From the NCBI GenBank assembly GCA_003152315.1, contig PLZV01000031.1:1-64000 (forward strand): a DNA stretch of 64,000 nt. Direction: 5' to 3'. Source of the DNA: Verrucomicrobiota bacterium. Its GTDB lineage: Bacteria; Verrucomicrobiota; Verrucomicrobiia; Palsa-1439. Shown in pieces: positions 1-64,000 of the stretch. Below the pieces are notes generated by a model that did not search any database, had not been told where the DNA came from, and saw only the letters and a list, made by a program, of their open reading frames with translations. Both the position numbers and the translations under genes were made by a program. How positions within the stretch are numbered: position 1 is the stretch's first letter; each line of letters starts with the position of its first letter.

Positions 1-24
1 GGAACCATAGGGGCAAGATACAAG

Positions 25-43
25 CGGCGGTCTATGACCGCCG
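25..43. repeat. short palindromic repeat, CGGCGGTC type
   Basis: Perfect inverted repeat CGGCGGTC-tat-GACCGCCG. Near-identical copies lie at 8732-8750 and 54704-54722, the last two preceded by CTGTAG. REP-like intergenic palindrome. Confidence 0.8.
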
Positions 44-246
44 ACCTGTCGTATGGAGGGACGCGCGGAGCCTGGCCTGAGCGAAGCCGAAGGGTCGCGT
101 CCGCCTGCTTCGGTCCTTCCCCTGGTTGTGCGTGGGTCTCCCGACCCCGCACACATGGTCGACCGAAAGCGGAGTCTGACGACACGCCGCATGCTGTTCT
201 TCGGCGGCAATCTCCCCACGTCGCGACTCCTCTGTAGCTCCATTCC

Positions 247-343
247 AAACGAACCGGATTCATTTTTTTTAAGGTCGCGTCGCAACTCGCGTGTTCAGTG
301 GTGGTTAGCCTCAAAATCGCCTCCAAACCAATCCGGTTCGTTT
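247..343. repeat. MITE-like element, copy 1 (97 bp)
   Basis: Bounded by perfect 14-bp terminal inverted repeats AAACGAACCGGATT / AATCCGGTTCGTTT. The outer flank CGCAGAAA.ACATGTTT is also shared with the copies at 22692-22788 (97 bp) and 54364-54462 (99 bp). The interior is AT-richer and diverged, and no gene is carried. Confidence 0.8.
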
Positions 344-444
344 CGCAGAAATACATGTTTTTGCGGACTCTTCTTCCCCGAAGAAACAGCCCCCCCGTCC
401 ACAACGTCCATGCCCGTCCACCTCGTCCACCCCTTCTCGAACGT

Positions 445-472
445 TGGAGGGACGCGCTCCGTCGCGTCCGCG
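445..472. repeat. short palindromic repeat, GGAGGGACGCGC type
   Basis: The unit TGGAGGGACGCGCTCCGTCG.. ends in CGTCCGC. It recurs at about 54663-54689, and inside a coding gene at 8537-8564 where it encodes EGRAPARP. A related, longer unit lies near 53-105. Confidence 0.75.
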
Positions 473-708
473 CGAAGTGGCTCTTCCCTCTCCCCTTGGG
501 GGAGCCGAGTCGGCGAGAGGCCACGAACTCCGCACCCGGAGTTCGGAGCAAAGGGTTCGGGTGAGGGGTGTTCGCGACCACTCCGGAGCCCCCATTTCCA
601 TCCCAAAAGAGGCGAATTTTCACTCAATCCCCCTCAAAAACCCCCTCCGAGTCGAACGAGTCGCGCCGTAGCGGCCTCGCGAAGGCGTACCGGTGGGTTC
701 GTTTCCGA

Positions 709-807
709 AAACGAATCCACCGTTTTCCAGCACAATTTTATCTTGTAACCCATTGTATCGCTGATTGATAAATGCTGTTTTCCGAGACAAAATCGGTGGG
801 TTCGTTT
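709..807. repeat. MITE-like element, variant copy (99 bp)
   Basis: Terminal inverted repeats AAACGAATCCACC / GGTGGGTTCGTTT (13 bp, one mismatch). It differs from the 247-343 family in the inner half of the terminus (CCCACC instead of CCGGATT) but has the same overall length and the same ACATGTTTT flank. The sister copy is 23019-23116. A second inverted copy of the terminus abuts the left end (691-721), forming a hairpin. Confidence 0.7.
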
Positions 808-1008
808 GGTAAAAACACATGTTTTAGAATTGTCTCCTTCCTCTCGCATGTTGTGCGACGGTCTCCCGACCCTGGCTTCTTGTAGCCACGGCGTGGCGCC
901 TGGCCTTCGTAGCCTTGGCGAAGGAGGAAGCGTTCATTTTCTCAGTATACCACTATCGGAATACGATGTCCAGAGACAAATCATCGTAACTTCTTCAATG
1001 GTCCCCCG

Positions 1009-1057
1009 CTGTAGCCGCAGGCTTCAGCCTGCGCTCCTGCCCCGAAAGCTTTCGGGG
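1009..1057. repeat. two adjacent palindromic repeats
   Basis: CTGTAGCCGCAGGCTTCAGC.. contains the palindrome CGCAGGCT/AGCCTGCG, which recurs at 9385-9410. It is followed by CCCCGAAAGCTTTCGGGG, a perfect 18-bp palindrome related to the CCCCGAA..TTCGGGG units at 1880, 23308 and 55483. Confidence 0.7.
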
Positions 1058-1072
1058 TGAATCGCCGCCTCG

Positions 1073-1140
1073 CCTCCGAATTGTAGGGCGCCATGCCTGT
1101 CGTCTAGGTATCGCGCCGCGTCGTTCATAAAAAATATCGC
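1073..1140. repeat. dispersed spacer repeat, GTAGGGC..GATGCC type
   Basis: A unit of about 65 bp starting CCTCCGAATTGTAGGGC and ending in AATATCGC. Similar copies lie at 1635-1700 and 22881-22950. No protein is encoded. Confidence 0.7.
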
Positions 1141-1166
1141 CGTGCCGCCCTATTTGCCCTCCCCCG

Positions 1167-1213
1167 CCCCTTGAAAGTTGAGCGTTGAAAGTTGGATGTT
1201 GGGAGTTCATTTG
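1167..1213. repeat. dispersed spacer repeat, CTTGAAAGTTGA type
   Basis: The unit CCCCTTGAAAGTTGAGCGTT.. ends with GTTCATTTGT. It recurs at 1841-1910, with partial relatives at 23292-23340 and 55455-55515. Confidence 0.6.
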
Positions 1214-1302
1214 TCCATCCTCCCCCACTGCAGCCGCCCCGTCCTGACGGGACGCTTGCGCATAAACCACCGCGCTTGCTACACTTCCAAAAGGAACGAG
1301 CG

Positions 1303-1593
1303 ATGAAACTGACCTACGATCCACGCTACAACATTGCGTATCTGCGATTTCACGAAAAGGCGGGTACGGTGGAAACCATCCACGTCAGTGACGAACTCAA
1401 TGTCGATCTCGCTCCCGATGGCACGATTTACGGCATCGAGTTGCTCAACGCCAACGAGCAGTTGCAGGGTGAAGACAAGGGCAAGTTCGTCGTTGTGAAC
1501 GAAGCGAGTGACAAACACGCCGAATTGCGCCTCGATGTCTCCACGCCGGTGCCCGGCGTCCGTGAGAAGCCGAAAAAGAAATACGGCAAGTGA
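1303..1593 (+). CDS. DUF2283 domain protein
   Basis: A 96-residue protein of the DUF2283 family (short beta-rich proteins of unknown function, with YDPRYNIAYLRF at the start and the central DLAPDGTIYGIEL block). I chose the ATG at 1303 because AAGGAACGAG sits just before it and the family begins at this MKLTYD motif. A longer in-frame start at 1192 would only add spacer sequence. The C-terminus is basic, VREKPKKKYGK, and the second DUF2283 protein at 54853-55101 has almost the same tail. The gene stands alone between repeat-rich spacers. No function can be assigned. Confidence 0.8.
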   Translation: MKLTYDPRYNIAYLRFHEKAGTVETIHVSDELNVDLAPDGTIYGIELLNANEQLQGEDKGKFVVVNEASDKHAELRLDVSTPVPGVREKPKKKYGK

Positions 1594-1634
1594 CCCATCG
1601 CCCCTGTAGCCGCGGCGCTCAGTCGCCGCGCCGT

Positions 1635-1700
1635 CTCCGAATTGTAGGGCACGATGCCTGTCGTCTAGGTATCGTGCCGCGCTGGCCATCACAATATCGC
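1635..1700. repeat. dispersed spacer repeat, GTAGGGC..GATGCC type
   Basis: Second copy of the unit at 1073-1140. It keeps GATGCCTGTCGTCTAGGTAT exactly. Confidence 0.7.
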
Positions 1701-1840
1701 CGCGTCACCCTCATCCCTCACCCTTCCCCCTCTCAAGCGGAGTGCAGCACTGGCTGCGCGACACGCCGCGCTGTCGTTGTCGCGGCAATCTCCAATCTCA
1801 GATCTCCAATCGTCTTCCCGACCGCCCCCCGCCACCGCTC

Positions 1841-1910
1841 CCCTTGAAAGTTGAACGTTGCCCGTTGGATGCCTGCCCCCGAATCCTTTTCGGGGTTGAG
1901 CGTTCATTTG
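1841..1910. repeat. dispersed spacer repeat with CCCCGAA palindrome
   Basis: CCCCTTGAAAGTTGAACGTT.. followed by CCCCGAATCCTTTTCGGGG and GAGCGTTCATTTG. The same order of parts is found at 55455-55515, inside a broken gene, and at 23292-23340. Confidence 0.65.
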
Positions 1911-2042
1911 TTTAGTCCCCCGTCATAGCCGTCCCGTCCTGACATGACGTCGGTCGCCGCGATCACCGCCACGCTTGCACACGAACCCAACCACTTGCTA
2001 CACTTACAGACTGCGAGGTAATGAGATCGGAAGTATCAGCCC

Positions 2043-3191
2043 ATGGCAGAGAAATACGAGATCACCAGGACATCACAACGATCAGCAGTCGTGTCCGACA
2101 CAGTCCTGTGGGAAACGGATACGACGCGTCTGACTCTGCGACCAGAGATTGTCAGGAATCCGCACAACGCCGAGGCCAGTGTGAAAGTCGCGTTCGTTCA
2201 TCAACGTAAGTCCCCAAAAGGAACGTGGGAGGATGTACCGACGAAACCATTCAGCGCGCTCAAAGCCGGGGAGGAAGTAAAGTTGCCGTTGCACTCAGAA
2301 TCGACGCTAAAATTGTTTCACGAACTCCGAAATCTGTATGCCCTCGCGACGCAGGGAAAGATCGGGCGTGGAACCACGAACCTTGTCGTTGGCCCAGAGA
2401 AGGAAATGGTTGAAGTGGGCGAGAGCCGCGCGAGGGTCATCAAGCTCCTCCTCGAGAAAGGATACTCGGACGACATTTGGAAAGAACTTATCGCTTCCGA
2501 CCCCGACCTTGCGACGAGGCTCTCGGACGCCCGTATCCACGCGAAGCGTCAGGAGGCGCTCGAAGAATTCCGCATCAACATGGGCAGGAGACAGGGCGAG
2601 CCTTGGTGGCAGGATTTTTTTGAGAGGAACACTTGGATTTTCGGATATGGCCTTAAATATCAGATTCTGAAGCCCATTCAAGCCCAGCCCTATTATGGCG
2701 GCACAAACGTTACCGGGACTGGCGCCGAAAGGGGCGACTTCCTGCAGCACACCGAGGCTGATTCGAAGTTCACAGTTCTCGTTGATATTAAGAAGCCGGA
2801 AACATTGTTACTTACCGGAAAACTCTACAGGAATGGGGCGTGGGTGCTGGGAGAAGATTTGATCGGCGGCGTTTCCCAGCTTCAGGCGAATTGTCGTCGG
2901 TGGGAAGTACAAGGTTCGCGTACCGACGAGAATCGCGAGACCCTAGCCGAGCAGGGAATCCTAACGGTCCAGCCAAAAGGAGTTTTGGTGATAGGGCACA
3001 CCAAACAACTCACCCAGACCGGTCAGAAAATATCCTTTGAGCTTTTCCGGCGCAACGTCATCAACCCTGAAATCGTGACCTTCGACGAACTGTACGAGCG
3101 CGCGAAGTACATCGTCGAACGAACTGCGCAGAACGCCGAAGAGTCAGCGCAAGCTATCCCAGTTAGCGACGAAGACAACGTGCCCTTCTGA
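2043..3191 (+). CDS. sduA: Shedu-type anti-phage nuclease SduA (DUF4263)
   Basis: A 382-residue protein with a DUF4263-like C-terminal half. The block WWQDFFERNTWIFGYGLKY (about residues 187-205) leads into GDFLQ (about 231-235) and VLVDIKKP (about 244-251). This gives the D...(D/E)-x-K arrangement of the PD-(D/E)XK nuclease fold. A helical ELYERAKYIVERT segment lies near the end, as in Shedu proteins. DUF4263 nucleases are the single effector of the Shedu phage-defence system. The N-terminal ~170 residues carry a variable domain, probably the sensor or regulatory part. The ATG at 2043 is preceded by GGAAG at suitable spacing. A small membrane protein gene follows 7 bp later. Family assignment is by motif reading; activity against phage is inference. 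Confidence 0.78.
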   Translation: MAEKYEITRTSQRSAVVSDTVLWETDTTRLTLRPEIVRNPHNAEASVKVAFVHQRKSPKGTWEDVPTKPFSALKAGEEVKLPLHSESTLKLFHELRNLYALATQGKIGRGTTNLVVGPEKEMVEVGESRARVIKLLLEKGYSDDIWKELIASDPDLATRLSDARIHAKRQEALEEFRINMGRRQGEPWWQDFFERNTWIFGYGLKYQILKPIQAQPYYGGTNVTGTGAERGDFLQHTEADSKFTVLVDIKKPETLLLTGKLYRNGAWVLGEDLIGGVSQLQANCRRWEVQGSRTDENRETLAEQGILTVQPKGVLVIGHTKQLTQTGQKISFELFRRNVINPEIVTFDELYERAKYIVERTAQNAEESAQAIPVSDEDNVPF

Positions 3192-3198
3192 CGAACCC

Positions 3199-3381
3199 GT
3201 GTCGAACACTTCTTGGGGTCAAGAGGCTGAATCAAAAAGACACGCCGAACTGACTCGTCACATCCAAGAATTGAAGCAGCCGCATTGGACGCTCACTCCG
3301 GGATTTTGGGTCGCTGTTGCTGCGATGGTTTTCGCTGCGATCGCAGCTTGGCCTGTAATTCGAGATTGGTTCCGAGGCTAA
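3199..3381 (+). CDS. small single-pass membrane protein next to sduA
   Basis: A 60-residue protein starting with GTG, 7 bp after the sduA stop. The first ~30 residues are charged and polar (QEAESKRHAELTRHIQELK), followed by one membrane helix (about residues 35-53) and a short RDWFRG end. This is the plan of a small C-terminally anchored protein. Tight spacing suggests co-expression with the nuclease, and it could tether or gate it. I do not recognise the family, and because of its size it could also be a chance frame. Confidence 0.45.
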   Translation: MSNTSWGQEAESKRHAELTRHIQELKQPHWTLTPGFWVAVAAMVFAAIAAWPVIRDWFRG

Positions 3382-3436
3382 CGCCGCTTGCGACGGGCGT
3401 CAGGCAGTGTTCGAGACCGTTATTTGGGGCTGTGTT

Positions 3437-4378
3437 TTAGGTCTTGGGCCTATACCCATGCGTGTATAGCCAGATGGCCTTCTCAACAGCATGCCTTCTT
3501 GGTGCCCCCGAAGACGTAGTCTCCATTATCTCACCTCCCTGGTCGTCAAAGAAACCAATCTTCAAACGTTCACGTTTGATTTTGGCAGTGTAGATGCGTT
3601 TGTGACTTCCCTGCACGATCTCATCCGTCGCAATCTCAGCATATAGAAACGGCACAATCTTTTCAGTGTAACCTTCGCATTCTAAGTCTTTCTGAGTAAT
3701 TGCACCTAGCACGCTACGCGGTTCTTCGGAGTTCGTGTCAATTACGCTTAGATAGATGCGCTTCGCAATCGGCTTCTCAGATTTGGAACACAAAATGACG
3801 TCAATCATCCAGGAAAGGTGTGCTGCGTAGGAGACTTTAACCAGCTTGTCCTTCGCCTGCACGTCTAATGTGTTTCTAATCCGCGTCGCGCTTAAGAGCG
3901 TAATCGAGGTGCGAACCGTAAGGGTGAGCCTTGCGTAAAAGGGCTGCTCAACCTTGTGAATGAAGCTTCGCATTTCTTCATCGTCCTGTACGTAAGTCGT
4001 TCCATACGCTTGCTTCAGTGGGAAGGGTTTCTTATCAACTGCATCGCCATATGATAATTCCTTATTTGCACGAATTACCAGCTGAGCTTCCTCAAGTGCG
4101 ATATTCTCATTGGAGACATCTATTTCCAACTCAGTCGCCAACACGGTGTTCTTTCTCAAAGGCGCCGCAATGATTAGGTGTTCTACTTCGGGGCGTCCAA
4201 AGAGAGAAAGTACCGTGTGAGCGGATTCGAATACCTTTTGCACTTTCGCAAGTCTCTTTGCAAACCGGTCTGCACGCCATGCGAATACAGCGCAAACGAG
4301 AGCTACGAGCACACTCACTAGTGCCGTTGCTCCCATTATCTCTGGATTCAATAGTAGACGGGAGAGGAATGTACTCAT
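3437..4378 (-). CDS. membrane-anchored protein of unknown function
   Basis: A 313-residue protein with one N-terminal membrane helix (about residues 15-34, MGATALVSVLVALVCAVFAW) followed by a basic linker and a long soluble region rich in beta-strand-like stretches. I recognise no domain. It lies 30 bp downstream of the DUF2971 gene on the same strand, so the two are probably co-transcribed, and its stop faces the sduA locus. Lower GC than the housekeeping genes and the position among defence-type genes suggest an accessory gene. Confidence 0.7.
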   Translation of the reverse strand: MSTFLSRLLLNPEIMGATALVSVLVALVCAVFAWRADRFAKRLAKVQKVFESAHTVLSLFGRPEVEHLIIAAPLRKNTVLATELEIDVSNENIALEEAQLVIRANKELSYGDAVDKKPFPLKQAYGTTYVQDDEEMRSFIHKVEQPFYARLTLTVRTSITLLSATRIRNTLDVQAKDKLVKVSYAAHLSWMIDVILCSKSEKPIAKRIYLSVIDTNSEEPRSVLGAITQKDLECEGYTEKIVPFLYAEIATDEIVQGSHKRIYTAKIKRERLKIGFFDDQGGEIMETTSSGAPRRHAVEKAIWLYTHGYRPKT

Positions 4379-4408
4379 GTCCGGTGGATAAGGATTGCGA
4401 TCAGTCGA

Positions 4409-5431
4409 TCAAGGCGAACGTATCGGAATCGTCGAATTAATTACCTTCTTTCCGGAATCCTGAACACCCGAGTCCGCTAGCGCATTGCAAAACGCTTCAT
4501 ACATTACCCAAGGGTATGAAGAGGGACCGATAATCAACCGGTCGAAAATCCGCGCAAAATCCAGCGGCTCAAGTAGCGGCGATACCGTTTTGTCGAGCGG
4601 CACTTTGCAAACAATCTGTGGTACCCCATCTACTGTCTCAATGGACCTCTCCATTACGGTTGCATCATCCGACGTGTCGAACGTTGAGTATATCGCCCTC
4701 CATTCCCGTTCTTCCTTGAATCCCTCATGTTTCATGCAGGTGACGGCACCCAGGCACATATAAAACACGCTGCCAACAATGATGGATCGGTCGAGAGATT
4801 TTAAGAAGTCACAATTTGCTCGAACTTGTTCCACAACTTCGTGCATCGATCTATCGCCTTCGGAAGTAGTCAAATAGGAAACCGGGTTGAAATGCAGTCG
4901 GAAATTTGGGATCCCGAAACGAGGCACTCGGAAAACCAACGCTACACGTGCATTGGCGGGTCGGATAGCCCGCCACATTGAAAGTCTGCCGTGGACATCT
5001 TCGTCGTCACCATGCTCTGAAAATGAAGCGATATAGGTTGAAAACTTAATACTCGCCCAATGTTGATCAAAAAGCGTAAAAGCCTCTTCAGCTGCGCCCG
5101 GCCAACACGCGTCCAGCGCAGATTTAAATTCTTTGTTCTTCGCGGGATCAGATACAAAGGCAAGGAGTATATCGTGCCCGTGGTCGACCTCCCGGAAGTC
5201 GGACATGCATGTTGAGTTTCTCAGCCAAAAGCGCTTGCTTTTGATAATCGATAGAGCAGCCTCGGCGGTCGTATAGTGAACGAATCGCGGAAACTTATCG
5301 AAGGGCCCTGTGGGATTGGTTCTATTCAGAAAATCTCTACGCCTTCTGGCAATGGGCGAAAAGATTCCCTCAAGTTTCATCCCGAGCTCGACTTCTTTCG
5401 TGATCTCCTCGGATGAGTTAACTTCAGCCAT
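4409..5431 (-). CDS. DUF2971 domain protein
   Basis: A 340-residue protein. The segment FVHYTTAEAALSIIKSKRFW followed by LRNSTCMSDFREVDHG (about residues 51-85) is the hallmark opening of DUF2971. The end of the domain is visible as FKEEREWRAIYS. The molecular role of the family is unknown; members are common in variable genomic regions and next to defence genes. First gene of an apparent two-gene unit with the membrane protein at 3437-4378. No clear ribosome-binding site precedes the ATG at 5431, so the start could lie a little inside. Confidence 0.75.
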   Translation of the reverse strand: MAEVNSSEEITKEVELGMKLEGIFSPIARRRRDFLNRTNPTGPFDKFPRFVHYTTAEAALSIIKSKRFWLRNSTCMSDFREVDHGHDILLAFVSDPAKNKEFKSALDACWPGAAEEAFTLFDQHWASIKFSTYIASFSEHGDDEDVHGRLSMWRAIRPANARVALVFRVPRFGIPNFRLHFNPVSYLTTSEGDRSMHEVVEQVRANCDFLKSLDRSIIVGSVFYMCLGAVTCMKHEGFKEEREWRAIYSTFDTSDDATVMERSIETVDGVPQIVCKVPLDKTVSPLLEPLDFARIFDRLIIGPSSYPWVMYEAFCNALADSGVQDSGKKVINSTIPIRSP

Positions 5432-5556
5432 TGGTTTGTTTTGAACTCATTTCAATTAGAACACGTTCAAGCCCCTTTGTCATCCAGCTAAAATTGAATG
5501 GAGGAGCCAGTCATTGACCATCGACACTCAATCACGTTCCTGACGGATTTATCACG

Positions 5557-5669
5557 GGGGTCAACTCTCCACAGAGCACGCTTGCAAATACAGTTTCCAA
5601 GCGCTGGCAGCTTCAGCAATAGCTTAACCGACTCACACGTTGATTTGTCACGAGTGGAGAGTTGATCCC
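5557..5669. repeat. MITE-like inverted-repeat element (113 bp)
   Basis: Ends are 16-bp inverted repeats with one mismatch: GGGGTCAACTCTCCAC at 5557-5572 and GTGGAGAGTTGATCCC at 5654-5669. It lies in the 246-bp gap between the DUF2971 gene and the next gene. One arm with its flank (CTCAACTCCCCACACAGCAC) reappears near 57562, upstream of the Mrr-type nuclease gene. Confidence 0.6.
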
Positions 5670-5677
5670 GACGACGC

Positions 5678-5908
5678 TTACGCTGCAGGCGGGTCGGGAA
5701 TTCTTATAGCATCAAAGATCACAATATCCTGCGAATCGTGACCGTTTTCCCACAACTCGACGATGCCCTCCCCGTCGTCTTCAAGTGTCCGCTCGCCCTG
5801 CCAGGCATTCTCGCCAACATAGGCCTTCGCATAATCGCGGGCGTCGTCGATTTCATCGAAGTCGCCGAGAATCTCCCCATTCATGTCCGCCAATAGGTAG
5901 CGCTGCAT
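5678..5908 (-). CDS. small acidic protein of unknown function
   Basis: A 76-residue acidic protein (MQRYLLADMNGEILGDFDEI at the start, and a GEGIVELWENG stretch). The start is well supported: AGAAGGAGGC lies a few bases before the ATG at 5908. It stands alone between two inverted-repeat elements. Function unknown. Confidence 0.6.
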   Translation of the reverse strand: MQRYLLADMNGEILGDFDEIDDARDYAKAYVGENAWQGERTLEDDGEGIVELWENGHDSQDIVIFDAIRIPDPPAA

Positions 5909-6585
5909 TCCGACGCCTCCTTCTCGTTCCGAGATTCCACAACCGTATGCGGAGCACTTTCTGCCGGGTTAATCAAGCACAACAGAAAAGAGAGTCGAGG
6001 CTCTGCTCTCCATTTGTAACGCTCCCAACTTTCGCCGGGAGTAGGGCTTGCCGCCCTTGATGCAGTCTGACGAGAGGGGCGCTCGACTCTCCGCTACAAG
6101 GTAGGACTGATTGGGGGAATAGCAACCGATTGTTTTGTGGCGAGATAACAGCGGCAAGAACCGTTTCGTTCAGACAGAAATATAGCCTGCGGTATTACTG
6201 GCAAATTCTGGAATTGGGCTTACGTTGTTACCAGAAGAGCGAACAGCGGTCTCTCTCCGAAATAACCGATGGGTAGGATCATGATCGACACCACGGTCAG
6301 CAATCAGCGGCGTCTACCGGATCGGAGAATATGTCGGACTATGTATTGGGGGCTATCTATCGATCTCTTGAATTGCCTGGTGGAAAACCCTGAAAGTTGC
6401 CGGTTTGCCGTACATTCTGCTTCTACCGTCTTTTGTCACCATCCGGATCGGCGGAGTTTCGAGAAGACAGATCACCCCCCTGTTATTCAAAAGCCTGGCT
6501 AATAGTCCCACCGGCGGAATGGCAATGACTTTCGGCTTTCTTTGGCTGCCATTGAGCCATAGACTCTACCGGCAGAGGTCCGAAG
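5909..6585. other. spacer with an inverted-repeat element and decayed coding sequence
   Basis: Holds the element at 5990-6091 and a probable frameshifted gene at 6331-6641. The text ATGATCGACACCACGGTCAG at 6281 recurs with few changes at 6913 (ATGACCGACAACACGGTCAG). The two copies look like duplicated, abandoned gene starts. Confidence 0.45.
5990..6091. repeat. MITE-like inverted-repeat element (102 bp)
   Basis: Perfect 10-bp terminal inverted repeats GAGAGTCGAG (5990-5999) and CTCGACTCTC (6082-6091), enclosing further short palindromes such as GGGCTTGCCGCCC. No gene inside. Confidence 0.55.
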
Positions 6586-6641
6586 ATGCCCGACATTTTC
6601 TTCAAATGCGGGTCATGCGGCAACCATCTCGTTGCCGATGA
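6331..6641 (+). pseudogene. possible frameshifted small membrane protein
   Basis: An ATG at 6331 preceded by GGAGAAT starts MSDYVLGAIYRSLELPGGKP and then meets a stop. From about 6405, a different frame continues with a hydrophobic sequence (LPYILLLPSFVTIRIGG, then GGMAMTFGFLWLPLSHRLYR), ending at 6641 over the start of the zinc-ribbon gene. One single-base change near 6391-6404 would join the two halves into one protein. I do not recognise the family, and the call rests only on how protein-like both halves look. Confidence 0.3.
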
Positions 6642-6915
6642 TGCGGGGGCTGGGCAGACAATCGACTGTCCCGACTGCAACACCCCCACGACGATCCCCG
6701 AAATTTCAACGGACCATCAATGTCCTCGATGTCGGCACCGACTGAAGTTCTCTCCTGAGATGAAAGGAGAGCTGGTACATTGTGCGGCCTGTCATTTGGA
6801 AGTACGTCTGCCGGGGCACCACTATCCAAAAATCTGTCCAAAATGCGCAACGGGTTGGGTCCCGCCATTACACCGTTGCCAATGTTGTTCCTACAGCCTG
6901 GACGATCCGTCATGA
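6586..6915 (+). CDS. zinc-ribbon protein
   Basis: A 109-residue protein made almost entirely of CxxC pairs: CGSCG and CPDC in the first ribbon (about residues 8-31), CPRC and CAAC in a second (about 46-70), and CPKC and CQCC in a third (about 84-101). Three small zinc ribbons in a row suggest a metal-stabilised nucleic-acid- or protein-binding adaptor. AGAGG precedes the ATG. Zinc ribbons of the first type also occur at the C-terminus of the HtpX protein in this window. Specific function unknown. Confidence 0.65.
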   Translation: MPDIFFKCGSCGNHLVADDAGAGQTIDCPDCNTPTTIPEISTDHQCPRCRHRLKFSPEMKGELVHCAACHLEVRLPGHHYPKICPKCATGWVPPLHRCQCCSYSLDDPS

Positions 6916-7056
6916 CCGACAACACGGTCAGCAACCAACAGCGTTTTCCAGTCGGGTAAACCCCCGAAGCAAAACTAGCGTTCCAAAATGAGTAGGGGTT
7001 TGTAATAGACCGTTCGTGACTCGTGTGAGAAAAGTCCTGCCAATGGAGAATCGATC

Positions 7057-7443
7057 ATGGACACGAACGACAAAACAGTGTGGTTTGCCGCCAAACGATA
7101 CGGATGGGGTTGGAGCTGGCCTTGCGCGTGGCAGGGATGGGTGGTCTTTGCCGTGTGGCTGGGGTTGGTCTGTGGAACCGCGTTTCTGATGGCGCCCGGG
7201 CATTTTGCTCTTTGGATGGTGTCGATAGCGGTTCTGGGGACCGCGCTGTTTGCGGTTTGCCTGATCAAGGGGGAAAGCCCGCGGTGGCGTTGGGGAGAAA
7301 GCGAACGCCGGCCCAGCCGATCGCTGGCGGACCGACTCGCCGAGTTGGACGAGTTGCGCCGGCGACAGCTTCTTTCCGAGTCCGAGCACGAGGCCATGCG
7401 CCAGAAGATCTTGAAGAGTTTCGGAACGGTTGGCGATTCGTGA
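7057..7443 (+). CDS. two-helix membrane protein with SHOCT-like tail
   Basis: A 128-residue protein. Two membrane helices (about residues 25-45 and 50-70) are followed by a charged linker and a C-terminal amphipathic segment, LAELDELRRRQLLSESEHEA (about 93-112). That segment resembles the SHOCT motif, a short helical oligomerisation element at the ends of bacterial proteins. It stands alone between spacers. Function unknown. Confidence 0.6.
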   Translation: MDTNDKTVWFAAKRYGWGWSWPCAWQGWVVFAVWLGLVCGTAFLMAPGHFALWMVSIAVLGTALFAVCLIKGESPRWRWGESERRPSRSLADRLAELDELRRRQLLSESEHEAMRQKILKSFGTVGDS

Positions 7444-7544
7444 GCCCCTAGCCTCCCGTTGTAGGTCGACTCTGTGAGTCGGCGATTCCCCTATCGGAGT
7501 CCTAAAACCGTCTGCGTCACATACGGCACCAGCTTCGCCTGATA

Positions 7545-7680
7545 GACGTCACTGACACCTATCACTGATCTCCATTCCCCAATCACCAGTCTCCAGTCAC
7601 CGGTCTCCAACTACCAGTCTCCCGTCTCCAACCTCCAATCCACACTCCACAATTTCTACCAGCCTTGCAGGACAAGTAAT
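7545..7680. repeat. low-complexity CTCCAATC-rich spacer repeat
   Basis: Begins ACTGACACCTATCACTGATC and continues as a degenerate run of CTCCA/CCAGTC/CCAATC steps. The opening ~40 bp recur at 8038-8081, and shorter pieces appear near 1790 and 55430. The 7444-7719 spacer holds nothing else except the promoter at its end. Confidence 0.55.
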
Positions 7681-7682
7681 TA

Positions 7683-7710
7683 TTGACTTGCAGGCCGATT
7701 CTGATATAGA
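7683..7710 (+). promoter_or_regulatory. sigma-70-type promoter
   Basis: TTGACT (7683-7688), a 16-bp spacer and TATAGA (7705-7710). The expected start of transcription is within a few bases of the ATG at 7720, so the mRNA may be leaderless, which fits the lack of a ribosome-binding site. Confidence 0.4.
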
Positions 7711-7719
7711 TGCCAGTAT

Positions 7720-7977
7720 ATGTTTGGGATCGATTGGGAGCCGCGCAAGCTGAGGATAGACCGCATCGCCTTTGCGATTCTATTCGTGGTGATCTCTTCC
7801 GTCCTCTGCTTCTTCGTCCACGTCTCCATATTGCTCTATTTTGCGCTTCTGTTCTTGTCCGGCCTGATCGCCTTCTTTGTTTCGACTACCGTGCTCCGCT
7901 GGTTTGAGCGAGTGACCGAGAGCTTGGCGGCGAGACGCAGGCAACCCTGGCGACGCTCCAGAGGCTATCGGGACTGA
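7720..7977 (+). CDS. small two-helix membrane protein
   Basis: An 85-residue protein with two membrane helices (about residues 17-36 and 40-57) and an arginine-rich cytoplasmic tail (SLAARRRQPWRRSRGYRD). Looks like a small DUF4229-like or similar membrane protein, but I cannot name the family. A good promoter directly upstream supports expression. Confidence 0.45.
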   Translation: MFGIDWEPRKLRIDRIAFAILFVVISSVLCFFVHVSILLYFALLFLSGLIAFFVSTTVLRWFERVTESLAARRRQPWRRSRGYRD

Positions 7978-8281
7978 CGAGCGGAGTCCCCGAGCCTTCC
8001 GCGTCTCGAACGATGTCAGCTCTCCCCGATAGGTGTTACTGACACCTATCACTGATCTCCAGTCCCCAATCTCCAATCCAAACCGAGCGACACCCGCGAC
8101 GTAGTTCTCGCGGCAACCGAGCCCACAACTTCGTGCGCTTCAGCTTGTCCGCCGTCTCGTCCGCCATAGCTCGAGGAGCGACGGCGGATCCATTCGCGGT
8201 CGCCGGCCCTTCCCCCCCCCATTACAAACCGACCATCGATTTGTAAATGACGCTCCCGTCCGGTTCGGTTATACTGTCACC
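7978..8281. other. spacer with one dispersed repeat
   Basis: Contains the ACTGACACCTATCACTGATC unit at 8038-8081, shared with 7550. Nothing else recognised. Confidence 0.5.
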
Positions 8282-8722
8282 ATGATTCGAGTTTGCCCAA
8301 AATGCGATGTCCCGCTTTTTATCCTCCACTTCAAGGATATCGAAATCGATTTCTGCAATCACTGCCAGGGCCTGTGGCTCGATGCCGACGAACTCGAGGC
8401 GCTCATGCAACAAACCGGCGCGTCCACACACGATCCCTTATTAAAGTTTCAGCAGCAAAGCGGCATCCAACCCAACGGTCGCCCTCACCTCTGTCCACGA
8501 TGTGACGCAGCGTTGCACGAGATCCAAGTTTCCGAAATGGAGGGACGCGCTCCTGCGCGTCCGCTGCCTGCGCCGCTAACGCTCGACAAGTGCCCCCGCG
8601 GACACGGGCTGTGGTTCGACGCCGACGAACTGCAGCAGCTTCTCTCGATGTTTCCGACGGAAACGGGCACGGGAAGAACAATCGATTACTTGAACGAACT
8701 CTTTACTACGAAATCAAATTGA
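8282..8722 (+). CDS. double zf-TFIIB protein with a repeat inserted in frame
   Basis: A 146-residue protein with two zf-TFIIB-type zinc modules. The first uses C5, C8, C25 and C28, followed by GLWLDADELEAL. The second uses C71, C74, C104 and probably H108, followed by GLWFDADELQQLL. The gap between the metal-binding pairs is 16 residues in the first module but 29 in the second. The excess includes EMEGRAPARPLP, encoded by a copy of the GGAGGGACGCGC spacer repeat (8537-8564). The frame stays open, so the protein probably tolerates the added loop. The palindrome at 8732-8750 follows the stop, and lemA and htpX come next on the same strand. Confidence 0.75.
   Translation: MIRVCPKCDVPLFILHFKDIEIDFCNHCQGLWLDADELEALMQQTGASTHDPLLKFQQQSGIQPNGRPHLCPRCDAALHEIQVSEMEGRAPARPLPAPLTLDKCPRGHGLWFDADELQQLLSMFPTETGTGRTIDYLNELFTTKSN
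8537..8564. repeat. GGAGGGACGCGC repeat inside a coding gene
   Basis: Same unit as at 445-472 and 54663-54689. Here it lies in frame within the second zinc module of the zf-TFIIB gene and adds residues of the type EGRAPARP. Confidence 0.75.
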
Positions 8723-8731
8723 AAACTGTAG

Positions 8732-8750
8732 CGGCGGTCTATGACCGTCG
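8732..8750. repeat. short palindromic repeat, CGGCGGTC type
   Basis: CGGCGGTCTATGACCGTCG, one mismatch from the copies at 25-43 and 54704-54722. Lies between the zf-TFIIB gene and lemA. Confidence 0.75.
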
Positions 8751-8786
8751 CGCTGGTATTACCAAAAAAGAAATAGGAGGCAGAAC

Positions 8787-9353
8787 ATGATAGGTATTGG
8801 ATTTATCGCATTAGTTTTCGTCGGACTGGTAGTGGTCGTCTTGGCGTGGGTCGCGGGCGCCTATAACGGCCTTGTCCGTCTGCGCAACCAGTTGGAAAAC
8901 GCCTGGGCGCAGATTGACGTCCAACTCAAGCGGCGGCACGACCTGATCCCCAATCTGGTCGAGACCGTCAAGGGTTACGCCACTCACGAGCGCGAGACGC
9001 TGGAGAAGGTCATTCAGGCGCGCAACATGGCCGTCAGCGCCAAGACCGTCGGCGACCGCGCCGAGGCCGAAAACGTCCTCACCGGCGCGTTGAAATCGCT
9101 GTTCGCCGTCGCCGAAGCCTACCCTGACCTCAAGGCGAACTCGGAATTCATGCGGCTGCAGGAAGAACTCACATCGACCGAGAACAAAGTGGCCTTCGCC
9201 CGCCAGTTCTACAATGACACGGTGATGACCTACAACACGCACATCGAAGTCTTCCCAACGAACTTCATCGCGACGATGTTCAACTTCGGACGCCGCGAGT
9301 TCTTCGAGGTCAAGGCCGAGGACGAGCGCGACGCCCCGGCCGTCAAATTCTAA
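8787..9353 (+). CDS. lemA: LemA family protein
   Basis: A 188-residue protein: one N-terminal membrane helix (about residues 4-24), then the LemA core with YNGLVRLRNQLENAWAQIDV and QLKRRHDLIPNLVETVKGY, and the conserved AYPDLKAN and NDTVMTYNTHIEVFP. LemA proteins are membrane-anchored helical-bundle proteins found across bacteria. Their biochemical role is unsettled, and they are often encoded beside HtpX-type proteases, as here. AGGAGGCAGAAC precedes the ATG. An 84-bp gap carrying a palindromic repeat separates it from htpX. Confidence 0.95.
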   Translation: MIGIGFIALVFVGLVVVVLAWVAGAYNGLVRLRNQLENAWAQIDVQLKRRHDLIPNLVETVKGYATHERETLEKVIQARNMAVSAKTVGDRAEAENVLTGALKSLFAVAEAYPDLKANSEFMRLQEELTSTENKVAFARQFYNDTVMTYNTHIEVFPTNFIATMFNFGRREFFEVKAEDERDAPAVKF

Positions 9354-9384
9354 TGGATCGGCACGGCTGGTTCGTGGGTCGTTC

Positions 9385-9410
9385 CTGTAGCCGCAGGCTT
9401 TAGCCTGCGT
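9385..9410. repeat. short palindromic repeat, CGCAGGCT type
   Basis: CTGTAGCCGCAGGCTTTAGC.. ending in CTGCG, matching the copy at 1009-1033. It lies between lemA and htpX, where it could act on mRNA stability. Confidence 0.7.
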
Positions 9411-9437
9411 AGAGTGCAGGACCTCCCAAAGCCTGAT

Positions 9438-10841
9438 ATGTGGGAACAAATAATAGCCAATCGCCGCCGTTCCGCGGTTCTCATCATCGGAATGGCGGTG
9501 ATACTTTTGCTCATCGGCTTCAGCGGCGGCGAACTAATCGCCCCGAACGCCGGCGTGCTGGGCCTGCTCTTCGCCCTGCTCATCTGGGGCGGGATGATGC
9601 TCGCCTACTTCACGAGCGCCGAATCCATCCTCATGTCCAGCGCGAACGCGCGTGAATTGAAAAGGGAAGACAGCCCGCAACTCTTCAACATCGTCGATGA
9701 AATGCGCCTCGCCTCCGGCCTGGGTTTCATGCCGCGCATCTATCTGATCGATGACCCCGCGCCCAATGCCTTCGCCGTCGGCCGCAAACCGGAAACCAGT
9801 TCCATCACCGTCACGACGGGCCTGATGTATCGCCTCAACCGCGACGAACTCCAGGGCGTCATCGCCCACGAGATGGGCCATCTCAAGAACCGCGACGTGC
9901 AATTCATGACCCTCGCCGCGGTCATGCTCGGCTCCATCGTCATCCTCTCCGAAATCGTCCGCCGCTCGCTCTGGTACGGCGGTCGTGGCCGCAGTCGCTC
10001 CGACTCGCGCGGCGGCAAGGACGGAGGTCAGGCGCAAATCATCATCCTGATCGTCGGCCTGCTCTTCGCCATCCTCGGCCCCATCATGGCGCAACTCCTC
10101 TACTTCGCCTGCTCCCGCAAACGCGAGTATCTCGCCGACGCCAGCGGCGCGCAGTTCACCCGTTACCCCGAAGGCCTCGCCACCGCCCTCGAGAAAATTT
10201 CCCAGGCGCACGTCCCGCTCAGCTTCGCCAGCAAAGCCACCGCGCCCATGTTCATCGTGAATCCCTTGAGCGCCGCCAGCAGTGATGGCGATGAAGCCGA
10301 CAGCGTCTTCTCCTCGCACCCGCCCACCAGCGAACGCATCCGCATCCTGCGCGGCATGACCGGTGCGTCATTCACCGACTACGAAGCCGCTTATCGCAAA
10401 GCAAAAGGTGGCTCGCTGATCGGCGCCCAAACTCTGCAGTCCGCGCCAACGGAGCCCATCCGCGCGCCATCGAATGCAGGCCCCATTCAAACCCGTCAGG
10501 ATGCCCACGACGTCGCCCGCCGCGCCTCCGGTTACATGCGGGTGAAGTGCAGTTGCGGCCTGGAGATTTCTGTGCCGGAGGGCTACGAACAGGACTCGAT
10601 CCGCTGCATCCGTTGCGGCAGCATCCTGCCAATCCCTTCCGCCGCCAGCACTCCGCCTCCGCCGGCGGTGACATCCGCGGTCCCACCGGTAATCCCACTG
10701 GCTCCGCTACAATTTCATCGCACCGGCACCGGTTGGGAAGCGTTCCGCTGCGCCTGCGGCAGCACCGTCCAACTCAGCCCCGCCTTCGACGCCTCCCAAA
10801 TCCGCTGCAACGCCTGCGGGCGAACCATCATCGTCACCTAA
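9438..10841 (+). CDS. htpX: M48 family metalloprotease (HtpX-type) with C-terminal zinc ribbons
   Basis: A membrane zinc protease of 467 residues. Two N-terminal helices (about 14-55) precede the peptidase, whose HEMGHLKNRD motif holds the two zinc-binding histidines and the catalytic glutamate. The third ligand region is REYLADASGAQF. A further helix pair separates them. I chose ATG 9438 because MWEQIIANRRRS matches the usual HtpX start; a GTG at 9414 would add residues encoded next to the palindromic repeat. After about residue 320 the protein has a C-terminal extension with two zinc ribbons (CSCG..CIRCG and CACG..CNACG), unlike the ~290-residue classical HtpX. It probably degrades misfolded membrane proteins; the ribbons may bind substrate or partner. 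Confidence 0.9.
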   Translation: MWEQIIANRRRSAVLIIGMAVILLLIGFSGGELIAPNAGVLGLLFALLIWGGMMLAYFTSAESILMSSANARELKREDSPQLFNIVDEMRLASGLGFMPRIYLIDDPAPNAFAVGRKPETSSITVTTGLMYRLNRDELQGVIAHEMGHLKNRDVQFMTLAAVMLGSIVILSEIVRRSLWYGGRGRSRSDSRGGKDGGQAQIIILIVGLLFAILGPIMAQLLYFACSRKREYLADASGAQFTRYPEGLATALEKISQAHVPLSFASKATAPMFIVNPLSAASSDGDEADSVFSSHPPTSERIRILRGMTGASFTDYEAAYRKAKGGSLIGAQTLQSAPTEPIRAPSNAGPIQTRQDAHDVARRASGYMRVKCSCGLEISVPEGYEQDSIRCIRCGSILPIPSAASTPPPPAVTSAVPPVIPLAPLQFHRTGTGWEAFRCACGSTVQLSPAFDASQIRCNACGRTIIVT

Positions 10842-10842
10842 T

Positions 10843-12150
10843 ATGAAAGCAGCCACTCCGTCCCTTTCGCTCCTCTCACTCCTTCTCCTGACGTCATGCA
10901 CAACCACCACCGCACCCAAAGTCCGGCAAGTGCCGCAGGCCGATCTCGAACAGAAAACACGCACGGAACAGGAGTTCACTGCCTTTGACCTGCACTACAA
11001 AGAGGAAAAGGCCGCACGCATCGCCAAAGCCCGCACGTTCTACGCAAAAGTCCGTGAACGCGAAGCGTCCGGCCAGAGCACCACGTGTTCCAAGGAGATC
11101 CTCTGGGAACTCAAGGCGCTTCTCACCCAGACCGCCAATTTCACCCTGATCGATCAACGTCTTGCCGATTTGGAATCAAGTCTCAACCATCCCGAACTCG
11201 AAGCCGGCGCCGACGAACAGAATCCGGCCGACGGCACCTGGGGCCGCTGTTACGCCGAATGGTACTGTAAACTCGATGCGTTGTATGACGACCTCGGAAA
11301 GGAATCGTACAAACACCGCGAACCAGCGACTCCCCCACACTTCCTCGATCGCGTTAATGGGCCGGAGAAACTGACCGAATACCTCACATCCATTTCCGTC
11401 TCCGACATCCCCCGCACGGGTGTTGATAACCTGCTGGAATTCAATTTGTCCCTCGGTAACCTCACGCGGTTGATCCTGCATGATCGTCCCAAGGGTTATG
11501 GCTGGGATCCGCGTCTGAAAGCCGTCCTCATGGACCTGATCATGCATCGGTTCCGAAATCCCCGCACCGGCTTCTGGGGCGAACGCTACGTCCGCGACGG
11601 TCGCGTTGTCTTCGTCGATGACCTGAGCACGACGTTCCACATGGTGACCTACCTTCACGCAAACGTCCCCAACCTGCCGCGCGTCGTGGATACCACGCTC
11701 GCCGTGAAAGATCTCGATTATCCGGTCGGCTGGCTCTTCAAAGGTCAATACTGGAACCACAACAACATGGACGTCGTCGCGCTCTTCAAAGCGGGTTGGC
11801 CCCACGCCAGCGTCGCTCAAAAGCAGGCCATGACGGCCGAGATCGAGAAAATGCTCCACTGGTGCCTGACCGAGTCTCTCCAACCCGACGGTTCCTTCAA
11901 ACCCCACGTCGCCGACGGCTCGCTCGAAGAAGGGGAATACTACGCTACGTCCTTTCTCGCCCGCATCGGTTTCTTCGACAAGAAGGAACGCTTCTGGACC
12001 AACCGCGAGTTCCCCGACGCGCCCGCCATCCGCGAGAAAATCCTCGCCTATGTCCTCGCCCATCAAAAATCTGGCGGCTCCGGCGGCAGTTACTACGAAA
12101 GTATCCTCGAGGATTGTTTGAATTACAGGCCTAATTCTCCGCATGGATGA
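10843..12150 (+). CDS. lipoprotein of unknown function, probably helical-toroid fold
   Basis: A 435-residue protein with a lipoprotein signal: hydrophobic SLSLLSLLLLTSC with the lipobox Cys at about residue 19. The mature part is rich in aromatic and charged residues. It has recurring helix-pair segments such as GFWGERYVRDGRVVFVDDLS, then FHMVTYLHAN and LQPDGSFKP. This pattern reminds me of alpha/alpha-toroid carbohydrate-active or prenyltransferase-like folds. The start lies 1 bp after the htpX stop (taaTatg), so the two are co-transcribed. No enzymatic function can be assigned. Confidence 0.75.
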   Translation: MKAATPSLSLLSLLLLTSCTTTTAPKVRQVPQADLEQKTRTEQEFTAFDLHYKEEKAARIAKARTFYAKVREREASGQSTTCSKEILWELKALLTQTANFTLIDQRLADLESSLNHPELEAGADEQNPADGTWGRCYAEWYCKLDALYDDLGKESYKHREPATPPHFLDRVNGPEKLTEYLTSISVSDIPRTGVDNLLEFNLSLGNLTRLILHDRPKGYGWDPRLKAVLMDLIMHRFRNPRTGFWGERYVRDGRVVFVDDLSTTFHMVTYLHANVPNLPRVVDTTLAVKDLDYPVGWLFKGQYWNHNNMDVVALFKAGWPHASVAQKQAMTAEIEKMLHWCLTESLQPDGSFKPHVADGSLEEGEYYATSFLARIGFFDKKERFWTNREFPDAPAIREKILAYVLAHQKSGGSGGSYYESILEDCLNYRPNSPHG

Positions 12151-12189
12151 GGTGAATCAGATCCGTGGCAGGGTGCGCCCCCCATCAAA

Positions 12190-13014
12190 TCAATATGGGG
12201 CCTCGATGTTTTCGAATGTCATGCCATTGAAGTCCCGTAGAAGATGCTGATCCTTTAGGCCGGTCTCCTCAAAACGGGCGGCAAATAGCTTGCCGTCTTC
12301 AGCCCAAACAATTCTATCTCCGTCTTTGTCAGCCCACTCCCAGCGGGGAAAATTCCAGACATTATCACCGTCTGTTCTGTGTATCGCGTGGCGGTCGTAA
12401 TAGCACCCTTTTCCAGGTGGTGCTCCAAGCTCGGCGTAGCAGAGTTTTCGGAGGGTGAGATGCGGTCCGAGAGGCTTCTCAAAAACCGTTGGGCTATCCT
12501 GCGTATCGGTACCTTCTGGTTGCATAGACCATCCATCACGCATCAACCTATGATAGTAAACGTTCAGGCATTCGCCGCCAAAATAGTCGGTTGGCTGAAA
12601 ACTTCGATCTCTCGTTAGGCAGCTGTCCTGCAAGACAACGTTGTGGCCGTGACCGTCATTGAGCCAATACTGTGTATCGGCGGTAAACAGGCCCCCTCCG
12701 TGACAGCAGTCACCTTTCCCCAGCAAGACCAGTGCTTTGAGGTACGGCATCTTTGAGATGGCAGTCCAAGCCCCTTTGGTTTCGGAATCCCACTTCCCAT
12801 TCATCGCGAAATAGATGAAGTATCGTCCATCAGGAGAAATGTCGCTGCGTCTTTCGTAAATGCGTCCCTTCATCCATTGGCCAAGCGTGAATGTATTAGT
12901 CTCTCGATTCCAAGCGAACGTGCAGACGGACTTGCTCGGTCCGCGGCGAATTACCACAGCGCATTTCGCATTGCGGGCCAGGATAGCGTGTATGCGAGCT
13001 GGGAATTGCGGCAT
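12190..13014 (-). CDS. uncharacterised protein with beta-propeller-like sequence
   Basis: A protein of 274 residues from ATG 13014 (an upstream in-frame start at 13074 is possible but reads like spacer). Recognisable stretches are GRIYERRSDISPDGRYFIYF and LLGKGDCCHGGGLF, then WADKDGDRIVWAEDGKLFAA. The DISPDGRYFIYF and DRIVWAEDGKLF segments look like blades of a WD40/PD40-type propeller. I have an impression of similar stand-alone proteins in environmental bacteria but cannot name a family. It converges on the lipoprotein gene with a 39-bp gap. Codon use appears more AT-rich than neighbours, suggesting later acquisition. Confidence 0.65.
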   Translation of the reverse strand: MPQFPARIHAILARNAKCAVVIRRGPSKSVCTFAWNRETNTFTLGQWMKGRIYERRSDISPDGRYFIYFAMNGKWDSETKGAWTAISKMPYLKALVLLGKGDCCHGGGLFTADTQYWLNDGHGHNVVLQDSCLTRDRSFQPTDYFGGECLNVYYHRLMRDGWSMQPEGTDTQDSPTVFEKPLGPHLTLRKLCYAELGAPPGKGCYYDRHAIHRTDGDNVWNFPRWEWADKDGDRIVWAEDGKLFAARFEETGLKDQHLLRDFNGMTFENIEAPY

Positions 13015-13245
13015 ATTTACCTGGACATTACTGCTTGGTGAAGGTGAACGCAGCTGCGTAATGTGGTGGAGCAATATACTTTCAACTCACTTGGCCATTC
13101 GCGTGTCATGCTCAGTCCGACGAACTGCGTAACAGGTAGCACGATGTTGCTGTTACAAACAGGAAATTTTATAGAACGCACAAAGGCAATTAGCGACCGA
13201 CGATGATGTGCTGGTAGAATCGCGCTCTTGCGTTAAACTGCGTCC

Positions 13246-15189
13246 ATGACCGAGGTCGCCAGTGTAGTCACACTGCCCGCCAAGCCCGTCCTGATCTTCG
13301 ACGGCGACTGCAACTTTTGCCGTCGCTGGATTTTGCGCTGGCAACAGGCCACCGGCGAACGCGTCGAATACATCCCTTTCCAAGATCCAACCGTCGCACA
13401 GCGTTTTCCCGAACTGACTCGTGAGCGATGCGAGCAGGCGGTCCAATTCATCGACACGGACGGGCACATCTACTCGGCTGCCGAAGCAGTCTTTCGCGCG
13501 ATGGCCGTCGCACCGTGCAAGCGATGGCCGTTGTGGTGCTACCAACAAATGCCCGGCGTTGCACCAATCACCGAGGGAATGTATCGTTTCGTCGCCAAAC
13601 ACCGTACCGGCTTTTCGTTCCTCACTCGTCTTTTCTGGGGCGAACAAATCGAGCCGCCAACGCACCTTCTCACTCGCTGGCTTTTCCTCCGTCTGCTCGG
13701 GATCATCTACTTCATCGCCTTCGTTTCCTTGTGGACTCAAATCGATGGCCTCGTCGGCAGTCACGGTATCCTGCCCGCGCAAGCTTTTATGGAATCCGCG
13801 CACAACTGGGCCAACACCCACAGCGGTTGGGACGCTTTCCGGATGGCCCCCACGTTATGCTGGTTCAGTGCCAGCGACGCTTTTCTGCATTTCCTCTGTT
13901 GGGGTGGCGCTCTGGCCGCCGTTCTCGCGACAATCGGTATCGCTCCCGCACCGATGCTGGCATTGGCGTGGTTGTTTTACTTGTCCTTGACGACCGTCTG
14001 CGGCGAGTTCCTCGGTTATCAATGGGACACGCTCCTGTTGGAAACCGGCTTGCTTGCCGTGTTCTTCGCGCCCCTGCAGTTCCGGCCGGGACTCGCACGC
14101 ACGGCCCCGCCCTCCCAAGTGATGCTCTGGTTGCTGCGTTGGCTGCTCTTCCGACTGATCTTCGCTGCGGGTGTGGTCAAGCTCGCCTCGCACGACGTTA
14201 ACTGGCGCGGCCTCACGGCCTTGTTTTACCACTATCAGACCCAACCGTTGCCCACCTGGACGTCCTGGTACGCCCAGCAGCTTCCCCTGTGGTTCCAGCA
14301 ATTCTGCTGTGGCATTCTCTTCGTCATCGAACTGGGCGCGCCGTGCCTGATTGTGATGTCGCGTGGGCTGCGCTTCCTGGCTGCTGGCGCGATTACCTTC
14401 TTGATGCTCTTGATTGCCGCCACGGGGAACTACTGTTTTTTCAATCTGCTCGCCATCGCCCTGTGCGTGCTCCTGCTGGACGACGCCGTGCTGCGCCGTT
14501 GGGCTCCCCGTCGCTGGCGAAAACTCTCCGCCAATTTCCGCGCACCTCGCTGGCCATGGTGGGTGACGATGCCGCTGGCTGCGCTGGTGATTCCGGTGAC
14601 GATGATGACTCTACTGGAAGCGTTCCGCGAACGGATTCCCTGGCCGACACCGATGATCAAGCTTTACGACACCTTGGTTCCGTCTCGCAGCTTCAATCCC
14701 TACGGCCTTTTCGCAGTCATGACCACCGTTCGTCCCGAAATCATCATCGAAGGCAGCAACGACGGCGATCATTGGCTGCCGTACGAATTCAAATACAAAC
14801 CCGGCGATCCCCTGCGCCCTCCGTCCTTCGTCGCGCCACACCAACCGCGGCTCGACTGGCAATTGTGGTTTGAAGCCCTGCGCGTGGAAATCCCTCGCCC
14901 ATCACCCACCGTTCCCTTCGTCAATCTCTGTGTGCGCCTGCTCCAGGGACAACCCGAGGTCCTCGCGCTGTTGCAAACGAATCCCTTCCCGACCGCCCCG
15001 CCGCGCTTTCTCCGCGCTTGGGCCTACGAGTATCGCTTCACCGATTTCGCCGAACGCCGCCAGACCGGTGCGTGGTGGCGGCGGAGATTCCTGGGGGAGT
15101 ACTGCCCGGTCATGATGCTGCGGAAAAACGTCGCGGGAGATGCTACTGACCGCACTGCGGCGCTTCCGTCTCGGAATGGTTCGAATTGA
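13246..15189 (+). CDS. DCC1-like thiol-disulfide oxidoreductase fused to lipase maturation factor domain
   Basis: A 647-residue fusion. Residues ~13-130 are a DCC1/DUF393 domain with the DGDCNFC motif (C22 and C25), a thioredoxin-like module. From about residue 145 to the end is a lipase-maturation-factor (LMF1-like) membrane domain. It has many hydrophobic helices, GYQWDTLLLETGLL and LFRLIFAAGVVKL, and a soluble C-terminal part with the conserved RLDWQLWFEAL. LMF proteins assist folding of secreted lipases, so joining one to a disulfide-exchange domain suggests a role in disulfide or folding quality control at the membrane. The 3' end overlaps the convergent 79-residue gene by 47 bp. Confidence 0.88.
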   Translation: MTEVASVVTLPAKPVLIFDGDCNFCRRWILRWQQATGERVEYIPFQDPTVAQRFPELTRERCEQAVQFIDTDGHIYSAAEAVFRAMAVAPCKRWPLWCYQQMPGVAPITEGMYRFVAKHRTGFSFLTRLFWGEQIEPPTHLLTRWLFLRLLGIIYFIAFVSLWTQIDGLVGSHGILPAQAFMESAHNWANTHSGWDAFRMAPTLCWFSASDAFLHFLCWGGALAAVLATIGIAPAPMLALAWLFYLSLTTVCGEFLGYQWDTLLLETGLLAVFFAPLQFRPGLARTAPPSQVMLWLLRWLLFRLIFAAGVVKLASHDVNWRGLTALFYHYQTQPLPTWTSWYAQQLPLWFQQFCCGILFVIELGAPCLIVMSRGLRFLAAGAITFLMLLIAATGNYCFFNLLAIALCVLLLDDAVLRRWAPRRWRKLSANFRAPRWPWWVTMPLAALVIPVTMMTLLEAFRERIPWPTPMIKLYDTLVPSRSFNPYGLFAVMTTVRPEIIIEGSNDGDHWLPYEFKYKPGDPLRPPSFVAPHQPRLDWQLWFEALRVEIPRPSPTVPFVNLCVRLLQGQPEVLALLQTNPFPTAPPRFLRAWAYEYRFTDFAERRQTGAWWRRRFLGEYCPVMMLRKNVAGDATDRTAALPSRNGSN

Positions 15190-15382
15190 GGAAATCCAGC
15201 GCCTTCTGGTAGCTGCGCCGCTCTAGATAATGTCGTAGCATCGGCGCGGCGTCCGAACCCAGTTGTTGGTGTAATTCCGTCACCCGCGCCAGCGCCGCGG
15301 CCACCGCCGCCTGGTTCTTTTCCGCCGCCGCGCGCATGAAGGTGCCCAGCACCTCGCGCAACTCCTGTTCCACCGTTGTCAT
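15143..15382 (-). CDS. small helical protein of unknown function
   Basis: A 79-residue protein starting at ATG 15382 (MTTVEQELREVLGTFMRAAA). Predicted all-helical, ending in YLERRSYQKALDFLNS and a short polar tail. It begins 1 bp after the stop of the deoxyribosyltransferase-like gene, so it is the second gene of a pair, and its 3' end overlaps the convergent LMF gene by 47 bp. Function unknown. Confidence 0.55.
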   Translation of the reverse strand: MTTVEQELREVLGTFMRAAAEKNQAAVAAALARVTELHQQLGSDAAPMLRHYLERRSYQKALDFLNSNHSETEAPQCGQ

Positions 15383-15383
15383 C

Positions 15384-16241
15384 CTACCGGCGTATTCCTT
15401 CGAGATGTTTGCCGCGTTTCTTGCCCGCCTGAAACTCCCAGAGCAACCAATCATCGTCGGGAACGAACTTACGGAGTTTGCGATCCCACTTCTTCGGAAT
15501 TTCGCGGTTCAATTTCTCCAGAAACGGTAGCAGCGGCCGCTTCGGTTTGTGGCGGCGTTCGTGTTCGTCGAGCGCGATATCATCCTTCCAGCCCAGCTTC
15601 TTCCGATACGGGGCGAAACCAAACCCGTCAAAAAAGTTCTCGCCGCCCACCAGCGGGATGTACCACAAACTCGGGATGGCGCGTGGGTTCTCCTTGATCG
15701 GGATTTCCCGTTCCAGCCGCGCCAATAATTCCGCGCCCTTCGGATCATTCTTCAGGTGGTTGCGCAATTTATGGAGCGTGGGAAAATTAACCGGCGGACT
15801 GACGAATAGCACCGGCTTGTGTTGGACCGTCGCCGTGATGATTTCATGCGGCGTGCCGACGCTGTAGATGTTCGTCGGACAATACGAAATGGTGAAATCA
15901 CTCGTGTCCACCATCCGCAGGTCAATGTGCAGCGTTTCCCAAAACTGTCGCGCGCACCATGATCGCGTCTCCGCACCCTTGCGTCCCGACCGATACGTCC
16001 AGACCTCTTTGATCCGCTCGCCGCTCTTGGCGTCCTCACGCCCGTACTCGTGCAGTCCGCGCACCTCCGGCTTGAACCACGGGTCGAACACGGTCACGCC
16101 CGCCGCCTCCAGAAATTCGCCAACGCGATTGCGCCAGCCGAACTTCTTCTCCGCAGCGCGCGACGCTACGAAGTCCATCGGGCCGGAAAGATAAACGCGC
16201 GCGCCCTGCAGCAGGCCGTCTTGTTTGTTGGTGCGTCCCAT
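15384..16241 (-). CDS. nucleoside 2-deoxyribosyltransferase-like protein
   Basis: A 285-residue protein. The N-terminal GARVYLSGPMDF, then VFDPWFKPEV, IDLRMVDTSDFTISYCP and GTPHEIITA (to about residue 145), follow the Rossmann-like order of the nucleoside 2-deoxyribosyltransferase fold: a nucleotide-binding start, a D-x-x-D-like acidic strand and a GTxxE catalytic-type segment. The C-terminal ~120 residues are basic and do not match that fold. Possible roles are nucleotide salvage or nucleotide hydrolysis. The 79-residue gene follows directly. Confidence 0.65.
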   Translation of the reverse strand: MGRTNKQDGLLQGARVYLSGPMDFVASRAAEKKFGWRNRVGEFLEAAGVTVFDPWFKPEVRGLHEYGREDAKSGERIKEVWTYRSGRKGAETRSWCARQFWETLHIDLRMVDTSDFTISYCPTNIYSVGTPHEIITATVQHKPVLFVSPPVNFPTLHKLRNHLKNDPKGAELLARLEREIPIKENPRAIPSLWYIPLVGGENFFDGFGFAPYRKKLGWKDDIALDEHERRHKPKRPLLPFLEKLNREIPKKWDRKLRKFVPDDDWLLWEFQAGKKRGKHLEGIRR

Positions 16242-16294
16242 CCCCGCGATGCTAAGCGGAGCCAGTCGTCACCTCAAGCGAAAGATACGGATGC

Positions 16295-17005
16295 TCAATT
16301 CTGCTGAATGGCCAGTCGTACGGCTTGGTCGTAGATCGCCTGCCCATCCGCGCCACAATGCGCAACAAATCCAGTGCGGAAGGCGGCCTGCTGGACCGGT
16401 AACGCACTCAGGATATACGACTTCAAGTACGCAACGAACTGATCCATGGTCACATGGTAAAGCTTCAGTTCACCACCCCATTGAAAGCCGGGTTGATAAT
16501 AGCCATCCGCATCTTGCGTGACGTACGGCTCGGACTGTGTGTCCGTAGCGGCAGTGTATCCCATTGAAGAATCCGCCGCGGAGTACGGGCCCAAATCGTA
16601 ATACCCGTAATCAGGATAATAGTAGTACGGCACCCCGTATGCGAAGATGATTACGCCACATCCATGTACAAAGTGATGGTCGAAATGCCGGCCATGAAGG
16701 TCAAAATGCCGACCGCCAAAATCGCCTCGCGGGCCAAACTCCCTCCGACCACCCGCGCCCCTCTCGCCGACAATGCCAGGGTGCCCAATGCCTCGCGGGT
16801 CGCCCATGTTCCTCTGATTAGGAACATTCACCCGCAGGGCAGGATCAATGTGGATCGTAGCCGGAGTAGCATGATCGATCAAACTACTGTTTCCGAAACC
16901 CGCTTGTGTACCCGCGGCTGGACCACCACTCATTCCCCTTTGTGCGTACGCCGAAGAGCCGGTTAAGATCAACTCGAGCAAAACACCCAAATACTCCCTT
17001 TTCAT
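16295..17005 (-). CDS. secreted Gly/Arg/His/Tyr-rich protein
   Basis: A 236-residue protein from ATG 17005, preceded by a purine-rich GGAGGAAGAAAGAAGG region. Starts with a signal peptide (cleavage likely after SAYA, about residue 21). It is followed by a disordered Gly/Arg/His segment (GGRREFGPRGDFGGRHFDLH, then a Tyr-rich YYYYPDYGYYDLG patch), and a folded C-terminal ~80 residues with a single Cys. Low-complexity secreted proteins of this type may coat the surface or bind metal through histidines. It is divergent from the pseudopilin gene, which shares the upstream region. Function unknown. Confidence 0.65.
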   Translation of the reverse strand: MKREYLGVLLELILTGSSAYAQRGMSGGPAAGTQAGFGNSSLIDHATPATIHIDPALRVNVPNQRNMGDPRGIGHPGIVGERGAGGRREFGPRGDFGGRHFDLHGRHFDHHFVHGCGVIIFAYGVPYYYYPDYGYYDLGPYSAADSSMGYTAATDTQSEPYVTQDADGYYQPGFQWGGELKLYHVTMDQFVAYLKSYILSALPVQQAAFRTGFVAHCGADGQAIYDQAVRLAIQQN

Positions 17006-17137
17006 ATACCTGTACCTTCTTTCTTCCTCCAATAAGTTAGACGCTTGAACGCAGTAGTTTGTTTCAGGATAAATGGCTGGACGCAAATAGCGCTTTCTGC
17101 AATCATTATCCGCGCTTATGAGACTAGGAGACTTGCA

Positions 17138-17806
17138 TTGAACCGCAAGGCATTCACCTTGATCGAACTGCTGGTCGTGATTGCGATCATTGGCGTTTTG
17201 GCCGCGCTGCTGCTGCCGGCCCTGGGTATGGCAAAGGCCAAGGCGGCTGCCGCCCGTTGTTGCTCCAATCTTCACCAGATCCACGTGGCGATGAGCCTGT
17301 ACGCGGATGAGAACAATGAACTGTTTCCCATCTCGGGAAACATGATTCCTTGGGACCAGACTGACCCAACTACGAAATGCCAAAGCTGGATGCAGCAGAT
17401 CTTCCCCTACACGAAGAGCAAGGCAATCTATCATTGCCCCCTGGATACGCGCTCGGATTTCAGCTATTTCAACGGCGCGCGGGCAGCATTTATCGCCGGG
17501 AACATGAACGATTTTGTCTCAGTTGATCGCCGCCGCATCGCGTTTCCGGCGGCGTATGTTTTGTCGGGAGACACTGGCGGCGCACTGGGGAGCGACAAAA
17601 ACACTTTTCAGGCCATCGATGCTGACAAGGATGACTACACGCAGAACTGCGTGGGTGGACCAACTGGCGGCGCTGGGGTGTGGATGGATTGGCAACGACA
17701 CGGCGCCGGCCAGAACCTGCTCTTCGCCGATGGGCACGTCCAGTGGTATGGTGGCTACGTCGCCAGCGATATGACCTTCCGCTACGACACCATGAGCCCT
17801 TGGTGA
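17138..17806 (+). CDS. type II secretion/type IV pilin-like protein with H-X9-DG motif
   Basis: A 222-residue pseudopilin. The start is TTG 17138, because AGGAG lies 7 bp before it and the product then begins with a short positive leader NRKAFTLIE. The prepilin cleavage and methylation motif F-TLIELLVVIAIIGVLAALL follows at once. The C-terminal HGAGQNLLFADG is the H-X9-DG signature typical of the very large pseudopilin families in Verrucomicrobiota, Planctomycetota and Lentisphaerae. Probably exported and processed by a prepilin peptidase not in this window; its role is unknown. The reading frame is open back to 17045, but without a ribosome site. Confidence 0.85.
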   Translation: MNRKAFTLIELLVVIAIIGVLAALLLPALGMAKAKAAAARCCSNLHQIHVAMSLYADENNELFPISGNMIPWDQTDPTTKCQSWMQQIFPYTKSKAIYHCPLDTRSDFSYFNGARAAFIAGNMNDFVSVDRRRIAFPAAYVLSGDTGGALGSDKNTFQAIDADKDDYTQNCVGGPTGGAGVWMDWQRHGAGQNLLFADGHVQWYGGYVASDMTFRYDTMSPW

Positions 17807-17926
17807 TAACCTCCCGTTACGACACGATTACAAGCTGGTAATATACTCCCTATCCGATTGACTTGAGGTTGTGCTTGCGGCAACCTGTGTCTCGGTGACG
17901 TTCGCGAGTCAGGTGCAACAGATGCC

Positions 17927-18826
17927 ATGAAGACTTCCCTACTGGCCATCACATTGATTGCCATGTTCTTCTGCCCTCGACGAAGCCTGTGTGCCGACCA
18001 GTTCTCCTCTCCAGCTTTACAACTTGCGCCGGCGACCAACGACGCCACAAGCGTGTCGGTGGGACGGAGAGACTATCTGCTGCCCTATCAAGATGAGAAG
18101 GGACCGAAGAAGTACCTGGAGTGGTTATGGAAAGATCCGGTGAATCTCCTCACCCGCCCGGCGTATTGGCATAGTGGCGAGTGGGAGACGTTTGGCATTG
18201 AGGCCGGCATTACCGGTGCGCTCTTCCCCCTGGATAACACCGTGCGCGACTTTGTCCACGAAAACAAAACCGCGTCACTCGACGACGGCTTGAATACTGT
18301 TCGCGCAATTACCGGCGACGGCGCTTACTACTTCGCCGCGAGCGGAGCGATCTTTGGCTCCGGGCTGATCGTGCAAAACGAGAAACTGGCCGACTCCGGT
18401 TTTTTGGCGTTCGAATCGGTCGCCTACGCCGGCGCTTTGGAAGAAGGAATTAAGTTCGTTACAGGACGGAAACGACCGAATTCAGGCACGAACCAATATC
18501 AGTTTCAAGGACCCGGCGGAAAGGCATTCAATTCATCGTTCGTCTCAGGAGAATCGACCGTGGCCTTTGCCTTCGCTTCCAGTGTCAGCGAAGTCTGGCA
18601 AAATCCCTGGGTCACCTGGCCTTTGTATGCGTTCGCCGGCGCTGTCGGTGCTCAGCGGATTACCGATAACAAACATTGGCTCAGCGACGTCGTCGGCGGC
18701 GCGCTTCTTGGTAATGCCGTCGGCAAGAACATCGTCCACTTGCATTATCGGCGCAACGTGGACGGCGTGCTCCAACCGTATGTCACTCAAGATACAGTGG
18801 GCTTGCAAATGACCTGCCGGTTTTGA
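17927..18826 (+). CDS. PAP2-type phosphatase with altered motif 2
   Basis: A 299-residue protein with a signal peptide (about residues 1-23). The type 2 phosphatidic acid phosphatase motifs are partly present: KFVTGRKRP (K-x6-RP, about 182-190), FVSGEST (about 207-213, in place of PSGH) and RITDNKHWLSD (R-x5-H-x3-D). The catalytic-type histidine of motif 2 is glutamate here, so classical phosphatase activity is doubtful, although motif 1 and motif 3 are intact. Periplasmic or membrane-associated lipid-phosphate metabolism would be the expected setting. Confidence 0.8.
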   Translation: MKTSLLAITLIAMFFCPRRSLCADQFSSPALQLAPATNDATSVSVGRRDYLLPYQDEKGPKKYLEWLWKDPVNLLTRPAYWHSGEWETFGIEAGITGALFPLDNTVRDFVHENKTASLDDGLNTVRAITGDGAYYFAASGAIFGSGLIVQNEKLADSGFLAFESVAYAGALEEGIKFVTGRKRPNSGTNQYQFQGPGGKAFNSSFVSGESTVAFAFASSVSEVWQNPWVTWPLYAFAGAVGAQRITDNKHWLSDVVGGALLGNAVGKNIVHLHYRRNVDGVLQPYVTQDTVGLQMTCRF

Positions 18827-18862
18827 ACTGCATTTGCTCGATGCTCAGGTAGAATAGTCCGC

Positions 18863-19360
18863 ATGTGGCAGCTCTCTTTACCGTGGTGGGAATTCATCGT
18901 CCGCGCGCTCATCGTTTACGGATTCCTCGTCGTGCTACTGCGCCTGACCGGCAAACGGCAGGTCGGCCAACTCGCGCCGTTCGACCTGGTCCTGTTGCTC
19001 GTTCTCAGCAACGCCGTCCAGAATGCCATGAACGGCGGGGACAACTCCGTGCTGGCCGGTATCCTCTCGGCTTGCACGCTCGTGCTCGTCAATTATCTGG
19101 TCGGTCTCGCCGCCTACCGGAGTAAGAAGGTGGAAGCTCTCATTGAAGGCCGCCCCGAAGTCCTCATCCACAACGGCAGGTTGTATGAAGAAGTTTTGGT
19201 GCGCGAGAAACTGACGCACCATGAGTTGAGCGCCGCCTTGCGCGCGGCCGGTTGCAACGAAGTCGCCGAAGTTCATTGCGCCATGCTCGAGAACAATGGT
19301 CAGATCAGCGTCGTCGCCAAGAAGGACGTCGCCGCCACGACGATCACTCCGCGCCCTTGA
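18863..19360 (+). CDS. DUF421 (YetF-like) membrane protein
   Basis: A 165-residue protein: helices at about residues 8-30, 38-54 and 60-80, then the conserved cytoplasmic domain with RPEVLIHNGRLYEEVL, LTHHELSAALRAAG and EVHCAMLENNGQISV. These are the DUF421/YetF hallmarks. The function of the family is unknown; Bacillus members affect spore and membrane properties. Its end overlaps the convergent gene by 17 bp. Confidence 0.9.
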   Translation: MWQLSLPWWEFIVRALIVYGFLVVLLRLTGKRQVGQLAPFDLVLLLVLSNAVQNAMNGGDNSVLAGILSACTLVLVNYLVGLAAYRSKKVEALIEGRPEVLIHNGRLYEEVLVREKLTHHELSAALRAAGCNEVAEVHCAMLENNGQISVVAKKDVAATTITPRP

Positions 19361-19886
19361 ACTGATCCTGTTTATTCTTGAACAGCACGTTGAATGTTGT
19401 CAAAGAACCATACGACCGCGTTATGTACTGCTGGAATTCCACCTTGTCCGCATCGCTCAATTTCTCATGGCTGTTGATCTTCTGCTCCAGCACGCGCAGG
19501 TTGTTGCGGAGCATCACGACCTTGTGGAAGAACACATCCAGCGGCACTTCCTTGGCCTGCAAGCTCTGGTCCGCGGGATGAAGCATCAGCCGCCCGCCAT
19601 GCCACCGGCTCCCCAGTTGCTCCACCACATCTCCCGGCTTCTGTACGCCGAGTTCATCGAGCAACACGCGCGTCACCTTCTCGACGAACTGCTCCAGCGG
19701 CATCTCCAGTCCGCTCACTGATGTCCGTGCTTCCGCCGGTTTGAGGTCGCTCGTTTCGGGCGCAATCGTTCGTGCTGCGTCATTGAAACGAATCTCCGCC
19801 ATGTTCTCCGTGATGGATTTAACCGTGCCCAGCCCGTGTTGCGGATGCAAGACTTTCATTCCTACGTGCAATTCCTGGATTTTCAT
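19344..19886 (-). CDS. CarD-like N-terminal domain protein downstream of pgi
   Basis: A 180-residue protein from ATG 19886. The first ~45 residues (LHVGMKVLHPQHGLGTVKSI, then AEIRFNDAARTI) resemble the Tudor-like RNA-polymerase-interaction domain of CarD/TRCF proteins. The remaining helical region ends with a charged tail and has no DNA-binding motif that I recognise. Located 10 bp after pgi on the same strand. Could modulate transcription, but the CarD similarity is confined to a short stretch. Confidence 0.6.
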   Translation of the reverse strand: MKIQELHVGMKVLHPQHGLGTVKSITENMAEIRFNDAARTIAPETSDLKPAEARTSVSGLEMPLEQFVEKVTRVLLDELGVQKPGDVVEQLGSRWHGGRLMLHPADQSLQAKEVPLDVFFHKVVMLRNNLRVLEQKINSHEKLSDADKVEFQQYITRSYGSLTTFNVLFKNKQDQFKGAE

Positions 19887-19896
19887 AAGGTGTCTC

Positions 19897-21540
19897 TTAC
19901 TTCGTGTTTCCCTTGAGTTTGCGGTAGCGACGGATGAGCGTGTTCGTGGAACTATCATGGCTCAGCGGCGACTCACTCGCAGGTTGCAGCTCGGGTGTTA
20001 TCCGTCGGGCCAATACCTTCCCCAATTCCACTCCCCACTGATCGAAGGAATCGACATTCCAAATCACGCCCTGCGTGAAGACCGCGTGTTCGTAGAGCGC
20101 CACGAGTTTGCCAAGCACTTCGGGAGTCAGTCGCTCAATGAGAATGGTGTTCGATGGACGGTTCCCTTCGAAAACCCGATGCGGCACCAGCCAATCTGGC
20201 GTTCCTTCGGCCTTGACCTCCGCCGCGGTCTTGCCGAACGCCAGCGCCTCGCTCTGCGCCAACAAACTCGACATCAACAAATCGTGATGCTCGCCCAGCG
20301 GATTCAGCGTCTTGCAGAAGCCGATAAAGTCGCAAGGAATCAGTTTCGTCCCCTGATGAATAAGTTGGTAGAACGAATGTTGCCCGTTCGTGCCCGGTTC
20401 GCCCCAGAAAATCGCGCCCGTCTGGTAATCCACGTGCGCCCCTTCGAGCGTCACGGATTTGCCGTTGCTCTCCATCGTCAACTGCTGCAGATACGCGGGA
20501 AACCGCTTCAAGTACTGGTCATACGGCAGAACCGCGACCGTCTGCGAACCAAAGAAATTGTTGTACCACACGCCGAGCAGCCCCAGGAGCGCGGGCAGGT
20601 TTTTGTTGAATGGTGCGGCCCGAAAATGCTCGTCCATCGCGTGGAAGCCCGCCAGCATGGCGCGGAAGTTATCAGGTCCAATGGCCAGCATCGTCGAGAG
20701 TCCGATCGCCGAGTCCATCGAATAGCGTCCGCCCACCCAATCCCAGAAACCGAACATGTTAGCCATGTCGATGCCGAACTTCGCCACCTCCTGCCCGTTG
20801 GTCGATACCGCCGCGAAGTGCTTCGCCACGGCCTTCTCGTTGCCCAATTGCTTCAAGGCCCACTGTCGCGCCGTGAGCGCGTTGGTCATCGTTTCCTGTG
20901 TCGTGAACGTTTTCGACGACACGATAAACAACGTCTCCTCAGCCTTGAGATCATGCGTCGCCTCGGCAAAGTCCGTCCCGTCCACGTTGGAAACAAACCG
21001 AAAAGTCAGATCGCGCTGGCTGTAGTGGCGCAGTGCCTCGTACGCCATCACCGGCCCGAGATCCGAGCCGCCAATCCCAATATTGATAACGTTGCGAATC
21101 CGCTTGCCGGTGTGCCCTTTCCAGCCGCCGCTTCGGACACGGTTGGCGAAATCCGCCATCCGATCCAATACTTCGTGCACCTTCGGCACCACATTCTCGC
21201 CATCCACCAGGATCGACTGCTCGCGCGGCGCGCGCAACGCCACGTGCAACACCGCGCGCTTCTCCGTCACATTGATCTTCTCGCCGCCAAACATCGCCTC
21301 GATCCGCGCCCGCAAGCCGCACTCCTCGGCGAGCGCGACCAGCAGCCGAATGGTTTCCTCGTTGACCCGATTCTTCGAGTAATCGAAGTACAGCCCGACA
21401 TCCTCAACCACCAGCCGCTCACCGCGCTTTGGATCATCTGCAAAAAGCTGCCGCAGGTGAACATCCTTGATCTTCTGGTAATGCGCGCCTAGCGCGCGCC
21501 ACGCCGGCCGCTGTGTGAGAGAAGATGTGCTCGTTGCCAT
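19897..21540 (-). CDS. pgi: glucose-6-phosphate isomerase
   Basis: A 547-residue phosphoglucose isomerase converting glucose 6-phosphate and fructose 6-phosphate in the cytoplasm. Visible signatures are [24 protein letters not shown], the active-site region [19 protein letters not shown] and the C-terminal [14 protein letters not shown]. The length matches the long bacterial/eukaryotic form. The CarD-like gene follows after 10 bp. The ATG at 21540 is retained, as the N-terminus aligns with the usual WxxL start. Confidence 0.97.
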
Positions 21541-21590
21541 GCGAATGTTGTACCGGTAATTTGTGTTGGAGAAAAGCTTAACCAGTTAAC

Positions 21591-22082
21591 TCACGCCGCT
21601 TCCTTGAGCAACGCATCCACATCCAGCGGGTGCGTAAACATTGCCACACCGCCGTCAGGCGAACGCGGCCACTGCTCTTTCGGGCGGTCCCAATAAAGTT
21701 CCACGCCGTTGCCATCCGGGTCGCGCAGGTAGAGCGCCTCGCTCACGCCGTGGTCGGAAGCGCCTTCGAGCGGAATCCCCGCCTTCACGAGACGGCGCAA
21801 CGCATCGGCCAGAAGCGCCCGCGTCGGATAAAGAATGGCGAGGTGATAGAGCCCGGTCGTACCCGGTTCCGGCGGCGATCCACCTTCACTCTCCCACGTG
21901 TTCAGGCCGATATGATGGTGATAATCGCCCGCCGAGATGAACGCGGCACTGTTCCCGAAACGCTGCGTCACCTCGAAGCCGAGCACATCCCGATAAAACG
22001 CCAGCGCCCGCTCCAGGTCGGCCACCTTGAGATGGACGTGGCCGATTCTGACTCCCGGATCGATGACTTGTGGTGATTTCAT
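21591..22082 (-). CDS. VOC family (glyoxalase/dioxygenase-like) protein
   Basis: A 163-residue vicinal-oxygen-chelate protein. Two beta-alpha-beta modules: IGHVHLKVADLERALAFYRD (metal-ligand type His at about 17) and GLYHLAILYP (about residue 79), with the metal-binding Glu in NGVELYWDRP. YHHHIGLNTW between them is typical of the catechol-2,3-dioxygenase-like subgroup. All three metal ligands seem present, so it is likely an active metalloenzyme of unknown substrate. Confidence 0.88.
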   Translation of the reverse strand: MKSPQVIDPGVRIGHVHLKVADLERALAFYRDVLGFEVTQRFGNSAAFISAGDYHHHIGLNTWESEGGSPPEPGTTGLYHLAILYPTRALLADALRRLVKAGIPLEGASDHGVSEALYLRDPDGNGVELYWDRPKEQWPRSPDGGVAMFTHPLDVDALLKEAA

Positions 22083-22213
22083 CAGTCCACCGTAAATGCG
22101 ATTTTCTTACTGTTGATTCTCCCATTTCCGAAGAACTCCGTCGAGTCGGAACAGCCATCACCAACTTTTCTCTGGGCAAATGCCGCCACCTTGAGGCATC
22201 CTCCGCTACCGTG

Positions 22214-22492
22214 ATGAAACCCACCTGACTGGAAATGTTCAGCGACGGCGTGTTCGCGATCGTCATCACCATCATGGTGCTCGAACTCAAACCGCCCCAG
22301 GCCTGCAATCCCGATGCCCTGATGAAACTCCACACCGGAATCCGCCGCAAAAACCTGCTCGCCGTGACGATCTACGCAATCTCCATCCCCCTGGCCTGGG
22401 TCAACGTCCCCCTCTCCCTCGCCCTCATCGCCCTCCCCGCCGTCATGTATTTCCTCCCCAATCGCCGCGTCGAACAACACGCCGTCGAGTGA
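22214..22492 (+). pseudogene. TMEM175 family (DUF1211) ion channel remnant
   Basis: The sequence reads MKPT-stop-LEMFSDGVFAIVITIMVLEL, where families of this type have xRLEAFSDGVFAI. The codon before LE is TGA where CGA (Arg) is expected, a single transition. After KPPQA the frame jumps to CNPDALMKLHTGIRRKNLLA and then IPLAWVNVPLSLALIAL. That is the C-terminal end of the ~200-residue channel, so about 100 residues of the middle are missing. Both changes destroy the potassium-channel-type protein. The remnant borders the repeat-filled spacer at 22.5-23.6 kb. Confidence 0.75.
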
Positions 22493-22561
22493 ACCAAAAC
22501 CCCCGTCAGCTGAATTTGAGTCTTTTCTCACCCGCTGCTCCGTTTTAGATCGCCGAACGCT

Positions 22562-22630
22562 GTCACCCTGAGCTTGTCGAGCCGAGTCAGACGAGACGCC
22601 GCTGTTGTTTGCGGCAACGGTCTCTGTCGT
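22562..22630. repeat. dispersed repeat, GTCACCCTGAG..TGTCGAG type
   Basis: GTCACCCTGAGCTTGTCGAG.. then GCCGAGTC.GACGAGACGC and AACGGTCTCTGTCGT. It shares its order of parts with 55212-55319. The first half is also related to the repeats around the GIY-YIG gene at 41.3 kb. Confidence 0.65.
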
Positions 22631-22691
22631 TCCGCCGCCTTCAATTGCACCCGACACGCCCCCGACCTTCCGCAACGTCGTTTGTCCGGCC

Positions 22692-22788
22692 AAACGAACC
22701 GGATTCATTTTTTTCGCAGTCACGTTGTAACTCCCTTCCGCATCGATGGTTCCGTAGAAAATAGACCCAAAACCAATCCGGTTCGTTT
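22692..22788. repeat. MITE-like element, copy 2 (97 bp)
   Basis: Same 14-bp terminal inverted repeats and exactly the same length as 247-343, with the shared outer flank CGCAGAAACGCATGTTTTTG. Confidence 0.8.
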
Positions 22789-22880
22789 CGCAGAAACGCA
22801 TGTTTTTGGGCTCCCCCTCATCCGCGATAGCCGGTCGTTGGTAGGGACGGCTGGCCCAGCCGTCCGCTGTCGATCCGTCG

Positions 22881-22950
22881 CCTCCGAATTGTAGGGCACG
22901 ATGCCCGTCGTTTAAATATCGCGCCGCGCCGATCATAAAATATCGCCCTT
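22881..22950. repeat. dispersed spacer repeat, GTAGGGC..GATGCC type
   Basis: Third copy of the unit at 1073-1140 and 1635-1700. Confidence 0.65.
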
Positions 22951-23018
22951 CCGAGCTGCACACAGCAGCGAGTCGCGCCGAAGCCTCGGCGAAGGCGGAC
23001 CGATGGGTTCGTTTTCGA

Positions 23019-23116
23019 AAACGAACCCACCTGCAAATCCCCTCTGCAAACGAGACAAGTTCATTTACACAAGGATGTTCCACAGAATTCCGACTCCAAA
23101 ATCGGTGGGTTCGTTT
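23019..23116. repeat. MITE-like element, variant copy (98 bp)
   Basis: Perfect 13-bp terminal inverted repeats AAACGAACCCACC / GGTGGGTTCGTTT; sister of 709-807. As there, an additional inverted terminus abuts the left end (23003-23031). Confidence 0.75.
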
Positions 23117-23291
23117 CGCAAAAACATATAGGGGCCCCCTTTGTGGGTAATGGCGCGGGCAGCCTGGCCTTCGTAGCGTCCTCGCGAAGTAGGCTCCCGC
23201 CCGCGTTTTCCGTCCCCGAGTTGAACAGGCGTCCCACCTGTACCCCGTTCCCGTCCCCTGGGAAGTTGCGTGTCCGCCCTCCACCCCTGAT

Positions 23292-23340
23292 CCCCTTGGA
23301 AAGCCTGCCCCGAATCCGTTTTCGGGGTTGTGTGTTCGCC
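23292..23340. repeat. dispersed repeat with CCCCGAA palindrome
   Basis: CCCCTTGGAAAGCCTGCCCC.. followed by a CCCCGAATCCG..TTCGGGG palindrome; relative of 1841-1910 and 55455-55515. Confidence 0.6.
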
Positions 23341-23582
23341 ATCCTGTCCGCCGAAGCCTTGGCGGAGGAGGAAGCATTCATCTTCCGCTCATTCTACCCC
23401 TCCGCCCCTACCCTGTCCAGCTAATTTATCGCCTACCGATACACCCCAACGAACTCCATTCCACAGTGTAGTTCTCCCCTTAAGTCGGGACGTCGGTGGT
23501 GTGCTATTGTGCCTGCACGCGTTGGGGATGTCCCCGCGCACAACCGCCGCCAAATAAGAGAGCGGATTGGCCTCCGGACCGG

Positions 23583-23906
23583 TCAACGGATGCTTTTCTT
23601 TTCAGCAATTTGCGCTCGCACGATCTCGCACAATCGTATCACCAGCTTGTCCTTCATGCCGTAATACGCGCACTGGCCGTTCTTCTCACGTTTCAGGATA
23701 CCGGCCATCGCCAGCAGGGCCAGGTGCTTGGAAACATTCGCCTGCGTCGAGCCGGTGGCCTTCACAATCTCATTCACCGTGCGCGGCTCGTGGCAGACCG
23801 ACTGCAGGATCTTCAGCCGCATCGGTTCGCCCAGCAGCTTGAATCGCCCGGCCAGGTGGCTCAATTCGTCCTCGGACAACGGGTGTAGTAGTTTTTTCTT
23901 TGACAT
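23583..23906 (-). CDS. ArsR family transcriptional regulator
   Basis: A 107-residue winged-helix repressor. Recognition helix region TGSTQANVSKHLALLAMAGI and wing REKNGQCAYYGM are visible. Cysteines are C38 (helix 2 region), C79 (wing) and C93 (last helix). A C38/C93 pair would be placed like the dithiol of persulfide-sensing SqrR/BigR-type ArsR proteins, though the spacing is shorter. It is divergent from the rhodanese / CoA-disulfide-reductase genes with only 27 bp between, so it very likely represses them and itself. Sulfur sensing is inference from the neighbours. Confidence 0.9.
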   Translation of the reverse strand: MSKKKLLHPLSEDELSHLAGRFKLLGEPMRLKILQSVCHEPRTVNEIVKATGSTQANVSKHLALLAMAGILKREKNGQCAYYGMKDKLVIRLCEIVRAQIAEKKSIR

Positions 23907-23927
23907 ATTACTATTTGGTTATATATT
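23900..23927 (+). promoter_or_regulatory. near-consensus promoter of the rhodanese operon
   Basis: TTGACA (23900-23905), a 16-bp spacer and TATATT (23922-23927). The -35 box lies across the arsR start codon on the other strand. The predicted transcript begins at or next to the ATG at 23934, and no ribosome-binding site exists, so the operon mRNA is probably leaderless. The AT-rich 27-bp gap is also the only room for the ArsR operator. Confidence 0.6.
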
Positions 23928-23933
23928 CATACC

Positions 23934-24524
23934 ATGATTATTGACGCAACGCAAACCGAAACTTCCATCAACCCGCGCGAACTGCACCGCCGCCTCGATG
24001 CCGGCCAGCCCGCTCGCTTGCTCGACGTGCGCACACCCGGCGAACACGCTGCCGCCCACGTTCCCGGCGCAACACTCATTCCCCTCGACGAACTCGATGC
24101 CGCCGCCTTCTGTCGTGAACGCGGCAGCGATGCCTCGCCGTTGTACGTGCTCTGCCAGTCCGGCGGACGCGCGCGTCGCGCCATCAAGAAGCTGGAGAGC
24201 GCTGGCGTGCACGGGTGTATCCTCGTGGAAGGCGGAACGCAAGCCTGGATCGACGCCGGGCTGCCCGTCGACCGCCGTGAAAGCCGGGTTCTCCCGCTCA
24301 TGCGCCAGGTGCAGATCGTCGTCGGCTCCCTTTCCGCCGTCGGTGCTGCGCTCGCCCTAACGGTCAACCCGCGCTTCGCCCTCATCCCACTCGTCACCGG
24401 CTGCGGCCTGCTTTTCGCCGGGCTGACGGGCCTTTGCGGGATGGCATTGCTGCTGGCCAAAATGCCATGGAACAAAACCTCATCCGTCAAATCCGCTTCC
24501 TGTTGCGCGACGGATTCCAAATGA
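23934..24524 (+). CDS. rhodanese-like domain protein with DUF2892 membrane tail
   Basis: A 196-residue protein. Residues ~10-115 are a rhodanese domain with the DVRTPGEHAAAHVPGA strand and catalytic loop CQSGGRA (C74). The C-terminal part is a two-helix DUF2892 membrane module (about 120-175), with VNPRFALIPLVTGCGLLFAG and TGLCGMALLL. The same build is known for E. coli YgaP, a membrane-bound sulfurtransferase. The active cysteine would carry a persulfide at the inner face of the membrane. The stop overlaps the next start (ATGA). Confidence 0.93.
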   Translation: MIIDATQTETSINPRELHRRLDAGQPARLLDVRTPGEHAAAHVPGATLIPLDELDAAAFCRERGSDASPLYVLCQSGGRARRAIKKLESAGVHGCILVEGGTQAWIDAGLPVDRRESRVLPLMRQVQIVVGSLSAVGAALALTVNPRFALIPLVTGCGLLFAGLTGLCGMALLLAKMPWNKTSSVKSASCCATDSK

Positions 24525-26167
24525 AGACCCCGACGCAACCGCGGCGAATCATCATTGTCGGCGGCGTGGCGGGCGGAGCGTCTGCCGCCGCCAAAGCCCG
24601 GCGCGTGGACGAAAACGCCGAGATTCACGTCTTCGAACGCGGCCCGTTCATTTCCTTCGCCAACTGTGGCCTGCCCTATTTCATCGCGGGCGAGATTGAC
24701 GACCGCGCCAGGCTCATCATCATGACGCCGGAGAAATTCTGGTCGCGCTCGCGCGTTCACGCACACGTCAACCACGAAGTCCTTTCCATCGACCGCGCCG
24801 CGAAAATCATTCGCGTCAAGGGCCCGGACGGCGCAACGCGCGACGTGGCCTACGACAAACTCATCTTGAGCCAGGGCGCGAAACCGATTGTGCCGCCAAT
24901 TCCTGGCGTTGCGTTGCCACACGTCTTCACCTTGCGCGACATCCCGGACATGGATCGCATTGCGAAGTTCGTCGATGAACAAAAACCCAAACACGCCGTC
25001 ATCATCGGCGGCGGCTTCATTGGCTTGGAGATGGCCGAGGCGTTTCGCCATCGCGGCATCCACGTCACCATCGTCGAACGCAACCCGCACATCCTGCCGT
25101 TGCTCGACCGCGACATGGCCACCCATCTGCAAAACCAGCTTCGCCAGCCTGACTTCGCCTTCAAGGCGAATGCGACCGCGACCGCGTTTACCACCGCGGG
25201 CGTTGAACTCGCGGATGGCACGACACTGGCGGCAGATTTGATCCTCTTGAGCGTCGGCGTGAAAGCGGAAGTGGAACTCGCCAAATCCGCCGGGCTCGAA
25301 ATCGGCGTAACAGGTGGCGTGAAGACCAACGGCCGTATGCAGTCGTCTGATCCCGACATTTACGCCGTTGGCGACGCCGCCGAAACCATGCACGCACTCA
25401 CCGGCGCGCGAGCGCGCATCGCGCTCGCCGGCCCGGCGAACCGCCAGGGTCGCATTGCCGGCGCGAATGCCGCCGGTGCAACGCTCACCTATCCCGGCGC
25501 ACTCGGTACATCCATCGTCCGCGTGTTGAACATGACTGTCGGCTTCACCGGCCTCAACAGCGCGCAGGCCGCCAGCGCCGGCTTCAGTTTCTTCACCAGC
25601 CTGACACGCGACTTCAGCCACGCGCATTATTATCCGGGCGCGACGCCCGTGATGATCAAGCTCATTGTCGAGGAAGGCACCGGGCGATTGCTGGGCGCGC
25701 AAGTGCTGGGTGAACGCGGCGTCGACAAGCGCGTCGATGTCTTCGCTACCGCCATCACGGGCAAAATGACCGTGGACGATCTGGAAACACTTGACCTCGC
25801 CTACTCGCCGCCGTTTGGTTCGGCGAACGATCCGGTAAACACCGCCGCTTTCGTGGCCGGCCACATTGCGCGCGGCGACATCTCAACCGTTGCGCCGGAA
25901 ACATGGCGGCCCGCTGGCGAATTCCTGCTCGACGTGCGGGACCCGGATGAAATCGCCCAATTTGGCAAACTGAAAGACGCCGTGAACATCCCCCTCGATG
26001 AACTGCGCGATCGCCTCGGCGAATTACCCCGCGACCGTCGCATCGTGGCGTATTGCCAGAAAGGCCAGCGTGGTTATCTCGCCACCTGCCTTCTGCGTGG
26101 ACACGGATTTGAGAACATCGCCAACCTACGCGGCGGATTCCTGCAGGCAAAGCTCAATGACCTGTGA
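24521..26167 (+). CDS. CoA-disulfide reductase/NADH oxidase family protein with C-terminal rhodanese
   Basis: A 548-residue FAD-dependent pyridine-nucleotide disulfide oxidoreductase. FAD motif IIIVGGVAGGASAAAKARR at the N-terminus, redox cysteine in SFANCGLPY (C49, the CoADR-type single Cys), NAD-binding VIIGGGFIGLEMAEA, second FAD motif DIYAVGDAAE, a dimerisation domain, and a rhodanese domain (about 450-548) with the loop YCQKGQRGY. This CoADR-rhodanese fusion reduces CoA-disulfide or CoA-persulfide and polysulfide. ATG 24521 overlaps the rhodanese stop by 4 bp. With the ArsR gene it forms a sulfide/persulfide-handling locus. Confidence 0.93.
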   Translation: MKTPTQPRRIIIVGGVAGGASAAAKARRVDENAEIHVFERGPFISFANCGLPYFIAGEIDDRARLIIMTPEKFWSRSRVHAHVNHEVLSIDRAAKIIRVKGPDGATRDVAYDKLILSQGAKPIVPPIPGVALPHVFTLRDIPDMDRIAKFVDEQKPKHAVIIGGGFIGLEMAEAFRHRGIHVTIVERNPHILPLLDRDMATHLQNQLRQPDFAFKANATATAFTTAGVELADGTTLAADLILLSVGVKAEVELAKSAGLEIGVTGGVKTNGRMQSSDPDIYAVGDAAETMHALTGARARIALAGPANRQGRIAGANAAGATLTYPGALGTSIVRVLNMTVGFTGLNSAQAASAGFSFFTSLTRDFSHAHYYPGATPVMIKLIVEEGTGRLLGAQVLGERGVDKRVDVFATAITGKMTVDDLETLDLAYSPPFGSANDPVNTAAFVAGHIARGDISTVAPETWRPAGEFLLDVRDPDEIAQFGKLKDAVNIPLDELRDRLGELPRDRRIVAYCQKGQRGYLATCLLRGHGFENIANLRGGFLQAKLNDL

Positions 26168-26306
26168 AGTTGCGGCGCAGCTTTGCCCGTTGGATGTCGC
26201 ACGGAGCGAGCCGGTCGAATGAGTTGGCCGACTTTGCGGATGCGTCCTCAAAGCTTTCCCTGGCCAATCTCTGTCGCCTTGCCGTCTTCATTCCTTCGCG
26301 CTACCC

Positions 26307-26828
26307 TTAAAGGAGTTCACGCTGCACTTGCTCGCCTTTATCCTTTGTAGAAAACTGCGCAAGCAAGGCCTTTAACTGCTCCGCCTTGAAAAGCTTCCTT
26401 ATTTTGGCAATCTCTTCGTTTGCCAGTTCGTCGCACCGTTCGTTGCCAATATGTCCCGCGTGACCCTTAAGCCAATGCCATTCAATTCGGCGCTTTGATA
26501 CGGAAGAATCAACCGCACGCCAAAGGTCTTCGTTCTTCACCGGCTGCTTTGACTTCGTCCTCCAACCGTTGCGCTTCCAATTCGACAGCCACTTGGACAC
26601 CCCATTCTTCACGTACTCGGAATCCGTATAGAACTCGATTTCGCAGGGCTCTTTGAGAGCGTTCAGCGCTTCGATTACGGCTTGCAGTTCCATCCGATTG
26701 TTGGTCGTTACCGGAACGCCGCCGCTCAACTCGCGCGTGTGTCCTTCACACTCAAGTATCGCCGCCCAACCGCCCGGCCCAGGGTTGCCATGGCAAGCAC
26801 CGTCAGTATGGATGACGACCTTCTTCAA
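26307..26828 (-). CDS. rnhA: ribonuclease HI
   Basis: A 173-residue RNase HI that cuts the RNA strand of RNA-DNA hybrids. The catalytic carboxylates D9, E47, D69 and D133 are all present (HTDGACHGNPGPGG, NNRMELQAV, FYTDSEYV, GNERCDELA). The basic protrusion KWLSNWKRNGWRTKSKQPV is present as in the E. coli enzyme. It lies 34 bp after thiC on the same strand, and the C-terminal ~25 residues extend beyond the minimal domain. Confidence 0.96.
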   Translation of the reverse strand: MKKVVIHTDGACHGNPGPGGWAAILECEGHTRELSGGVPVTTNNRMELQAVIEALNALKEPCEIEFYTDSEYVKNGVSKWLSNWKRNGWRTKSKQPVKNEDLWRAVDSSVSKRRIEWHWLKGHAGHIGNERCDELANEEIAKIRKLFKAEQLKALLAQFSTKDKGEQVQRELL

Positions 26829-26862
26829 CGCTTTATTCGGTAGGCTTTGTCCCGCGGCAAAT

Positions 26863-28641
<1,779 letters not shown>

Positions 28642-28651
28642 TTACGCCAAT

Positions 28652-28684
28652 AAAAAAGCCGACTCTGAATCCAGGAGTCGGCTT
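28652..28684 (-). terminator. riboswitch-controlled intrinsic terminator
   Basis: On the minus strand, AAGCCGACTC / GAGTCGGCTT form a perfect 10-bp stem with a 9-base loop, followed by TTTTTA. It lies directly downstream of the TPP aptamer and 20 bp before the thiC start, so it is the expression platform. Confidence 0.85.
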
Positions 28685-28692
28685 CACCATCT

Positions 28693-28777
28693 GTTTCCCT
28701 ACGCCAGCATTACCTGGGTCAGGTTCTATGGGTCTCCCGCCTCGTGCGGAATCTCAGCCCCGAAAGGCTCCCCAAAC
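28693..28777 (-). promoter_or_regulatory. TPP riboswitch aptamer (THI element)
   Basis: On the minus strand the conserved pieces appear in order: GGGGAGCC..GGGCTGAGAT, AGACCC, GAACCTGACC, GGTAATGCTGGCGTAGGGA. GTTT/AAAC pair as P1 at the ends. The bound vitamin would let the terminator at 28652-28684 form and stop thiC transcription. Confidence 0.95.
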
Positions 28778-28796
28778 GAATCTGCCTATGAAATTG

Positions 28797-29114
28797 TCAG
28801 TTGAACGATTTGCCGCAGCCGCAGCTCGAATGCACGTTCGGGTTCTTGATCTTGAATCCCGACCCTTGCAGGCTGTCCACGTAATCAATCTCGCTGCCCT
28901 TGAGAAAATTCATACTCATCGGATCGATGACGACCTCGACCCCGTCCTGTGCGATCACCTCATCCTCGGTCTTCTTCTCATCGAACGCCATGCCGTATTC
29001 CATGCCCGAACAGCCGCCCGCGTCCACATACACCCGCAACGCCTTCCCCGGCGCGCTTTGATCGGCCTGGAGCGTCTTAATATGTTTCGTGGCGTTTTCC
29101 GTAAGTGTAATCAT
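28797..29114 (-). CDS. IscA/ErpA-type iron-sulfur carrier
   Basis: A 105-residue A-type Fe-S assembly protein. The start is ATG 29114, preceded by GGAGAACAAC; a longer frame to 29159 lacks support. Conserved ligands C35 (DAGGCSGMEYGM), C98 and C100 (HSSCGCGKSF) are present, as is the FLKGSEIDYVDSLQGSGFKI strand. It accepts Fe-S clusters and passes them to target proteins. Last gene before the thiC riboswitch, 75 bp after the MEMO1-family gene. Confidence 0.93.
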   Translation of the reverse strand: MITLTENATKHIKTLQADQSAPGKALRVYVDAGGCSGMEYGMAFDEKKTEDEVIAQDGVEVVIDPMSMNFLKGSEIDYVDSLQGSGFKIKNPNVHSSCGCGKSFN

Positions 29115-29189
29115 GTTGTTCTCCGCCAAACTGCACACTAACTGTAACAAGCCCGTCACCCGATGTCAAACCCGCGAACCCGCAGGCGC

Positions 29190-30008
29190 TCACTCAATCA
29201 CCACCGCACCATAACCCACCACCCGCGCAAAATCACCGCTGACGTCGCCACTCGTGCGGTAGTCGAGCAATTCGGCGCGTTTTGCCCCCAGCTTTTTGGC
29301 GGCGTGGAGAACGATATATGTGGACGCAACGCCGCACATCGACACTTCCACGTCGCGCACACGGTCCATCAACGCATCCTCATCCATTTTTACAACAGCA
29401 TCCAGTACCAGCTTGTCTTTGACGTGAGAGGTTTCCTGGTCTTCGTAATGGTTGAGATCCGTCGACGCAAGGAGCAGGACCGGCTTCCCGAATTCCTGCA
29501 CCGTCCGCGCAATCGCCACACCGATCTCGCGCAGGTTGCCGCGTCCGCCGCTCTCCGGCCAGCCGCCACCGATGAGCAACGGTACGATCTTCACATTCGG
29601 ATTGGCTCGAAACAGCATGGGGACTTGCACCTCGAGAGAGTGTTCCCCACCGTGGGCGCGCAGATCCTCGGCCAGTAATTCGCAATTGTCCAGCAGCTCA
29701 GCGGCCAGCGGTTCGGCAATCGGCACGTCACCCGCGGGAGTATGCCACGAACCGGAGCCATACACCGCATAGTTACTGCCGACACCGTGGTGGTTCGGAC
29801 CAACAAGAATGACGCGGTCGGGAATTTCCACCCGGGAATAAACGAAACCAGCCGTGCGGCCTGAATACGTCCAACCCGCATGGGGACAAACGACCGCAAT
29901 GGCGTGGCGCTTGGTGTCTGCGGGAGAAATGAGCGCGCGGAGCTCGGCATCGACCTCCGCTGCCGTCTCCGGATAGAACTGCCCTGCTACTGCGGGTGGA
30001 CGGACCAT
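29190..30008 (-). CDS. MEMO1/AmmeMemoRadiSam system protein B family protein
   Basis: A 272-residue protein of the MEMO1 family: MVRPPAVAGQFYP start, CPHAGWTYSG, VILVGPNHHGVG and GEHSLEVQVPML, with HGVASTYIVLHAAKKLGA-like end. The histidines in PHAGW, PNHHG and GEHS form the metal-site pocket of dioxygenase-like MEMO proteins. In bacteria the family often accompanies an AMMECR1 domain and a radical-SAM protein, but neither is adjacent here. It lies 29 bp after bioA. Confidence 0.9.
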   Translation of the reverse strand: MVRPPAVAGQFYPETAAEVDAELRALISPADTKRHAIAVVCPHAGWTYSGRTAGFVYSRVEIPDRVILVGPNHHGVGSNYAVYGSGSWHTPAGDVPIAEPLAAELLDNCELLAEDLRAHGGEHSLEVQVPMLFRANPNVKIVPLLIGGGWPESGGRGNLREIGVAIARTVQEFGKPVLLLASTDLNHYEDQETSHVKDKLVLDAVVKMDEDALMDRVRDVEVSMCGVASTYIVLHAAKKLGAKRAELLDYRTSGDVSGDFARVVGYGAVVIE

Positions 30009-30037
30009 AATCTACCCTTTGACCACCATTGCGTTGA

Positions 30038-31315
30038 CTAAGCTACCACTACCAGGATTGCTTCCGCAAGGACACTTAGCACCCGATCCAGTTGCGGTCT
30101 AGTAATGCAATACGGCGGCATGAGAACGATCGTGTTGCCAATCGGACGCGTTAACACTCCCCGCTGCCGCATCTCCGCGCATGCCTTCATGCCAATCCTA
30201 TCTGTCAGCGGGTACGGTTCCTTCGTGCTTACGTCTTTGAACAATTCCACCGCGCCGATCATCCCGAGATGGCGCACATCCCCAACGTGCGGCCGTGTGC
30301 GCAGCGCCTCCAGGCCCGCCCGCAATTGTTCGCACATGGGCCGCATCTTCTCCAGCGTCTGGTCTTCCTCAAAAACCCGCAAGTTCGCCACCGCCGCGGC
30401 ACAGCCGAGTTGGTTGCCGGTATAGCTGTGCCCGTGAAAGAATGTCTTGAACTCACTGTACTCACCGAGAAATGCACCGAAGATCTCTTCTGTCGTCAAG
30501 GTCGCCGCCAGCGGTAGATAGCCACCCGTCAATCCCTTCGCCACCGCCATCAAGTCGGGCGTCACTCCTTCATGCTCGCAGGCAAACATCCTTCCGGTGC
30601 GTCCAAAACCCGTCATGACCTCGTCCGCGATCAGCAGCGCCCCGTTTTGCGAGCAGAACGCGCGCAATTCCTTCAGCAAGCCGCGCGGCCACAACTTCAT
30701 TCCACCCGCCCCCTGAATCAGCGGTTCAATCACCACTGCCGCCAGCGTTCCGTCCACCACGCGACGCAACCCGGCCATGTCCTTCACGCGGACCACATCG
30801 AACAGCAACGGCTTGAACGTCGCGTGAAACAGATCGATCCCGCCCAGGCTGACCGCGCCGAGCGTGTCGCCGTGATAGGCATCGGCAAATGCTACGAAAT
30901 TTGTGCGTTGCGGTTGTTGCCGGTTCTGCCAGTACTGCAACGCCATCTTGATAGCGACTTCCATCGCGGTCGATCCGTCGTCGGAATAAAACACACGCGT
31001 CAACCCATGCGGCGCAATGTTGACCAATTTCTCCGCCAACTGGATGGCCGGCGCATTCGAGAGCCCCAGAAACGACGAGTGCGCAACCCGGTCGAGCTGA
31101 TCCTTGATCGCTTGTGTGATCGCGGGATGTCGATGACCGTGCAGGTTGGTCCAGATCGAAGAGTTGGCGTCAATATACTCGCGCCCCTTCGTGTCCCGAA
31201 GCATCGCACCTTCTCCCGACTCGATAATGACCGGCTCGTCCGCCAGCCAATCCTTCATCTGTGTGAACGGATGCCAGAGGTAGCGATGGTCCTTGTCAGC
31301 GAGCGAGGTCACCAA
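30038..31315 (-). CDS. bioA: adenosylmethionine-8-amino-7-oxononanoate aminotransferase
   Basis: A 425-residue class-III PLP aminotransferase making 7,8-diaminopelargonate from KAPA with SAM as amino donor (biotin synthesis). Visible: RYLWHPFTQMKDW near the start, SDDGSTAMEVAIKMALQY, LIADEVMTGFGRTG and the PLP lysine in AVAKGLTGGYLPL. The start is GTG 31315 and overlaps bioF by 20 bp, so both genes are translationally linked. bioB and bioD are not in the window. Confidence 0.95.
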   Translation of the reverse strand: MVTSLADKDHRYLWHPFTQMKDWLADEPVIIESGEGAMLRDTKGREYIDANSSIWTNLHGHRHPAITQAIKDQLDRVAHSSFLGLSNAPAIQLAEKLVNIAPHGLTRVFYSDDGSTAMEVAIKMALQYWQNRQQPQRTNFVAFADAYHGDTLGAVSLGGIDLFHATFKPLLFDVVRVKDMAGLRRVVDGTLAAVVIEPLIQGAGGMKLWPRGLLKELRAFCSQNGALLIADEVMTGFGRTGRMFACEHEGVTPDLMAVAKGLTGGYLPLAATLTTEEIFGAFLGEYSEFKTFFHGHSYTGNQLGCAAAVANLRVFEEDQTLEKMRPMCEQLRAGLEALRTRPHVGDVRHLGMIGAVELFKDVSTKEPYPLTDRIGMKACAEMRQRGVLTRPIGNTIVLMPPYCITRPQLDRVLSVLAEAILVVVA

Positions 31316-32462
31316 ACTCCTTCACAAACCGTTCAATGTCCGGCGGTTCATGCGCCGCCGTCACGGTCACGCGCAGGCGCGCCTTGCCTTTGGGCACAGT
31401 CGGGAAACGAATCGCGGGAACGAAAATGCCGCGCTCCTGTAACTGGCGCGAGACTTCAACCGCCGCGCTTTCCTCGCCGATGATGATTGGGATGATTGGA
31501 CTGCGCGATTCATTCGGAACGCCAATCGCCGACAAGCCGTTCTTCAACGCACTCACGTTTCGCCAGAGTTGGTCGCGGCGTCGGTGGCCGTCCTCGCTCA
31601 TCACGAAATCAACCGCCGCCGCCGCTGCCGCGCATACCGACGGCGGCAACGCCGTCGAATAAATCAGGCTGCGGGCGCGATTTCGCAAGAAGTCGATCAG
31701 TGGCTGCGAACCCACAACAAAACCACCCGCGCAACCAAGCGCCTTGCTGAGCGTGCCGAGCGTGATGTCGACCTGGTCCTCGACGCCTGCCGCTTCCGCG
31801 ATGCCGCGACGGTTGCTGGCGTACAATCCCGTCGCGTGCGCTTCATCAATCATCAACCATGCGCCGTGTTTCTCCTTCAGGGCGACGATTTCAGCCAGCG
31901 GTGCCAGGTCGCCGTCCATCGAGAACACCGTCTCGGTCACGATCAGCTTGCGGCGGAAAGCGTCGCCCTGCTGGAGGATGGTTTCGAGCTTCGTGAGGTT
32001 CTTATGCGGATAGACCCGAATGGTCGCCCCGCTCTGCCGCGCGCCATCGATGATGCTGGCGTGGTCCAACTTGTCCAGGATGACCATGTCGCCCTCGCCA
32101 ACCAGCGCGGCAATGGTGCCGACATTGGCCGCATAACCGCTGCCAAAAACGATAGCCGCTTCCCGGGCCTTGAACGCCGCGAGCTTATGTTCGAGCTCTT
32201 CGTACGGTTGTAGGTTGCCACAGACAAGGCGTGACGCACCGGCGCCAACGCCGTACTTTTCAATCGCCGCCACCGCCGCCCGTATTAGCGTGGGATCATT
32301 GGCCAACCCAAGGTAATCGTTGCTGGAGAAGTTGTGCAGTTCACGACCGTCGAGCACAATGCGCGGGCCTTGCGCTGATGTGATCGTCCGCAGGCTTCGG
32401 TAGAGGCCTTCCGCGCGAGATTTGTCGAGTTCGGCGCCGAGTTGGTCATTCAGGTTTGACAT
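31296..32462 (-). CDS. bioF: 8-amino-7-oxononanoate synthase
   Basis: A 388-residue PLP enzyme condensing pimeloyl-ACP/CoA and alanine, the first committed step of biotin ring assembly. Motifs: NFSSNDYLGLANDP, FGSGYAANVGTIAALVG, IDEAHATGLY and the PLP-lysine site LGTLSKALGCAGG. Overlaps the upstream secreted-protein gene by 17 bp and bioA by 20 bp within the long minus-strand operon. Confidence 0.95.
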   Translation of the reverse strand: MSNLNDQLGAELDKSRAEGLYRSLRTITSAQGPRIVLDGRELHNFSSNDYLGLANDPTLIRAAVAAIEKYGVGAGASRLVCGNLQPYEELEHKLAAFKAREAAIVFGSGYAANVGTIAALVGEGDMVILDKLDHASIIDGARQSGATIRVYPHKNLTKLETILQQGDAFRRKLIVTETVFSMDGDLAPLAEIVALKEKHGAWLMIDEAHATGLYASNRRGIAEAAGVEDQVDITLGTLSKALGCAGGFVVGSQPLIDFLRNRARSLIYSTALPPSVCAAAAAAVDFVMSEDGHRRRDQLWRNVSALKNGLSAIGVPNESRSPIIPIIIGEESAAVEVSRQLQERGIFVPAIRFPTVPKGKARLRVTVTAAHEPPDIERFVKEFGDLAR

Positions 32463-33075
32463 TCGCAGGCGCGGATTCTTTCAGCACGGTCGGCAACGGT
32501 TTGTAGATGACGACGGCGTGGGCATCGACGCGGTAACGGAGACCCGCGCCCTCGGTCACATACTTCAACATGTCGGCGAGCGGAATGTTGTGGAGATTCA
32601 ACGTGAGTTTGGCGGCCTTCGACGACTCAGGGGCTTGCCACACAAAGTTGATCGCGGCCTTGTCCCCCGAAACCTTCGCGCTTTCCGTCCGTAGAATCTC
32701 GATGACATCCGTCACGGGCGTCTCACGCACATTCAAATCGCGGATCATCGTGCCATCCAACTTGTGCCGCAAGTCGATGGATGACGCTTGCTGGCTTTTC
32801 TTCTCCTGGATCTCGTCCAACAACTGTTTGACGGTCGGCTGCTTCGGGTCCTGGGCCAGGATCTTGTTGCATTGTTGCTCGGCTTCGTCGTACAGCCCCA
32901 TCCGCGCCAATAGGATCGCTCCCTGCAGCATCTCGCCCATTTGATCATCGGTGAGCCTGGTCGCATTGGCTGCCGTCGACACTGCCTCGCTGGCCGCCCG
33001 CGCAGCGGTTCCCACGAACAAGGCGGCCACCACCAGCCCGCAATAGCACCAACCACGTACACTACTTGGCTTCAT
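32446..33075 (-). CDS. secreted protein with helical repeat and STN/secretin-like domain
   Basis: A 209-residue protein from ATG 33075 (GGAGAGGTG upstream). Signal peptide to about residue 28 (GTAARA). A TPR-like segment (QGAILLARMGLYDEAEQQCN) is followed by a beta-alpha module, LNVRETPVTDVIEILRTES then LTLNLHNIPLADMLKYVTE and YRVDAHAVVIYKP. That module matches the STN/secretin N0-type fold. Such proteins occur in numbers in Verrucomicrobiota and Planctomycetota; the role is unclear. It overlaps the amidohydrolase gene by 14 bp and bioF by 17 bp. Confidence 0.75.
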   Translation of the reverse strand: MKPSSVRGWCYCGLVVAALFVGTAARAASEAVSTAANATRLTDDQMGEMLQGAILLARMGLYDEAEQQCNKILAQDPKQPTVKQLLDEIQEKKSQQASSIDLRHKLDGTMIRDLNVRETPVTDVIEILRTESAKVSGDKAAINFVWQAPESSKAAKLTLNLHNIPLADMLKYVTEGAGLRYRVDAHAVVIYKPLPTVLKESAPANVKPE

Positions 33076-34297
33076 CAAAAAGCACCTCTCCCCCCACCAT
33101 TGAAAAACTCACCGTCTTGTTCGCAAACACGATCGACTCGTACGGATCGCCACCCATTCCTTCCAGCGGCGCCGCAATCAAATCAGCCCACGCGCCCCGT
33201 GCGATCCTCCCCAGTTTCCCGGCCTGGTTCAACGCTTTCGCCGCGTTCACCGTCGTCATTTCCAACAACTCCTGCGCCGACAGGCGCGGGTAGACCTGCG
33301 CCATCTGCTGCATCTCGTCGAGCATGTTCAGGGAATCGTTGCTCGCCAGGCTGTCGGTGCCCAGGCAGACGTTGATCCCCTGCTCCATCATTGTCTGGAG
33401 GAACGGCATGCTGCGATGGAAAAATTGGTGGGTCTTCGGGCAATGTACCACATGTGTGCCCGTCTGTTTCAGCAGCGCAATGTCCAGCGGTGTGAGACTA
33501 TTCGCGTGCACGGCGAGACACCCGGGCCCAAGCACACCGTATTCGGACAACAATTGAACCGGTCCCGCCCGCTTGCAATCGCTCATGTCGCGGCCAGCGC
33601 GCAGAAAGTAATCGTACATCTGTCCCGTACCACGCCGAATCATATCGTCCTCTTCCTCCGATTCGGCAACATGCGTCGTCAAAGGAATGTTCCGCGTCTG
33701 CGCATACTGCGCGGACAAGCGGTACAGTTCCCCGCTGACCGTGTACGGGGCATGGGGCGAAACCCCAAAACCTCCACGTGTGATTGCGTGCGCGGCGATG
33801 AACTCTTGCGCCCCCGTGACCACGGACTTCGCTTCATCCGCACGGTTCAGGTCAATGAGTTCAAGGCACCACCACACCCGCAGCTTCGTGGGCAGGACCT
33901 GATCGAGCAACCCGGGAAACGACTCGATGTTCACCACCGTCGTTGTCCCGGAACGCGCCAACATATCGAGCCCGCGTGGTATCGCGCCGATAAACTCCTT
34001 TTCCGGATGCAATTGTTTCGCCGCGACCAATTGCAGGATCCACGCGGTAAAACTGCCGTGCCATCCGACCTCGCCCCGCAGGCGGGTGTAATCGAGGTGA
34101 CAGTGGGCGTTGATCAGACCCGGCGCGAGCACGCGTTCACCCAGGTCGCGCACTTCGCCGGTATGCGCCGCGCGGATTTCCGAAGTTTTGCCTACGGCCA
34201 CGATGCTGTCGCCTTCCACGACCACGGCGCCATCTTCGATCGGCGGTTGGTCCATCGGCAACACATAGCGAGCGCGAATAATCATGGTTTCATTCAT
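33062..34297 (-). CDS. amidohydrolase, cytosine-deaminase-like family
   Basis: A 411-residue metal-dependent hydrolase. The start is ATG 34297, with ACAAGGATGA just upstream and an 8-bp overlap with ymdB. Metal ligands appear in order: HCHLD (HxH), THVAESEEE (His), HCPKTHQFF and the Asp in GTDSLASN. This pattern is shared by 5-methylthioadenosine/S-adenosylhomocysteine deaminase, guanine deaminase and aminofutalosine deaminase. A substrate cannot be chosen from sequence alone; aminofutalosine (menaquinone route) or a methylthioadenosine-type nucleoside are plausible. Confidence 0.85.
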   Translation of the reverse strand: MNETMIIRARYVLPMDQPPIEDGAVVVEGDSIVAVGKTSEIRAAHTGEVRDLGERVLAPGLINAHCHLDYTRLRGEVGWHGSFTAWILQLVAAKQLHPEKEFIGAIPRGLDMLARSGTTTVVNIESFPGLLDQVLPTKLRVWWCLELIDLNRADEAKSVVTGAQEFIAAHAITRGGFGVSPHAPYTVSGELYRLSAQYAQTRNIPLTTHVAESEEEDDMIRRGTGQMYDYFLRAGRDMSDCKRAGPVQLLSEYGVLGPGCLAVHANSLTPLDIALLKQTGTHVVHCPKTHQFFHRSMPFLQTMMEQGINVCLGTDSLASNDSLNMLDEMQQMAQVYPRLSAQELLEMTTVNAAKALNQAGKLGRIARGAWADLIAAPLEGMGGDPYESIVFANKTVSFSMVGGEVLFDEAK

Positions 34298-35081
34298 CCT
34301 TGTCGCACGGCACCCGGATTCGTTCGATGGAGCGGGCCCGGCCGGTGTTTTCATCCACATCGACAATCACGCCGCACAGCGCGACATCACCCTCCGCAAC
34401 CTCCATCTTCTGCGGCAACTGCGTCAGAAATCGGCGCAACACCGCGTCGACGTCCCGCCCCAACACCGAGTCGTGCGGGCCACACATGCCGACATCGGAG
34501 ATGTAGGCTGTGCCTTTCGGCAAAACCTTTTCGTCGGCAGTGGCGACATGCGTATGCGTTCCGACAACGGCGCTCACCTTTCCATCCAAAAACCTCCCCA
34601 TCGCGATTTTCTCGCTGGTGGCTTCCGCATGCAAGTCCACAAAGATAATACTCGTTTGCTTCCGCAGACGCGCCACTTCCGCTTCCGCCGCGCGGAACGG
34701 GCAGTCGCTGTTTGGCATGAACACACGCCCGATCAGATTGATCACGCCGATCGGCGGCAGGCCCTCCCGTTGCACCACCGTCGATCCCCGGCCCGGAGCC
34801 GCCGCAGGAAAGTTGAGCGGACGCAGCAAGCGCGGTTCGCGTTCGATGACCTCATAGACTTCCTTCTGGTCCCAGACGTGGTCGCCCGAGGTAATGACTT
34901 CCACACCGCTCGCGAGCAGCGCGTCCACCGTCGAGCCCGTCAGCCCCGCCCCGTGCGCGCTGTTTTCGCCATTGGCGATTACAAAATCGATGTCCCGCTC
35001 CTGCAGCAGCCTCGGCACAAGCGTCGCAACCGCCCGCCGGCCCGGCTTGCCGACGACATCGCCAATGAAAAGAATCCTCAC
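34290..35081 (-). CDS. ymdB: YmdB-type metallophosphoesterase (TIGR00282)
   Basis: A 263-residue cyclic-nucleotide phosphodiesterase-like protein. Metal-site blocks: MRILFIGDVVGKPGR, IANGENSAHG, TSGDHVWDQKE and VVGTHTHVATADE, followed by GTAYISDVGMCGPHDSVLG. B. subtilis YmdB degrades 2',3'-cyclic nucleotides and affects biofilm and motility switching, and is encoded beside rny as here. The start overlaps the rny stop by 4 bp. Confidence 0.93.
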   Translation of the reverse strand: MRILFIGDVVGKPGRRAVATLVPRLLQERDIDFVIANGENSAHGAGLTGSTVDALLASGVEVITSGDHVWDQKEVYEVIEREPRLLRPLNFPAAAPGRGSTVVQREGLPPIGVINLIGRVFMPNSDCPFRAAEAEVARLRKQTSIIFVDLHAEATSEKIAMGRFLDGKVSAVVGTHTHVATADEKVLPKGTAYISDVGMCGPHDSVLGRDVDAVLRRFLTQLPQKMEVAEGDVALCGVIVDVDENTGRARSIERIRVPCDKDE

Positions 35082-36619
35082 TTGGCGTACTCCACCGCAC
35101 GCATTTCGCGCACGACGATGACCTTGATTTGACCCGGGTACTGCAATTCCTGTTCGATCTTCTTGCTGATGTTGCGCGCCAATTGCACGGCTTCGTCGTC
35201 CGTGACAATATTGGGCTGCACAAAAATGCGGATCTCACGGCCAGCTTGCAACGCGTAACTCTTGTCCACACCGGGGAAAGCGTTTGCCACCGCCTCCAGT
35301 TTCTCCAGGCGCTGCAGATAGAGATCCATACTCTCGCTACGCGCACCAGGACGCGACGCGCTGATCGCATCGGCGGCACTCGCAAGAACCCCGTACGTCG
35401 TGAGGGGTTCCACTTCGTGGTGATGGCAGGCCACACCTTGCCATACTTCCTCCGGTTCCCCATATTTCTTGAGAAATTCGGCGCCGATGGCGGCATGGGA
35501 ACCTTCGACTTCGTGATCGACAGCCTTGCCAATGTCGTGGAACAGGCCAACCCGTTTGGCGATCTGCTGATTCAGGCCAAGTTCCGCGGCCAGCATGCCC
35601 TCGATTCCGGCAACTTCCACCGAGTGATCGAGCACATTTTGTGCAAAGCTGTGGCGGAACTTGAGCCGTCCGAGAAGTTTCATCACTTCGGGATGCACCT
35701 TTTGCAGCCCCACACGAAGCACCGCATCCTCGCCGGCCTTGTGGATTGATGTCTCCAATTCCTCCTTGACCTTCGCGACTTCCTCCTCGATGCGTGCGGG
35801 ATTGATCCGCCCGTCGAGAATCAGGTGTTCCAGGGTCTGCCGAGCCAGCTCGCGCCGAACCGGGTCGAAACCGCTCAGCACGACGGCTTGCGGCGTATCG
35901 TCGATGAGCACGTTGATCCCCGTGGCTGACTCGAACGCGCGGATGTTGCGGCCTTCGCGCCCGATGATGCGGCCTTTCATGTCTTCGCTCGGAAGCGTGA
36001 CCGTGCAACTCGTGGCCGTCTGGACGTGATTGGACGCACAGCGCTCGATGGCAATGGTGATGGTTCTCTTGGCCTCGCGTTCGGCTTCCAGCTTGGCCTC
36101 TTCCAGGATGCGCCGGGTCATCGCGGCGGCTTCCGCGTGAACATCTTCCTGCAGTTGCAGGAGCAACATTCGCTTGGCCTCCATGGCGCTCAGGCCCGCC
36201 ACGCGCTGGAGTTCCTGCTGGGTCAGCCGCTTGAGCTCGTCAATCTCTGTCTGGATCTTGTGAAGTTCCTTTTCGCGGTCGACGATCTGCGCCTCTTTCC
36301 GGGTGACTTCCTCGGTCTTGCGGTCCAACAGATCGACCTTGCGATCCAGGTTTGACTCGCGTTGCATGACCCGTTTCTCCATCTCGCCCAGTTCCCGCCG
36401 GCGTTCCTTGGTTTCCGAGTCAAATTGCTCGCGCGCCTTGAAGGCTTCGTCCTGGGCTTTGGCCCGCGCATCACGCAACATGTTTTCGACTTCCTTCCGC
36501 GCCGCTTCAACAATCCCACCGGCCATCTTTGTGTCAGCTTGCGCCTTGGCACGGCTGATGAACCAGCCGAGCACAAGGCCCACAACCATGGCGATGAGAC
36601 CAATAATGGTTGTAATCAT
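35078..36619 (-). CDS. rny: ribonuclease Y
   Basis: A 513-residue membrane-anchored endoribonuclease that starts mRNA decay. In order: N-terminal membrane helix (about residues 4-21), a long coiled coil (about 30-190), a KH domain with MKGRIIGREGRNIRAFE and an HD domain with LDHSVEVA and GLFHDIGKAVDHE. Full length for the family. Overlaps the cyclo-ligase stop and the ymdB start by 4 bp each. Confidence 0.97.
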   Translation of the reverse strand: MITTIIGLIAMVVGLVLGWFISRAKAQADTKMAGGIVEAARKEVENMLRDARAKAQDEAFKAREQFDSETKERRRELGEMEKRVMQRESNLDRKVDLLDRKTEEVTRKEAQIVDREKELHKIQTEIDELKRLTQQELQRVAGLSAMEAKRMLLLQLQEDVHAEAAAMTRRILEEAKLEAEREAKRTITIAIERCASNHVQTATSCTVTLPSEDMKGRIIGREGRNIRAFESATGINVLIDDTPQAVVLSGFDPVRRELARQTLEHLILDGRINPARIEEEVAKVKEELETSIHKAGEDAVLRVGLQKVHPEVMKLLGRLKFRHSFAQNVLDHSVEVAGIEGMLAAELGLNQQIAKRVGLFHDIGKAVDHEVEGSHAAIGAEFLKKYGEPEEVWQGVACHHHEVEPLTTYGVLASAADAISASRPGARSESMDLYLQRLEKLEAVANAFPGVDKSYALQAGREIRIFVQPNIVTDDEAVQLARNISKKIEQELQYPGQIKVIVVREMRAVEYAK

Positions 36620-37206
36620 TTTGGGTTACCCCGAGTATTTAGCACTCGCTTTTCCGTCACAATGAAGTCCACGGGCGTGTCATACACCTCCACCGGGACC
36701 TCGCTCAGTAATTGGAAATCGTACGCCAGGGCGATTTTCACACCACGCACGTCTCGCAGGAGGCGGTCGAAATACCCCATCCCGCGGCCCAACCGATTTC
36801 CCGTTTCGTCGAACGCCAGCCCTGGCACCAGCGCGGCGTCGATCTGATCGCACGCGACTGGTCTTGCCGCCTCGGGCTTGGGTTCCAGAATTCCAAATCT
36901 TCCTGCCGCCAGATCCAGCGCGAAATCGGCCAGTGCGGAGGCAACGTATTGTTTTTTTGCACCGTCAAACCATGGAACACACACCTGCCGACCCATCGCG
37001 AGCAATTGCTGAATCAGTCCGCGCGTCTCCACTTCCGGTTCCTTTGAAACATACACCAACAATCGTGACCCTGTGGCGAACTCACCCACCATCGACAATC
37101 GCTCCCAGATGTCGGCACTCTTCACCCGTATATCGGCGGCGCTCTGCGCGGCCAGGCGGGCACGCATCTGTTCGCGCAGTTCTTCCTTTGTCGCCGCAAC
37201 TGTCAC
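36616..37206 (-). CDS. 5-formyltetrahydrofolate cyclo-ligase
   Basis: A protein of 196 residues from GTG 37206 (GTGA overlap with the rarA stop, GGAAG 6 bp upstream). An in-frame ATG at 37242 is possible. ATP-dependent conversion of 5-formyl-THF to 5,10-methenyl-THF. Hallmarks: VCVPWFDGAKKQYVA, GILEPKPEA, ALVPGLAFDETGNRLGRGMG and YFDRLL. In proteobacteria this gene (ygfA) follows the 6S RNA gene. Here the 6S RNA lies one gene further upstream. Confidence 0.93.
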   Translation of the reverse strand: MTVAATKEELREQMRARLAAQSAADIRVKSADIWERLSMVGEFATGSRLLVYVSKEPEVETRGLIQQLLAMGRQVCVPWFDGAKKQYVASALADFALDLAAGRFGILEPKPEAARPVACDQIDAALVPGLAFDETGNRLGRGMGYFDRLLRDVRGVKIALAYDFQLLSEVPVEVYDTPVDFIVTEKRVLNTRGNPK

Positions 37207-38549
37207 TGGCCACTTCCGTGCTTGTTGATGAGTTGCTTCCACTTCTCCATTCGTTCGCGCACCTTGACTTCAAACCCTTGATCGCTCGGCTCGTAATACT
37301 TGCGATGCTCGGGCAAATGCTCTTGTTCGACGACGTGCCCCTCGAAATCGTGCGCATACTTGTATCCCTTGCCGTGGCCAAGCCGCTCGGCACCCTTGTA
37401 GTGCGTGTCCTTGAGATGCTCGGGGACGGGAAGCGTCCGCCCTTGTTCCACGTCAGCTTTCGCGCTCCAGATACCCTTGGCACTGGCGTTCGATTTCGGC
37501 GCGGTCGCGCAATACACCGTCGCTTCCGCCAGCGGCAATTCTCCTTCAGGCCAACCGATAAACTCCACCGCGTGATGTGCCGCAACAGCCAACACCAGCG
37601 CCTGGGGATCGGCCAGGCCGATGTCCTCCGCCGCAAGGATCGTAATGCGCCGCGCGATGAACCGCGGGTCTTCGCCCGCCACCACCATTTTCGCGAGCCA
37701 GTACAGCGCGGCATCAGGGTCGCTGCCCCGCATCGACTTGATAAACGCCGAAATCGTGTCGTAATGCTCATCCTCATCCCCATCGTACACCACCGCCTTC
37801 TTCTGGATCGATTCCTCGGCGATCGCCCTGGTGATATGTCCCGACGGAGTCGTAAGCGCGCCGATCTCCAGAGAATTGAGCGCCTTGCGTGCGTCGCCAT
37901 CGCAGGCGGTTGCGAGAAAATCGAGAGCCTCGGCGTCTACCTTCAACTGTTTCTCGCCAAGACCCCGTTCCTTGTCAGTGAGCGCGCGTTTCAATAACTC
38001 CTTGATGTCGGCAGGTGTGAGCGGGTTGAGCTGGAAAATCTGTGAACGCGAAACGAGCGGCGAGTTAACATAAAAGAACGGATTGTGCGTCGTCGCGCCG
38101 ATGAGCCGCACCGTGCCGTTCTCGACATCCGGCAGCAACACGTCCTGCTGCGACTTGTTGAAGCGGTGAATCTCGTCGATAAAGAGGATCGTCCGCTGAC
38201 CGGTATTGGCGAGACGGTTCGCGGCTGTCGCGATGACCCGCCGGATATCGGCCACGTTTGACTCGACGCCGCTGAGCCGCTCGAATTTACCCTTGGTCGC
38301 ATTGGCGATGACCTGCGCAAGGGAAGTCTTGCCCGTGCCCGGCGGCCCGTAAAGAATGATCGAACTGATGCGGTCGGCGGTGATGGCGCGCCAGAGCAGT
38401 TTGCCTTCGCCGAGAATGTGGCGTTGGCCGGCGAAGTCTTCCAGCGTTCGCGGTCGCATCCGCGTGGCCAAGGGTGCGGTGGAGCGGTCCGCCCCCGCCG
38501 CCATCGTGGCGGATTCGGCGGATTGGTTGGAGAATAGGTTCTCGGTCAT
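37203..38549 (-). CDS. rarA: replication-associated recombination protein RarA (MgsA)
   Basis: A 448-residue AAA+ ATPase of the RarA/MgsA/WRNIP1 family, acting at stalled replication forks. RPRTLEDFAGQRHILGEG near the start, Walker A GPPGTGKT, Walker B LFIDEIHRFNKSQQD, sensor region GATTHNPFF, and the C-terminal tetramerisation domain with SMRGSDPDAALYWLAKM and YKYAHDFEGHVVEQ. I prefer ATG 38549 over 38558. It opens the operon running to the IscA-like gene, downstream of the 6S RNA. Confidence 0.95.
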   Translation of the reverse strand: MTENLFSNQSAESATMAAGADRSTAPLATRMRPRTLEDFAGQRHILGEGKLLWRAITADRISSIILYGPPGTGKTSLAQVIANATKGKFERLSGVESNVADIRRVIATAANRLANTGQRTILFIDEIHRFNKSQQDVLLPDVENGTVRLIGATTHNPFFYVNSPLVSRSQIFQLNPLTPADIKELLKRALTDKERGLGEKQLKVDAEALDFLATACDGDARKALNSLEIGALTTPSGHITRAIAEESIQKKAVVYDGDEDEHYDTISAFIKSMRGSDPDAALYWLAKMVVAGEDPRFIARRITILAAEDIGLADPQALVLAVAAHHAVEFIGWPEGELPLAEATVYCATAPKSNASAKGIWSAKADVEQGRTLPVPEHLKDTHYKGAERLGHGKGYKYAHDFEGHVVEQEHLPEHRKYYEPSDQGFEVKVRERMEKWKQLINKHGSGQ

Positions 38550-38692
38550 GGCCACCAATCTGACCCGGCGCTGCCAACCGTGTAAGATCTGTGACGTTGA
38601 CCAACGAGGGCCAAACGTCTCGCGTGACGGGAGCTAAAAACGAAATACCCCGCCGTAATGCCGTTTAAACGATATCTTTTGAACCCCTAACT

Positions 38693-38878
38693 AATAGGGG
38701 GCTCTGTCGGCTGCTTCGTGCTTCCAATGAAGGCATGCAGTCCACAACCGAACTCCGAGCTCCGTCAATGACGGTATTGGCTCAAAGAATCCTCGTTTAT
38801 CACGAACATGGCAGGGTATTTCGAAAAACTTGCTTTAGCAAAGAACAATGGCGACCCCTGTCGCCCACAGGAACCCTA
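38693..38878 (-). ncRNA. ssrS: 6S RNA
   Basis: Read on the minus strand, the ~185-nt spacer has the landmark pieces of 6S RNA in the right order. ATGTTCGTG is near the centre, then TGAGCCAATA, a CGTCATTGACG hairpin, GCTC, GGTTG, the block ACTGCATGC and, after a short hairpin, GAAGC. E. coli 6S has AUGUUCG, UGAGCCGAUA, a hairpin, GCUC, GGUUGG, GAGCAUGC and GAAGC. The ends pair as a closing stem (AGGG..CTGT with ACAG..CCCT). A promoter-like TTGAAA-16-TTACTA lies at 38899-38904 and 38877-38882. 6S RNA sequesters the housekeeping RNA polymerase holoenzyme. Upstream of rarA and the 5-FTHF cyclo-ligase gene, as expected from known synteny. Confidence 0.8.
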
Positions 38879-38957
38879 GTAAGCCGGTTCTCCATTGATT
38901 TCAAGTAATTTCCAGTCACAATCATGTATCGCCGCCTGGCAACCCCGCACATGTCCA

Positions 38958-41240
38958 TCAGCTTTCGCGAATCTCACACTTCAATGTCTGCAATAACGAA
39001 CGCTTCAACTGTTCATGCGCCCCGTTGACTTCGGTGTCGGTCAGCGTTCTGTCCGGCGCCCGAAACGTCAACGAATACGCCATGGATTTCTTGCCCGTTG
39101 GTATTGAACTACCCCGATAAATATCAAAAAGCTCGACCCGTTCCAAGATTTTATTTGGATTTTTCGTAATCGCCACGACAACGTCACCGTGTTGCACCCC
39201 TTCCTCGACGACCAGCGCCACGTCCCGCACCACCGCTGGAAACTTCGGGAGTTCACGGAACGTCCGTTCGCCCTCTTCCACTGCCAACAAGGGATCCAGG
39301 TCAATCTCCGCCACGTGTACCGCATCACGAAGATCGAGCTTTTTTGCCTGCGCCGGCGAGATTGTTTTAATTTCGGCGTTGACCGCAACCCCCAGCATCT
39401 CCCTCAACTCCTCCAAGGCCCCCTTCACATCGTAATAATCCAATTTCGCATCCCGCACGCCCGTTTCCCAGGACTCCGGTTCACGCCGTCCGGTCACCGC
39501 CAGCGCCAGGCGCAAGGATTCCTTCCCCTCCGCGGCAAACACCCGCCCAATTTCGAAAAGTTTCACGTCGTACTGGTGTCGCGACACGTTCGTTCGCAAG
39601 TTCGCCAACAACCCCGGCACGAGGGACGAGCGTAGCGCGTGTTGATCGGCGCTCAGGGGATTCTGCAATTTCAAGTCGCCCTGCTCCCCCAGCGTCTGGT
39701 TCTGCGCCTCGTGAAATCCGAGCCCAGCCAGTATCCGTCGGACGCGCGCGCGCTTATCCCACTGCGCATCGAATTCCGACACCGCCGGGCGCGCGGGCTG
39801 CATCTTCGCGGGGATTTTTTCCACGCCGTGAATGCGGCACACTTCCTCGATCAAATCCACTTCACGCTCCAGATCCACTCGAAAGGTGGGCACTTCGACT
39901 TCGCACGACTGAGCATCCGATGAAATCAGCTCCAGCGACAGCCCAGTGAAAATCATTTTCACGGTTTCCGCCGGCACTTCGATTCCGAGCAGGCGATTCA
40001 CCGCCGCGTAGCGGCATCGAACGCGGTGTTTCTCAATCGGCTTTGCCAGAGTATCGATGATTCCGCGCGCGATTTGTCCGCCGGAGAGTTGCTGAATCAG
40101 TTGGGCCGCGCGGTTGCTCGCCCAGACCACCTGCCCGATGTCCGCGCCGCGCTCGAAGCGATAGCTGGAATCGCTCGACAAACCGCATTGCTTGGAGGTC
40201 TTGCGGATACTCGACGGCAGGAACCATGCGCTTTCCAATAACACGTCGGTCGTCTGGTCATTGATCTCGCTCTCTTTGCCACCCATGATACCGGCCAGTG
40301 CCACCGCCCGACGGGCGTCGGCAATCACGAGCATGTCGGGAGCCAGTTCGTGCTGGGTTCCATCGATGGCCACGAACCGCTCGCCCTTGTTCGCGCGGCG
40401 CACTACGATGCGCTTCTCGCCCAGCAACTTGTAATCAAACGCGTGCAGTGGATGACCGCATTCGAGCAGGACATAGTTCGTCGCGTCGACGACGTTGTTC
40501 ACCGAACGCATCCCAACCTTCTCGAGAATTCGCTTCAACCACACCGGGCTCGGCCCGATTTTCACGCCTTGGATCACTCGCGCCGAGTATCGCGGACATA
40601 CATCGGGCGCTTCCACGATCACCGAAGTGAGTTTCTCGACCGGTTCGCCAGATTCCGTAACAACAACCTCGGGAAGCTTGAGCGGGTTGCCGGTGAGCGC
40701 GGAAACCTCGCGCGCGAGGCCGATAATGCTCAACCAGTCGGGACGGTTCGGTGTGACCTCAATGTCAAACACCGTATCGGTGCCGCCCAGAGCATCACTG
40801 AGCTTGATCCCTACCTGCGTCTCGGCCGGCAGGATCAACAAACCGTCTTCGCCCTTCGGAAGACCCAACTCATCCGCCGAGCACAGCATGCCCTGCGACT
40901 CGATGCCGCGCAGTTTCGCTTCCTTGATCGTCATGCCGTTGGGCAAGGTCACCCCGGGCAAGGCGAGTGGCACCTTGTCGCCCACCTTGTAGTTCTTCGC
41001 CCCGCAAACAATCTGGCGTTCCCCCTGGCCGTCATTGACGCGACACACAGAAAGCTTGTCAGCGTTCGCATGCTTCTCGCTCGAGAGAATCTGGCAGATG
41101 ACGACCTCCTGCAACGCCCCGCCCCCAATGGTCACAACCTCCTCAACCTCAATCCCCGCGAACGTCAGCTTCTCCGCCAGTTCCGCCGGCGACCACGCGA
41201 AATCAACATACTGCTTTAGCCAGTTGTACGTGAATTTCAT
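38958..41240 (-). CDS. pheT: phenylalanyl-tRNA synthetase beta subunit
   Basis: A 760-residue beta subunit of the (alpha-beta)2 enzyme. N-terminal tRNA-binding OB domain ([20 protein letters not shown]), B3/4 editing domain, B5 domain, catalytic-like core and a C-terminal anticodon-binding FDX-ACB domain ([16 protein letters not shown]). Slightly shorter than many homologues but all domains are visible. It follows pheS on the same strand but is separated by a 1.8-kb insertion. Confidence 0.97.
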
Positions 41241-41320
41241 CGACGGCGGGAGAATAGCCGCTCTCGGACAGATCGTCTAGTGTGAATGGTCGGTAGATGG
41301 GCGGCTTGCTTCCCGGTGTT

Positions 41321-41349
41321 GTCACCCCGAGCCTGTCGAGGGGTCTCTG
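41321..41349. repeat. palindromic repeat flanking a GIY-YIG gene (left copy)
   Basis: GTCACCCCGAGCCTGTCGAG.. followed by GGGTCTCTG. A direct, diverged copy lies at 41678-41706, so the pair brackets the GIY-YIG gene. This copy encodes the last residues and the stop codon of that gene. Confidence 0.75.
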
Positions 41350-41636
41350 CCGTTGTGCCAAGCGGTACTCAACTCGATCCATCCCGGATTCATCTCATCG
41401 ATTAGCGTAACCTTCTTCTCACGTCGCCAGGCTTTTATCTGCTTTTCCCGTGCAATGGCATCCCGAATGTTCTCGAACAACTCGTAGTAAACCAAGCGTG
41501 TAACGTTGTACTTTTTCGTGAACCCCGTCGTCAACTTTTGACGGTGTTCAAAGAGCCGCCGCTCCAGATTGTTTGTGACGCCGATGTAGAGGACCCGAGA
41601 CTTGCTGGCAAGGATGTAGACGTAGAAGGTTTTCAC
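41322..41636 (-). CDS. GIY-YIG domain nuclease, bracketed by repeats
   Basis: A single-domain GIY-YIG protein of 104 residues, starting at GTG 41636 (AGGTCAGG upstream). Core: FYVYILASKSRVLYIGVTNN with the GIY-like YVY and the YIG, LERRLFEHR and the catalytic-type Glu region YYELFENI. The end, NGRDPSTGSG, is encoded by the repeat at 41321-41349. So the gene's 3' end has been replaced or extended by the repeat. Such short GIY-YIG proteins (UvrC-like endonuclease fold) have unknown roles. It lies between pheS and pheT. Confidence 0.82.
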   Translation of the reverse strand: MKTFYVYILASKSRVLYIGVTNNLERRLFEHRQKLTTGFTKKYNVTRLVYYELFENIRDAIAREKQIKAWRREKKVTLIDEMNPGWIELSTAWHNGRDPSTGSG

Positions 41637-41677
41637 AGCCTGACCTGACAAACGCTTGTAGGACAATCTAGTATTCT

Positions 41678-41706
41678 GTCATGCCAATCTTGTCGAGGCA
41701 TCTCTG
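41678..41706. repeat. palindromic repeat flanking a GIY-YIG gene (right copy)
   Basis: GTCATGCCAATCTTGTCGAG.. followed by GCATCTCTG, in the same orientation as 41321-41349 and 357 bp from it. Confidence 0.7.
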
Positions 41707-41757
41707 ACGTAGCGCGGGAACAGCGGAAACGACGAGACCCCTCGACAAGCTCGGGGT

Positions 41758-41967
41758 GACAAACTCAGGAGGTTGGCCGCTGGCACACGTCATTCCGAGC
41801 TTGTCGAGAAATCTCAGCTGTTCGGTGCGGAAACGACTGAGACCCTTCGACAAGCTCAGGAAGACAAACTCAGGAGGTAGGCCGCGGCCATACGTCATTC
41901 CGAGCTTGTCGAGAAATCTCAGCTGTTCGGTGCGGAAACGACCAAGACCCTTCAACAAGCTCAGGGT
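41758..41967. repeat. tandem repeat, 2 x 105 bp plus a diverged third unit
   Basis: Two near-identical 105-bp units start with GACAAACTCAGGAGGT at 41758 and 41863. Each contains GTCATTCCGAGCTTGTCGAG, GCTGTTCGGTGCGGAAACGA and CTTC.ACAAGCTCAGG. The region 41678-41757 is a shorter, diverged relative. Each unit itself has inverted halves (GAGCTTGTCGAG / CTTCGACAAGCTC). Confidence 0.85.
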
Positions 41968-41991
41968 GACAGAGGAGAGTGAATCAGGCTT

Positions 41992-42228
41992 CTAGTGGCA
42001 TTCCTCGTCTCGCTTCAACTTCGCGAGCTTGCCGCCGTTCTTCGCGTCGGCAACCATTTGACGATCCCAATCATCGTCCGCCCAATCCTGAAGCCAGGCA
42101 TTCAACTCCGCCCGCTCAAAACGGTCAACACGGCTTCCGCCAATTGCTACGGAGACGCATTCAAAGCCCCGCACCACTTCAGTCGTTTGTAAGTGAATGC
42201 CGGCAGCCACAGTGGCACACTGTGGCAA
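41992..42228 (-). CDS. possible short protein or gene remnant
   Basis: A 78-residue frame whose second half reads like a real protein (RFERAELNAWLQDWADDDWD, then DAKNGGKLAKLKRDEECH). That half resembles the C-terminal linker-plus-acidic segment of small antitoxin-like proteins, but it stops early. The N-terminal half is less convincing. It may be a truncated gene in the insertion between pheS and pheT, or chance. Confidence 0.25.
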   Translation of the reverse strand: MPQCATVAAGIHLQTTEVVRGFECVSVAIGGSRVDRFERAELNAWLQDWADDDWDRQMVADAKNGGKLAKLKRDEECH

Positions 42229-42235
42229 TCGTCAG

Positions 42236-43003
42236 ATGAAAACACGGTTGGGCAAATGCATATTCTGCAGCGTCCATGGCCCTTTCACCAGGGCCGAACA
42301 CCCAATACCTGAGTCTTTGGGAAATGATGATCTTACTCTCCCCATGGGGTTGGTGTGCGATTCATGCAATCAGTATTTCGGAACCAAACTTGAATCGACA
42401 ATTCTGAATTATCCGCCTTGGAGTATCGAACGCGTTGCTGCAGCCGTAAGAACAAAGAGAGGCAGGTTTGCCAAGTTCATCGGGAATGGAATGTCACTTT
42501 GGTCCACTGGTTTCTGGAGTCACGTAGTTTTCGCAGCCGATCCCACAAAGAATCCAACTATCAGACTCAATCCCGATGGGACCGGTGTTATGTTCGTGGT
42601 GCCGCCGCCTGACTACCACTTTCTCTTAAGTCGGTTTCTACTCAAAGTCGGTTTAGAACTCCTAGCCCTCTCCGATACCAACGACATCAACGACCACCAG
42701 TTTGACCCAGCACGTCGGCACGCTCGTTTTGGCGAACCAAGTCTAGACTGGGAAGTTGCCTACGGCATTTACCCAAGGAGACGAGACTTGATAATATCTA
42801 CACGAGAAGATGAGATTGGACCAATCGAAGAACGGCAGCTTTACAGTTATGAACTCGGCGTGATGGAAGACGGGCGAATTATCTTCGCGTTCATGTACAT
42901 CACTCACCTTTTTGCCATTTGCCTAACCTCTGACCGACTTGGAAACTACATCGCGGCTTTCAATGCTGGAAATGAATTCCACCTTCAAAGTAGTCGGCGA
43001 TAG
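42236..43003 (+). CDS. HNH-type nuclease-like protein
   Basis: A 255-residue protein from ATG 42236. The N-terminal zinc-dependent HNH-like core is CIFC (C8, C11), RAEHPIPESLGND and LVCDSCNQYFGTKLE, the usual CxxC..H..CxxCN arrangement. The rest is a longer domain without a recognised family (YGIYPRRRDLIISTREDEIG). It is on the opposite strand to pheS/pheT and more AT-rich than either, so it is an inserted accessory gene. Could be a restriction-like or homing-type endonuclease. Confidence 0.7.
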   Translation: MKTRLGKCIFCSVHGPFTRAEHPIPESLGNDDLTLPMGLVCDSCNQYFGTKLESTILNYPPWSIERVAAAVRTKRGRFAKFIGNGMSLWSTGFWSHVVFAADPTKNPTIRLNPDGTGVMFVVPPPDYHFLLSRFLLKVGLELLALSDTNDINDHQFDPARRHARFGEPSLDWEVAYGIYPRRRDLIISTREDEIGPIEERQLYSYELGVMEDGRIIFAFMYITHLFAICLTSDRLGNYIAAFNAGNEFHLQSSRR

Positions 43004-43077
43004 CATTTCGTGAGGAGTGCTTTGAATGTGAGCTGCGCTGCTGCATCACATTACCGCGGCGCCTCCAAGGCAGGCCG

Positions 43078-44109
43078 TTAGAACTGCTCCAAAAACCTCA
43101 CATCATTCTCAGTGAACAGGCGGATGTCGTTGATGGACCACATGATCATGGCGAGGCGTTCGATGCCGAAGCCGAAGGCCCAGCCGGTGTATTCGTCGTC
43201 GGGGTAGCCGACGGCCTTGAAGACCGTGGGATCCACCATCCCGCAGCCGCCGAGCTCGATCCATTCCTTGCCGCGGGCGCGGAAGTGCGGCGTGCTGAGG
43301 TCGATCTCGAAGCTTGGTTCAGTGTACGGGAAGAAGTGCGGACGGAACCGCACTTTCGTTTCGGGGTCGAGTAGTTGCTGGAAGAAGAATTCGACGGTGC
43401 CCTTGAGGTCGGCGACCGTCACGTTTTTGTCTACGTGCAAGCCTTCGACCTGGTGGAATGTTGGGCTGTGTGTGGCGTCGAGTTCATCGCGGCGGAAGCA
43501 GCGGCCAAGGGCGACAATGCGGATCGGCGGCTTCTGCTTCATCATCGTGCGGACTTGCACGGGGGACGTGTGCGTGCGCAACAAGTAGCGGCCAAGCTGC
43601 GGATCCGGCGGCATCGCCTTCGGGTCAATGTAAAACGTGTCTTGCATGTCGCGCGCCGGATGGTTCGCGGGCGTGTTCAGCGCGTCGAAGCAATGCCATT
43701 CATCCTCGATTTCCGGGCCGTCTTCGACGGCGAATCCCATGCGCCGAAAAACCTCGACTGTGCGCTCGAACACCTGTGTCAACGGGTGCAGATGGCCAAT
43801 GTGGTGTCGTCGTCCCGGCAGCGTCGTGTCGATCGTCGGGCCGGACGTAGCGACTTTCGCTTCCAATTCGTCGCGCTTCGCCGCAATCGCCGCGGTCATC
43901 GCGTTCTTGATCTCGTTGGCGAGTTTGCCGATGCGCGGCTTTTCCTCTTTGGGAAGTTTGCCAAGCTGTTCCAGCGCGGCAGACACCGTGCCGCTACGCC
44001 CGAGGTATTTGGCCTTGAGTTGATCGAGCGCAGGCAGTTCGGCGCACGCCGCGAGCGCGGCTTCCGCTTCGGCGCGGGCGGACTGAAGTTGTTGTTCGAG
44101 TTCCGTCAT
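43078..44109 (-). CDS. pheS: phenylalanyl-tRNA synthetase alpha subunit
   Basis: A 343-residue catalytic subunit. N-terminal coiled coil (about residues 1-85), class II motif 1 region GRRHHIGHLHPLTQVFER, motif 2 with RIVALGRCFRRDELDATHSPTFHQVEG and motif 3 GWAFGFGIERLAMIMWSINDIR. Normal length. Transcribed toward pheT but separated from it by the 1.8-kb repeat and nuclease insertion. Confidence 0.97.
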   Translation of the reverse strand: MTELEQQLQSARAEAEAALAACAELPALDQLKAKYLGRSGTVSAALEQLGKLPKEEKPRIGKLANEIKNAMTAAIAAKRDELEAKVATSGPTIDTTLPGRRHHIGHLHPLTQVFERTVEVFRRMGFAVEDGPEIEDEWHCFDALNTPANHPARDMQDTFYIDPKAMPPDPQLGRYLLRTHTSPVQVRTMMKQKPPIRIVALGRCFRRDELDATHSPTFHQVEGLHVDKNVTVADLKGTVEFFFQQLLDPETKVRFRPHFFPYTEPSFEIDLSTPHFRARGKEWIELGGCGMVDPTVFKAVGYPDDEYTGWAFGFGIERLAMIMWSINDIRLFTENDVRFLEQF

Positions 44110-44194
44110 GGATGCGGCGGAACGGTAACGAAAGCTTGCGCAACACGCAAGCCGAACATCAAATCACCAACCAAACCACAAGGATTGAGGGTGT

Positions 44195-46444
44195 CTACTC
44201 GATGTCGAACTCAGCGGGCTGGCCGCTCGCGGAATCGCTGCTCACCCAAACGCGATACCGTCCCGGTTCGGTCACGCGTTTCATCTCGCCGTTGTGGAAA
44301 GCGAGTGCGTCGGAGGGCAGGACAAACTCCACGTCCTGACTCTTCCCCTGCTCGAGGGTGATCCGTTGAAACCCTTTCAACTCCCGCACGGGTCGTGAAA
44401 TGCTGGCCACCAGGTCGCGGATGTAGAGTTGCACCACCTCATCGCCAGCCCGATTACCCACATTCGTTATGCGCGCGGTGACACGGGCCGACTCGCCAAG
44501 CTTGATATGCTGCGGATCGACTCGAATGTTGCTGTATTCGAATTGCGTGTAGCTTAGCCCGTAGCCGAACGGGAACCGGGGTGTCGCCACCATGTCATTG
44601 TAACCCGAGAGGTACACATGCCGTGTCGCACTCGGTAGCCTCAATGGATCCACCCATGGACGGCCTGTGCTCTTGTGGTTGTAGTAAATGGGTACCTGAC
44701 CGATAGTGCGCGGCCACGATATCGGTAGTTTTCCCGACGGCGAGTACTCGCCAAAGAGCACGTCGGCGATGGCCGGACCGCCCATCGTGCCCGGATCCCA
44801 GGCCATGAGTACCGCCGGCGCGGCGTCGAGCACCTCGCCAAGTTCCAGCGGACGGCCAGCCATCAACACAATCACCAGCGGCGTGCCTGTGGCCTGCACC
44901 GCCTTGATCAGATCCAGTTGCGCGCTTGAAAGACTGAGATACGCGCGGCTCGCCGCCTCGCCCGACTGAGTGGCACTTTCACCCACAAACATGACCGCGA
45001 TCGCGGACTCCTTCGCGGCGCGGACCGCTTCGTCAAATCCGCTGCGGTTCGTGCTCAGGCAACTTTCAACCCCGACCGCATAGTTGATATGAGTGTTCTT
45101 GCTGATCGCCTCGCGAATGGCCTGCAAGGCGGTCCGTGATTCTTTGCCATCGCCATGACCCCGCCAGGTACCCAATTGATCCGCCCCGTTGTCAGCGAGC
45201 GGGCCAATCACAGCAATCGACGGCATTTCCTTCCATAGCGGCAGGGTGCGATTCTCATTCTTTAGTAATACCAGGCTCTGCCTTGCAAACTCGCGGGCCA
45301 CATCCAAATGTTCTTTGGCGAGCAACACCTCGTCGGGGTTCGGCCGCGCGAACGGCTTTTCAAACAATCCCAATTCCCATTTCAAGCGCAGGACACGGCG
45401 CACCGAGTCGTCGATGACTTGCATCGGCACCTTGTCTTCAGCGACAAGCGCTTCGAGATTCGAACGATAGGTGGCAGTAAACATCTCGACGTCTACGCCC
45501 GCCAGGAACGCCACGCGCGCGGCATCCTTGTCGTTCGCACTGATCCCATGCAGCACCAGTTCGTGAACGGCATCGGCGTCACTAATGACCACACCCTTGA
45601 ACTTCCACTCGTCCCGCAAGACCTGGCGCAGTAAGAACGGATTACCCGTCGACGGCACACCATTGAGTTCGTCGAAGGCGCTCATAATGGTTGCCACACC
45701 CGCGTTCACGCAGGCTTCGAACGGGGGGAGATAGACATCACGCAAGGTGCGCTCGGACATATCGACCGTGTTGTAGTCACGACCACCCTCGGCGGCACCG
45801 TATGCCGCGTAATGTTTCACGCAAGCGGCAATGTGTTCCGGGTCGCTGAGATTCTTTCCCTGAAATCCGCGCACCATGGCCGCACCGAGCGTGCTGTCGA
45901 GGTACGTATCCTCTCCAGAGCCTTCGGCGATCCGTCCCCAGCGCGGGTCGCGAGCGATGTCAACCATCGGCGCATACGTCCAACGAATCCATTCGGAAGC
46001 CGCTTCGCGTGCGGCAATGCGAGCCGCCTCCTCGGTCAGTTTCGGGTTCCACGCCGCCGCCTGGCCGAGTGGGATGGGAAAAATCGTGCGGTACCCATGA
46101 ATCACGTCGTAAGCGACCAACAACGGGATGCCGAGCCGAGACTGTTCGACCGCAACCCGTTGCAGGTCGTTGCTCATGGGTCTCCCCCCTGCGATTACTG
46201 AACCAATACTGCCCTCACGAACGGACTTCTCACAGTCCGGGCGATAGATCTGCCCTTGGGACAACTGACCGATTTTTTCCTTCAGGGTCATCTGGCTTAG
46301 CAGTTCTTCCAGACGTTCTTCGGTCATGCCGCTCCAACGCGTGGTGGTGGCTGGCTTCGCAGGCGGTGTTTGTGTCTGGGAAATCGCTGCAGCAGACAAG
46401 CTGAGGAACCAGATGAGTGCTACGTACAGAGTTCGCGTTCGCAT
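44195..46444 (-). CDS. glycoside hydrolase family 3 beta-glucosidase
   Basis: A protein of 749 residues from ATG 46444, with a signal peptide (about 1-23, ending AAAISQ). Secreted or periplasmic GH3 enzyme with the N-terminal TIM barrel, alpha/beta sandwich and C-terminal Fn3-like domain (GYGLSYTQFEYSNIRVDP, VTARITNVGNRAGDEVVQLY). The nucleophile Asp lies in GVVISDADAVHEL. Closest in plan to the BglX type. It hydrolyses terminal beta-D-glucosides; the natural substrate is unknown. Divergent from the oxygenase gene. Earlier in-frame starts up to 46591 lack signal-peptide logic. Confidence 0.94.
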   Translation of the reverse strand: MRTRTLYVALIWFLSLSAAAISQTQTPPAKPATTTRWSGMTEERLEELLSQMTLKEKIGQLSQGQIYRPDCEKSVREGSIGSVIAGGRPMSNDLQRVAVEQSRLGIPLLVAYDVIHGYRTIFPIPLGQAAAWNPKLTEEAARIAAREAASEWIRWTYAPMVDIARDPRWGRIAEGSGEDTYLDSTLGAAMVRGFQGKNLSDPEHIAACVKHYAAYGAAEGGRDYNTVDMSERTLRDVYLPPFEACVNAGVATIMSAFDELNGVPSTGNPFLLRQVLRDEWKFKGVVISDADAVHELVLHGISANDKDAARVAFLAGVDVEMFTATYRSNLEALVAEDKVPMQVIDDSVRRVLRLKWELGLFEKPFARPNPDEVLLAKEHLDVAREFARQSLVLLKNENRTLPLWKEMPSIAVIGPLADNGADQLGTWRGHGDGKESRTALQAIREAISKNTHINYAVGVESCLSTNRSGFDEAVRAAKESAIAVMFVGESATQSGEAASRAYLSLSSAQLDLIKAVQATGTPLVIVLMAGRPLELGEVLDAAPAVLMAWDPGTMGGPAIADVLFGEYSPSGKLPISWPRTIGQVPIYYNHKSTGRPWVDPLRLPSATRHVYLSGYNDMVATPRFPFGYGLSYTQFEYSNIRVDPQHIKLGESARVTARITNVGNRAGDEVVQLYIRDLVASISRPVRELKGFQRITLEQGKSQDVEFVLPSDALAFHNGEMKRVTEPGRYRVWVSSDSASGQPAEFDIE

Positions 46445-46613
46445 AGTGGCAGACAGAATAAAGGCAAACGTTTGCAGCAGGCAAGGAAAGTCTAAATCAG
46501 CTCTCGACCGTTCGTCCATCGCCACGGCGTAACGCCCAAGCCGCTCGACGAGAATAGCCTTTACCGCTGATAGAGCTTGGCGTAAATTCACGTTTCATGG
46601 GAGGAAGATCCTG

Positions 46614-47231
46614 ATGATGATTGACTTGGATCGCTTTGAGAATACGCCACTAAATCGCGAACCGTTTGAATTTCTGGTGGTACCGGAATTTGTGAAAGCC
46701 GAGGCCTGCAGATTGGTTAACGCCGACTACCCGCACATCGAGAAACACGGCAGCTTCCCCTTGAGCGAAGTCGAATACGGCACAGCATTTGGCGAACTGA
46801 TGAACGATCTGAACAGCCCCCAGATGCGGTCGGCGTTCGAACGAAAATTCTCCCTCGACTTGAGCGGACGGCCCACGATGGCAACCGTGCGCGGGCGCTG
46901 CTCGGAAAAGGACGGCCAAATTCACACGGATTCGACCACGAAAATCATCACGGTGCTCATTTACATGAATCCTAATTGGGAAACCGCCGGCGGACGACTG
47001 CGCCTGCTGCGTTCCCCGGACAATCTCGACGACATGATTCTGGAAGTGCCGCCATCGGAAGGGACGCTGCTGGCTTTTAAGCGCAGCGAGAACTCCTGGC
47101 ATGGACACAAACCTTTCAGCGGCGAGCGGCGCGTGATCCAATTCAATTGGGTCACCAGTGAAGACGTCGTCCGTCGCGAACAGGCCCGTCATCGTTTTTC
47201 GGCAACGCTGAAAAGGGTTTTCGCCTCGTAA
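46614..47231 (+). CDS. 2OG-Fe(II) oxygenase
   Basis: A 205-residue protein of the prolyl-4-hydroxylase-like 2-oxoglutarate/Fe(II) oxygenases. Iron ligands: H and D in QIHTDSTTK, distal His in SWHGHKPF, and the 2OG-binding Arg in GERRVIQFNW. The double-stranded beta-helix core spans about residues 85-190. GGAGGAAGATCCTG is directly upstream of the ATG. The start lies 13 bp before the GT9 gene's 5' side, so both may be expressed together. Substrate unknown; could modify a cell-surface or ribosomal target. Confidence 0.88.
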   Translation: MMIDLDRFENTPLNREPFEFLVVPEFVKAEACRLVNADYPHIEKHGSFPLSEVEYGTAFGELMNDLNSPQMRSAFERKFSLDLSGRPTMATVRGRCSEKDGQIHTDSTTKIITVLIYMNPNWETAGGRLRLLRSPDNLDDMILEVPPSEGTLLAFKRSENSWHGHKPFSGERRVIQFNWVTSEDVVRREQARHRFSATLKRVFAS

Positions 47232-47244
47232 GCGAAACGTTCCT

Positions 47245-48405
47245 GTGTTCGGCGTGAACGCTGCATCACTGGTTACCGAAAACTTTTCCCGCATTCTGCT
47301 GGTGAAACCATCAGCGGTCGGCGATGTCGTCCACACCATCCCGCTGCTCGTGAAGCTGCGCGCGCGCTACCCGCAAGCGCGGATCGACTGGTTCATCACT
47401 CCCGAGAATGCCGAGTTGGTGCGCCACCATCCCGCAGTATCCGGCGTGGTGCTTTTCAACCGGCGCAACTTCGCGTCCTTCGGCCGCAATTGGCGGGCCA
47501 CCGCCGGTCCGTTTGAATTGCTACGGCAATTGCGGCGCACCCGTTACGAGTTGGTGATCGATATCCACGGCCAGTTCCGGACGGCCGCGTTTGTGCGCGC
47601 CACCGGAGCGCCGGTGCGGATTGGATTTGATCGACCAATCAAACGCGTCCGCACGGAAACCGCCGATCACCAGCTTCACAACGTGCCCGTGCACGGCTGG
47701 GCTGGCGCGCGCGAAGGCTCCTGGCTGGCATACACGCATCGCATTCCGATCCCCACGCTGGACGTGCATGCCATCGACCGCTACCTGTGGGTTGGGAAGA
47801 TGCTCGGGTTGGACAGTGCGCCACCCGACTTGCGCATTTATCTGTCGCCTGAAACAGAAGCCAGGGCCGCCCAGTTGCTCGCCCGTCACGGCTTGAAAAC
47901 ATTTGCCGTGTTGGCGCCGGGCACAATGTGGGAAACCAAGCACTGGCTGCCGGAGCGTTTTGCCGAAACCGGACGACTCTTGATCAAGCGCGGGCTGGGG
48001 ATTGTTGTGGTGGGCACCTCACGTGACAAAGACCGGTGCCGGATTGTGACGAACTTGTGTCCGGGCGCGGTTGATTTATCCGGACAGACCAGCCTCGGTG
48101 AACTGGCAGCCATCATCAAGCGATCCAAGGTGACCGTGACCAATGATTCGGGTTCGATGCACCTCGCCGTGGCGCTGGAAACACCCGTCGTCAGTGTTTT
48201 TGGACCAACGAACCCGGTACATATCGGCCCGTATGGCCGGCCGGAAGCGGTGGTGCGACTGGATTTGCCGTGTTCACCGTGCAATTATCGACGGTTGCGG
48301 CAGTGTCCTTACGGGCATGCATGCATGGAGCAGTTAACGGCCGGGATGGTGCTGGATCGCATTGACTCGCTCGCCCTGACTTCATTGAAAGCGAGCCCTC
48401 GTTGA
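47245..48405 (+). CDS. glycosyltransferase family 9 (heptosyltransferase-like)
   Basis: A 386-residue GT-B enzyme beginning with GTG 47245. N-terminal RILLVKPSAVGDVVHTIPLL, and in the donor domain TNDSGSMHLAVALETPVVSVFGPTNP, the ADP-heptose-binding signature of LPS heptosyltransferases. Late cysteines (SPCNYRRLRQCPYGHACM) are typical of one GT9 subgroup. Presumably adds a sugar to the lipopolysaccharide core, which supports a Gram-negative envelope. Confidence 0.92.
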   Translation: MFGVNAASLVTENFSRILLVKPSAVGDVVHTIPLLVKLRARYPQARIDWFITPENAELVRHHPAVSGVVLFNRRNFASFGRNWRATAGPFELLRQLRRTRYELVIDIHGQFRTAAFVRATGAPVRIGFDRPIKRVRTETADHQLHNVPVHGWAGAREGSWLAYTHRIPIPTLDVHAIDRYLWVGKMLGLDSAPPDLRIYLSPETEARAAQLLARHGLKTFAVLAPGTMWETKHWLPERFAETGRLLIKRGLGIVVVGTSRDKDRCRIVTNLCPGAVDLSGQTSLGELAAIIKRSKVTVTNDSGSMHLAVALETPVVSVFGPTNPVHIGPYGRPEAVVRLDLPCSPCNYRRLRQCPYGHACMEQLTAGMVLDRIDSLALTSLKASPR

Positions 48406-48430
48406 ACCAGACGAAGAAACGGGTGCTCTT

Positions 48431-49177
48431 TCAGCGACCGTGTTCGATGCGTTCCGCCAGTGACTCCGGCAGGCCGGCGGCACGAATCTTCTTCTGCGTC
48501 ATCCCGATGTCGTAATCGACCCGGCGCAATTCGATGATATTGGCGATGAGATCGAAGATAACGTAGGCTGACTTCGGATTGCGGTCGCGCGGCTGGCCGA
48601 CGGAACCGACATTGACGAAGTATTTTCGACCCACCTCAATCTTGATCTTCGAATAAAGCCCACCCTGAAGGCCGGTCGGCCCACGCACGAACGCAACCGG
48701 CACATGCGTATGACCATTGAAGCAGACCGCCGTGTGCTGGTAATTGAAGCTGGCCTGGGCGGAAAGCCTGTCGAAGACGTAGGCCCACCTTTCGGGCAAA
48801 TCGAGTGTCGCGTGGACAATGGTAAACGATTCGACATGGCGGACGTACTTGAGGTCACGCAGCCAGGTCTTGTCCTCGGCGTTCAATTGCGTGCGCGTCC
48901 AGCGAATCGCCTCGGCCGCCATGGCATTGAACCCCGTTAGGTCAAGGTCGGACGCGCAGTACTCGTCATGATTACCCATAATGACGGGGCAATCGAGGCT
49001 CCGGATAAGATCGAGGCATTCGTTCGGGTTCGGGCCGTACCCCACGATGTCACCGAGGCAAACGTAATGCGTGCACTTTTGCTCCTGCGCATCTTTCAGG
49101 ACAGTTTCGAGTCCCTCGAGATTCGCATGAATGTCGCTCACGATTGCGTAGCGAAGCTCTGTTTTGGCCGTCGTCAT
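48431..49177 (-). CDS. metallophosphatase (YfcE-like)
   Basis: A protein of 248 residues from ATG 49177, overlapping the preceding gene by 4 bp (ATGA). Calcineurin-like metal ligands in order: SDIHANLEGL, LGDIVGYGPNP, MGNHDEY, CFNGHTHVPVAF. Member of the small phosphodiesterase family (YfcE/MJ0936-like). Last gene of the ABC operon. Substrate unknown. Confidence 0.88.
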   Translation of the reverse strand: MTTAKTELRYAIVSDIHANLEGLETVLKDAQEQKCTHYVCLGDIVGYGPNPNECLDLIRSLDCPVIMGNHDEYCASDLDLTGFNAMAAEAIRWTRTQLNAEDKTWLRDLKYVRHVESFTIVHATLDLPERWAYVFDRLSAQASFNYQHTAVCFNGHTHVPVAFVRGPTGLQGGLYSKIKIEVGRKYFVNVGSVGQPRDRNPKSAYVIFDLIANIIELRRVDYDIGMTQKKIRAAGLPESLAERIEHGR

Positions 49178-49971
49178 GGTAGCGGTGGAGGGAATAAGCG
49201 CTCGTCGTTGGGAATCTGCAATTGGTTTTCCAGCTCCCGTATCTCGCGCTCGATAATATTCCAGGACTGTGCCACTTTTGAGTGGTCCAGGAACCACAGA
49301 CGCTTCCATTCTTCGTAAGCGGCCCGGGTTTGGCCGCACTTCTCGAGAGCGCGAGGGTAAAAGCGAGTGACAAACTGCGGCGCGTCTGGAAAGCTGGCTG
49401 CCTTGCCGAAGTACTCAGCCGCTTTACAAAACGCCTCATGACACGGTGGTTGGTCGCAGTCCTTGCTCAGTTTCTCGTAATACAACCACCCCATGGTGAA
49501 ATACAGATCATAGCGATTCGGGATGTTCTCGATGCCGCGCTCCAGAAATTCGCGGGCCTTTTCGTGCCATTCATGCTCGCGTTTGAGACCTTCGGCTTTG
49601 GTGCGGTTTTTCGGGTCGGAAAGCACACCGTAGCCAATGTTCCAGGCCATGTGCCATTGGCCGAGGTCCCAAAACATTACAGCTTGCGGCTGCAGCGCGG
49701 CAACGACCTCGATATTCCGGTACTGGCGGAGCCATTCCTTCTTCTCCCAGTAATCGTGGCCGTTGATCCACATAAAGTCCGCCACGATGCCCCGCATCCC
49801 CGCCAGCAACGCAATGGCAAGGTTCTGGCCAATCGCCTCGCGGAGCTGGATCGAGACCCGGGCGCCACCGTACTTCAGCCGGGTCCGCTCCGCACGCACC
49901 CAGTTCTCCAGCGGCAGCAGGACCAGCCCTGCTCCCAGGAGAAGTACGGCAATAAGTATCTTGATTCGCAT
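49174..49971 (-). CDS. membrane-anchored helical repeat protein
   Basis: A 265-residue protein. An N-terminal membrane helix (about 3-22) is followed by a mostly helical region with TPR-like pairs (EKAREFLERGIENIPNRYDL, WLYYEKLSKDCDQPPCHEAF). Four cysteines in the middle. The gap to the permease gene is 3 bp, and the stop overlaps the phosphatase start. Probably an accessory subunit of the exporter or of its substrate processing. Confidence 0.7.
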   Translation of the reverse strand: MRIKILIAVLLLGAGLVLLPLENWVRAERTRLKYGGARVSIQLREAIGQNLAIALLAGMRGIVADFMWINGHDYWEKKEWLRQYRNIEVVAALQPQAVMFWDLGQWHMAWNIGYGVLSDPKNRTKAEGLKREHEWHEKAREFLERGIENIPNRYDLYFTMGWLYYEKLSKDCDQPPCHEAFCKAAEYFGKAASFPDAPQFVTRFYPRALEKCGQTRAAYEEWKRLWFLDHSKVAQSWNIIEREIRELENQLQIPNDERLFPPPLP

Positions 49972-49974
49972 AGC

Positions 49975-50883
49975 CTATATCTCACGACGGCTGAAGATCA
50001 GGTGGGCGGCGACAACAATCACCACCATGCGCGCCAGCCCGTACACGATGACCTGGTCGACATGCGCCCAGGGCACGAGATTACCGAGATTGATGTCGTC
50101 CGCCAGACTGAACAACCCGAAGTCAGGGACAATCGCCAACACCGCCATCGCCAGCCGGTGACTGCTCCACATCTCGACGGCCGTCCCGCGTAGCATTCCC
50201 GCCATGTAAATCATAAACGGCACCGCCACGTTAAAGACCAGGGACGTCGAGAATGTCGACACCAAGAGTGTCACCGACGCCACCAGCATCGCCTTCACGA
50301 GGTCCGTCAACACCGCCTTCACCATATTCACATCCAGCACCGCTATCCTAACTTGCTCGATTTGCTGGTTCGCTTGCTCGGTGGCGGCTTGCGTCTCCCC
50401 CAGGTACGTCTGGCTCAACTCGCGGATCATACTCTGCTCCTTGATCCAGAGCACGGCGCCGAACATCAGGCACATGGCCGCCATGCTCAATACCAGGAGG
50501 AGCACGCTGCCGTAAAATTTGCCGAGCAAGAACTCGAAGCGCCGCACGGGTTTGGCCAGAATCGTGTAGATCGTGCGGTTCTCCACCTCACTCGGCAACA
50601 ACTGCGCCGTTCCCACAATCGCAATCAAAGTGCTGATGACCGAAATGACACCCAGGCACGTGTCCTTGATGACCTTCAATTGCTCTTGTTCCCCAAGACT
50701 GTATTGCGAGAAAAAGATGGCCGACCCAATGAACACCAAACCGACGAGCAATAAAAAGATAAACACTTTCTGCCGAATCGCTTCGGTCAGCGTGTTCACG
50801 CCAATCACACTCACACGGTTGAGAGAAAACCCAACCCGATCGTGGCTCGACGACGGCGCGGGAACTGCGGCAGCATTAGTCAT
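49975..50883 (-). CDS. ABC-2 type transporter permease
   Basis: A 302-residue permease with six membrane helices (first pair around 38-75, others around 80-100, 118-140, 190-250, 275-295). SLGEQEQLKVIKDTCLGVIS and VENRTIYTILAKPVRRFEFLLGKF lie before the second helix, the pattern of NatB/GldA-partner permeases. The start overlaps the ATPase gene by 8 bp. It should form an exporter with the ATPase at 50876-51739. Confidence 0.9.
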   Translation of the reverse strand: MTNAAAVPAPSSSHDRVGFSLNRVSVIGVNTLTEAIRQKVFIFLLLVGLVFIGSAIFFSQYSLGEQEQLKVIKDTCLGVISVISTLIAIVGTAQLLPSEVENRTIYTILAKPVRRFEFLLGKFYGSVLLLVLSMAAMCLMFGAVLWIKEQSMIRELSQTYLGETQAATEQANQQIEQVRIAVLDVNMVKAVLTDLVKAMLVASVTLLVSTFSTSLVFNVAVPFMIYMAGMLRGTAVEMWSSHRLAMAVLAIVPDFGLFSLADDINLGNLVPWAHVDQVIVYGLARMVVIVVAAHLIFSRREI

Positions 50884-51739
50884 GTCGTCCCATCCCCCGT
50901 TCGTCTTTCTTCAGCGCCTCCAGAAACAGCGATTCCAGTGTCGTCTGCGGATGCTCAACCGACACAATCGACGCCCCGGCTGACCGAACTGCCTCCTCGA
51001 CCCGCGCCCGTGCATCGTCGGGCAAATCCTGCACCGTTATGCTCAGCCGCCGTTGATCGCTGATGAGCGACTTGACATCACCCTCCAGAATCATTTGTCC
51101 GAGGTTCAGCACGCCGATGCGGTCGCAGACGTCCTGCACCTGGGCGAGCAGGTGGGAACTGAGCAATACCGTCTTGCCCATGCCCTTTAACCGCAAAATC
51201 AGGTCGCGGATGTCCTTGCTGCCAATCGGATCCACGCCGGCAGTCGGCTCATCGAGCAGCAATAGTTTGGGATCATGAATGAGCGCCTGCGCCAACCCGA
51301 TACGCTGCAACATACCCTTCGAGTAACCCGAAAGCTGCCGATCACGGGCCCGTGTCAATCCCACCAGCTCCAGCAGTTCCTCGATCCGCTGCTTCAGCGA
51401 CGAGCCACTCATGCCGCACAACTTCCCGTAAAACACCAGTGTCTCGGCACCGGTCAGGTACCGATAGAAGTACGGATTCTCCGGGAGAAAGCCAACGTGC
51501 AACCGCGATACGACGTTGTTGCAGGGAACGTCGAAAAGCCACGCGCTGCCGTCGGTCGGCGAAATCAGGTCGAGGATCAACTTCAGCGTCGTGCTCTTGC
51601 CGGAGCCATTTGGCCCGAGCAGGCCGTACACTTCGCCCTCGTGCACGTGCAGGTTAAGTTTGTCCAGCGCCAGCAGTCGGCCTTTGCGCCAGCCCAAATC
51701 GTACTTCTTGGTCAGTTGTTCTGTTCGAATCGCGTCCAT
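50876..51739 (-). CDS. ABC transporter ATP-binding protein
   Basis: A 287-residue nucleotide-binding subunit. Walker A GLLGPNGSGKSTTLKLI, signature LSGYSKGMLQRIGLAQAL, Walker B LLLLDEPTAGVDP and the switch His (LLSSHLLAQV). C-terminal ~60 residues are the usual small extension of ABC-2 exporters. Operon: acylphosphatase (3-bp gap), this gene, permease, helical repeat protein and phosphatase. Confidence 0.95.
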   Translation of the reverse strand: MDAIRTEQLTKKYDLGWRKGRLLALDKLNLHVHEGEVYGLLGPNGSGKSTTLKLILDLISPTDGSAWLFDVPCNNVVSRLHVGFLPENPYFYRYLTGAETLVFYGKLCGMSGSSLKQRIEELLELVGLTRARDRQLSGYSKGMLQRIGLAQALIHDPKLLLLDEPTAGVDPIGSKDIRDLILRLKGMGKTVLLSSHLLAQVQDVCDRIGVLNLGQMILEGDVKSLISDQRRLSITVQDLPDDARARVEEAVRSAGASIVSVEHPQTTLESLFLEALKKDERGMGRHD

Positions 51740-51742
51740 CAG

Positions 51743-52015
51743 TTATCGTATGTCGAAGCCGCGGAACTCTTCCGCGGCCTCTCTCCAATTCACGTCTGCA
51801 TTCCGGATGTGGCTGCCGAGTTGGCTGGCGTGCACTGCCTCCAGGAACGCCTTGATTTCCTCCTCGACGCCTTCGGCAACCAACTCCACCCGCCCGTCAT
51901 TCAGGTTGCGGACATACCCCGTCAGCTCATATCCAAAAGCGATTTCGCGCGCGGTGTAGCGAAACCCAACCCCCTGTACCCTGCCCGTGTAAAAGACCGT
52001 CGCACGCTTCCGCAT
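51743..52015 (-). CDS. acyP: acylphosphatase
   Basis: A 90-residue acylphosphatase with GRVQGVGFRYTARE (catalytic Arg) and GYVRNLNDGRVELVAEG (catalytic Asn), both canonical. Hydrolyses carboxyl-phosphate bonds. Encoded 3 bp before the ABC ATPase gene. Confidence 0.95.
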   Translation of the reverse strand: MRKRATVFYTGRVQGVGFRYTAREIAFGYELTGYVRNLNDGRVELVAEGVEEEIKAFLEAVHASQLGSHIRNADVNWREAAEEFRGFDIR

Positions 52016-52159
52016 AAACTCAAGCTGTCAGACTATCGACAAACCGCAACCCAGTCAAGCGAACGGCGGAGCCATCGCCTACTACCCGCCTGCATTTGTG
52101 AGCTTGCTTCGCGCCCTGCCGCGGCGGTATAGTAGACGAGTCACCCCGGAAGGAGCGCT

Positions 52160-52984
52160 ATGGCACTATTCGGCGGCATGTTTGGCGGCGGGCAGAAGCA
52201 CCCAAATCTCGACCAGCTTTCGCTGGCCATCCACAACAGCCTCAACCTGCAACTCGCGCCACCTGGCGATGAGGTCATGACGGTGACCGAAGCGATGACG
52301 CACCACGACCTCATCGGCTTTCAGAACGCCCACAGCCTCGAAGGCTTGCAGGAGTTATTCCGGGCCAAATCATTGCGCGCCACCGTTGATCCCTCGGCCC
52401 AAACACTCACGCTGACCATCGCCACGCCAGAGGAAATCGACCTTGAACTGAAAGCCGAGCATGGTGCCGTCAAGGTGCTGCACATCGGCGAGCATCACGG
52501 GACCTCGCGCATTATCAAAGCGTTCGGCGCCGCCGCCGAACCCGTCAAGGCAGCCGCAGCGCCCACGACAATCGCCGCCGCTCCCCAGCCCACTGCCGCC
52601 GCGGTCCCGCCCGCGTTCGAGCATCTCGAAGCGGTGGAACGCCTGTGCTCCGTGATTGTCGATACGTTCGTCAAGCACGGGCAGTTGACCACGGCGGACA
52701 AGGAAGTGCTCAAGAAAATCAAGCCGGTCGATTACACACTCGAAGCACGAATTGGCGCTTTGGAACGCTGGAAGGCAGAACTCTCCCGCCGATCGCGCGG
52801 GATCCATGTCCAACAGACCGGATCGACCTCTCTCCTCGCGAGCAGTGCCGAAAGCGAGCACAAATCTGAAGAGGCCGTACTGCGGCGGTTCGACATCCTC
52901 CTCCACTGGCTTGGCAAACTAATCAAGGCCCTCGAGCACAAAGGCTTCAAATTCCCAGCTAAGCCAGTCTGGCTCCCGCATTAG
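52160..52984 (+). CDS. uncharacterised two-domain protein
   Basis: A 274-residue protein starting 8 bp after a strong GGAAGGAGCGC site. N-terminal ~115 residues are beta/alpha. A proline/alanine-rich linker follows (about residues 127-150, AAAAPTTIAAAPQPTAAAVP), then a charged helical C-terminal part with ADKEVLKKIKPVDYTLEARI. No recognised domain. The linker and two-part build suggest a scaffold or adaptor. Confidence 0.65.
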   Translation: MALFGGMFGGGQKHPNLDQLSLAIHNSLNLQLAPPGDEVMTVTEAMTHHDLIGFQNAHSLEGLQELFRAKSLRATVDPSAQTLTLTIATPEEIDLELKAEHGAVKVLHIGEHHGTSRIIKAFGAAAEPVKAAAAPTTIAAAPQPTAAAVPPAFEHLEAVERLCSVIVDTFVKHGQLTTADKEVLKKIKPVDYTLEARIGALERWKAELSRRSRGIHVQQTGSTSLLASSAESEHKSEEAVLRRFDILLHWLGKLIKALEHKGFKFPAKPVWLPH

Positions 52985-53042
52985 AGTTTGCTGTAAAAGA
53001 GACGTCTTCCCTCGACCATCTGGAGAAGATGGTCGGGACGGT

Positions 53043-53154
53043 CCTGACATTCGCCATGGCGACCTTCCCGACGCATGTCGGGACGCGCGACGTTGTTTTG
53101 CCTTCGACCATCTGAAGAAGATGGTCGGGACGGCGGGATTTGAACCCGCGACCT
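53043..53154. repeat. 112-bp repeat A+B, left copy, includes a tRNA-Pro 3' half
   Basis: Part A (53043-53091, CCTGACATTCGCCATGGCGA..) is identical over 49 bp to 53460-53508 and contains the palindrome CCCGACGCATGTCGGG. Part B (53100-53154) is the 3' half of tRNA-Pro (T arm, acceptor end, CCA) plus its trailing hairpin, copied from 53518-53572 with two changes. A partial copy of part B lies at 53012-53041 and of the palindrome at 53149-53181. Confidence 0.85.
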
Positions 53155-53181
53155 TCCCGACGCATGTCGGGACGCGCTACA

Positions 53182-53451
53182 TCACATCGGCTCCGGCCGC
53201 CCGGCAACAAGCCAGCCAATATATTGACGACTCTTCTTCCGCTTGATCTCTTGCTCTCGCTTGCGTGCGGCTGACAAGTCCGGGAATTGCTCCGTGTAGG
53301 CCAACTCATAAGGACGTCGAGTACGCGTCGATTTGCTCTCTCCGGAATTGTGCTCAATCAGCCTTCGTTGGGGATCGACAGAACATCCAACATAGTACCA
53401 ACCGTCGTTTACACTGCGAAGCACATACACGTATGCGGCGGTACCCTGCAT
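53182..53451 (-). CDS. GIY-YIG domain nuclease, bracketed by tRNA-derived repeats
   Basis: An 89-residue single-domain protein from ATG 53451. Core AYVYVLRSVNDGWYYVGCSV (GIY-like YVY and YVG), QRRLIEHN and the Glu-region AYTEQFPDL. The basic tail REQEIKRKKSRQY leads to PEPM. Its ribosome site CAGGATGGTCGA and much of its 5' region are repeat sequence. The gene fills nearly all of the 305 bp between the two A+B repeats, just downstream of tRNA-Pro on the same strand. Same family as the gene at 41322-41636, but with only moderate similarity. Confidence 0.82.
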   Translation of the reverse strand: MQGTAAYVYVLRSVNDGWYYVGCSVDPQRRLIEHNSGESKSTRTRRPYELAYTEQFPDLSAARKREQEIKRKKSRQYIGWLVAGRPEPM

Positions 53452-53459
53452 TCGACCAT

Positions 53460-53572
53460 CCTGACATTCGCCATGGCGACCTTCCCGACGCATGTCGGGA
53501 CGCGCGACATCATCTGTGCCTTCGACCATCTAAAAAGATGGTCGGGACGGCGGGATTTGAACCCGCGACCTC
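53460..53572. repeat. 112-bp repeat A+B, right copy
   Basis: Part A 53460-53508 and part B 53518-53572, where part B is the 3' half of the true tRNA-Pro gene. The spacing from A to B is 9 bp, and 8 bp in the left copy. The pair encloses the GIY-YIG gene. Confidence 0.85.
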
Positions 53573-53615
53573 TTGGTCCCGAACCAAGCGCGCTACCAAA
53601 CTGCGCTACGTCCCG
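53542..53615 (-). tRNA. tRNA-Pro(CGG)
   Basis: Reading the minus strand: acceptor CGGGACG / CGTCCCG, D arm GCGC..GCGC, anticodon stem CTTGG / CCAAG with loop TTCGGGA (anticodon CGG), T arm GCGGG TTCAAAT CCCGC. Discriminator A is followed by an encoded CCA (53539-53541). A GACCATCT / AGATGGTC hairpin with TTTT loop follows the 3' end. Confidence 0.95.
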
Positions 53616-53638
53616 ACTGTAGGTAACAGCCTACTTAA

Positions 53639-54283
53639 TCACACTTTCTTGCGGTGACGCAAGTACTCAATCACCATCGGCAGCACGGAGATAATAATGA
53701 TCGCCAACTCCACAATGCCAAAATGCGCCTTCACAAATTCCAATTGACCAAACCAATACCCGCCGAACAACAACAGCCCCACCCACAACACACCCCCCGC
53801 CACATTGTAGCCCGTGAATCTCAGGTAGCTCATGTGCCCCACCCCCGCGACGAATGGCGCAAACGTCCGCACGATCGGCACAAACCGCGTGATGATGATC
53901 GTCTGCCCGCCGTACTTCTCATAAAACGCGTGCGTCTTCTCCAGGTACCGCGGCTTGATGATTCCGGGGAACTTCGCCGCCAGCTTGTCACCGAACAGCC
54001 GCCCCACAAAATAATTCACCGTGTTCCCTCCGATGGCCGCCACGCAGAACAACCCCAGCAACAACGCCACACTCATCGGACTCCCCGGCGTCGCCGCCAG
54101 CGCCCCCGCCGCAAATAACAAGGAATCCCCCGGCAAGAACGGCGTCACCACAAACCCCGTCTCCGAAAAGATGATCGCAAAGAGGACCACATACGTCCAC
54201 GTCGTCCCATGCGCCTGCATCGTGTCATTCAGATGACGATCCAGATGCAGAAACAAATCAACGAATTGATGAATCCATTCCAT
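53639..54283 (-). CDS. DedA family membrane protein
   Basis: A 214-residue DedA/VTT-domain membrane protein with five to six helices. Conserved ETGFVVTPFLPGDSLLFAAG, AIGGNTVNYFVGRLFGDKLA, ITRFVPIVRTFAPFVAGVG and RFTGYNVAGGVLWV. The E, the PGD and the R-x3-P motif are typical of undecaprenyl-phosphate or phospholipid flippase-like members. It is 23 bp from the tRNA-Pro gene. Probably works in envelope lipid recycling. Confidence 0.95.
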   Translation of the reverse strand: MEWIHQFVDLFLHLDRHLNDTMQAHGTTWTYVVLFAIIFSETGFVVTPFLPGDSLLFAAGALAATPGSPMSVALLLGLFCVAAIGGNTVNYFVGRLFGDKLAAKFPGIIKPRYLEKTHAFYEKYGGQTIIITRFVPIVRTFAPFVAGVGHMSYLRFTGYNVAGGVLWVGLLLFGGYWFGQLEFVKAHFGIVELAIIIISVLPMVIEYLRHRKKV

Positions 54284-54363
54284 AAAAGGCCGCTACGTGT
54301 AACACACCCCACCCAGCTTGTCAGCTTGGAAGATGAACGCGTCGCAAACTGCTAATCCGTTCC

Positions 54364-54462
54364 AAACGAACCGGATTGAAATTTCCACTCTCTTGCTACG
54401 CATCCAATTCCAACTCAATATGTTATCCCCTGTTTTCATGCCAAAACCAATCCGGTTCGTTT
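54364..54462. repeat. MITE-like element, copy 3 (99 bp)
   Basis: Terminal inverted repeats AAACGAACCGGATT / AATCCGGTTCGTTT, identical to copies 247-343 and 22692-22788. Confidence 0.8.
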
Positions 54463-54662
54463 CGCAGAAACACATGTTTGCGCGGCGCTTCTCCGCCGAT
54501 AGTGGCGCGGGCGTCCCGCCGTGTCCTTTCGACCCGGTGACGCGTGACAACGTCTCCCCCAATACCACCTCGACAAACCCCTCCCTGTAGCCGCGGCGTG
54601 CCGCCATTCGGCGGCATCCACGGTTCCGAGACCGGGACTCCGTCGCCGTGTCGCCTCCGCCT

Positions 54663-54722
54663 TGGAGGGACGCGCTCTGTCGCGTTCGCTGATTGAGCTG
54701 TAGCGGCGGTCTATGACCGCCG
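54663..54722. repeat. GGAGGGACGCGC repeat and CGGCGGTC palindrome side by side
   Basis: TTGGAGGGACGCGCTCTGTC.. at 54663-54689 and the palindrome CGGCGGTC-tat-GACCGCCG at 54704-54722. The same two parts occur near 25-105 and around 8537-8750. Confidence 0.75.
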
Positions 54723-54852
54723 TCCGGCCAAACCCACCCCTCAATCGCTTCTTCCGATTAGTGAACATGCTCGCACTATACCATTATCGTAATACGATGT
54801 CAAGAGAGCACAACAATCGTCCGTCAATACCGCCTTGGAATCGTAAGAAGGA

Positions 54853-55101
54853 CTACTTCCCGAATTTCTTGGAGGGCTTTTCGCGCACGACCGCTGGCGT
54901 CGGAATCGACATGGAAGACCGCTTTCCACCCTGGCGCCTGGAAGACCGTTCCGAAACGTCCAGAACTTCCACGCCAACCACCTTGTTCCGGCTATCGAAG
55001 TCCACAATCACACCCGGCGCGACCTCTTCCGACTCAATGACCTTGGAATCGTCGAGCCGTAAATAAAGCGCATCCGCCTTGCGATCAATCCGAAGTTTCA
55101 T
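54853..55101 (-). CDS. DUF2283 domain protein
   Basis: An 82-residue protein, second DUF2283 member of the window. Core MKLRIDRKADALYLRLDDSK, then EVAPGVIVDFDSRNKVVGVEVL. The C-terminal tail VREKPSKKFGK mirrors VREKPKKKYGK of the gene at 1303-1593. Start ATG 55101, with the frame opening further but into spacer. Located in a repeat-rich region, beside the broken SRAP gene. Function unknown. Confidence 0.8.
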   Translation of the reverse strand: MKLRIDRKADALYLRLDDSKVIESEEVAPGVIVDFDSRNKVVGVEVLDVSERSSRRQGGKRSSMSIPTPAVVREKPSKKFGK

Positions 55102-55211
55102 AGCCTGTTCCTCATGGCACGGTCGAAATATACCGTAACAACCACCACTGCGCGACTTGTTGTGCGCCGGTCTCCTGACCGCGCACCCTCCGTCCAGTTC
55201 CCCCCGGGCCG

Positions 55212-55319
55212 TCACCCTGAGTCCCGTCATGCGACGGGATCCCGCAGAATTGCGGGACATGTCGAGCCGAGTCGGACGAGACGCGCTTCAGCGATCTGAA
55301 GTGCAACGGTCTCTGTCGT
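55212..55319. repeat. dispersed repeat, GTCACCCTGAG..TGTCGAG type
   Basis: Shares GTCACCCTGAG, TGTCGAGCCGAGTC.GACGAG and AACGGTCTCTGTCGT with 22562-22630, but has an extra block with CATGCGACGGGATCCCGC. It sits directly beyond the point where the SRAP gene is cut off. Confidence 0.6.
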
Positions 55320-55328
55320 GCTCCTGCC

Positions 55329-55595
55329 TCATTTCACCCTTCTTCGCTTCCCGTCATCCCCCACCACAATCACCGCCTGCGTCGGCGCAATATTGTACCG
55401 CGGTCTGAGCAACCTGGTCCTCTCCTCGTCCCAATCTCCAATGCGCTCACTTGAGCGTGGAGTGTTGTCCGTTGAACTGCTCGCCCCGAATCCCTTTCGG
55501 GGTTGAGCGTTAAGGTGTTCTTCCTCCGGCATCGGCGCACCGAACCGGTCAGCCACCTTCTTCAAATCCGCGGTTAGGGTGTAGCGACCACACAT
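55329..55595 (-). pseudogene. SRAP (YedK/HMCES) gene, truncated and interrupted by a repeat
   Basis: The frame begins MCGRYTLTADLKKVADRFGA, the unmistakable start of a SOS-response-associated peptidase with catalytic Cys2, and later has RPRYNIAPTQAVIVVGD (Asn of the NIAPTQ motif). Between them residues ~27-63 (HLNAQPRKGFGA..) are encoded by the spacer repeat at 55455-55515 and its flanks. After residue 88 the frame stops: an apparent one-base loss in GTGAAAATGAGG, and then repeat DNA where the remaining ~130 residues should be. A normal SRAP protein is ~220 residues and cross-links abasic DNA. Confidence 0.7.
55455..55515. repeat. dispersed repeat with CCCCGAA palindrome, inside the SRAP remnant
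   Basis: CGTGGAGTGTTGTCCGTTGA.. then the palindrome CCCCGAATCCCTTTCGGGG and GAGCGTTAAGG. Same unit order as at 1841-1910. In the minus-strand frame it reads HLNAQPRKGFG. Confidence 0.65.
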
Positions 55596-55622
55596 GACAC
55601 GATTTCAATAAGCGAGGCAGGT

Positions 55623-57476
55623 TTAAGTCTGTTCTCCGAGGATCGTCTTTGCCTCTCTCAAATCAATCTTCGCCTTGTGCCCGTGCTTCTCCATCAGATT
55701 GAGGAGATTTGCGCCGTTCAGCAGGACAAGGGGTTTACCTCTTGCGAATTCGTAAGAATCGGGACCATAGTCTGATGTCGTTACAAGTATTCCCTTGCTT
55801 GCACCTTCGTTGAGTACTGTCCCATATAAGTCTCGAACGGCAGAGACACCGACGGTGTTTGTGTATCGCTTGGCTTGAATCACCGTCTTACCGCCACGAA
55901 TCACATCGGGGTCGAAGGCGATAGCATCAACGCCATGATCCCGGCTGGCTTGCGTTATTTTGACCTCGCCTCCGGCTTGTTTGAATTCCTGCTCGAATAA
56001 CTCTCTTATCAAATGTTCAAAATCTTCCCAGTCCATCGCCGCCAAGTTGACCCCTTCGTTTAGTTTGTTGACAACTTCGCGGGGCGCGATAAAGCGTTTA
56101 TCTTCTCGACTGATGGCGAGAACGGGCGCGATGGGCGTTAAGCTGTGAAGCTGTGAACTGCCGACACCCTTCAAATTCTTGAAACATGTCTTAGGATCGA
56201 CATTCTCTAGATTTCGCGCGCGAAACTCCTCTTTCTTGACTAGTATCGAAAGAACACATGCGTTTGCTTCTTTGCCTGTGGCTTTGTCGATTGATTTGAC
56301 CCAGCCATTGAAGGAGATGGCGTCGAGGGCCTTGACGACGTCGGCTTTGAATAACTCGCGCAACGAGCGAAGACAAATCTGGTAAAGGGTATCGTCGTAA
56401 AGGCTGTTCAAGTCGTTTTCCGAAAGGAATACCTCGGTAAAAGCATCCTTTGACTTGACGTATTTCACCTCCTTCAATTGGGGCAAGTGCTCCGGAGCGG
56501 GGAGTGCGTATTCGACGATGAGGATCTTAGTTCCAGGGCTGTATTCGAGATCAAAATCTTGTGGGAAGTTGTCTGGATAGTCCGAGTTCGCAAGAACCAT
56601 TTCGCAGTAGTCCTCGACACCCCCTGGTTGACGGGCTTCGTAACTGGCCCTACGCTTGTCAATGGTGCCATTCTTCTTTGCGAGCTTCCGCCGATATTCG
56701 TCCGCTTCGCGATTCCATCGCTCTGCCTCGGCATTTTTTTTAGTATAGCGGAGATCGTTTTCAGCTTTCACCGAATCAGCCATATTGACCCAGTCATTGT
56801 GGTCGGAACTGAAAAGATCATTTGCTAGTCGCCGGTTTTCATTGGTGACCTCCTCGGTAACTTGTTGCCAAGTGGGGTAATCCATGTTGTAAGACTCTCG
56901 CGCAGCCTGCTTGTTCTTCCCCATCGTATATTTAGCAAGCCTGCCAAAAGACCTCAAAATCCGCACCAAAAAGGTCCTAAATACCAATGCGGCTGCAGCT
57001 GGCCTGGGGCAGTACTTTGCGTCACTTGCCTGGGGTTCTCGGGGATAGTCTAAGTAGAGTGGTTGCTGCGGTTCTGGTTTAGAAAATAGCTCGTGTTTCT
57101 TGAGCTTTTCCCAATCAATGACAGAACGCTTTTTGAGTGTCACACGGAGGATGCTCTTTACCGCTTCCACTTCCTTCTGGGCCGCGCTTGTCCGCTCCTC
57201 AGCGTCCTCAAATTTCTCCTCAATTTCTCGCTGTGCGGCTTCTTTTTTTCGTTGTGCGGCTTCTTTGCTGCGCTCTAACAGTTGCCTCGCCCTTTGTTTT
57301 TCCTGAAGCACATTCTCCTTCTGACGTCGGTCGGCGAGAATGTCCTCGTGCTTCTTTTCCCATTCAAGCGCTTGTGCACGCGCCTTCGCCTGTACCAAGT
57401 CATAGTCAGTACCGGAGATGACACGGAATTTACCCAAGCCCTGATGGCTGACCTGAACTGTGTAGCGATATGCCAT
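55623..57476 (-). CDS. Mrr-type restriction endonuclease with N-terminal coiled coil
   Basis: A 617-residue protein. Residues ~50-130 are a long charged coiled coil (ERSKEAAQRKKEAAQREIEE). A middle region follows without recognised domains. The C-terminal ~130 residues form an Mrr-like PD-(D/E)XK nuclease: DFEHLIRELFEQEF, HGVDAIAF (catalytic Asp) and VIQAKRY (the Q-x-K variant), then ILVTTSDYGPDSYEFA. Mrr-like enzymes act on modified or foreign DNA. Preceded by a TATAAT promoter at 57503-57529. A likely anti-phage or restriction gene; the partner is unknown. Confidence 0.85.
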   Translation of the reverse strand: MAYRYTVQVSHQGLGKFRVISGTDYDLVQAKARAQALEWEKKHEDILADRRQKENVLQEKQRARQLLERSKEAAQRKKEAAQREIEEKFEDAEERTSAAQKEVEAVKSILRVTLKKRSVIDWEKLKKHELFSKPEPQQPLYLDYPREPQASDAKYCPRPAAAALVFRTFLVRILRSFGRLAKYTMGKNKQAARESYNMDYPTWQQVTEEVTNENRRLANDLFSSDHNDWVNMADSVKAENDLRYTKKNAEAERWNREADEYRRKLAKKNGTIDKRRASYEARQPGGVEDYCEMVLANSDYPDNFPQDFDLEYSPGTKILIVEYALPAPEHLPQLKEVKYVKSKDAFTEVFLSENDLNSLYDDTLYQICLRSLRELFKADVVKALDAISFNGWVKSIDKATGKEANACVLSILVKKEEFRARNLENVDPKTCFKNLKGVGSSQLHSLTPIAPVLAISREDKRFIAPREVVNKLNEGVNLAAMDWEDFEHLIRELFEQEFKQAGGEVKITQASRDHGVDAIAFDPDVIRGGKTVIQAKRYTNTVGVSAVRDLYGTVLNEGASKGILVTTSDYGPDSYEFARGKPLVLLNGANLLNLMEKHGHKAKIDLREAKTILGEQT

Positions 57477-57502
57477 AAACCGCTTAGAGTACTGGAGGGA
57501 GA

Positions 57503-57529
57503 ATTATATCATATAGCAGGCGCAATCAA
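57503..57529 (-). promoter_or_regulatory. promoter of the Mrr-type gene
   Basis: On the minus strand TTGATT, a 15-bp spacer and TATAAT. The spacer is shorter than ideal, but the -10 is a perfect match and lies 28 bp from the start codon. Confidence 0.45.
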
Positions 57530-57615
57530 GGGTGTAGTCAACAGGATCATGGGTCATTGGGCTCAACTCCCCACACAGCACACTTGCCGCGCGGAACCAA
57601 CCTGACATCACGCCC

Positions 57616-57730
57616 TCCAGTATTTCCGCGCAAACGTTAAGAATCGTATGGTGTCGCGCAACAGGTGAATGTGGCTGGCGTGGCCTCTTTCGTAAATGGT
57701 CCGGATGGCTATGCGGAACCCGCCCGCTTC
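57616..57730 (-). repeat. 115-bp coding-like repeat, copy 1
   Basis: Pairs with 61306-61420 at about 90% identity. On the minus strand both read as the same protein end, AGGFRIAIRTIYERGHASHI.. to ARKYWRA-stop (or VRKYWKA-stop). They look like two copies of the 3' end of one gene; the rest of that gene is absent. Confidence 0.75.
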
Positions 57731-57823
57731 TCCCGCGCGCGGCTGGTGCCGTAGGCGCAAGAATCCTCTTGGCGGCCCCAAGAGTCTGAAGGATTTTCGC
57801 TTACGGGAGTTGACCTGCGGAGT

Positions 57824-58615
57824 TTATTTCTTCGCGGGCTCTTCGCTGGCTTTCTTCAGAAACGGCGTAAACAGGTCTATCGGGATCGGGATGAACGTCG
57901 CCGTGTTGTGCTCGCTGGCGATCTCCGACATCGTTTGCAAAAATCGTAACTGCAAAGCGATGGGTTGAACCGCAATCATGGCCGCCGCCTGCACCATCTT
58001 CTCGGCCGCCTGGAATTCGCCCTCGGCGTTGACCACCTTGGCGCGACGTTCCCGCTCCGCCTCCGCCTGTTTGGCCATGGCGCGCTTCATCGTGTCGGGC
58101 AGGACCACGTCGCGAATTTCGACCGATGTGACTTTCACGCCCCACGGCTCGGTGTGCTTGTCGATGATTTCTTGAAGCTGTTGATTGATCTTGTCGCGCT
58201 GGGCCAGCAACTCGTCCAATTGCGATTGCCCGAGCACGCTGCGCAGCGTCGTCTGGGCGATCAGCGAACTGGCTTTGAGAAAGTTCTCGACCTTGACCAC
58301 CGCCGATTGCGGGTCGACGACCCGGAAGTAAATGACCGCGTCCACCGTGGCCGGCACATTGTCGCGGGTCATCACCTCCTGTTTCGGCACCTCGATCGTG
58401 ATGACCCGGAGATCGATTTTGACCATGCGATCCACAATCGGGATGAGCAGGATCAGCCCGGGCCCTTTTGCGCCGAGCAGTTTGCCCAATCGAAAAATCA
58501 CCCCGCGCTCATACTCGCGCAGGATGCGAATCATCTGCGGCAGCACGATCGCGCCCAACACGCACAACACCACAATCCAGGGGATCAGACTAAACAGTTT
58601 TCCCGGGGCGTCCAT
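57824..58615 (-). CDS. slipin family (SPFH/band 7) protein
   Basis: A 263-residue membrane protein. ATG 58615 is preferred over GTG 58624 because AAAGGAG lies 8 bp before it. N-terminal helix (about 8-28), REYERGVIFRLGKLLGAKGPG (stomatin-like start of SPFH), VEIRDVVLPDTMKRAMAKQAEAERERRAKV and a helical C-terminus. Slipins form ring-like assemblies in membrane microdomains and are usually encoded with NfeD proteases, as here (29-bp gap). Confidence 0.93.
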   Translation of the reverse strand: MDAPGKLFSLIPWIVVLCVLGAIVLPQMIRILREYERGVIFRLGKLLGAKGPGLILLIPIVDRMVKIDLRVITIEVPKQEVMTRDNVPATVDAVIYFRVVDPQSAVVKVENFLKASSLIAQTTLRSVLGQSQLDELLAQRDKINQQLQEIIDKHTEPWGVKVTSVEIRDVVLPDTMKRAMAKQAEAERERRAKVVNAEGEFQAAEKMVQAAAMIAVQPIALQLRFLQTMSEIASEHNTATFIPIPIDLFTPFLKKASEEPAKK

Positions 58616-58628
58616 GATATGCACTCCT

Positions 58629-59897
58629 TTACGTGGTTTTGGGTTTCACTTTCAACGTCAGTCCCTGCATCTCGACAATCTCAACGCGCTGGCCTTGCTC
58701 CACGGGCACATCGCTGACAGCCTGCCAGTATTCTCCTTCGATAAACACTTTGCCGCCCCGCCCATCAATGGGTGTCAACGCCGTCACCACCTTACCGCGC
58801 ATTGTCTCGGCACCGACCTTGACGGGCATCCGTTGCGCCCGCAAGCCGGCGCCTACCACAAAAATGAAAAATAACGCGGTCACTACCGTGGCCGGCACCA
58901 CCCACGCCAGCGACAACCTCAAGTACGGATTGGAACGGTCAAACAGCATGAGCGCGCCGAGGAAAAACGCCACGATGCCGCCCGCCGTCAATACACCGTG
59001 CGTGGGAGCAAACGCATCGATGAGAAACAACGCGATCGCCACGCCAAGCAACACCAGTCCGGCCGCGTTCATCGGCAGCGCCGTCGCCAGGTACAGCAAC
59101 AACACTAGCGCGATCACGCCCGCCACCCCCGGGAGGATTGCCCCCGGGCTGCTCAACTCCCCGATGATCCCGTACATCACGATCAACGTCAGTACCAACA
59201 TCATCTGCGGATGCGCGATGGCCTGAAAAACTCTTTCGCGTAGCGACATCGGAATCTCCACCACCGTCGCCGCCGCTGTCTTCAGTTTCCGGTTGTTCAC
59301 CTCGCGTCCGTCAAGTTTCTTCAATAGATCCTCACGATCGCTCGCGATGAGATCGATCACTTTCAACTGCAGCGCCTTTTCCGCGGTGGTCGCCGCGCTC
59401 TCGCGCACCGACGACCGGGCCCACTCCGCGTTCCGTTTTCGTTTGACGGCGATGCTCTCGATGTAGCTGCCGTAAAAATTCTCCAGCTTCTCCTTCATCG
59501 TCTTGTCGATCTCGCCGCCGCCTATCTCGACCGGGTGCGCGGCGCCGATGGCGGTTGCCGGCGCCATGGCGGCCACGTCTGCCGCCAGTGTGATGAAACA
59601 GCCGGCGCTGGCTGCCTGGGCCCCTTGGGGCGCGACATAGACGACCGTTGGCACGGTCGAGGCGAGGAACTTCTGCACAATCACCTTGGTCGATTCGAGA
59701 AGCCCGCCGGGAGTATCGAGTTGGATGATCAAACATTGCGCGTCTTGCGATGCTGCTTCATCGACGGCGCGCGAAACATAGCTGGCCGTTGCCGGTCCGA
59801 TTACGCCTTCAACCTTGATCAAGCACACCGTCTCCGCGCGTGCTGTCGCGGCCGCGAGCAGGAACACCACCACGAGAAACCCCGCCCAACGCTTCAT
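58629..59897 (-). CDS. NfeD-type membrane serine protease
   Basis: A 422-residue ClpP-class membrane protease. Signal peptide (about 1-20), ClpP-like domain with LIIQLDTPGGLLEST and the catalytic Ser region AAQAASAGCFITLAAD, lysine-containing helix further on. Four to five membrane helices (about 240-350), then a C-terminal OB-fold NfeD domain (GKVFIEGEYWQAVSD, VEIVEMQGLTLKV). Partner of the slipin in the stomatin-protease operon. Confidence 0.93.
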   Translation of the reverse strand: MKRWAGFLVVVFLLAAATARAETVCLIKVEGVIGPATASYVSRAVDEAASQDAQCLIIQLDTPGGLLESTKVIVQKFLASTVPTVVYVAPQGAQAASAGCFITLAADVAAMAPATAIGAAHPVEIGGGEIDKTMKEKLENFYGSYIESIAVKRKRNAEWARSSVRESAATTAEKALQLKVIDLIASDREDLLKKLDGREVNNRKLKTAAATVVEIPMSLRERVFQAIAHPQMMLVLTLIVMYGIIGELSSPGAILPGVAGVIALVLLLYLATALPMNAAGLVLLGVAIALFLIDAFAPTHGVLTAGGIVAFFLGALMLFDRSNPYLRLSLAWVVPATVVTALFFIFVVGAGLRAQRMPVKVGAETMRGKVVTALTPIDGRGGKVFIEGEYWQAVSDVPVEQGQRVEIVEMQGLTLKVKPKTT

Positions 59898-59977
59898 GTC
59901 CGGAGAGTATCACAAACTGTTGATCGTGTAATGCACAAATACAAACCGCCCCGAAGCGTCGCCTGTTCTCGGCCATT

Positions 59978-61213
59978 TCACGTAACCAACGCCACCCACG
60001 CCAGCAGGCCGGCCATCGCGGCCAACGTCACCGGGACGCCCAGGCGAGCGAAATCGCGGAAGGAAATGTTGATCCCCAGCTCGCGCGCTTGTTGGACGAC
60101 GATGATGTTGGAGACGCTCCCGAGGATAATGAGGCTGCCACCAAAACTGTTGGCCAGGGCCAGCACATAGGCCGTCGCTGGATGACTCACATTAACCACC
60201 TTCACCAACAGCAGCACCGCCGCGGAGTTGCCAATCAAATTGGAAAGCCCCACCGTGACCAATGCCAGAATGGATGGCGATTGAAGATTCAACCCGCCTC
60301 GCGCGAGCCACTGCACGGCTTGGTCGCCGTAGCCCGTGGCTTGGAACGCGCCGGTGACCACGAAAAGCCCCATGAATAGCACCAGAATCGACCAGTCCAC
60401 CAGCCCCAGCAAATCTTCCGTGCCGTATTTCGGACTGGCGAGATGGATCGCGGCGGCGGTCAAGGCGATGATTTCCTTGGGAACCGACGAGAAAAAGAAC
60501 GCGATGGCCAATCCCAGGATGACCAAACCTTTGATCGTGTGCGGGCGGTTGAACGGATAGTGTGATGGCTCCACGCTGGCCGGCACCGGTGCGGTGGACA
60601 CGAGATCGTGGCGGGACATCATCCAGATGAGCCCGTAGGCGCAACCGAGCGCAAACACCACCGGCGTGATGCACCAGAGTACGTAACGCCCGAAATCCAG
60701 TCCGGCAACCTCGGCGATCATCATGTCTTGCGGATTCCCAACCAGTGTGGCGGCGGCGCCGATGTTGCTGGCAACTGCCAACGCGATGAGAAACGGGACC
60801 GGATTGACTCGCCGCCGCAGTAAGGTGGTCGCCACAATCGGCGTGAAGACGTAACAGACAATGTCGTGGTTGAGAAACGCCGACAGCCCCGCCGTCACCA
60901 GCATCAGGGTCAGAAGAAACCGCGCGGGGTTCCCGAGCCGGGCCGAGATGTTGTTGGCGATCTTGTCGAAAAGACCGGACAGCTGCAATTGCGCCGACAG
61001 GACAAAAAAACCGAACAAGAGCAAAATCGTCGGCCAGTTGATGAAACCGACCATGGTCGTCGTCGACAGGCCGGAGAAGATCATGATCGCGATCGCACCC
61101 AGCAATGCGATGCCTGTGCGGTTTAGTTTCAAGCCCGGCACGCGACCCACCGCGATGCCGAGGTAGGTGAGCGCAAAAATCGCCAACACCGCCCGTGCTA
61201 TGTAAACACTCAT
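59978..61213 (-). CDS. ArsB/NhaD/SLC13-type ion transporter
   Basis: A 411-residue membrane protein of the ion-transporter superfamily with ~11 helices. Hairpin motifs ASNIGAAATLVGNPQDMMIAE and ANSFGGSLIILGSVSNIIVVQ are the substrate-binding loops typical of ArsB/P-protein-like permeases. Substrate cannot be told: arsenite, sodium/proton or di-acid exchange are possible. It ends 80 bp before the nfeD start on the same strand. Confidence 0.88.
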   Translation of the reverse strand: MSVYIARAVLAIFALTYLGIAVGRVPGLKLNRTGIALLGAIAIMIFSGLSTTTMVGFINWPTILLLFGFFVLSAQLQLSGLFDKIANNISARLGNPARFLLTLMLVTAGLSAFLNHDIVCYVFTPIVATTLLRRRVNPVPFLIALAVASNIGAAATLVGNPQDMMIAEVAGLDFGRYVLWCITPVVFALGCAYGLIWMMSRHDLVSTAPVPASVEPSHYPFNRPHTIKGLVILGLAIAFFFSSVPKEIIALTAAAIHLASPKYGTEDLLGLVDWSILVLFMGLFVVTGAFQATGYGDQAVQWLARGGLNLQSPSILALVTVGLSNLIGNSAAVLLLVKVVNVSHPATAYVLALANSFGGSLIILGSVSNIIVVQQARELGINISFRDFARLGVPVTLAAMAGLLAWVALVT

Positions 61214-61305
61214 TTGTCTTAAGCGCCACCCGCTCCGAATAATATCATAGGTTAATGATGGTCGCGCAGCCCTGTACTATGTAAAGACTTATTCGCATCA
61301 AGCTT

Positions 61306-61420
61306 TCCAGTATTTCCGCACGAACGTGAAGAATCGGATCGTGTCGCGCAACAAGTGAATGTGGCTGGCGTGGCCTCTTTCGTAAATGGTCCGGATGGCT
61401 ATGCGGAACCCGCCCGCTTC
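61306..61420 (-). repeat. 115-bp coding-like repeat, copy 2
   Basis: Second copy of 57616-57730. In frame it reads EAGGFRIAIRTIYERGHASH.. ending VRKYWKA-stop. The frame upstream is open only to about 61489 and is not a complete protein. The two copies bracket the slipin, nfeD and transporter genes. Confidence 0.75.
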
Positions 61421-61439
61421 CAGGCGGTATAAATGACGA

Positions 61440-61474
61440 CGCGTGGAACGGGCATTCCACCCGTTCCACGCGTC
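61440..61474. terminator. possible hairpin terminator
   Basis: GCGTGGAACGGG / CCCGTTCCACGC is a 12-bp stem with a short CATTCCA loop. It lies between two minus-strand genes; no T-run follows on either strand, so its use as terminator is uncertain. Confidence 0.35.
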
Positions 61475-61521
61475 GAGGCAACTTGGCAAACTGACCGTAT
61501 CGCAATACTAACGCCGTGCCG

Positions 61522-63780
61522 TCACGGCTTCGCGCCTTTCTGGATCACCGTATACGGCTGCCCGGCGATGGTCATCGAGCCGGTGAGTATGTTGCTGGTC
61601 GCATTGGTCGCCAGGTTGTAGCTAACAACTCCCCTGCCGAGGATATTCGTGCCGCCACTGATGATCGTGATGAACCCGTCATTGCTAACCGCTGTCCAGG
61701 CGCAATCGCTGAGGTTGGGGGTCACATGCACCGTCTTGGCGCCGCCCTTGGCCAGGAGCTTGCCGCTCTTGGGGCTTAGACGGAAGGTGCATCCGCCGGG
61801 AGCCTGAGTGACTGTGACCGACTCACCGGCAATCGTAAGAGTACCGACCAACGCAGTGGTATTCGTGTTACCCGGGACAGTGAAGCTAACCCGACCGTTC
61901 CCCGTGCCATTGGTGCCGGCAGTAATCGTGATGAAGCTGTCATTGCTGACCGCCGTCCAAGTGCAGTCCGTGCCCTTCGCCTTGACGCTGACGCTCTTCT
62001 TGCCGCCCTTAACTGTTACCTTTTCAACTGTCGGGGTCAGCGTAAACGTACATACTCCCGGTGCCGCAGCCCCCGCCTGGTTCACCGTGAACGTGTTCCC
62101 AGCGATGGTCATCGTGCCCGTGACAGGATTGGTGCTGCTATTGGCGGCGACGGTGTAGTGAACCGTCCCATTCCCAGAACCGCTGCTGCCGGAAGTGATG
62201 GTGATAAAGCCATCATTGCTGGCAGCCGTCCACGCGCAACCATGGGCTGCGGTAACGCCTACGGTACTGGCACCGCCCGCCGCGGTAGGCGACGCCTCGG
62301 TCGCACTCAACGTAAACGTGCATGCACCCGCCCCAGCCTGAGTCACCGTGAATGTATTCCCGGCAATCGTCATCGTACCGGAGACAGGATTCGTGCTGCT
62401 GTTGGCCGCGACGGTGTAGTGGACTGTCCCATTGCCGGTACCGCTGCTGCTGCCAGTGACCGTGATAAATCCGTCGTTGCTGACCGCCGTCCAGGCGCAA
62501 CCATTGGACGTGATAACACTTACGGTAGCGGCCCCACCCGCTGCACTGGGCGACGCATTGGTCAGGTTGAGCGCAAACGTGCAACCACCACCACCGCCAA
62601 TGCCACCCGCCGGAATGAGTTTATAGACCGTGCCACCACCGCCGTTTGCTCCCCCTTCATCCGTCGTGCCAAACAAATTCCCGCCGCTTGCTATAAAACC
62701 GTCCGGTGCGCTGCCATCCGCGCAGTTCGAGACGCTGCAAAAATCATACACGGGCGTCAGCGTTCCTGACGTGGTGAGTGTGAAGATCAGACCCGCGGCG
62801 TTGGTTCCCCCATCTTGCGTTACGCCATAAAACCCGCCGGCGCTATCCGTAATGGGTTCCAGCCCAGGCGAAGAACCGTCCATCACGCCATTGGTCCCGC
62901 TAAACTGATAAAACGTGGTCACCGTCCCCGACGACGTCATCTCGAACGCCGTACCAAAACCATTGGATCCCCCGATCGCCGTCGTGCCGATAAAATTCGC
63001 GCCGTTCTTCGCAGTCACGATAGGTTCGCTGCCATCCGTACCGGTAAATTGATGGAGTGTAGTGAACACCCCCCCGGCGGTAATCTGGAACACCGTACCC
63101 GTGTTGAACGTTCCCCCGGAGAAGGTCGAGCCGATAAAACTAGCGCCGTTCGCCAGTGTTAGTACGGGCAGCGAGCCATCTGCCACGCCATTGGTCCCGC
63201 TAAACACATGGATGGTGGTGAGCGTCCCCGCGGGCGTGATCGTGAAAATCGTACCGTCGTTGTTCGTTCCTCCTAATGCCGTATCGCCGATGAAAGACGA
63301 ACCGGACGGAAGAAGAACCTCTGGCCCGGAACCGTCAGCCACGCCATTCGTCCCGCTAAACTCATGGAGCGTAGTGAAAGTTCCTGCCGACGTAATCGTG
63401 AAGATTGTACCGTGGTTGTTCGTTCCTCCGCCAACGGCCGCGCCGTAAAAAAGGCCGCCACTTTCCAGGGACAACAACGGAACAGAACCGTCGGCCACGC
63501 CCAGATGTCCGCTAAATTGATGGAGCGTGGTCAAGGTGCCCTCCGGCGTGAGCTTGAATATCGTACCGAGGTCATTGGTACCCCCGGACGTGGTCGAGCC
63601 GTAAAAATTGCCATCGGTACCATGAATCAGGTGGCTGGGAGTACTGCCATCACTGCAGATGAAGCCACTGTTGGTAATGGCGCAAAAACTGTACAGCGTG
63701 GTCAGCGTCTGCGCCTGTGCGCTCCAACTTGCCGCCAATACCAAAATCATGACCGCAATAAAAACTCGAATGGTCTTCAT
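61522..63780 (-). CDS. secreted GloVer-repeat and BACON-like protein
   Basis: A 752-residue protein with a signal peptide (about 1-24, AQA). Residues ~25-395 are about eight repeats of ~45 residues with the pattern DGSxPxxL..GxFYGxTxxGGTNxxGTIFxxT, the GloVer-type choice-of-anchor tandem repeat. Residues ~400-750 are four BACON-like beta domains (CTFxLxxxxxxxxGGAxTV, CAWTAVSNDGFITI, GTMTIAGNTFTVTQ). GloVer proteins are secreted or cell-surface proteins abundant in Verrucomicrobiota and Planctomycetota. BACON domains bind mucin or polysaccharide-like ligands in some cases. No anchor follows the last domain. Confidence 0.88.
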   Translation of the reverse strand: MKTIRVFIAVMILVLAASWSAQAQTLTTLYSFCAITNSGFICSDGSTPSHLIHGTDGNFYGSTTSGGTNDLGTIFKLTPEGTLTTLHQFSGHLGVADGSVPLLSLESGGLFYGAAVGGGTNNHGTIFTITSAGTFTTLHEFSGTNGVADGSGPEVLLPSGSSFIGDTALGGTNNDGTIFTITPAGTLTTIHVFSGTNGVADGSLPVLTLANGASFIGSTFSGGTFNTGTVFQITAGGVFTTLHQFTGTDGSEPIVTAKNGANFIGTTAIGGSNGFGTAFEMTSSGTVTTFYQFSGTNGVMDGSSPGLEPITDSAGGFYGVTQDGGTNAAGLIFTLTTSGTLTPVYDFCSVSNCADGSAPDGFIASGGNLFGTTDEGGANGGGGTVYKLIPAGGIGGGGGCTFALNLTNASPSAAGGAATVSVITSNGCAWTAVSNDGFITVTGSSSGTGNGTVHYTVAANSSTNPVSGTMTIAGNTFTVTQAGAGACTFTLSATEASPTAAGGASTVGVTAAHGCAWTAASNDGFITITSGSSGSGNGTVHYTVAANSSTNPVTGTMTIAGNTFTVNQAGAAAPGVCTFTLTPTVEKVTVKGGKKSVSVKAKGTDCTWTAVSNDSFITITAGTNGTGNGRVSFTVPGNTNTTALVGTLTIAGESVTVTQAPGGCTFRLSPKSGKLLAKGGAKTVHVTPNLSDCAWTAVSNDGFITIISGGTNILGRGVVSYNLATNATSNILTGSMTIAGQPYTVIQKGAKP

Positions 63781-64000
63781 AAGCCTCGCCTCCGCCTTTG
63801 TTTTGAATCGTTCCTACGCCGCCCGACCTTGTACGCCAGCCCGCCCATAAATGACAAGAACAAATCATACGGCGCCATGCTGGTTGTGTGGTAGGATGAG
63901 CACCTTCTTTCGCGAAGAAAGGCCAGTCCCCCATGTCCACCTCGCGGGTACCCAGCACAAATTCTAACCGCATCGGACGGCACGCCCCGATGTCGTTTTC
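63781..64000. other. upstream region at the window edge
   Basis: Contains the 5' region of the GloVer protein gene. No gene, repeat or clear promoter is recognised before the window ends. Confidence 0.4.

Follow-up and report, generated by a model that had tools for sequence, protein, structure and literature searches.

Small dispersed elements of constant length and drifting interior, found only in one genus among the Verrucomicrobiota genomes sampled

Bacterial MITEs are represented by RUP in pneumococcus, Correia/NEMIS in Neisseria, and ERIC/RU-1 and RU-3 in enterobacteria (PMC2229807, PMC10969869). REPINs are built from inverted conserved ends around a spacer of fixed length and show compensatory changes (PMC3116915). 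Small MITEs and the homing of insertion sequences on REPs are already known (PMC10969869, PMC2229807, PMC1525189). ISPsy8, ISPpu9, ISPpu10 and ISRm22 all target REPs; the REP-targeting families named are IS3, IS110, IS4, IS256 and IS5, and for IS1016 the table of that paper gives only 2 of 17 (PMC1525189). Like the MITEs listed, which are about 100-160 bp long, AT-rich, intergenic, high in copy number and without a transposase, and which carry terminal inverted repeats (PMC2229807, PMC10969869), the elements described here combine all of these features. On balance, and with modest confidence, we read them as a MITE-like family of short non-coding DNA dispersed through the genome and restricted to one genus.

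Copies, termini and interiors

We analysed the window, a stretch of 64,000 nucleotides (positions 1-64000 of contig C56) from the source genome, G000. Five copies picked out by an earlier note were found at exactly the positions it gave, with lengths of 97, 99, 97, 98 and 99 bp (Table 1). In the window, 16 occurrences of the terminus AAACGAAYC were counted where 1.3 would be expected. Across the source genome (4.89 Mb, 62 contigs), the pattern AAACGAAYC-N65..95-GRTTCGTTT matched 133 paired copies and a reversed control pattern none; with a wider terminus pattern there were 138-139, giving a tally of about 133-139 depending on the pattern. For exact paired termini in the fetched sequence, counted up to a separation of less than 200 bp, the distance was 97, 98 and 99 bp in 44, 30 and 23 cases (97 in sum), and any other distance was seen at most once. 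Had copies across the genome lacked a fixed length or conserved ends, the same note would have had them be simple hairpin repeats; both features were found, so that this reading was not borne out. At 96-100 bp with ends of 13-14 bp, the elements lie well within the bounds set for MITEs (under 500 bp, terminal inverted repeats of about 4-30 bp). They are gene-free, with no transposase gene inside, dispersed, AT-rich and present in high copy number, and their sites are intergenic with no strict rule on gene orientation, as judged with a crude gene caller.

The termini are near-perfect inverted repeats of 13-14 bp whose outer 9 bp are nearly invariant. Only 30 stray termini were counted, against 143 within elements and 40 in a third copy of the terminus (R'), although the search demands near-matches over the outer 9 bp and under-counts decayed copies. 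Two subfamilies had been proposed; the termini fall into at least six classes, CACC, CATTT, AATT, GGATT, GAATT and GATT, plus GCCATTT. A common outer flank had also been proposed, and a conserved flank, CGCAGAAACRCATG, does exist; it is confined to the right side. The copies are therefore directional, and the 60 most similar copy pairs are all in the same orientation. Two types, both present in G000 and in the congener G002, can be told apart. T2 comprises the classes GGATT, GAATT, GATT and GCCATTT and has the left flank tttCnngCC and the right flank CGCAGAAACRCATGTTTTTGCG, which could form a small hairpin. T1 comprises CACC, CATTT and AATT, typically with the right flank CGCAGAAACGTATA, and carries R' in inverted orientation 4 bp to the left, as do the window copies at 709 and 23019; R' and the left terminus together form a near-perfect palindrome. 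In the congener G001 the 25 copies fetched measure 99-100 bp, have a related right flank, GGCAGAATTACATATATGG, and nearly all bear a direct third terminus copy at a 20-bp offset, so that the orientation of the third copy, inverted or direct, depends on the species. A shorter relative of about 62-75 bp was also seen, which keeps the right flank CGCAG and has termini of the form AAATTCACACCCCC / ACTGGGGGATTCGTTT and no full left repeat.

Table 1. Positions of elements, flanks, third terminus copies (R'), transposon inserts and shorter relatives
Feature	Position	Strand	Details
T2 element	247..343	+	97 bp; termini AAACGAACCGGATT / AATCCGGTTCGTTT
Right flank of 247 copy, conserved	344..365	+	CGCAGAAATACATGTTTTTGCG; potential small hairpin
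R', inverted	692..704	+	GGTGGGTTCGTTT; 4 bp left of 709 copy
T1 element	709..807	+	99 bp; CACC class; one variant base in left terminus (AAACGAATCCACC)
Right flank of 709 copy, variant	808..826	+	GGTAAAAACACATGTTTTA
T2 element	22692..22788	+	97 bp; GGATT class
Right flank of 22692 copy, conserved	22789..22810	+	CGCAGAAACGCATGTTTTTGGG
R', inverted	23002..23014	+	GATGGGTTCGTTT; 4 bp left of 23019 copy
T1 element	23019..23116	+	98 bp; CACC class
Right flank of 23019 copy, T1-type	23117..23134	+	CGCAAAAACATATAGGGG
T2 element	54364..54462	+	99 bp; GGATT class
Right flank of 54364 copy, conserved	54463..54479	+	CGCAGAAACACATGTTT
IS1595-family insert	L071:7786-9989		
IS1595-family insert	L118:5265-6524		
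IS1595-family insert	L215/L041 (G000:C23:58926-61583)		
Shorter relative, copies	L054:10058-10155, L055:15459, L057:16856, L059:7231, L106:15908		

Positions 10-14 of the termini are variable, yet 99 of 131 copies have ends that agree at all five, compared with 21 in shuffles. The end base pairs exchange singly (C:G to G:C, A:T to T:A, T:A to A:T), and one compensatory swap, C:G to T:A, separates two orthologous copies (L062:7310 and L093:3646). Such compensatory variation, one case of it between orthologues, would be expected if the elements were transcribed and their paired ends formed an mRNA stem governing stability or termination, and the small hairpin after T2 copies fits this too. We nevertheless regard an RNA element as very improbable. 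Interior mirror positions showed no pairing, the interior RNA fold was no better than column-shuffled controls, and Rfam gave no match at the elements, which leaves neither conserved or covarying interior helices nor a known structured RNA. The elements also show no link with the ends of genes or with their orientation, and T2 copies are without a conserved upstream promoter region.

The interior has a GC content of 0.42 against 0.576 for the window. Between most copies its identity is at chance (median 0.52, compared with 0.50 for shuffled sequence), while subfamilies share a terminus class and a length and reach interior identities of up to 90%, which indicates past copying. Despite the drift, certain landmarks hold their spacing, among them AA at 38-39 and the mirror position. 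Constant length combined with strongly drifting interiors is unlike ordinary decaying MITEs and implies either selection on spacing or the copying of length-fixed masters. Half-elements when pooled give a clear profile, in which A/T tracts, with A and T interchangeable, stand at about 17-18, 28-30 and 38-39, some 10-11 bp apart. Across 16 half-profiles the phases of the tracts at 10.5 bp are clustered (R = 0.81), although in single half-profiles the phasing is mostly weak and not significant, and the profiles share ancestry. The tracts are suggestive of DNA bending or wrapping.

These features bear on the main rival to our reading, namely that the elements are cis-acting sites of the host. A nucleoid protein or another DNA-binding protein of the host would bind or wrap the termini and A/T tracts, and selection rather than mobility would keep the copies in place. 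Spacing that stays constant while sequence drifts, the clustered phases of interchangeable tracts, the scarcity of decayed single termini and a third terminus copy whose orientation depends on the species would all suit binding sites. Set against this are the weakness of the phasing in most single half-profiles and the lack of any fixed relation of the elements to genes. Taken with the comparisons between species below, this leads us to consider a host site unlikely, if worth weighing.

Range and history of the family

In a class-wide sample of 93 relatives, terminus matches were confined to the source genome and its congener G002. With a degenerate terminus the congener G001 was also positive, the degenerate form being needed because G001 copies end in AAACGAAGCC. 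Among 11 genomes of the order, only the genus was positive, with 138, 54 and 27 copies in its three species; neither the remaining 8 genomes of this order nor the other class genomes sampled yielded any copy, the search being blind to genera whose termini differ strongly. Among the genomes sampled, the family is found only in this genus.

Two apparent exceptions were set aside. A T1 element lies at L162:5400-5626 on a contig filed under Hyphomicrobiales (a palsa MAG), beside a perfect palindrome and a run of NN. Given that a palindromic duplication and an NN gap adjoin the element, the contig is probably a chimeric scaffold rather than a sign of spread to other taxa; otherwise it would represent horizontal transfer. 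Five terminus matches in IMG/VR had unrelated interiors and flanks and are probably due to chance rather than viral carriage.

At all 8 loci comparable between G000 and G002, those with orthologous sequence on both sides, the same gap is occupied in both species by elements that are oriented alike. Selection of these stretches for the presence of elements inflates the figure of 8/8, but not the agreement in place within about 20 kb. True orthologues, with interior identities of 0.68-0.77, account for three of the eight, and one is intermediate (0.62). At the other four the interior identity is 0.42-0.57, the chance level, and the terminus class differs, the resident core belonging to another subfamily; at one of the loci (L083/L088) all three terminus copies differ together. 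Two loci are occupied in G001 as well. Some T1 copies have an R' from another class than their matched left and right termini, which looks like replacement of the core with R' retained. Read from these sequences, the history of the family points to copying, vertical inheritance and in-place replacement.

Element positions conserved between species are what a host binding site would predict, whereas the kinship within subfamilies and the swapping of subfamilies at orthologous loci require copying, and the elements are absent from other genera of the order. Returning to the MITE-like reading, core replacement could proceed through gene conversion between copies or through excision and re-entry; either would do.

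At one locus (locus C) G000 has one extra T1 copy, with adjoining repeats. No clean case of a paralogous empty site was found, and solo right ends were rejected as empty sites since R' and R are direct repeats, and a deletion between the two accounts for such ends equally well. The element at 54364 borders a 3.2-kb stretch absent from G002. Inside this stretch, which starts beside the element, lies a gene for an Mrr-type restriction endonuclease (window 55623-57476, minus strand). The window further contains a Shedu SduA defence protein with both Pfam domains (2043-3191, plus strand), a 6S RNA (38643-38820, minus strand), a TPP riboswitch (28679-28784, minus strand) and a tRNA gene (53542-53615, minus strand).

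Possible mobilisation and IS1595-family insertions

The earlier note took the elements to be non-autonomous and mobilised by a transposase. Their architecture, copy number, intergenic sites, fixed ends and small AT-rich interior agree with this. Of the two further marks that it proposed looking for, direct repeats of at least 5 bp at the two ends, as target-site duplications, were present in none of 158 copies, and no autonomous transposon with the same ends was found in about 2.1 Mb of the three genomes.

Long spans between termini were listed in the source genome for the GGATT, GATT and GAATT classes, and among these there were at least two pairs, of 2.3 and 2.7 kb (contigs C48 and C23). Both, and a 1.36-kb span in G001 (L118), were considered as autonomous partners and rejected, because each contains an IS1595-family transposon with its own ends; such inserts were the only transposons among the termini listed. 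IS1016 belongs to the same IS1595 group. The inserts encode DDE_Tnp_IS1595 proteins, with a zinc ribbon and DUF3800 where tested, the Pfam domains being identified on the L071 and L118 proteins; together with the inverted repeats of the inserts and their 8-bp duplications (AAATAAAT, CAAAATTC, GAAAAATT), these are the marks of the IS1595 family. A DUF3800 passenger gene is present in two of the three. Removal of the insert and one duplication leaves exactly 99 bp in all three cases, and the insertion point is each time after position 88 or 89 of the element, inside the right end. Only three IS1595 copies were found in G000. Two of them lie inside elements, which make up about 0.3% of the genome in total, and the end of the third seems to fall about 33 bp away from one. 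Among the other IS1595 copies in G001, one has a palindrome, not an element, as its target. From their sequences, the elements look like landing pads, or a preferred target, for IS1595-family transposons, whose inserts show an apparent target specificity. No IS1595 copies were found in G002, which makes IS1595 dispensable for keeping the family.

We also weighed whether the elements are REPIN-like single-stranded hairpins that owe their movement to a Y1/HUH transposase (RAYT). As described for REPINs (PMC3116915), the elements have two inverted conserved ends, a constant-length spacer and compensatory changes, a palindrome stands at the left end of T1 copies, and Y1 transposases occur in all three species. 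The elements, however, bear no GTAG or similar head and have no linked RAYT gene: their termini do not flank Y1 loci, the short RAYT-like genes inspected in G000 sit among ordinary GTAG-headed REPs, and the same Y1 type is also found in genera without elements. Since the interior forms no hairpin either, we think this origin decidedly improbable. The intergenic DNA is rich in other GTAG-headed, REP-like palindromic repeats (for instance at window 1010-1100, 22840-23000 and 54480-54690, and at L049:1553-1640), and short RAYT-like genes lie among such REPs at L049 and L058.

For a MITE-like family, we propose that a putative trans-acting transposase or recombinase, possibly lost, would bind both termini. 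Constant spacing, along with A/T tracts at roughly helical intervals, might let this enzyme or a nucleoid protein draw the ends towards each other, and copying would give rise to subfamilies. In two respects the family departs from standard MITEs: its length is strict although its interiors are at chance level, and it shows in-place replacement. A more far-reaching possibility, to which we give little credence, is that the sites are fixed 'sockets' in which cassettes of 97-99 bp are exchanged in place, core and matched ends being swapped and the outer flank kept, under selection for DNA shape and spacing over sequence, and with a precise landing pad for IS1595-family transposons.

Comparison with known systems

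If our reading is right, some 200 natural variants in three species make it possible to tell what has to be kept (end matching, exact spacing, A/T placement) from what is free to drift, which would give a direct handle on the recognition of miniature elements. In-place replacement at conserved sites would be a form of repeat turnover distinct from ordinary insertion and decay, and entry of IS1595 at a fixed point would extend the range of IS families known for homing on small dispersed repeats.

Compared with RUP, Correia and ERIC, the elements have no TA termini and no target-site duplication, and on the right their termini are not the outer edge of the conserved unit. They also differ in their third terminus copy, in having several matched terminus classes in one genome, and in interiors that drift at strictly constant length. 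With REPINs and BIMEs and their RAYTs they share inverted conserved ends, a fixed spacer and compensatory changes, whereas the GTAG head, RAYT linkage and interior hairpin are absent. As in the REP-targeting systems, an insertion sequence repeatedly enters a small dispersed palindromic repeat (PMC1525189), although here it is an IS1595-family transposon rather than ISPsy8, ISPpu9, ISPpu10 or ISRm22. What is new is the strict length that a family specific to one genus keeps through extreme drift, the in-place replacement of its subfamilies, the two arrangements of the third terminus, and the insertion of IS1595 at a single fixed point.
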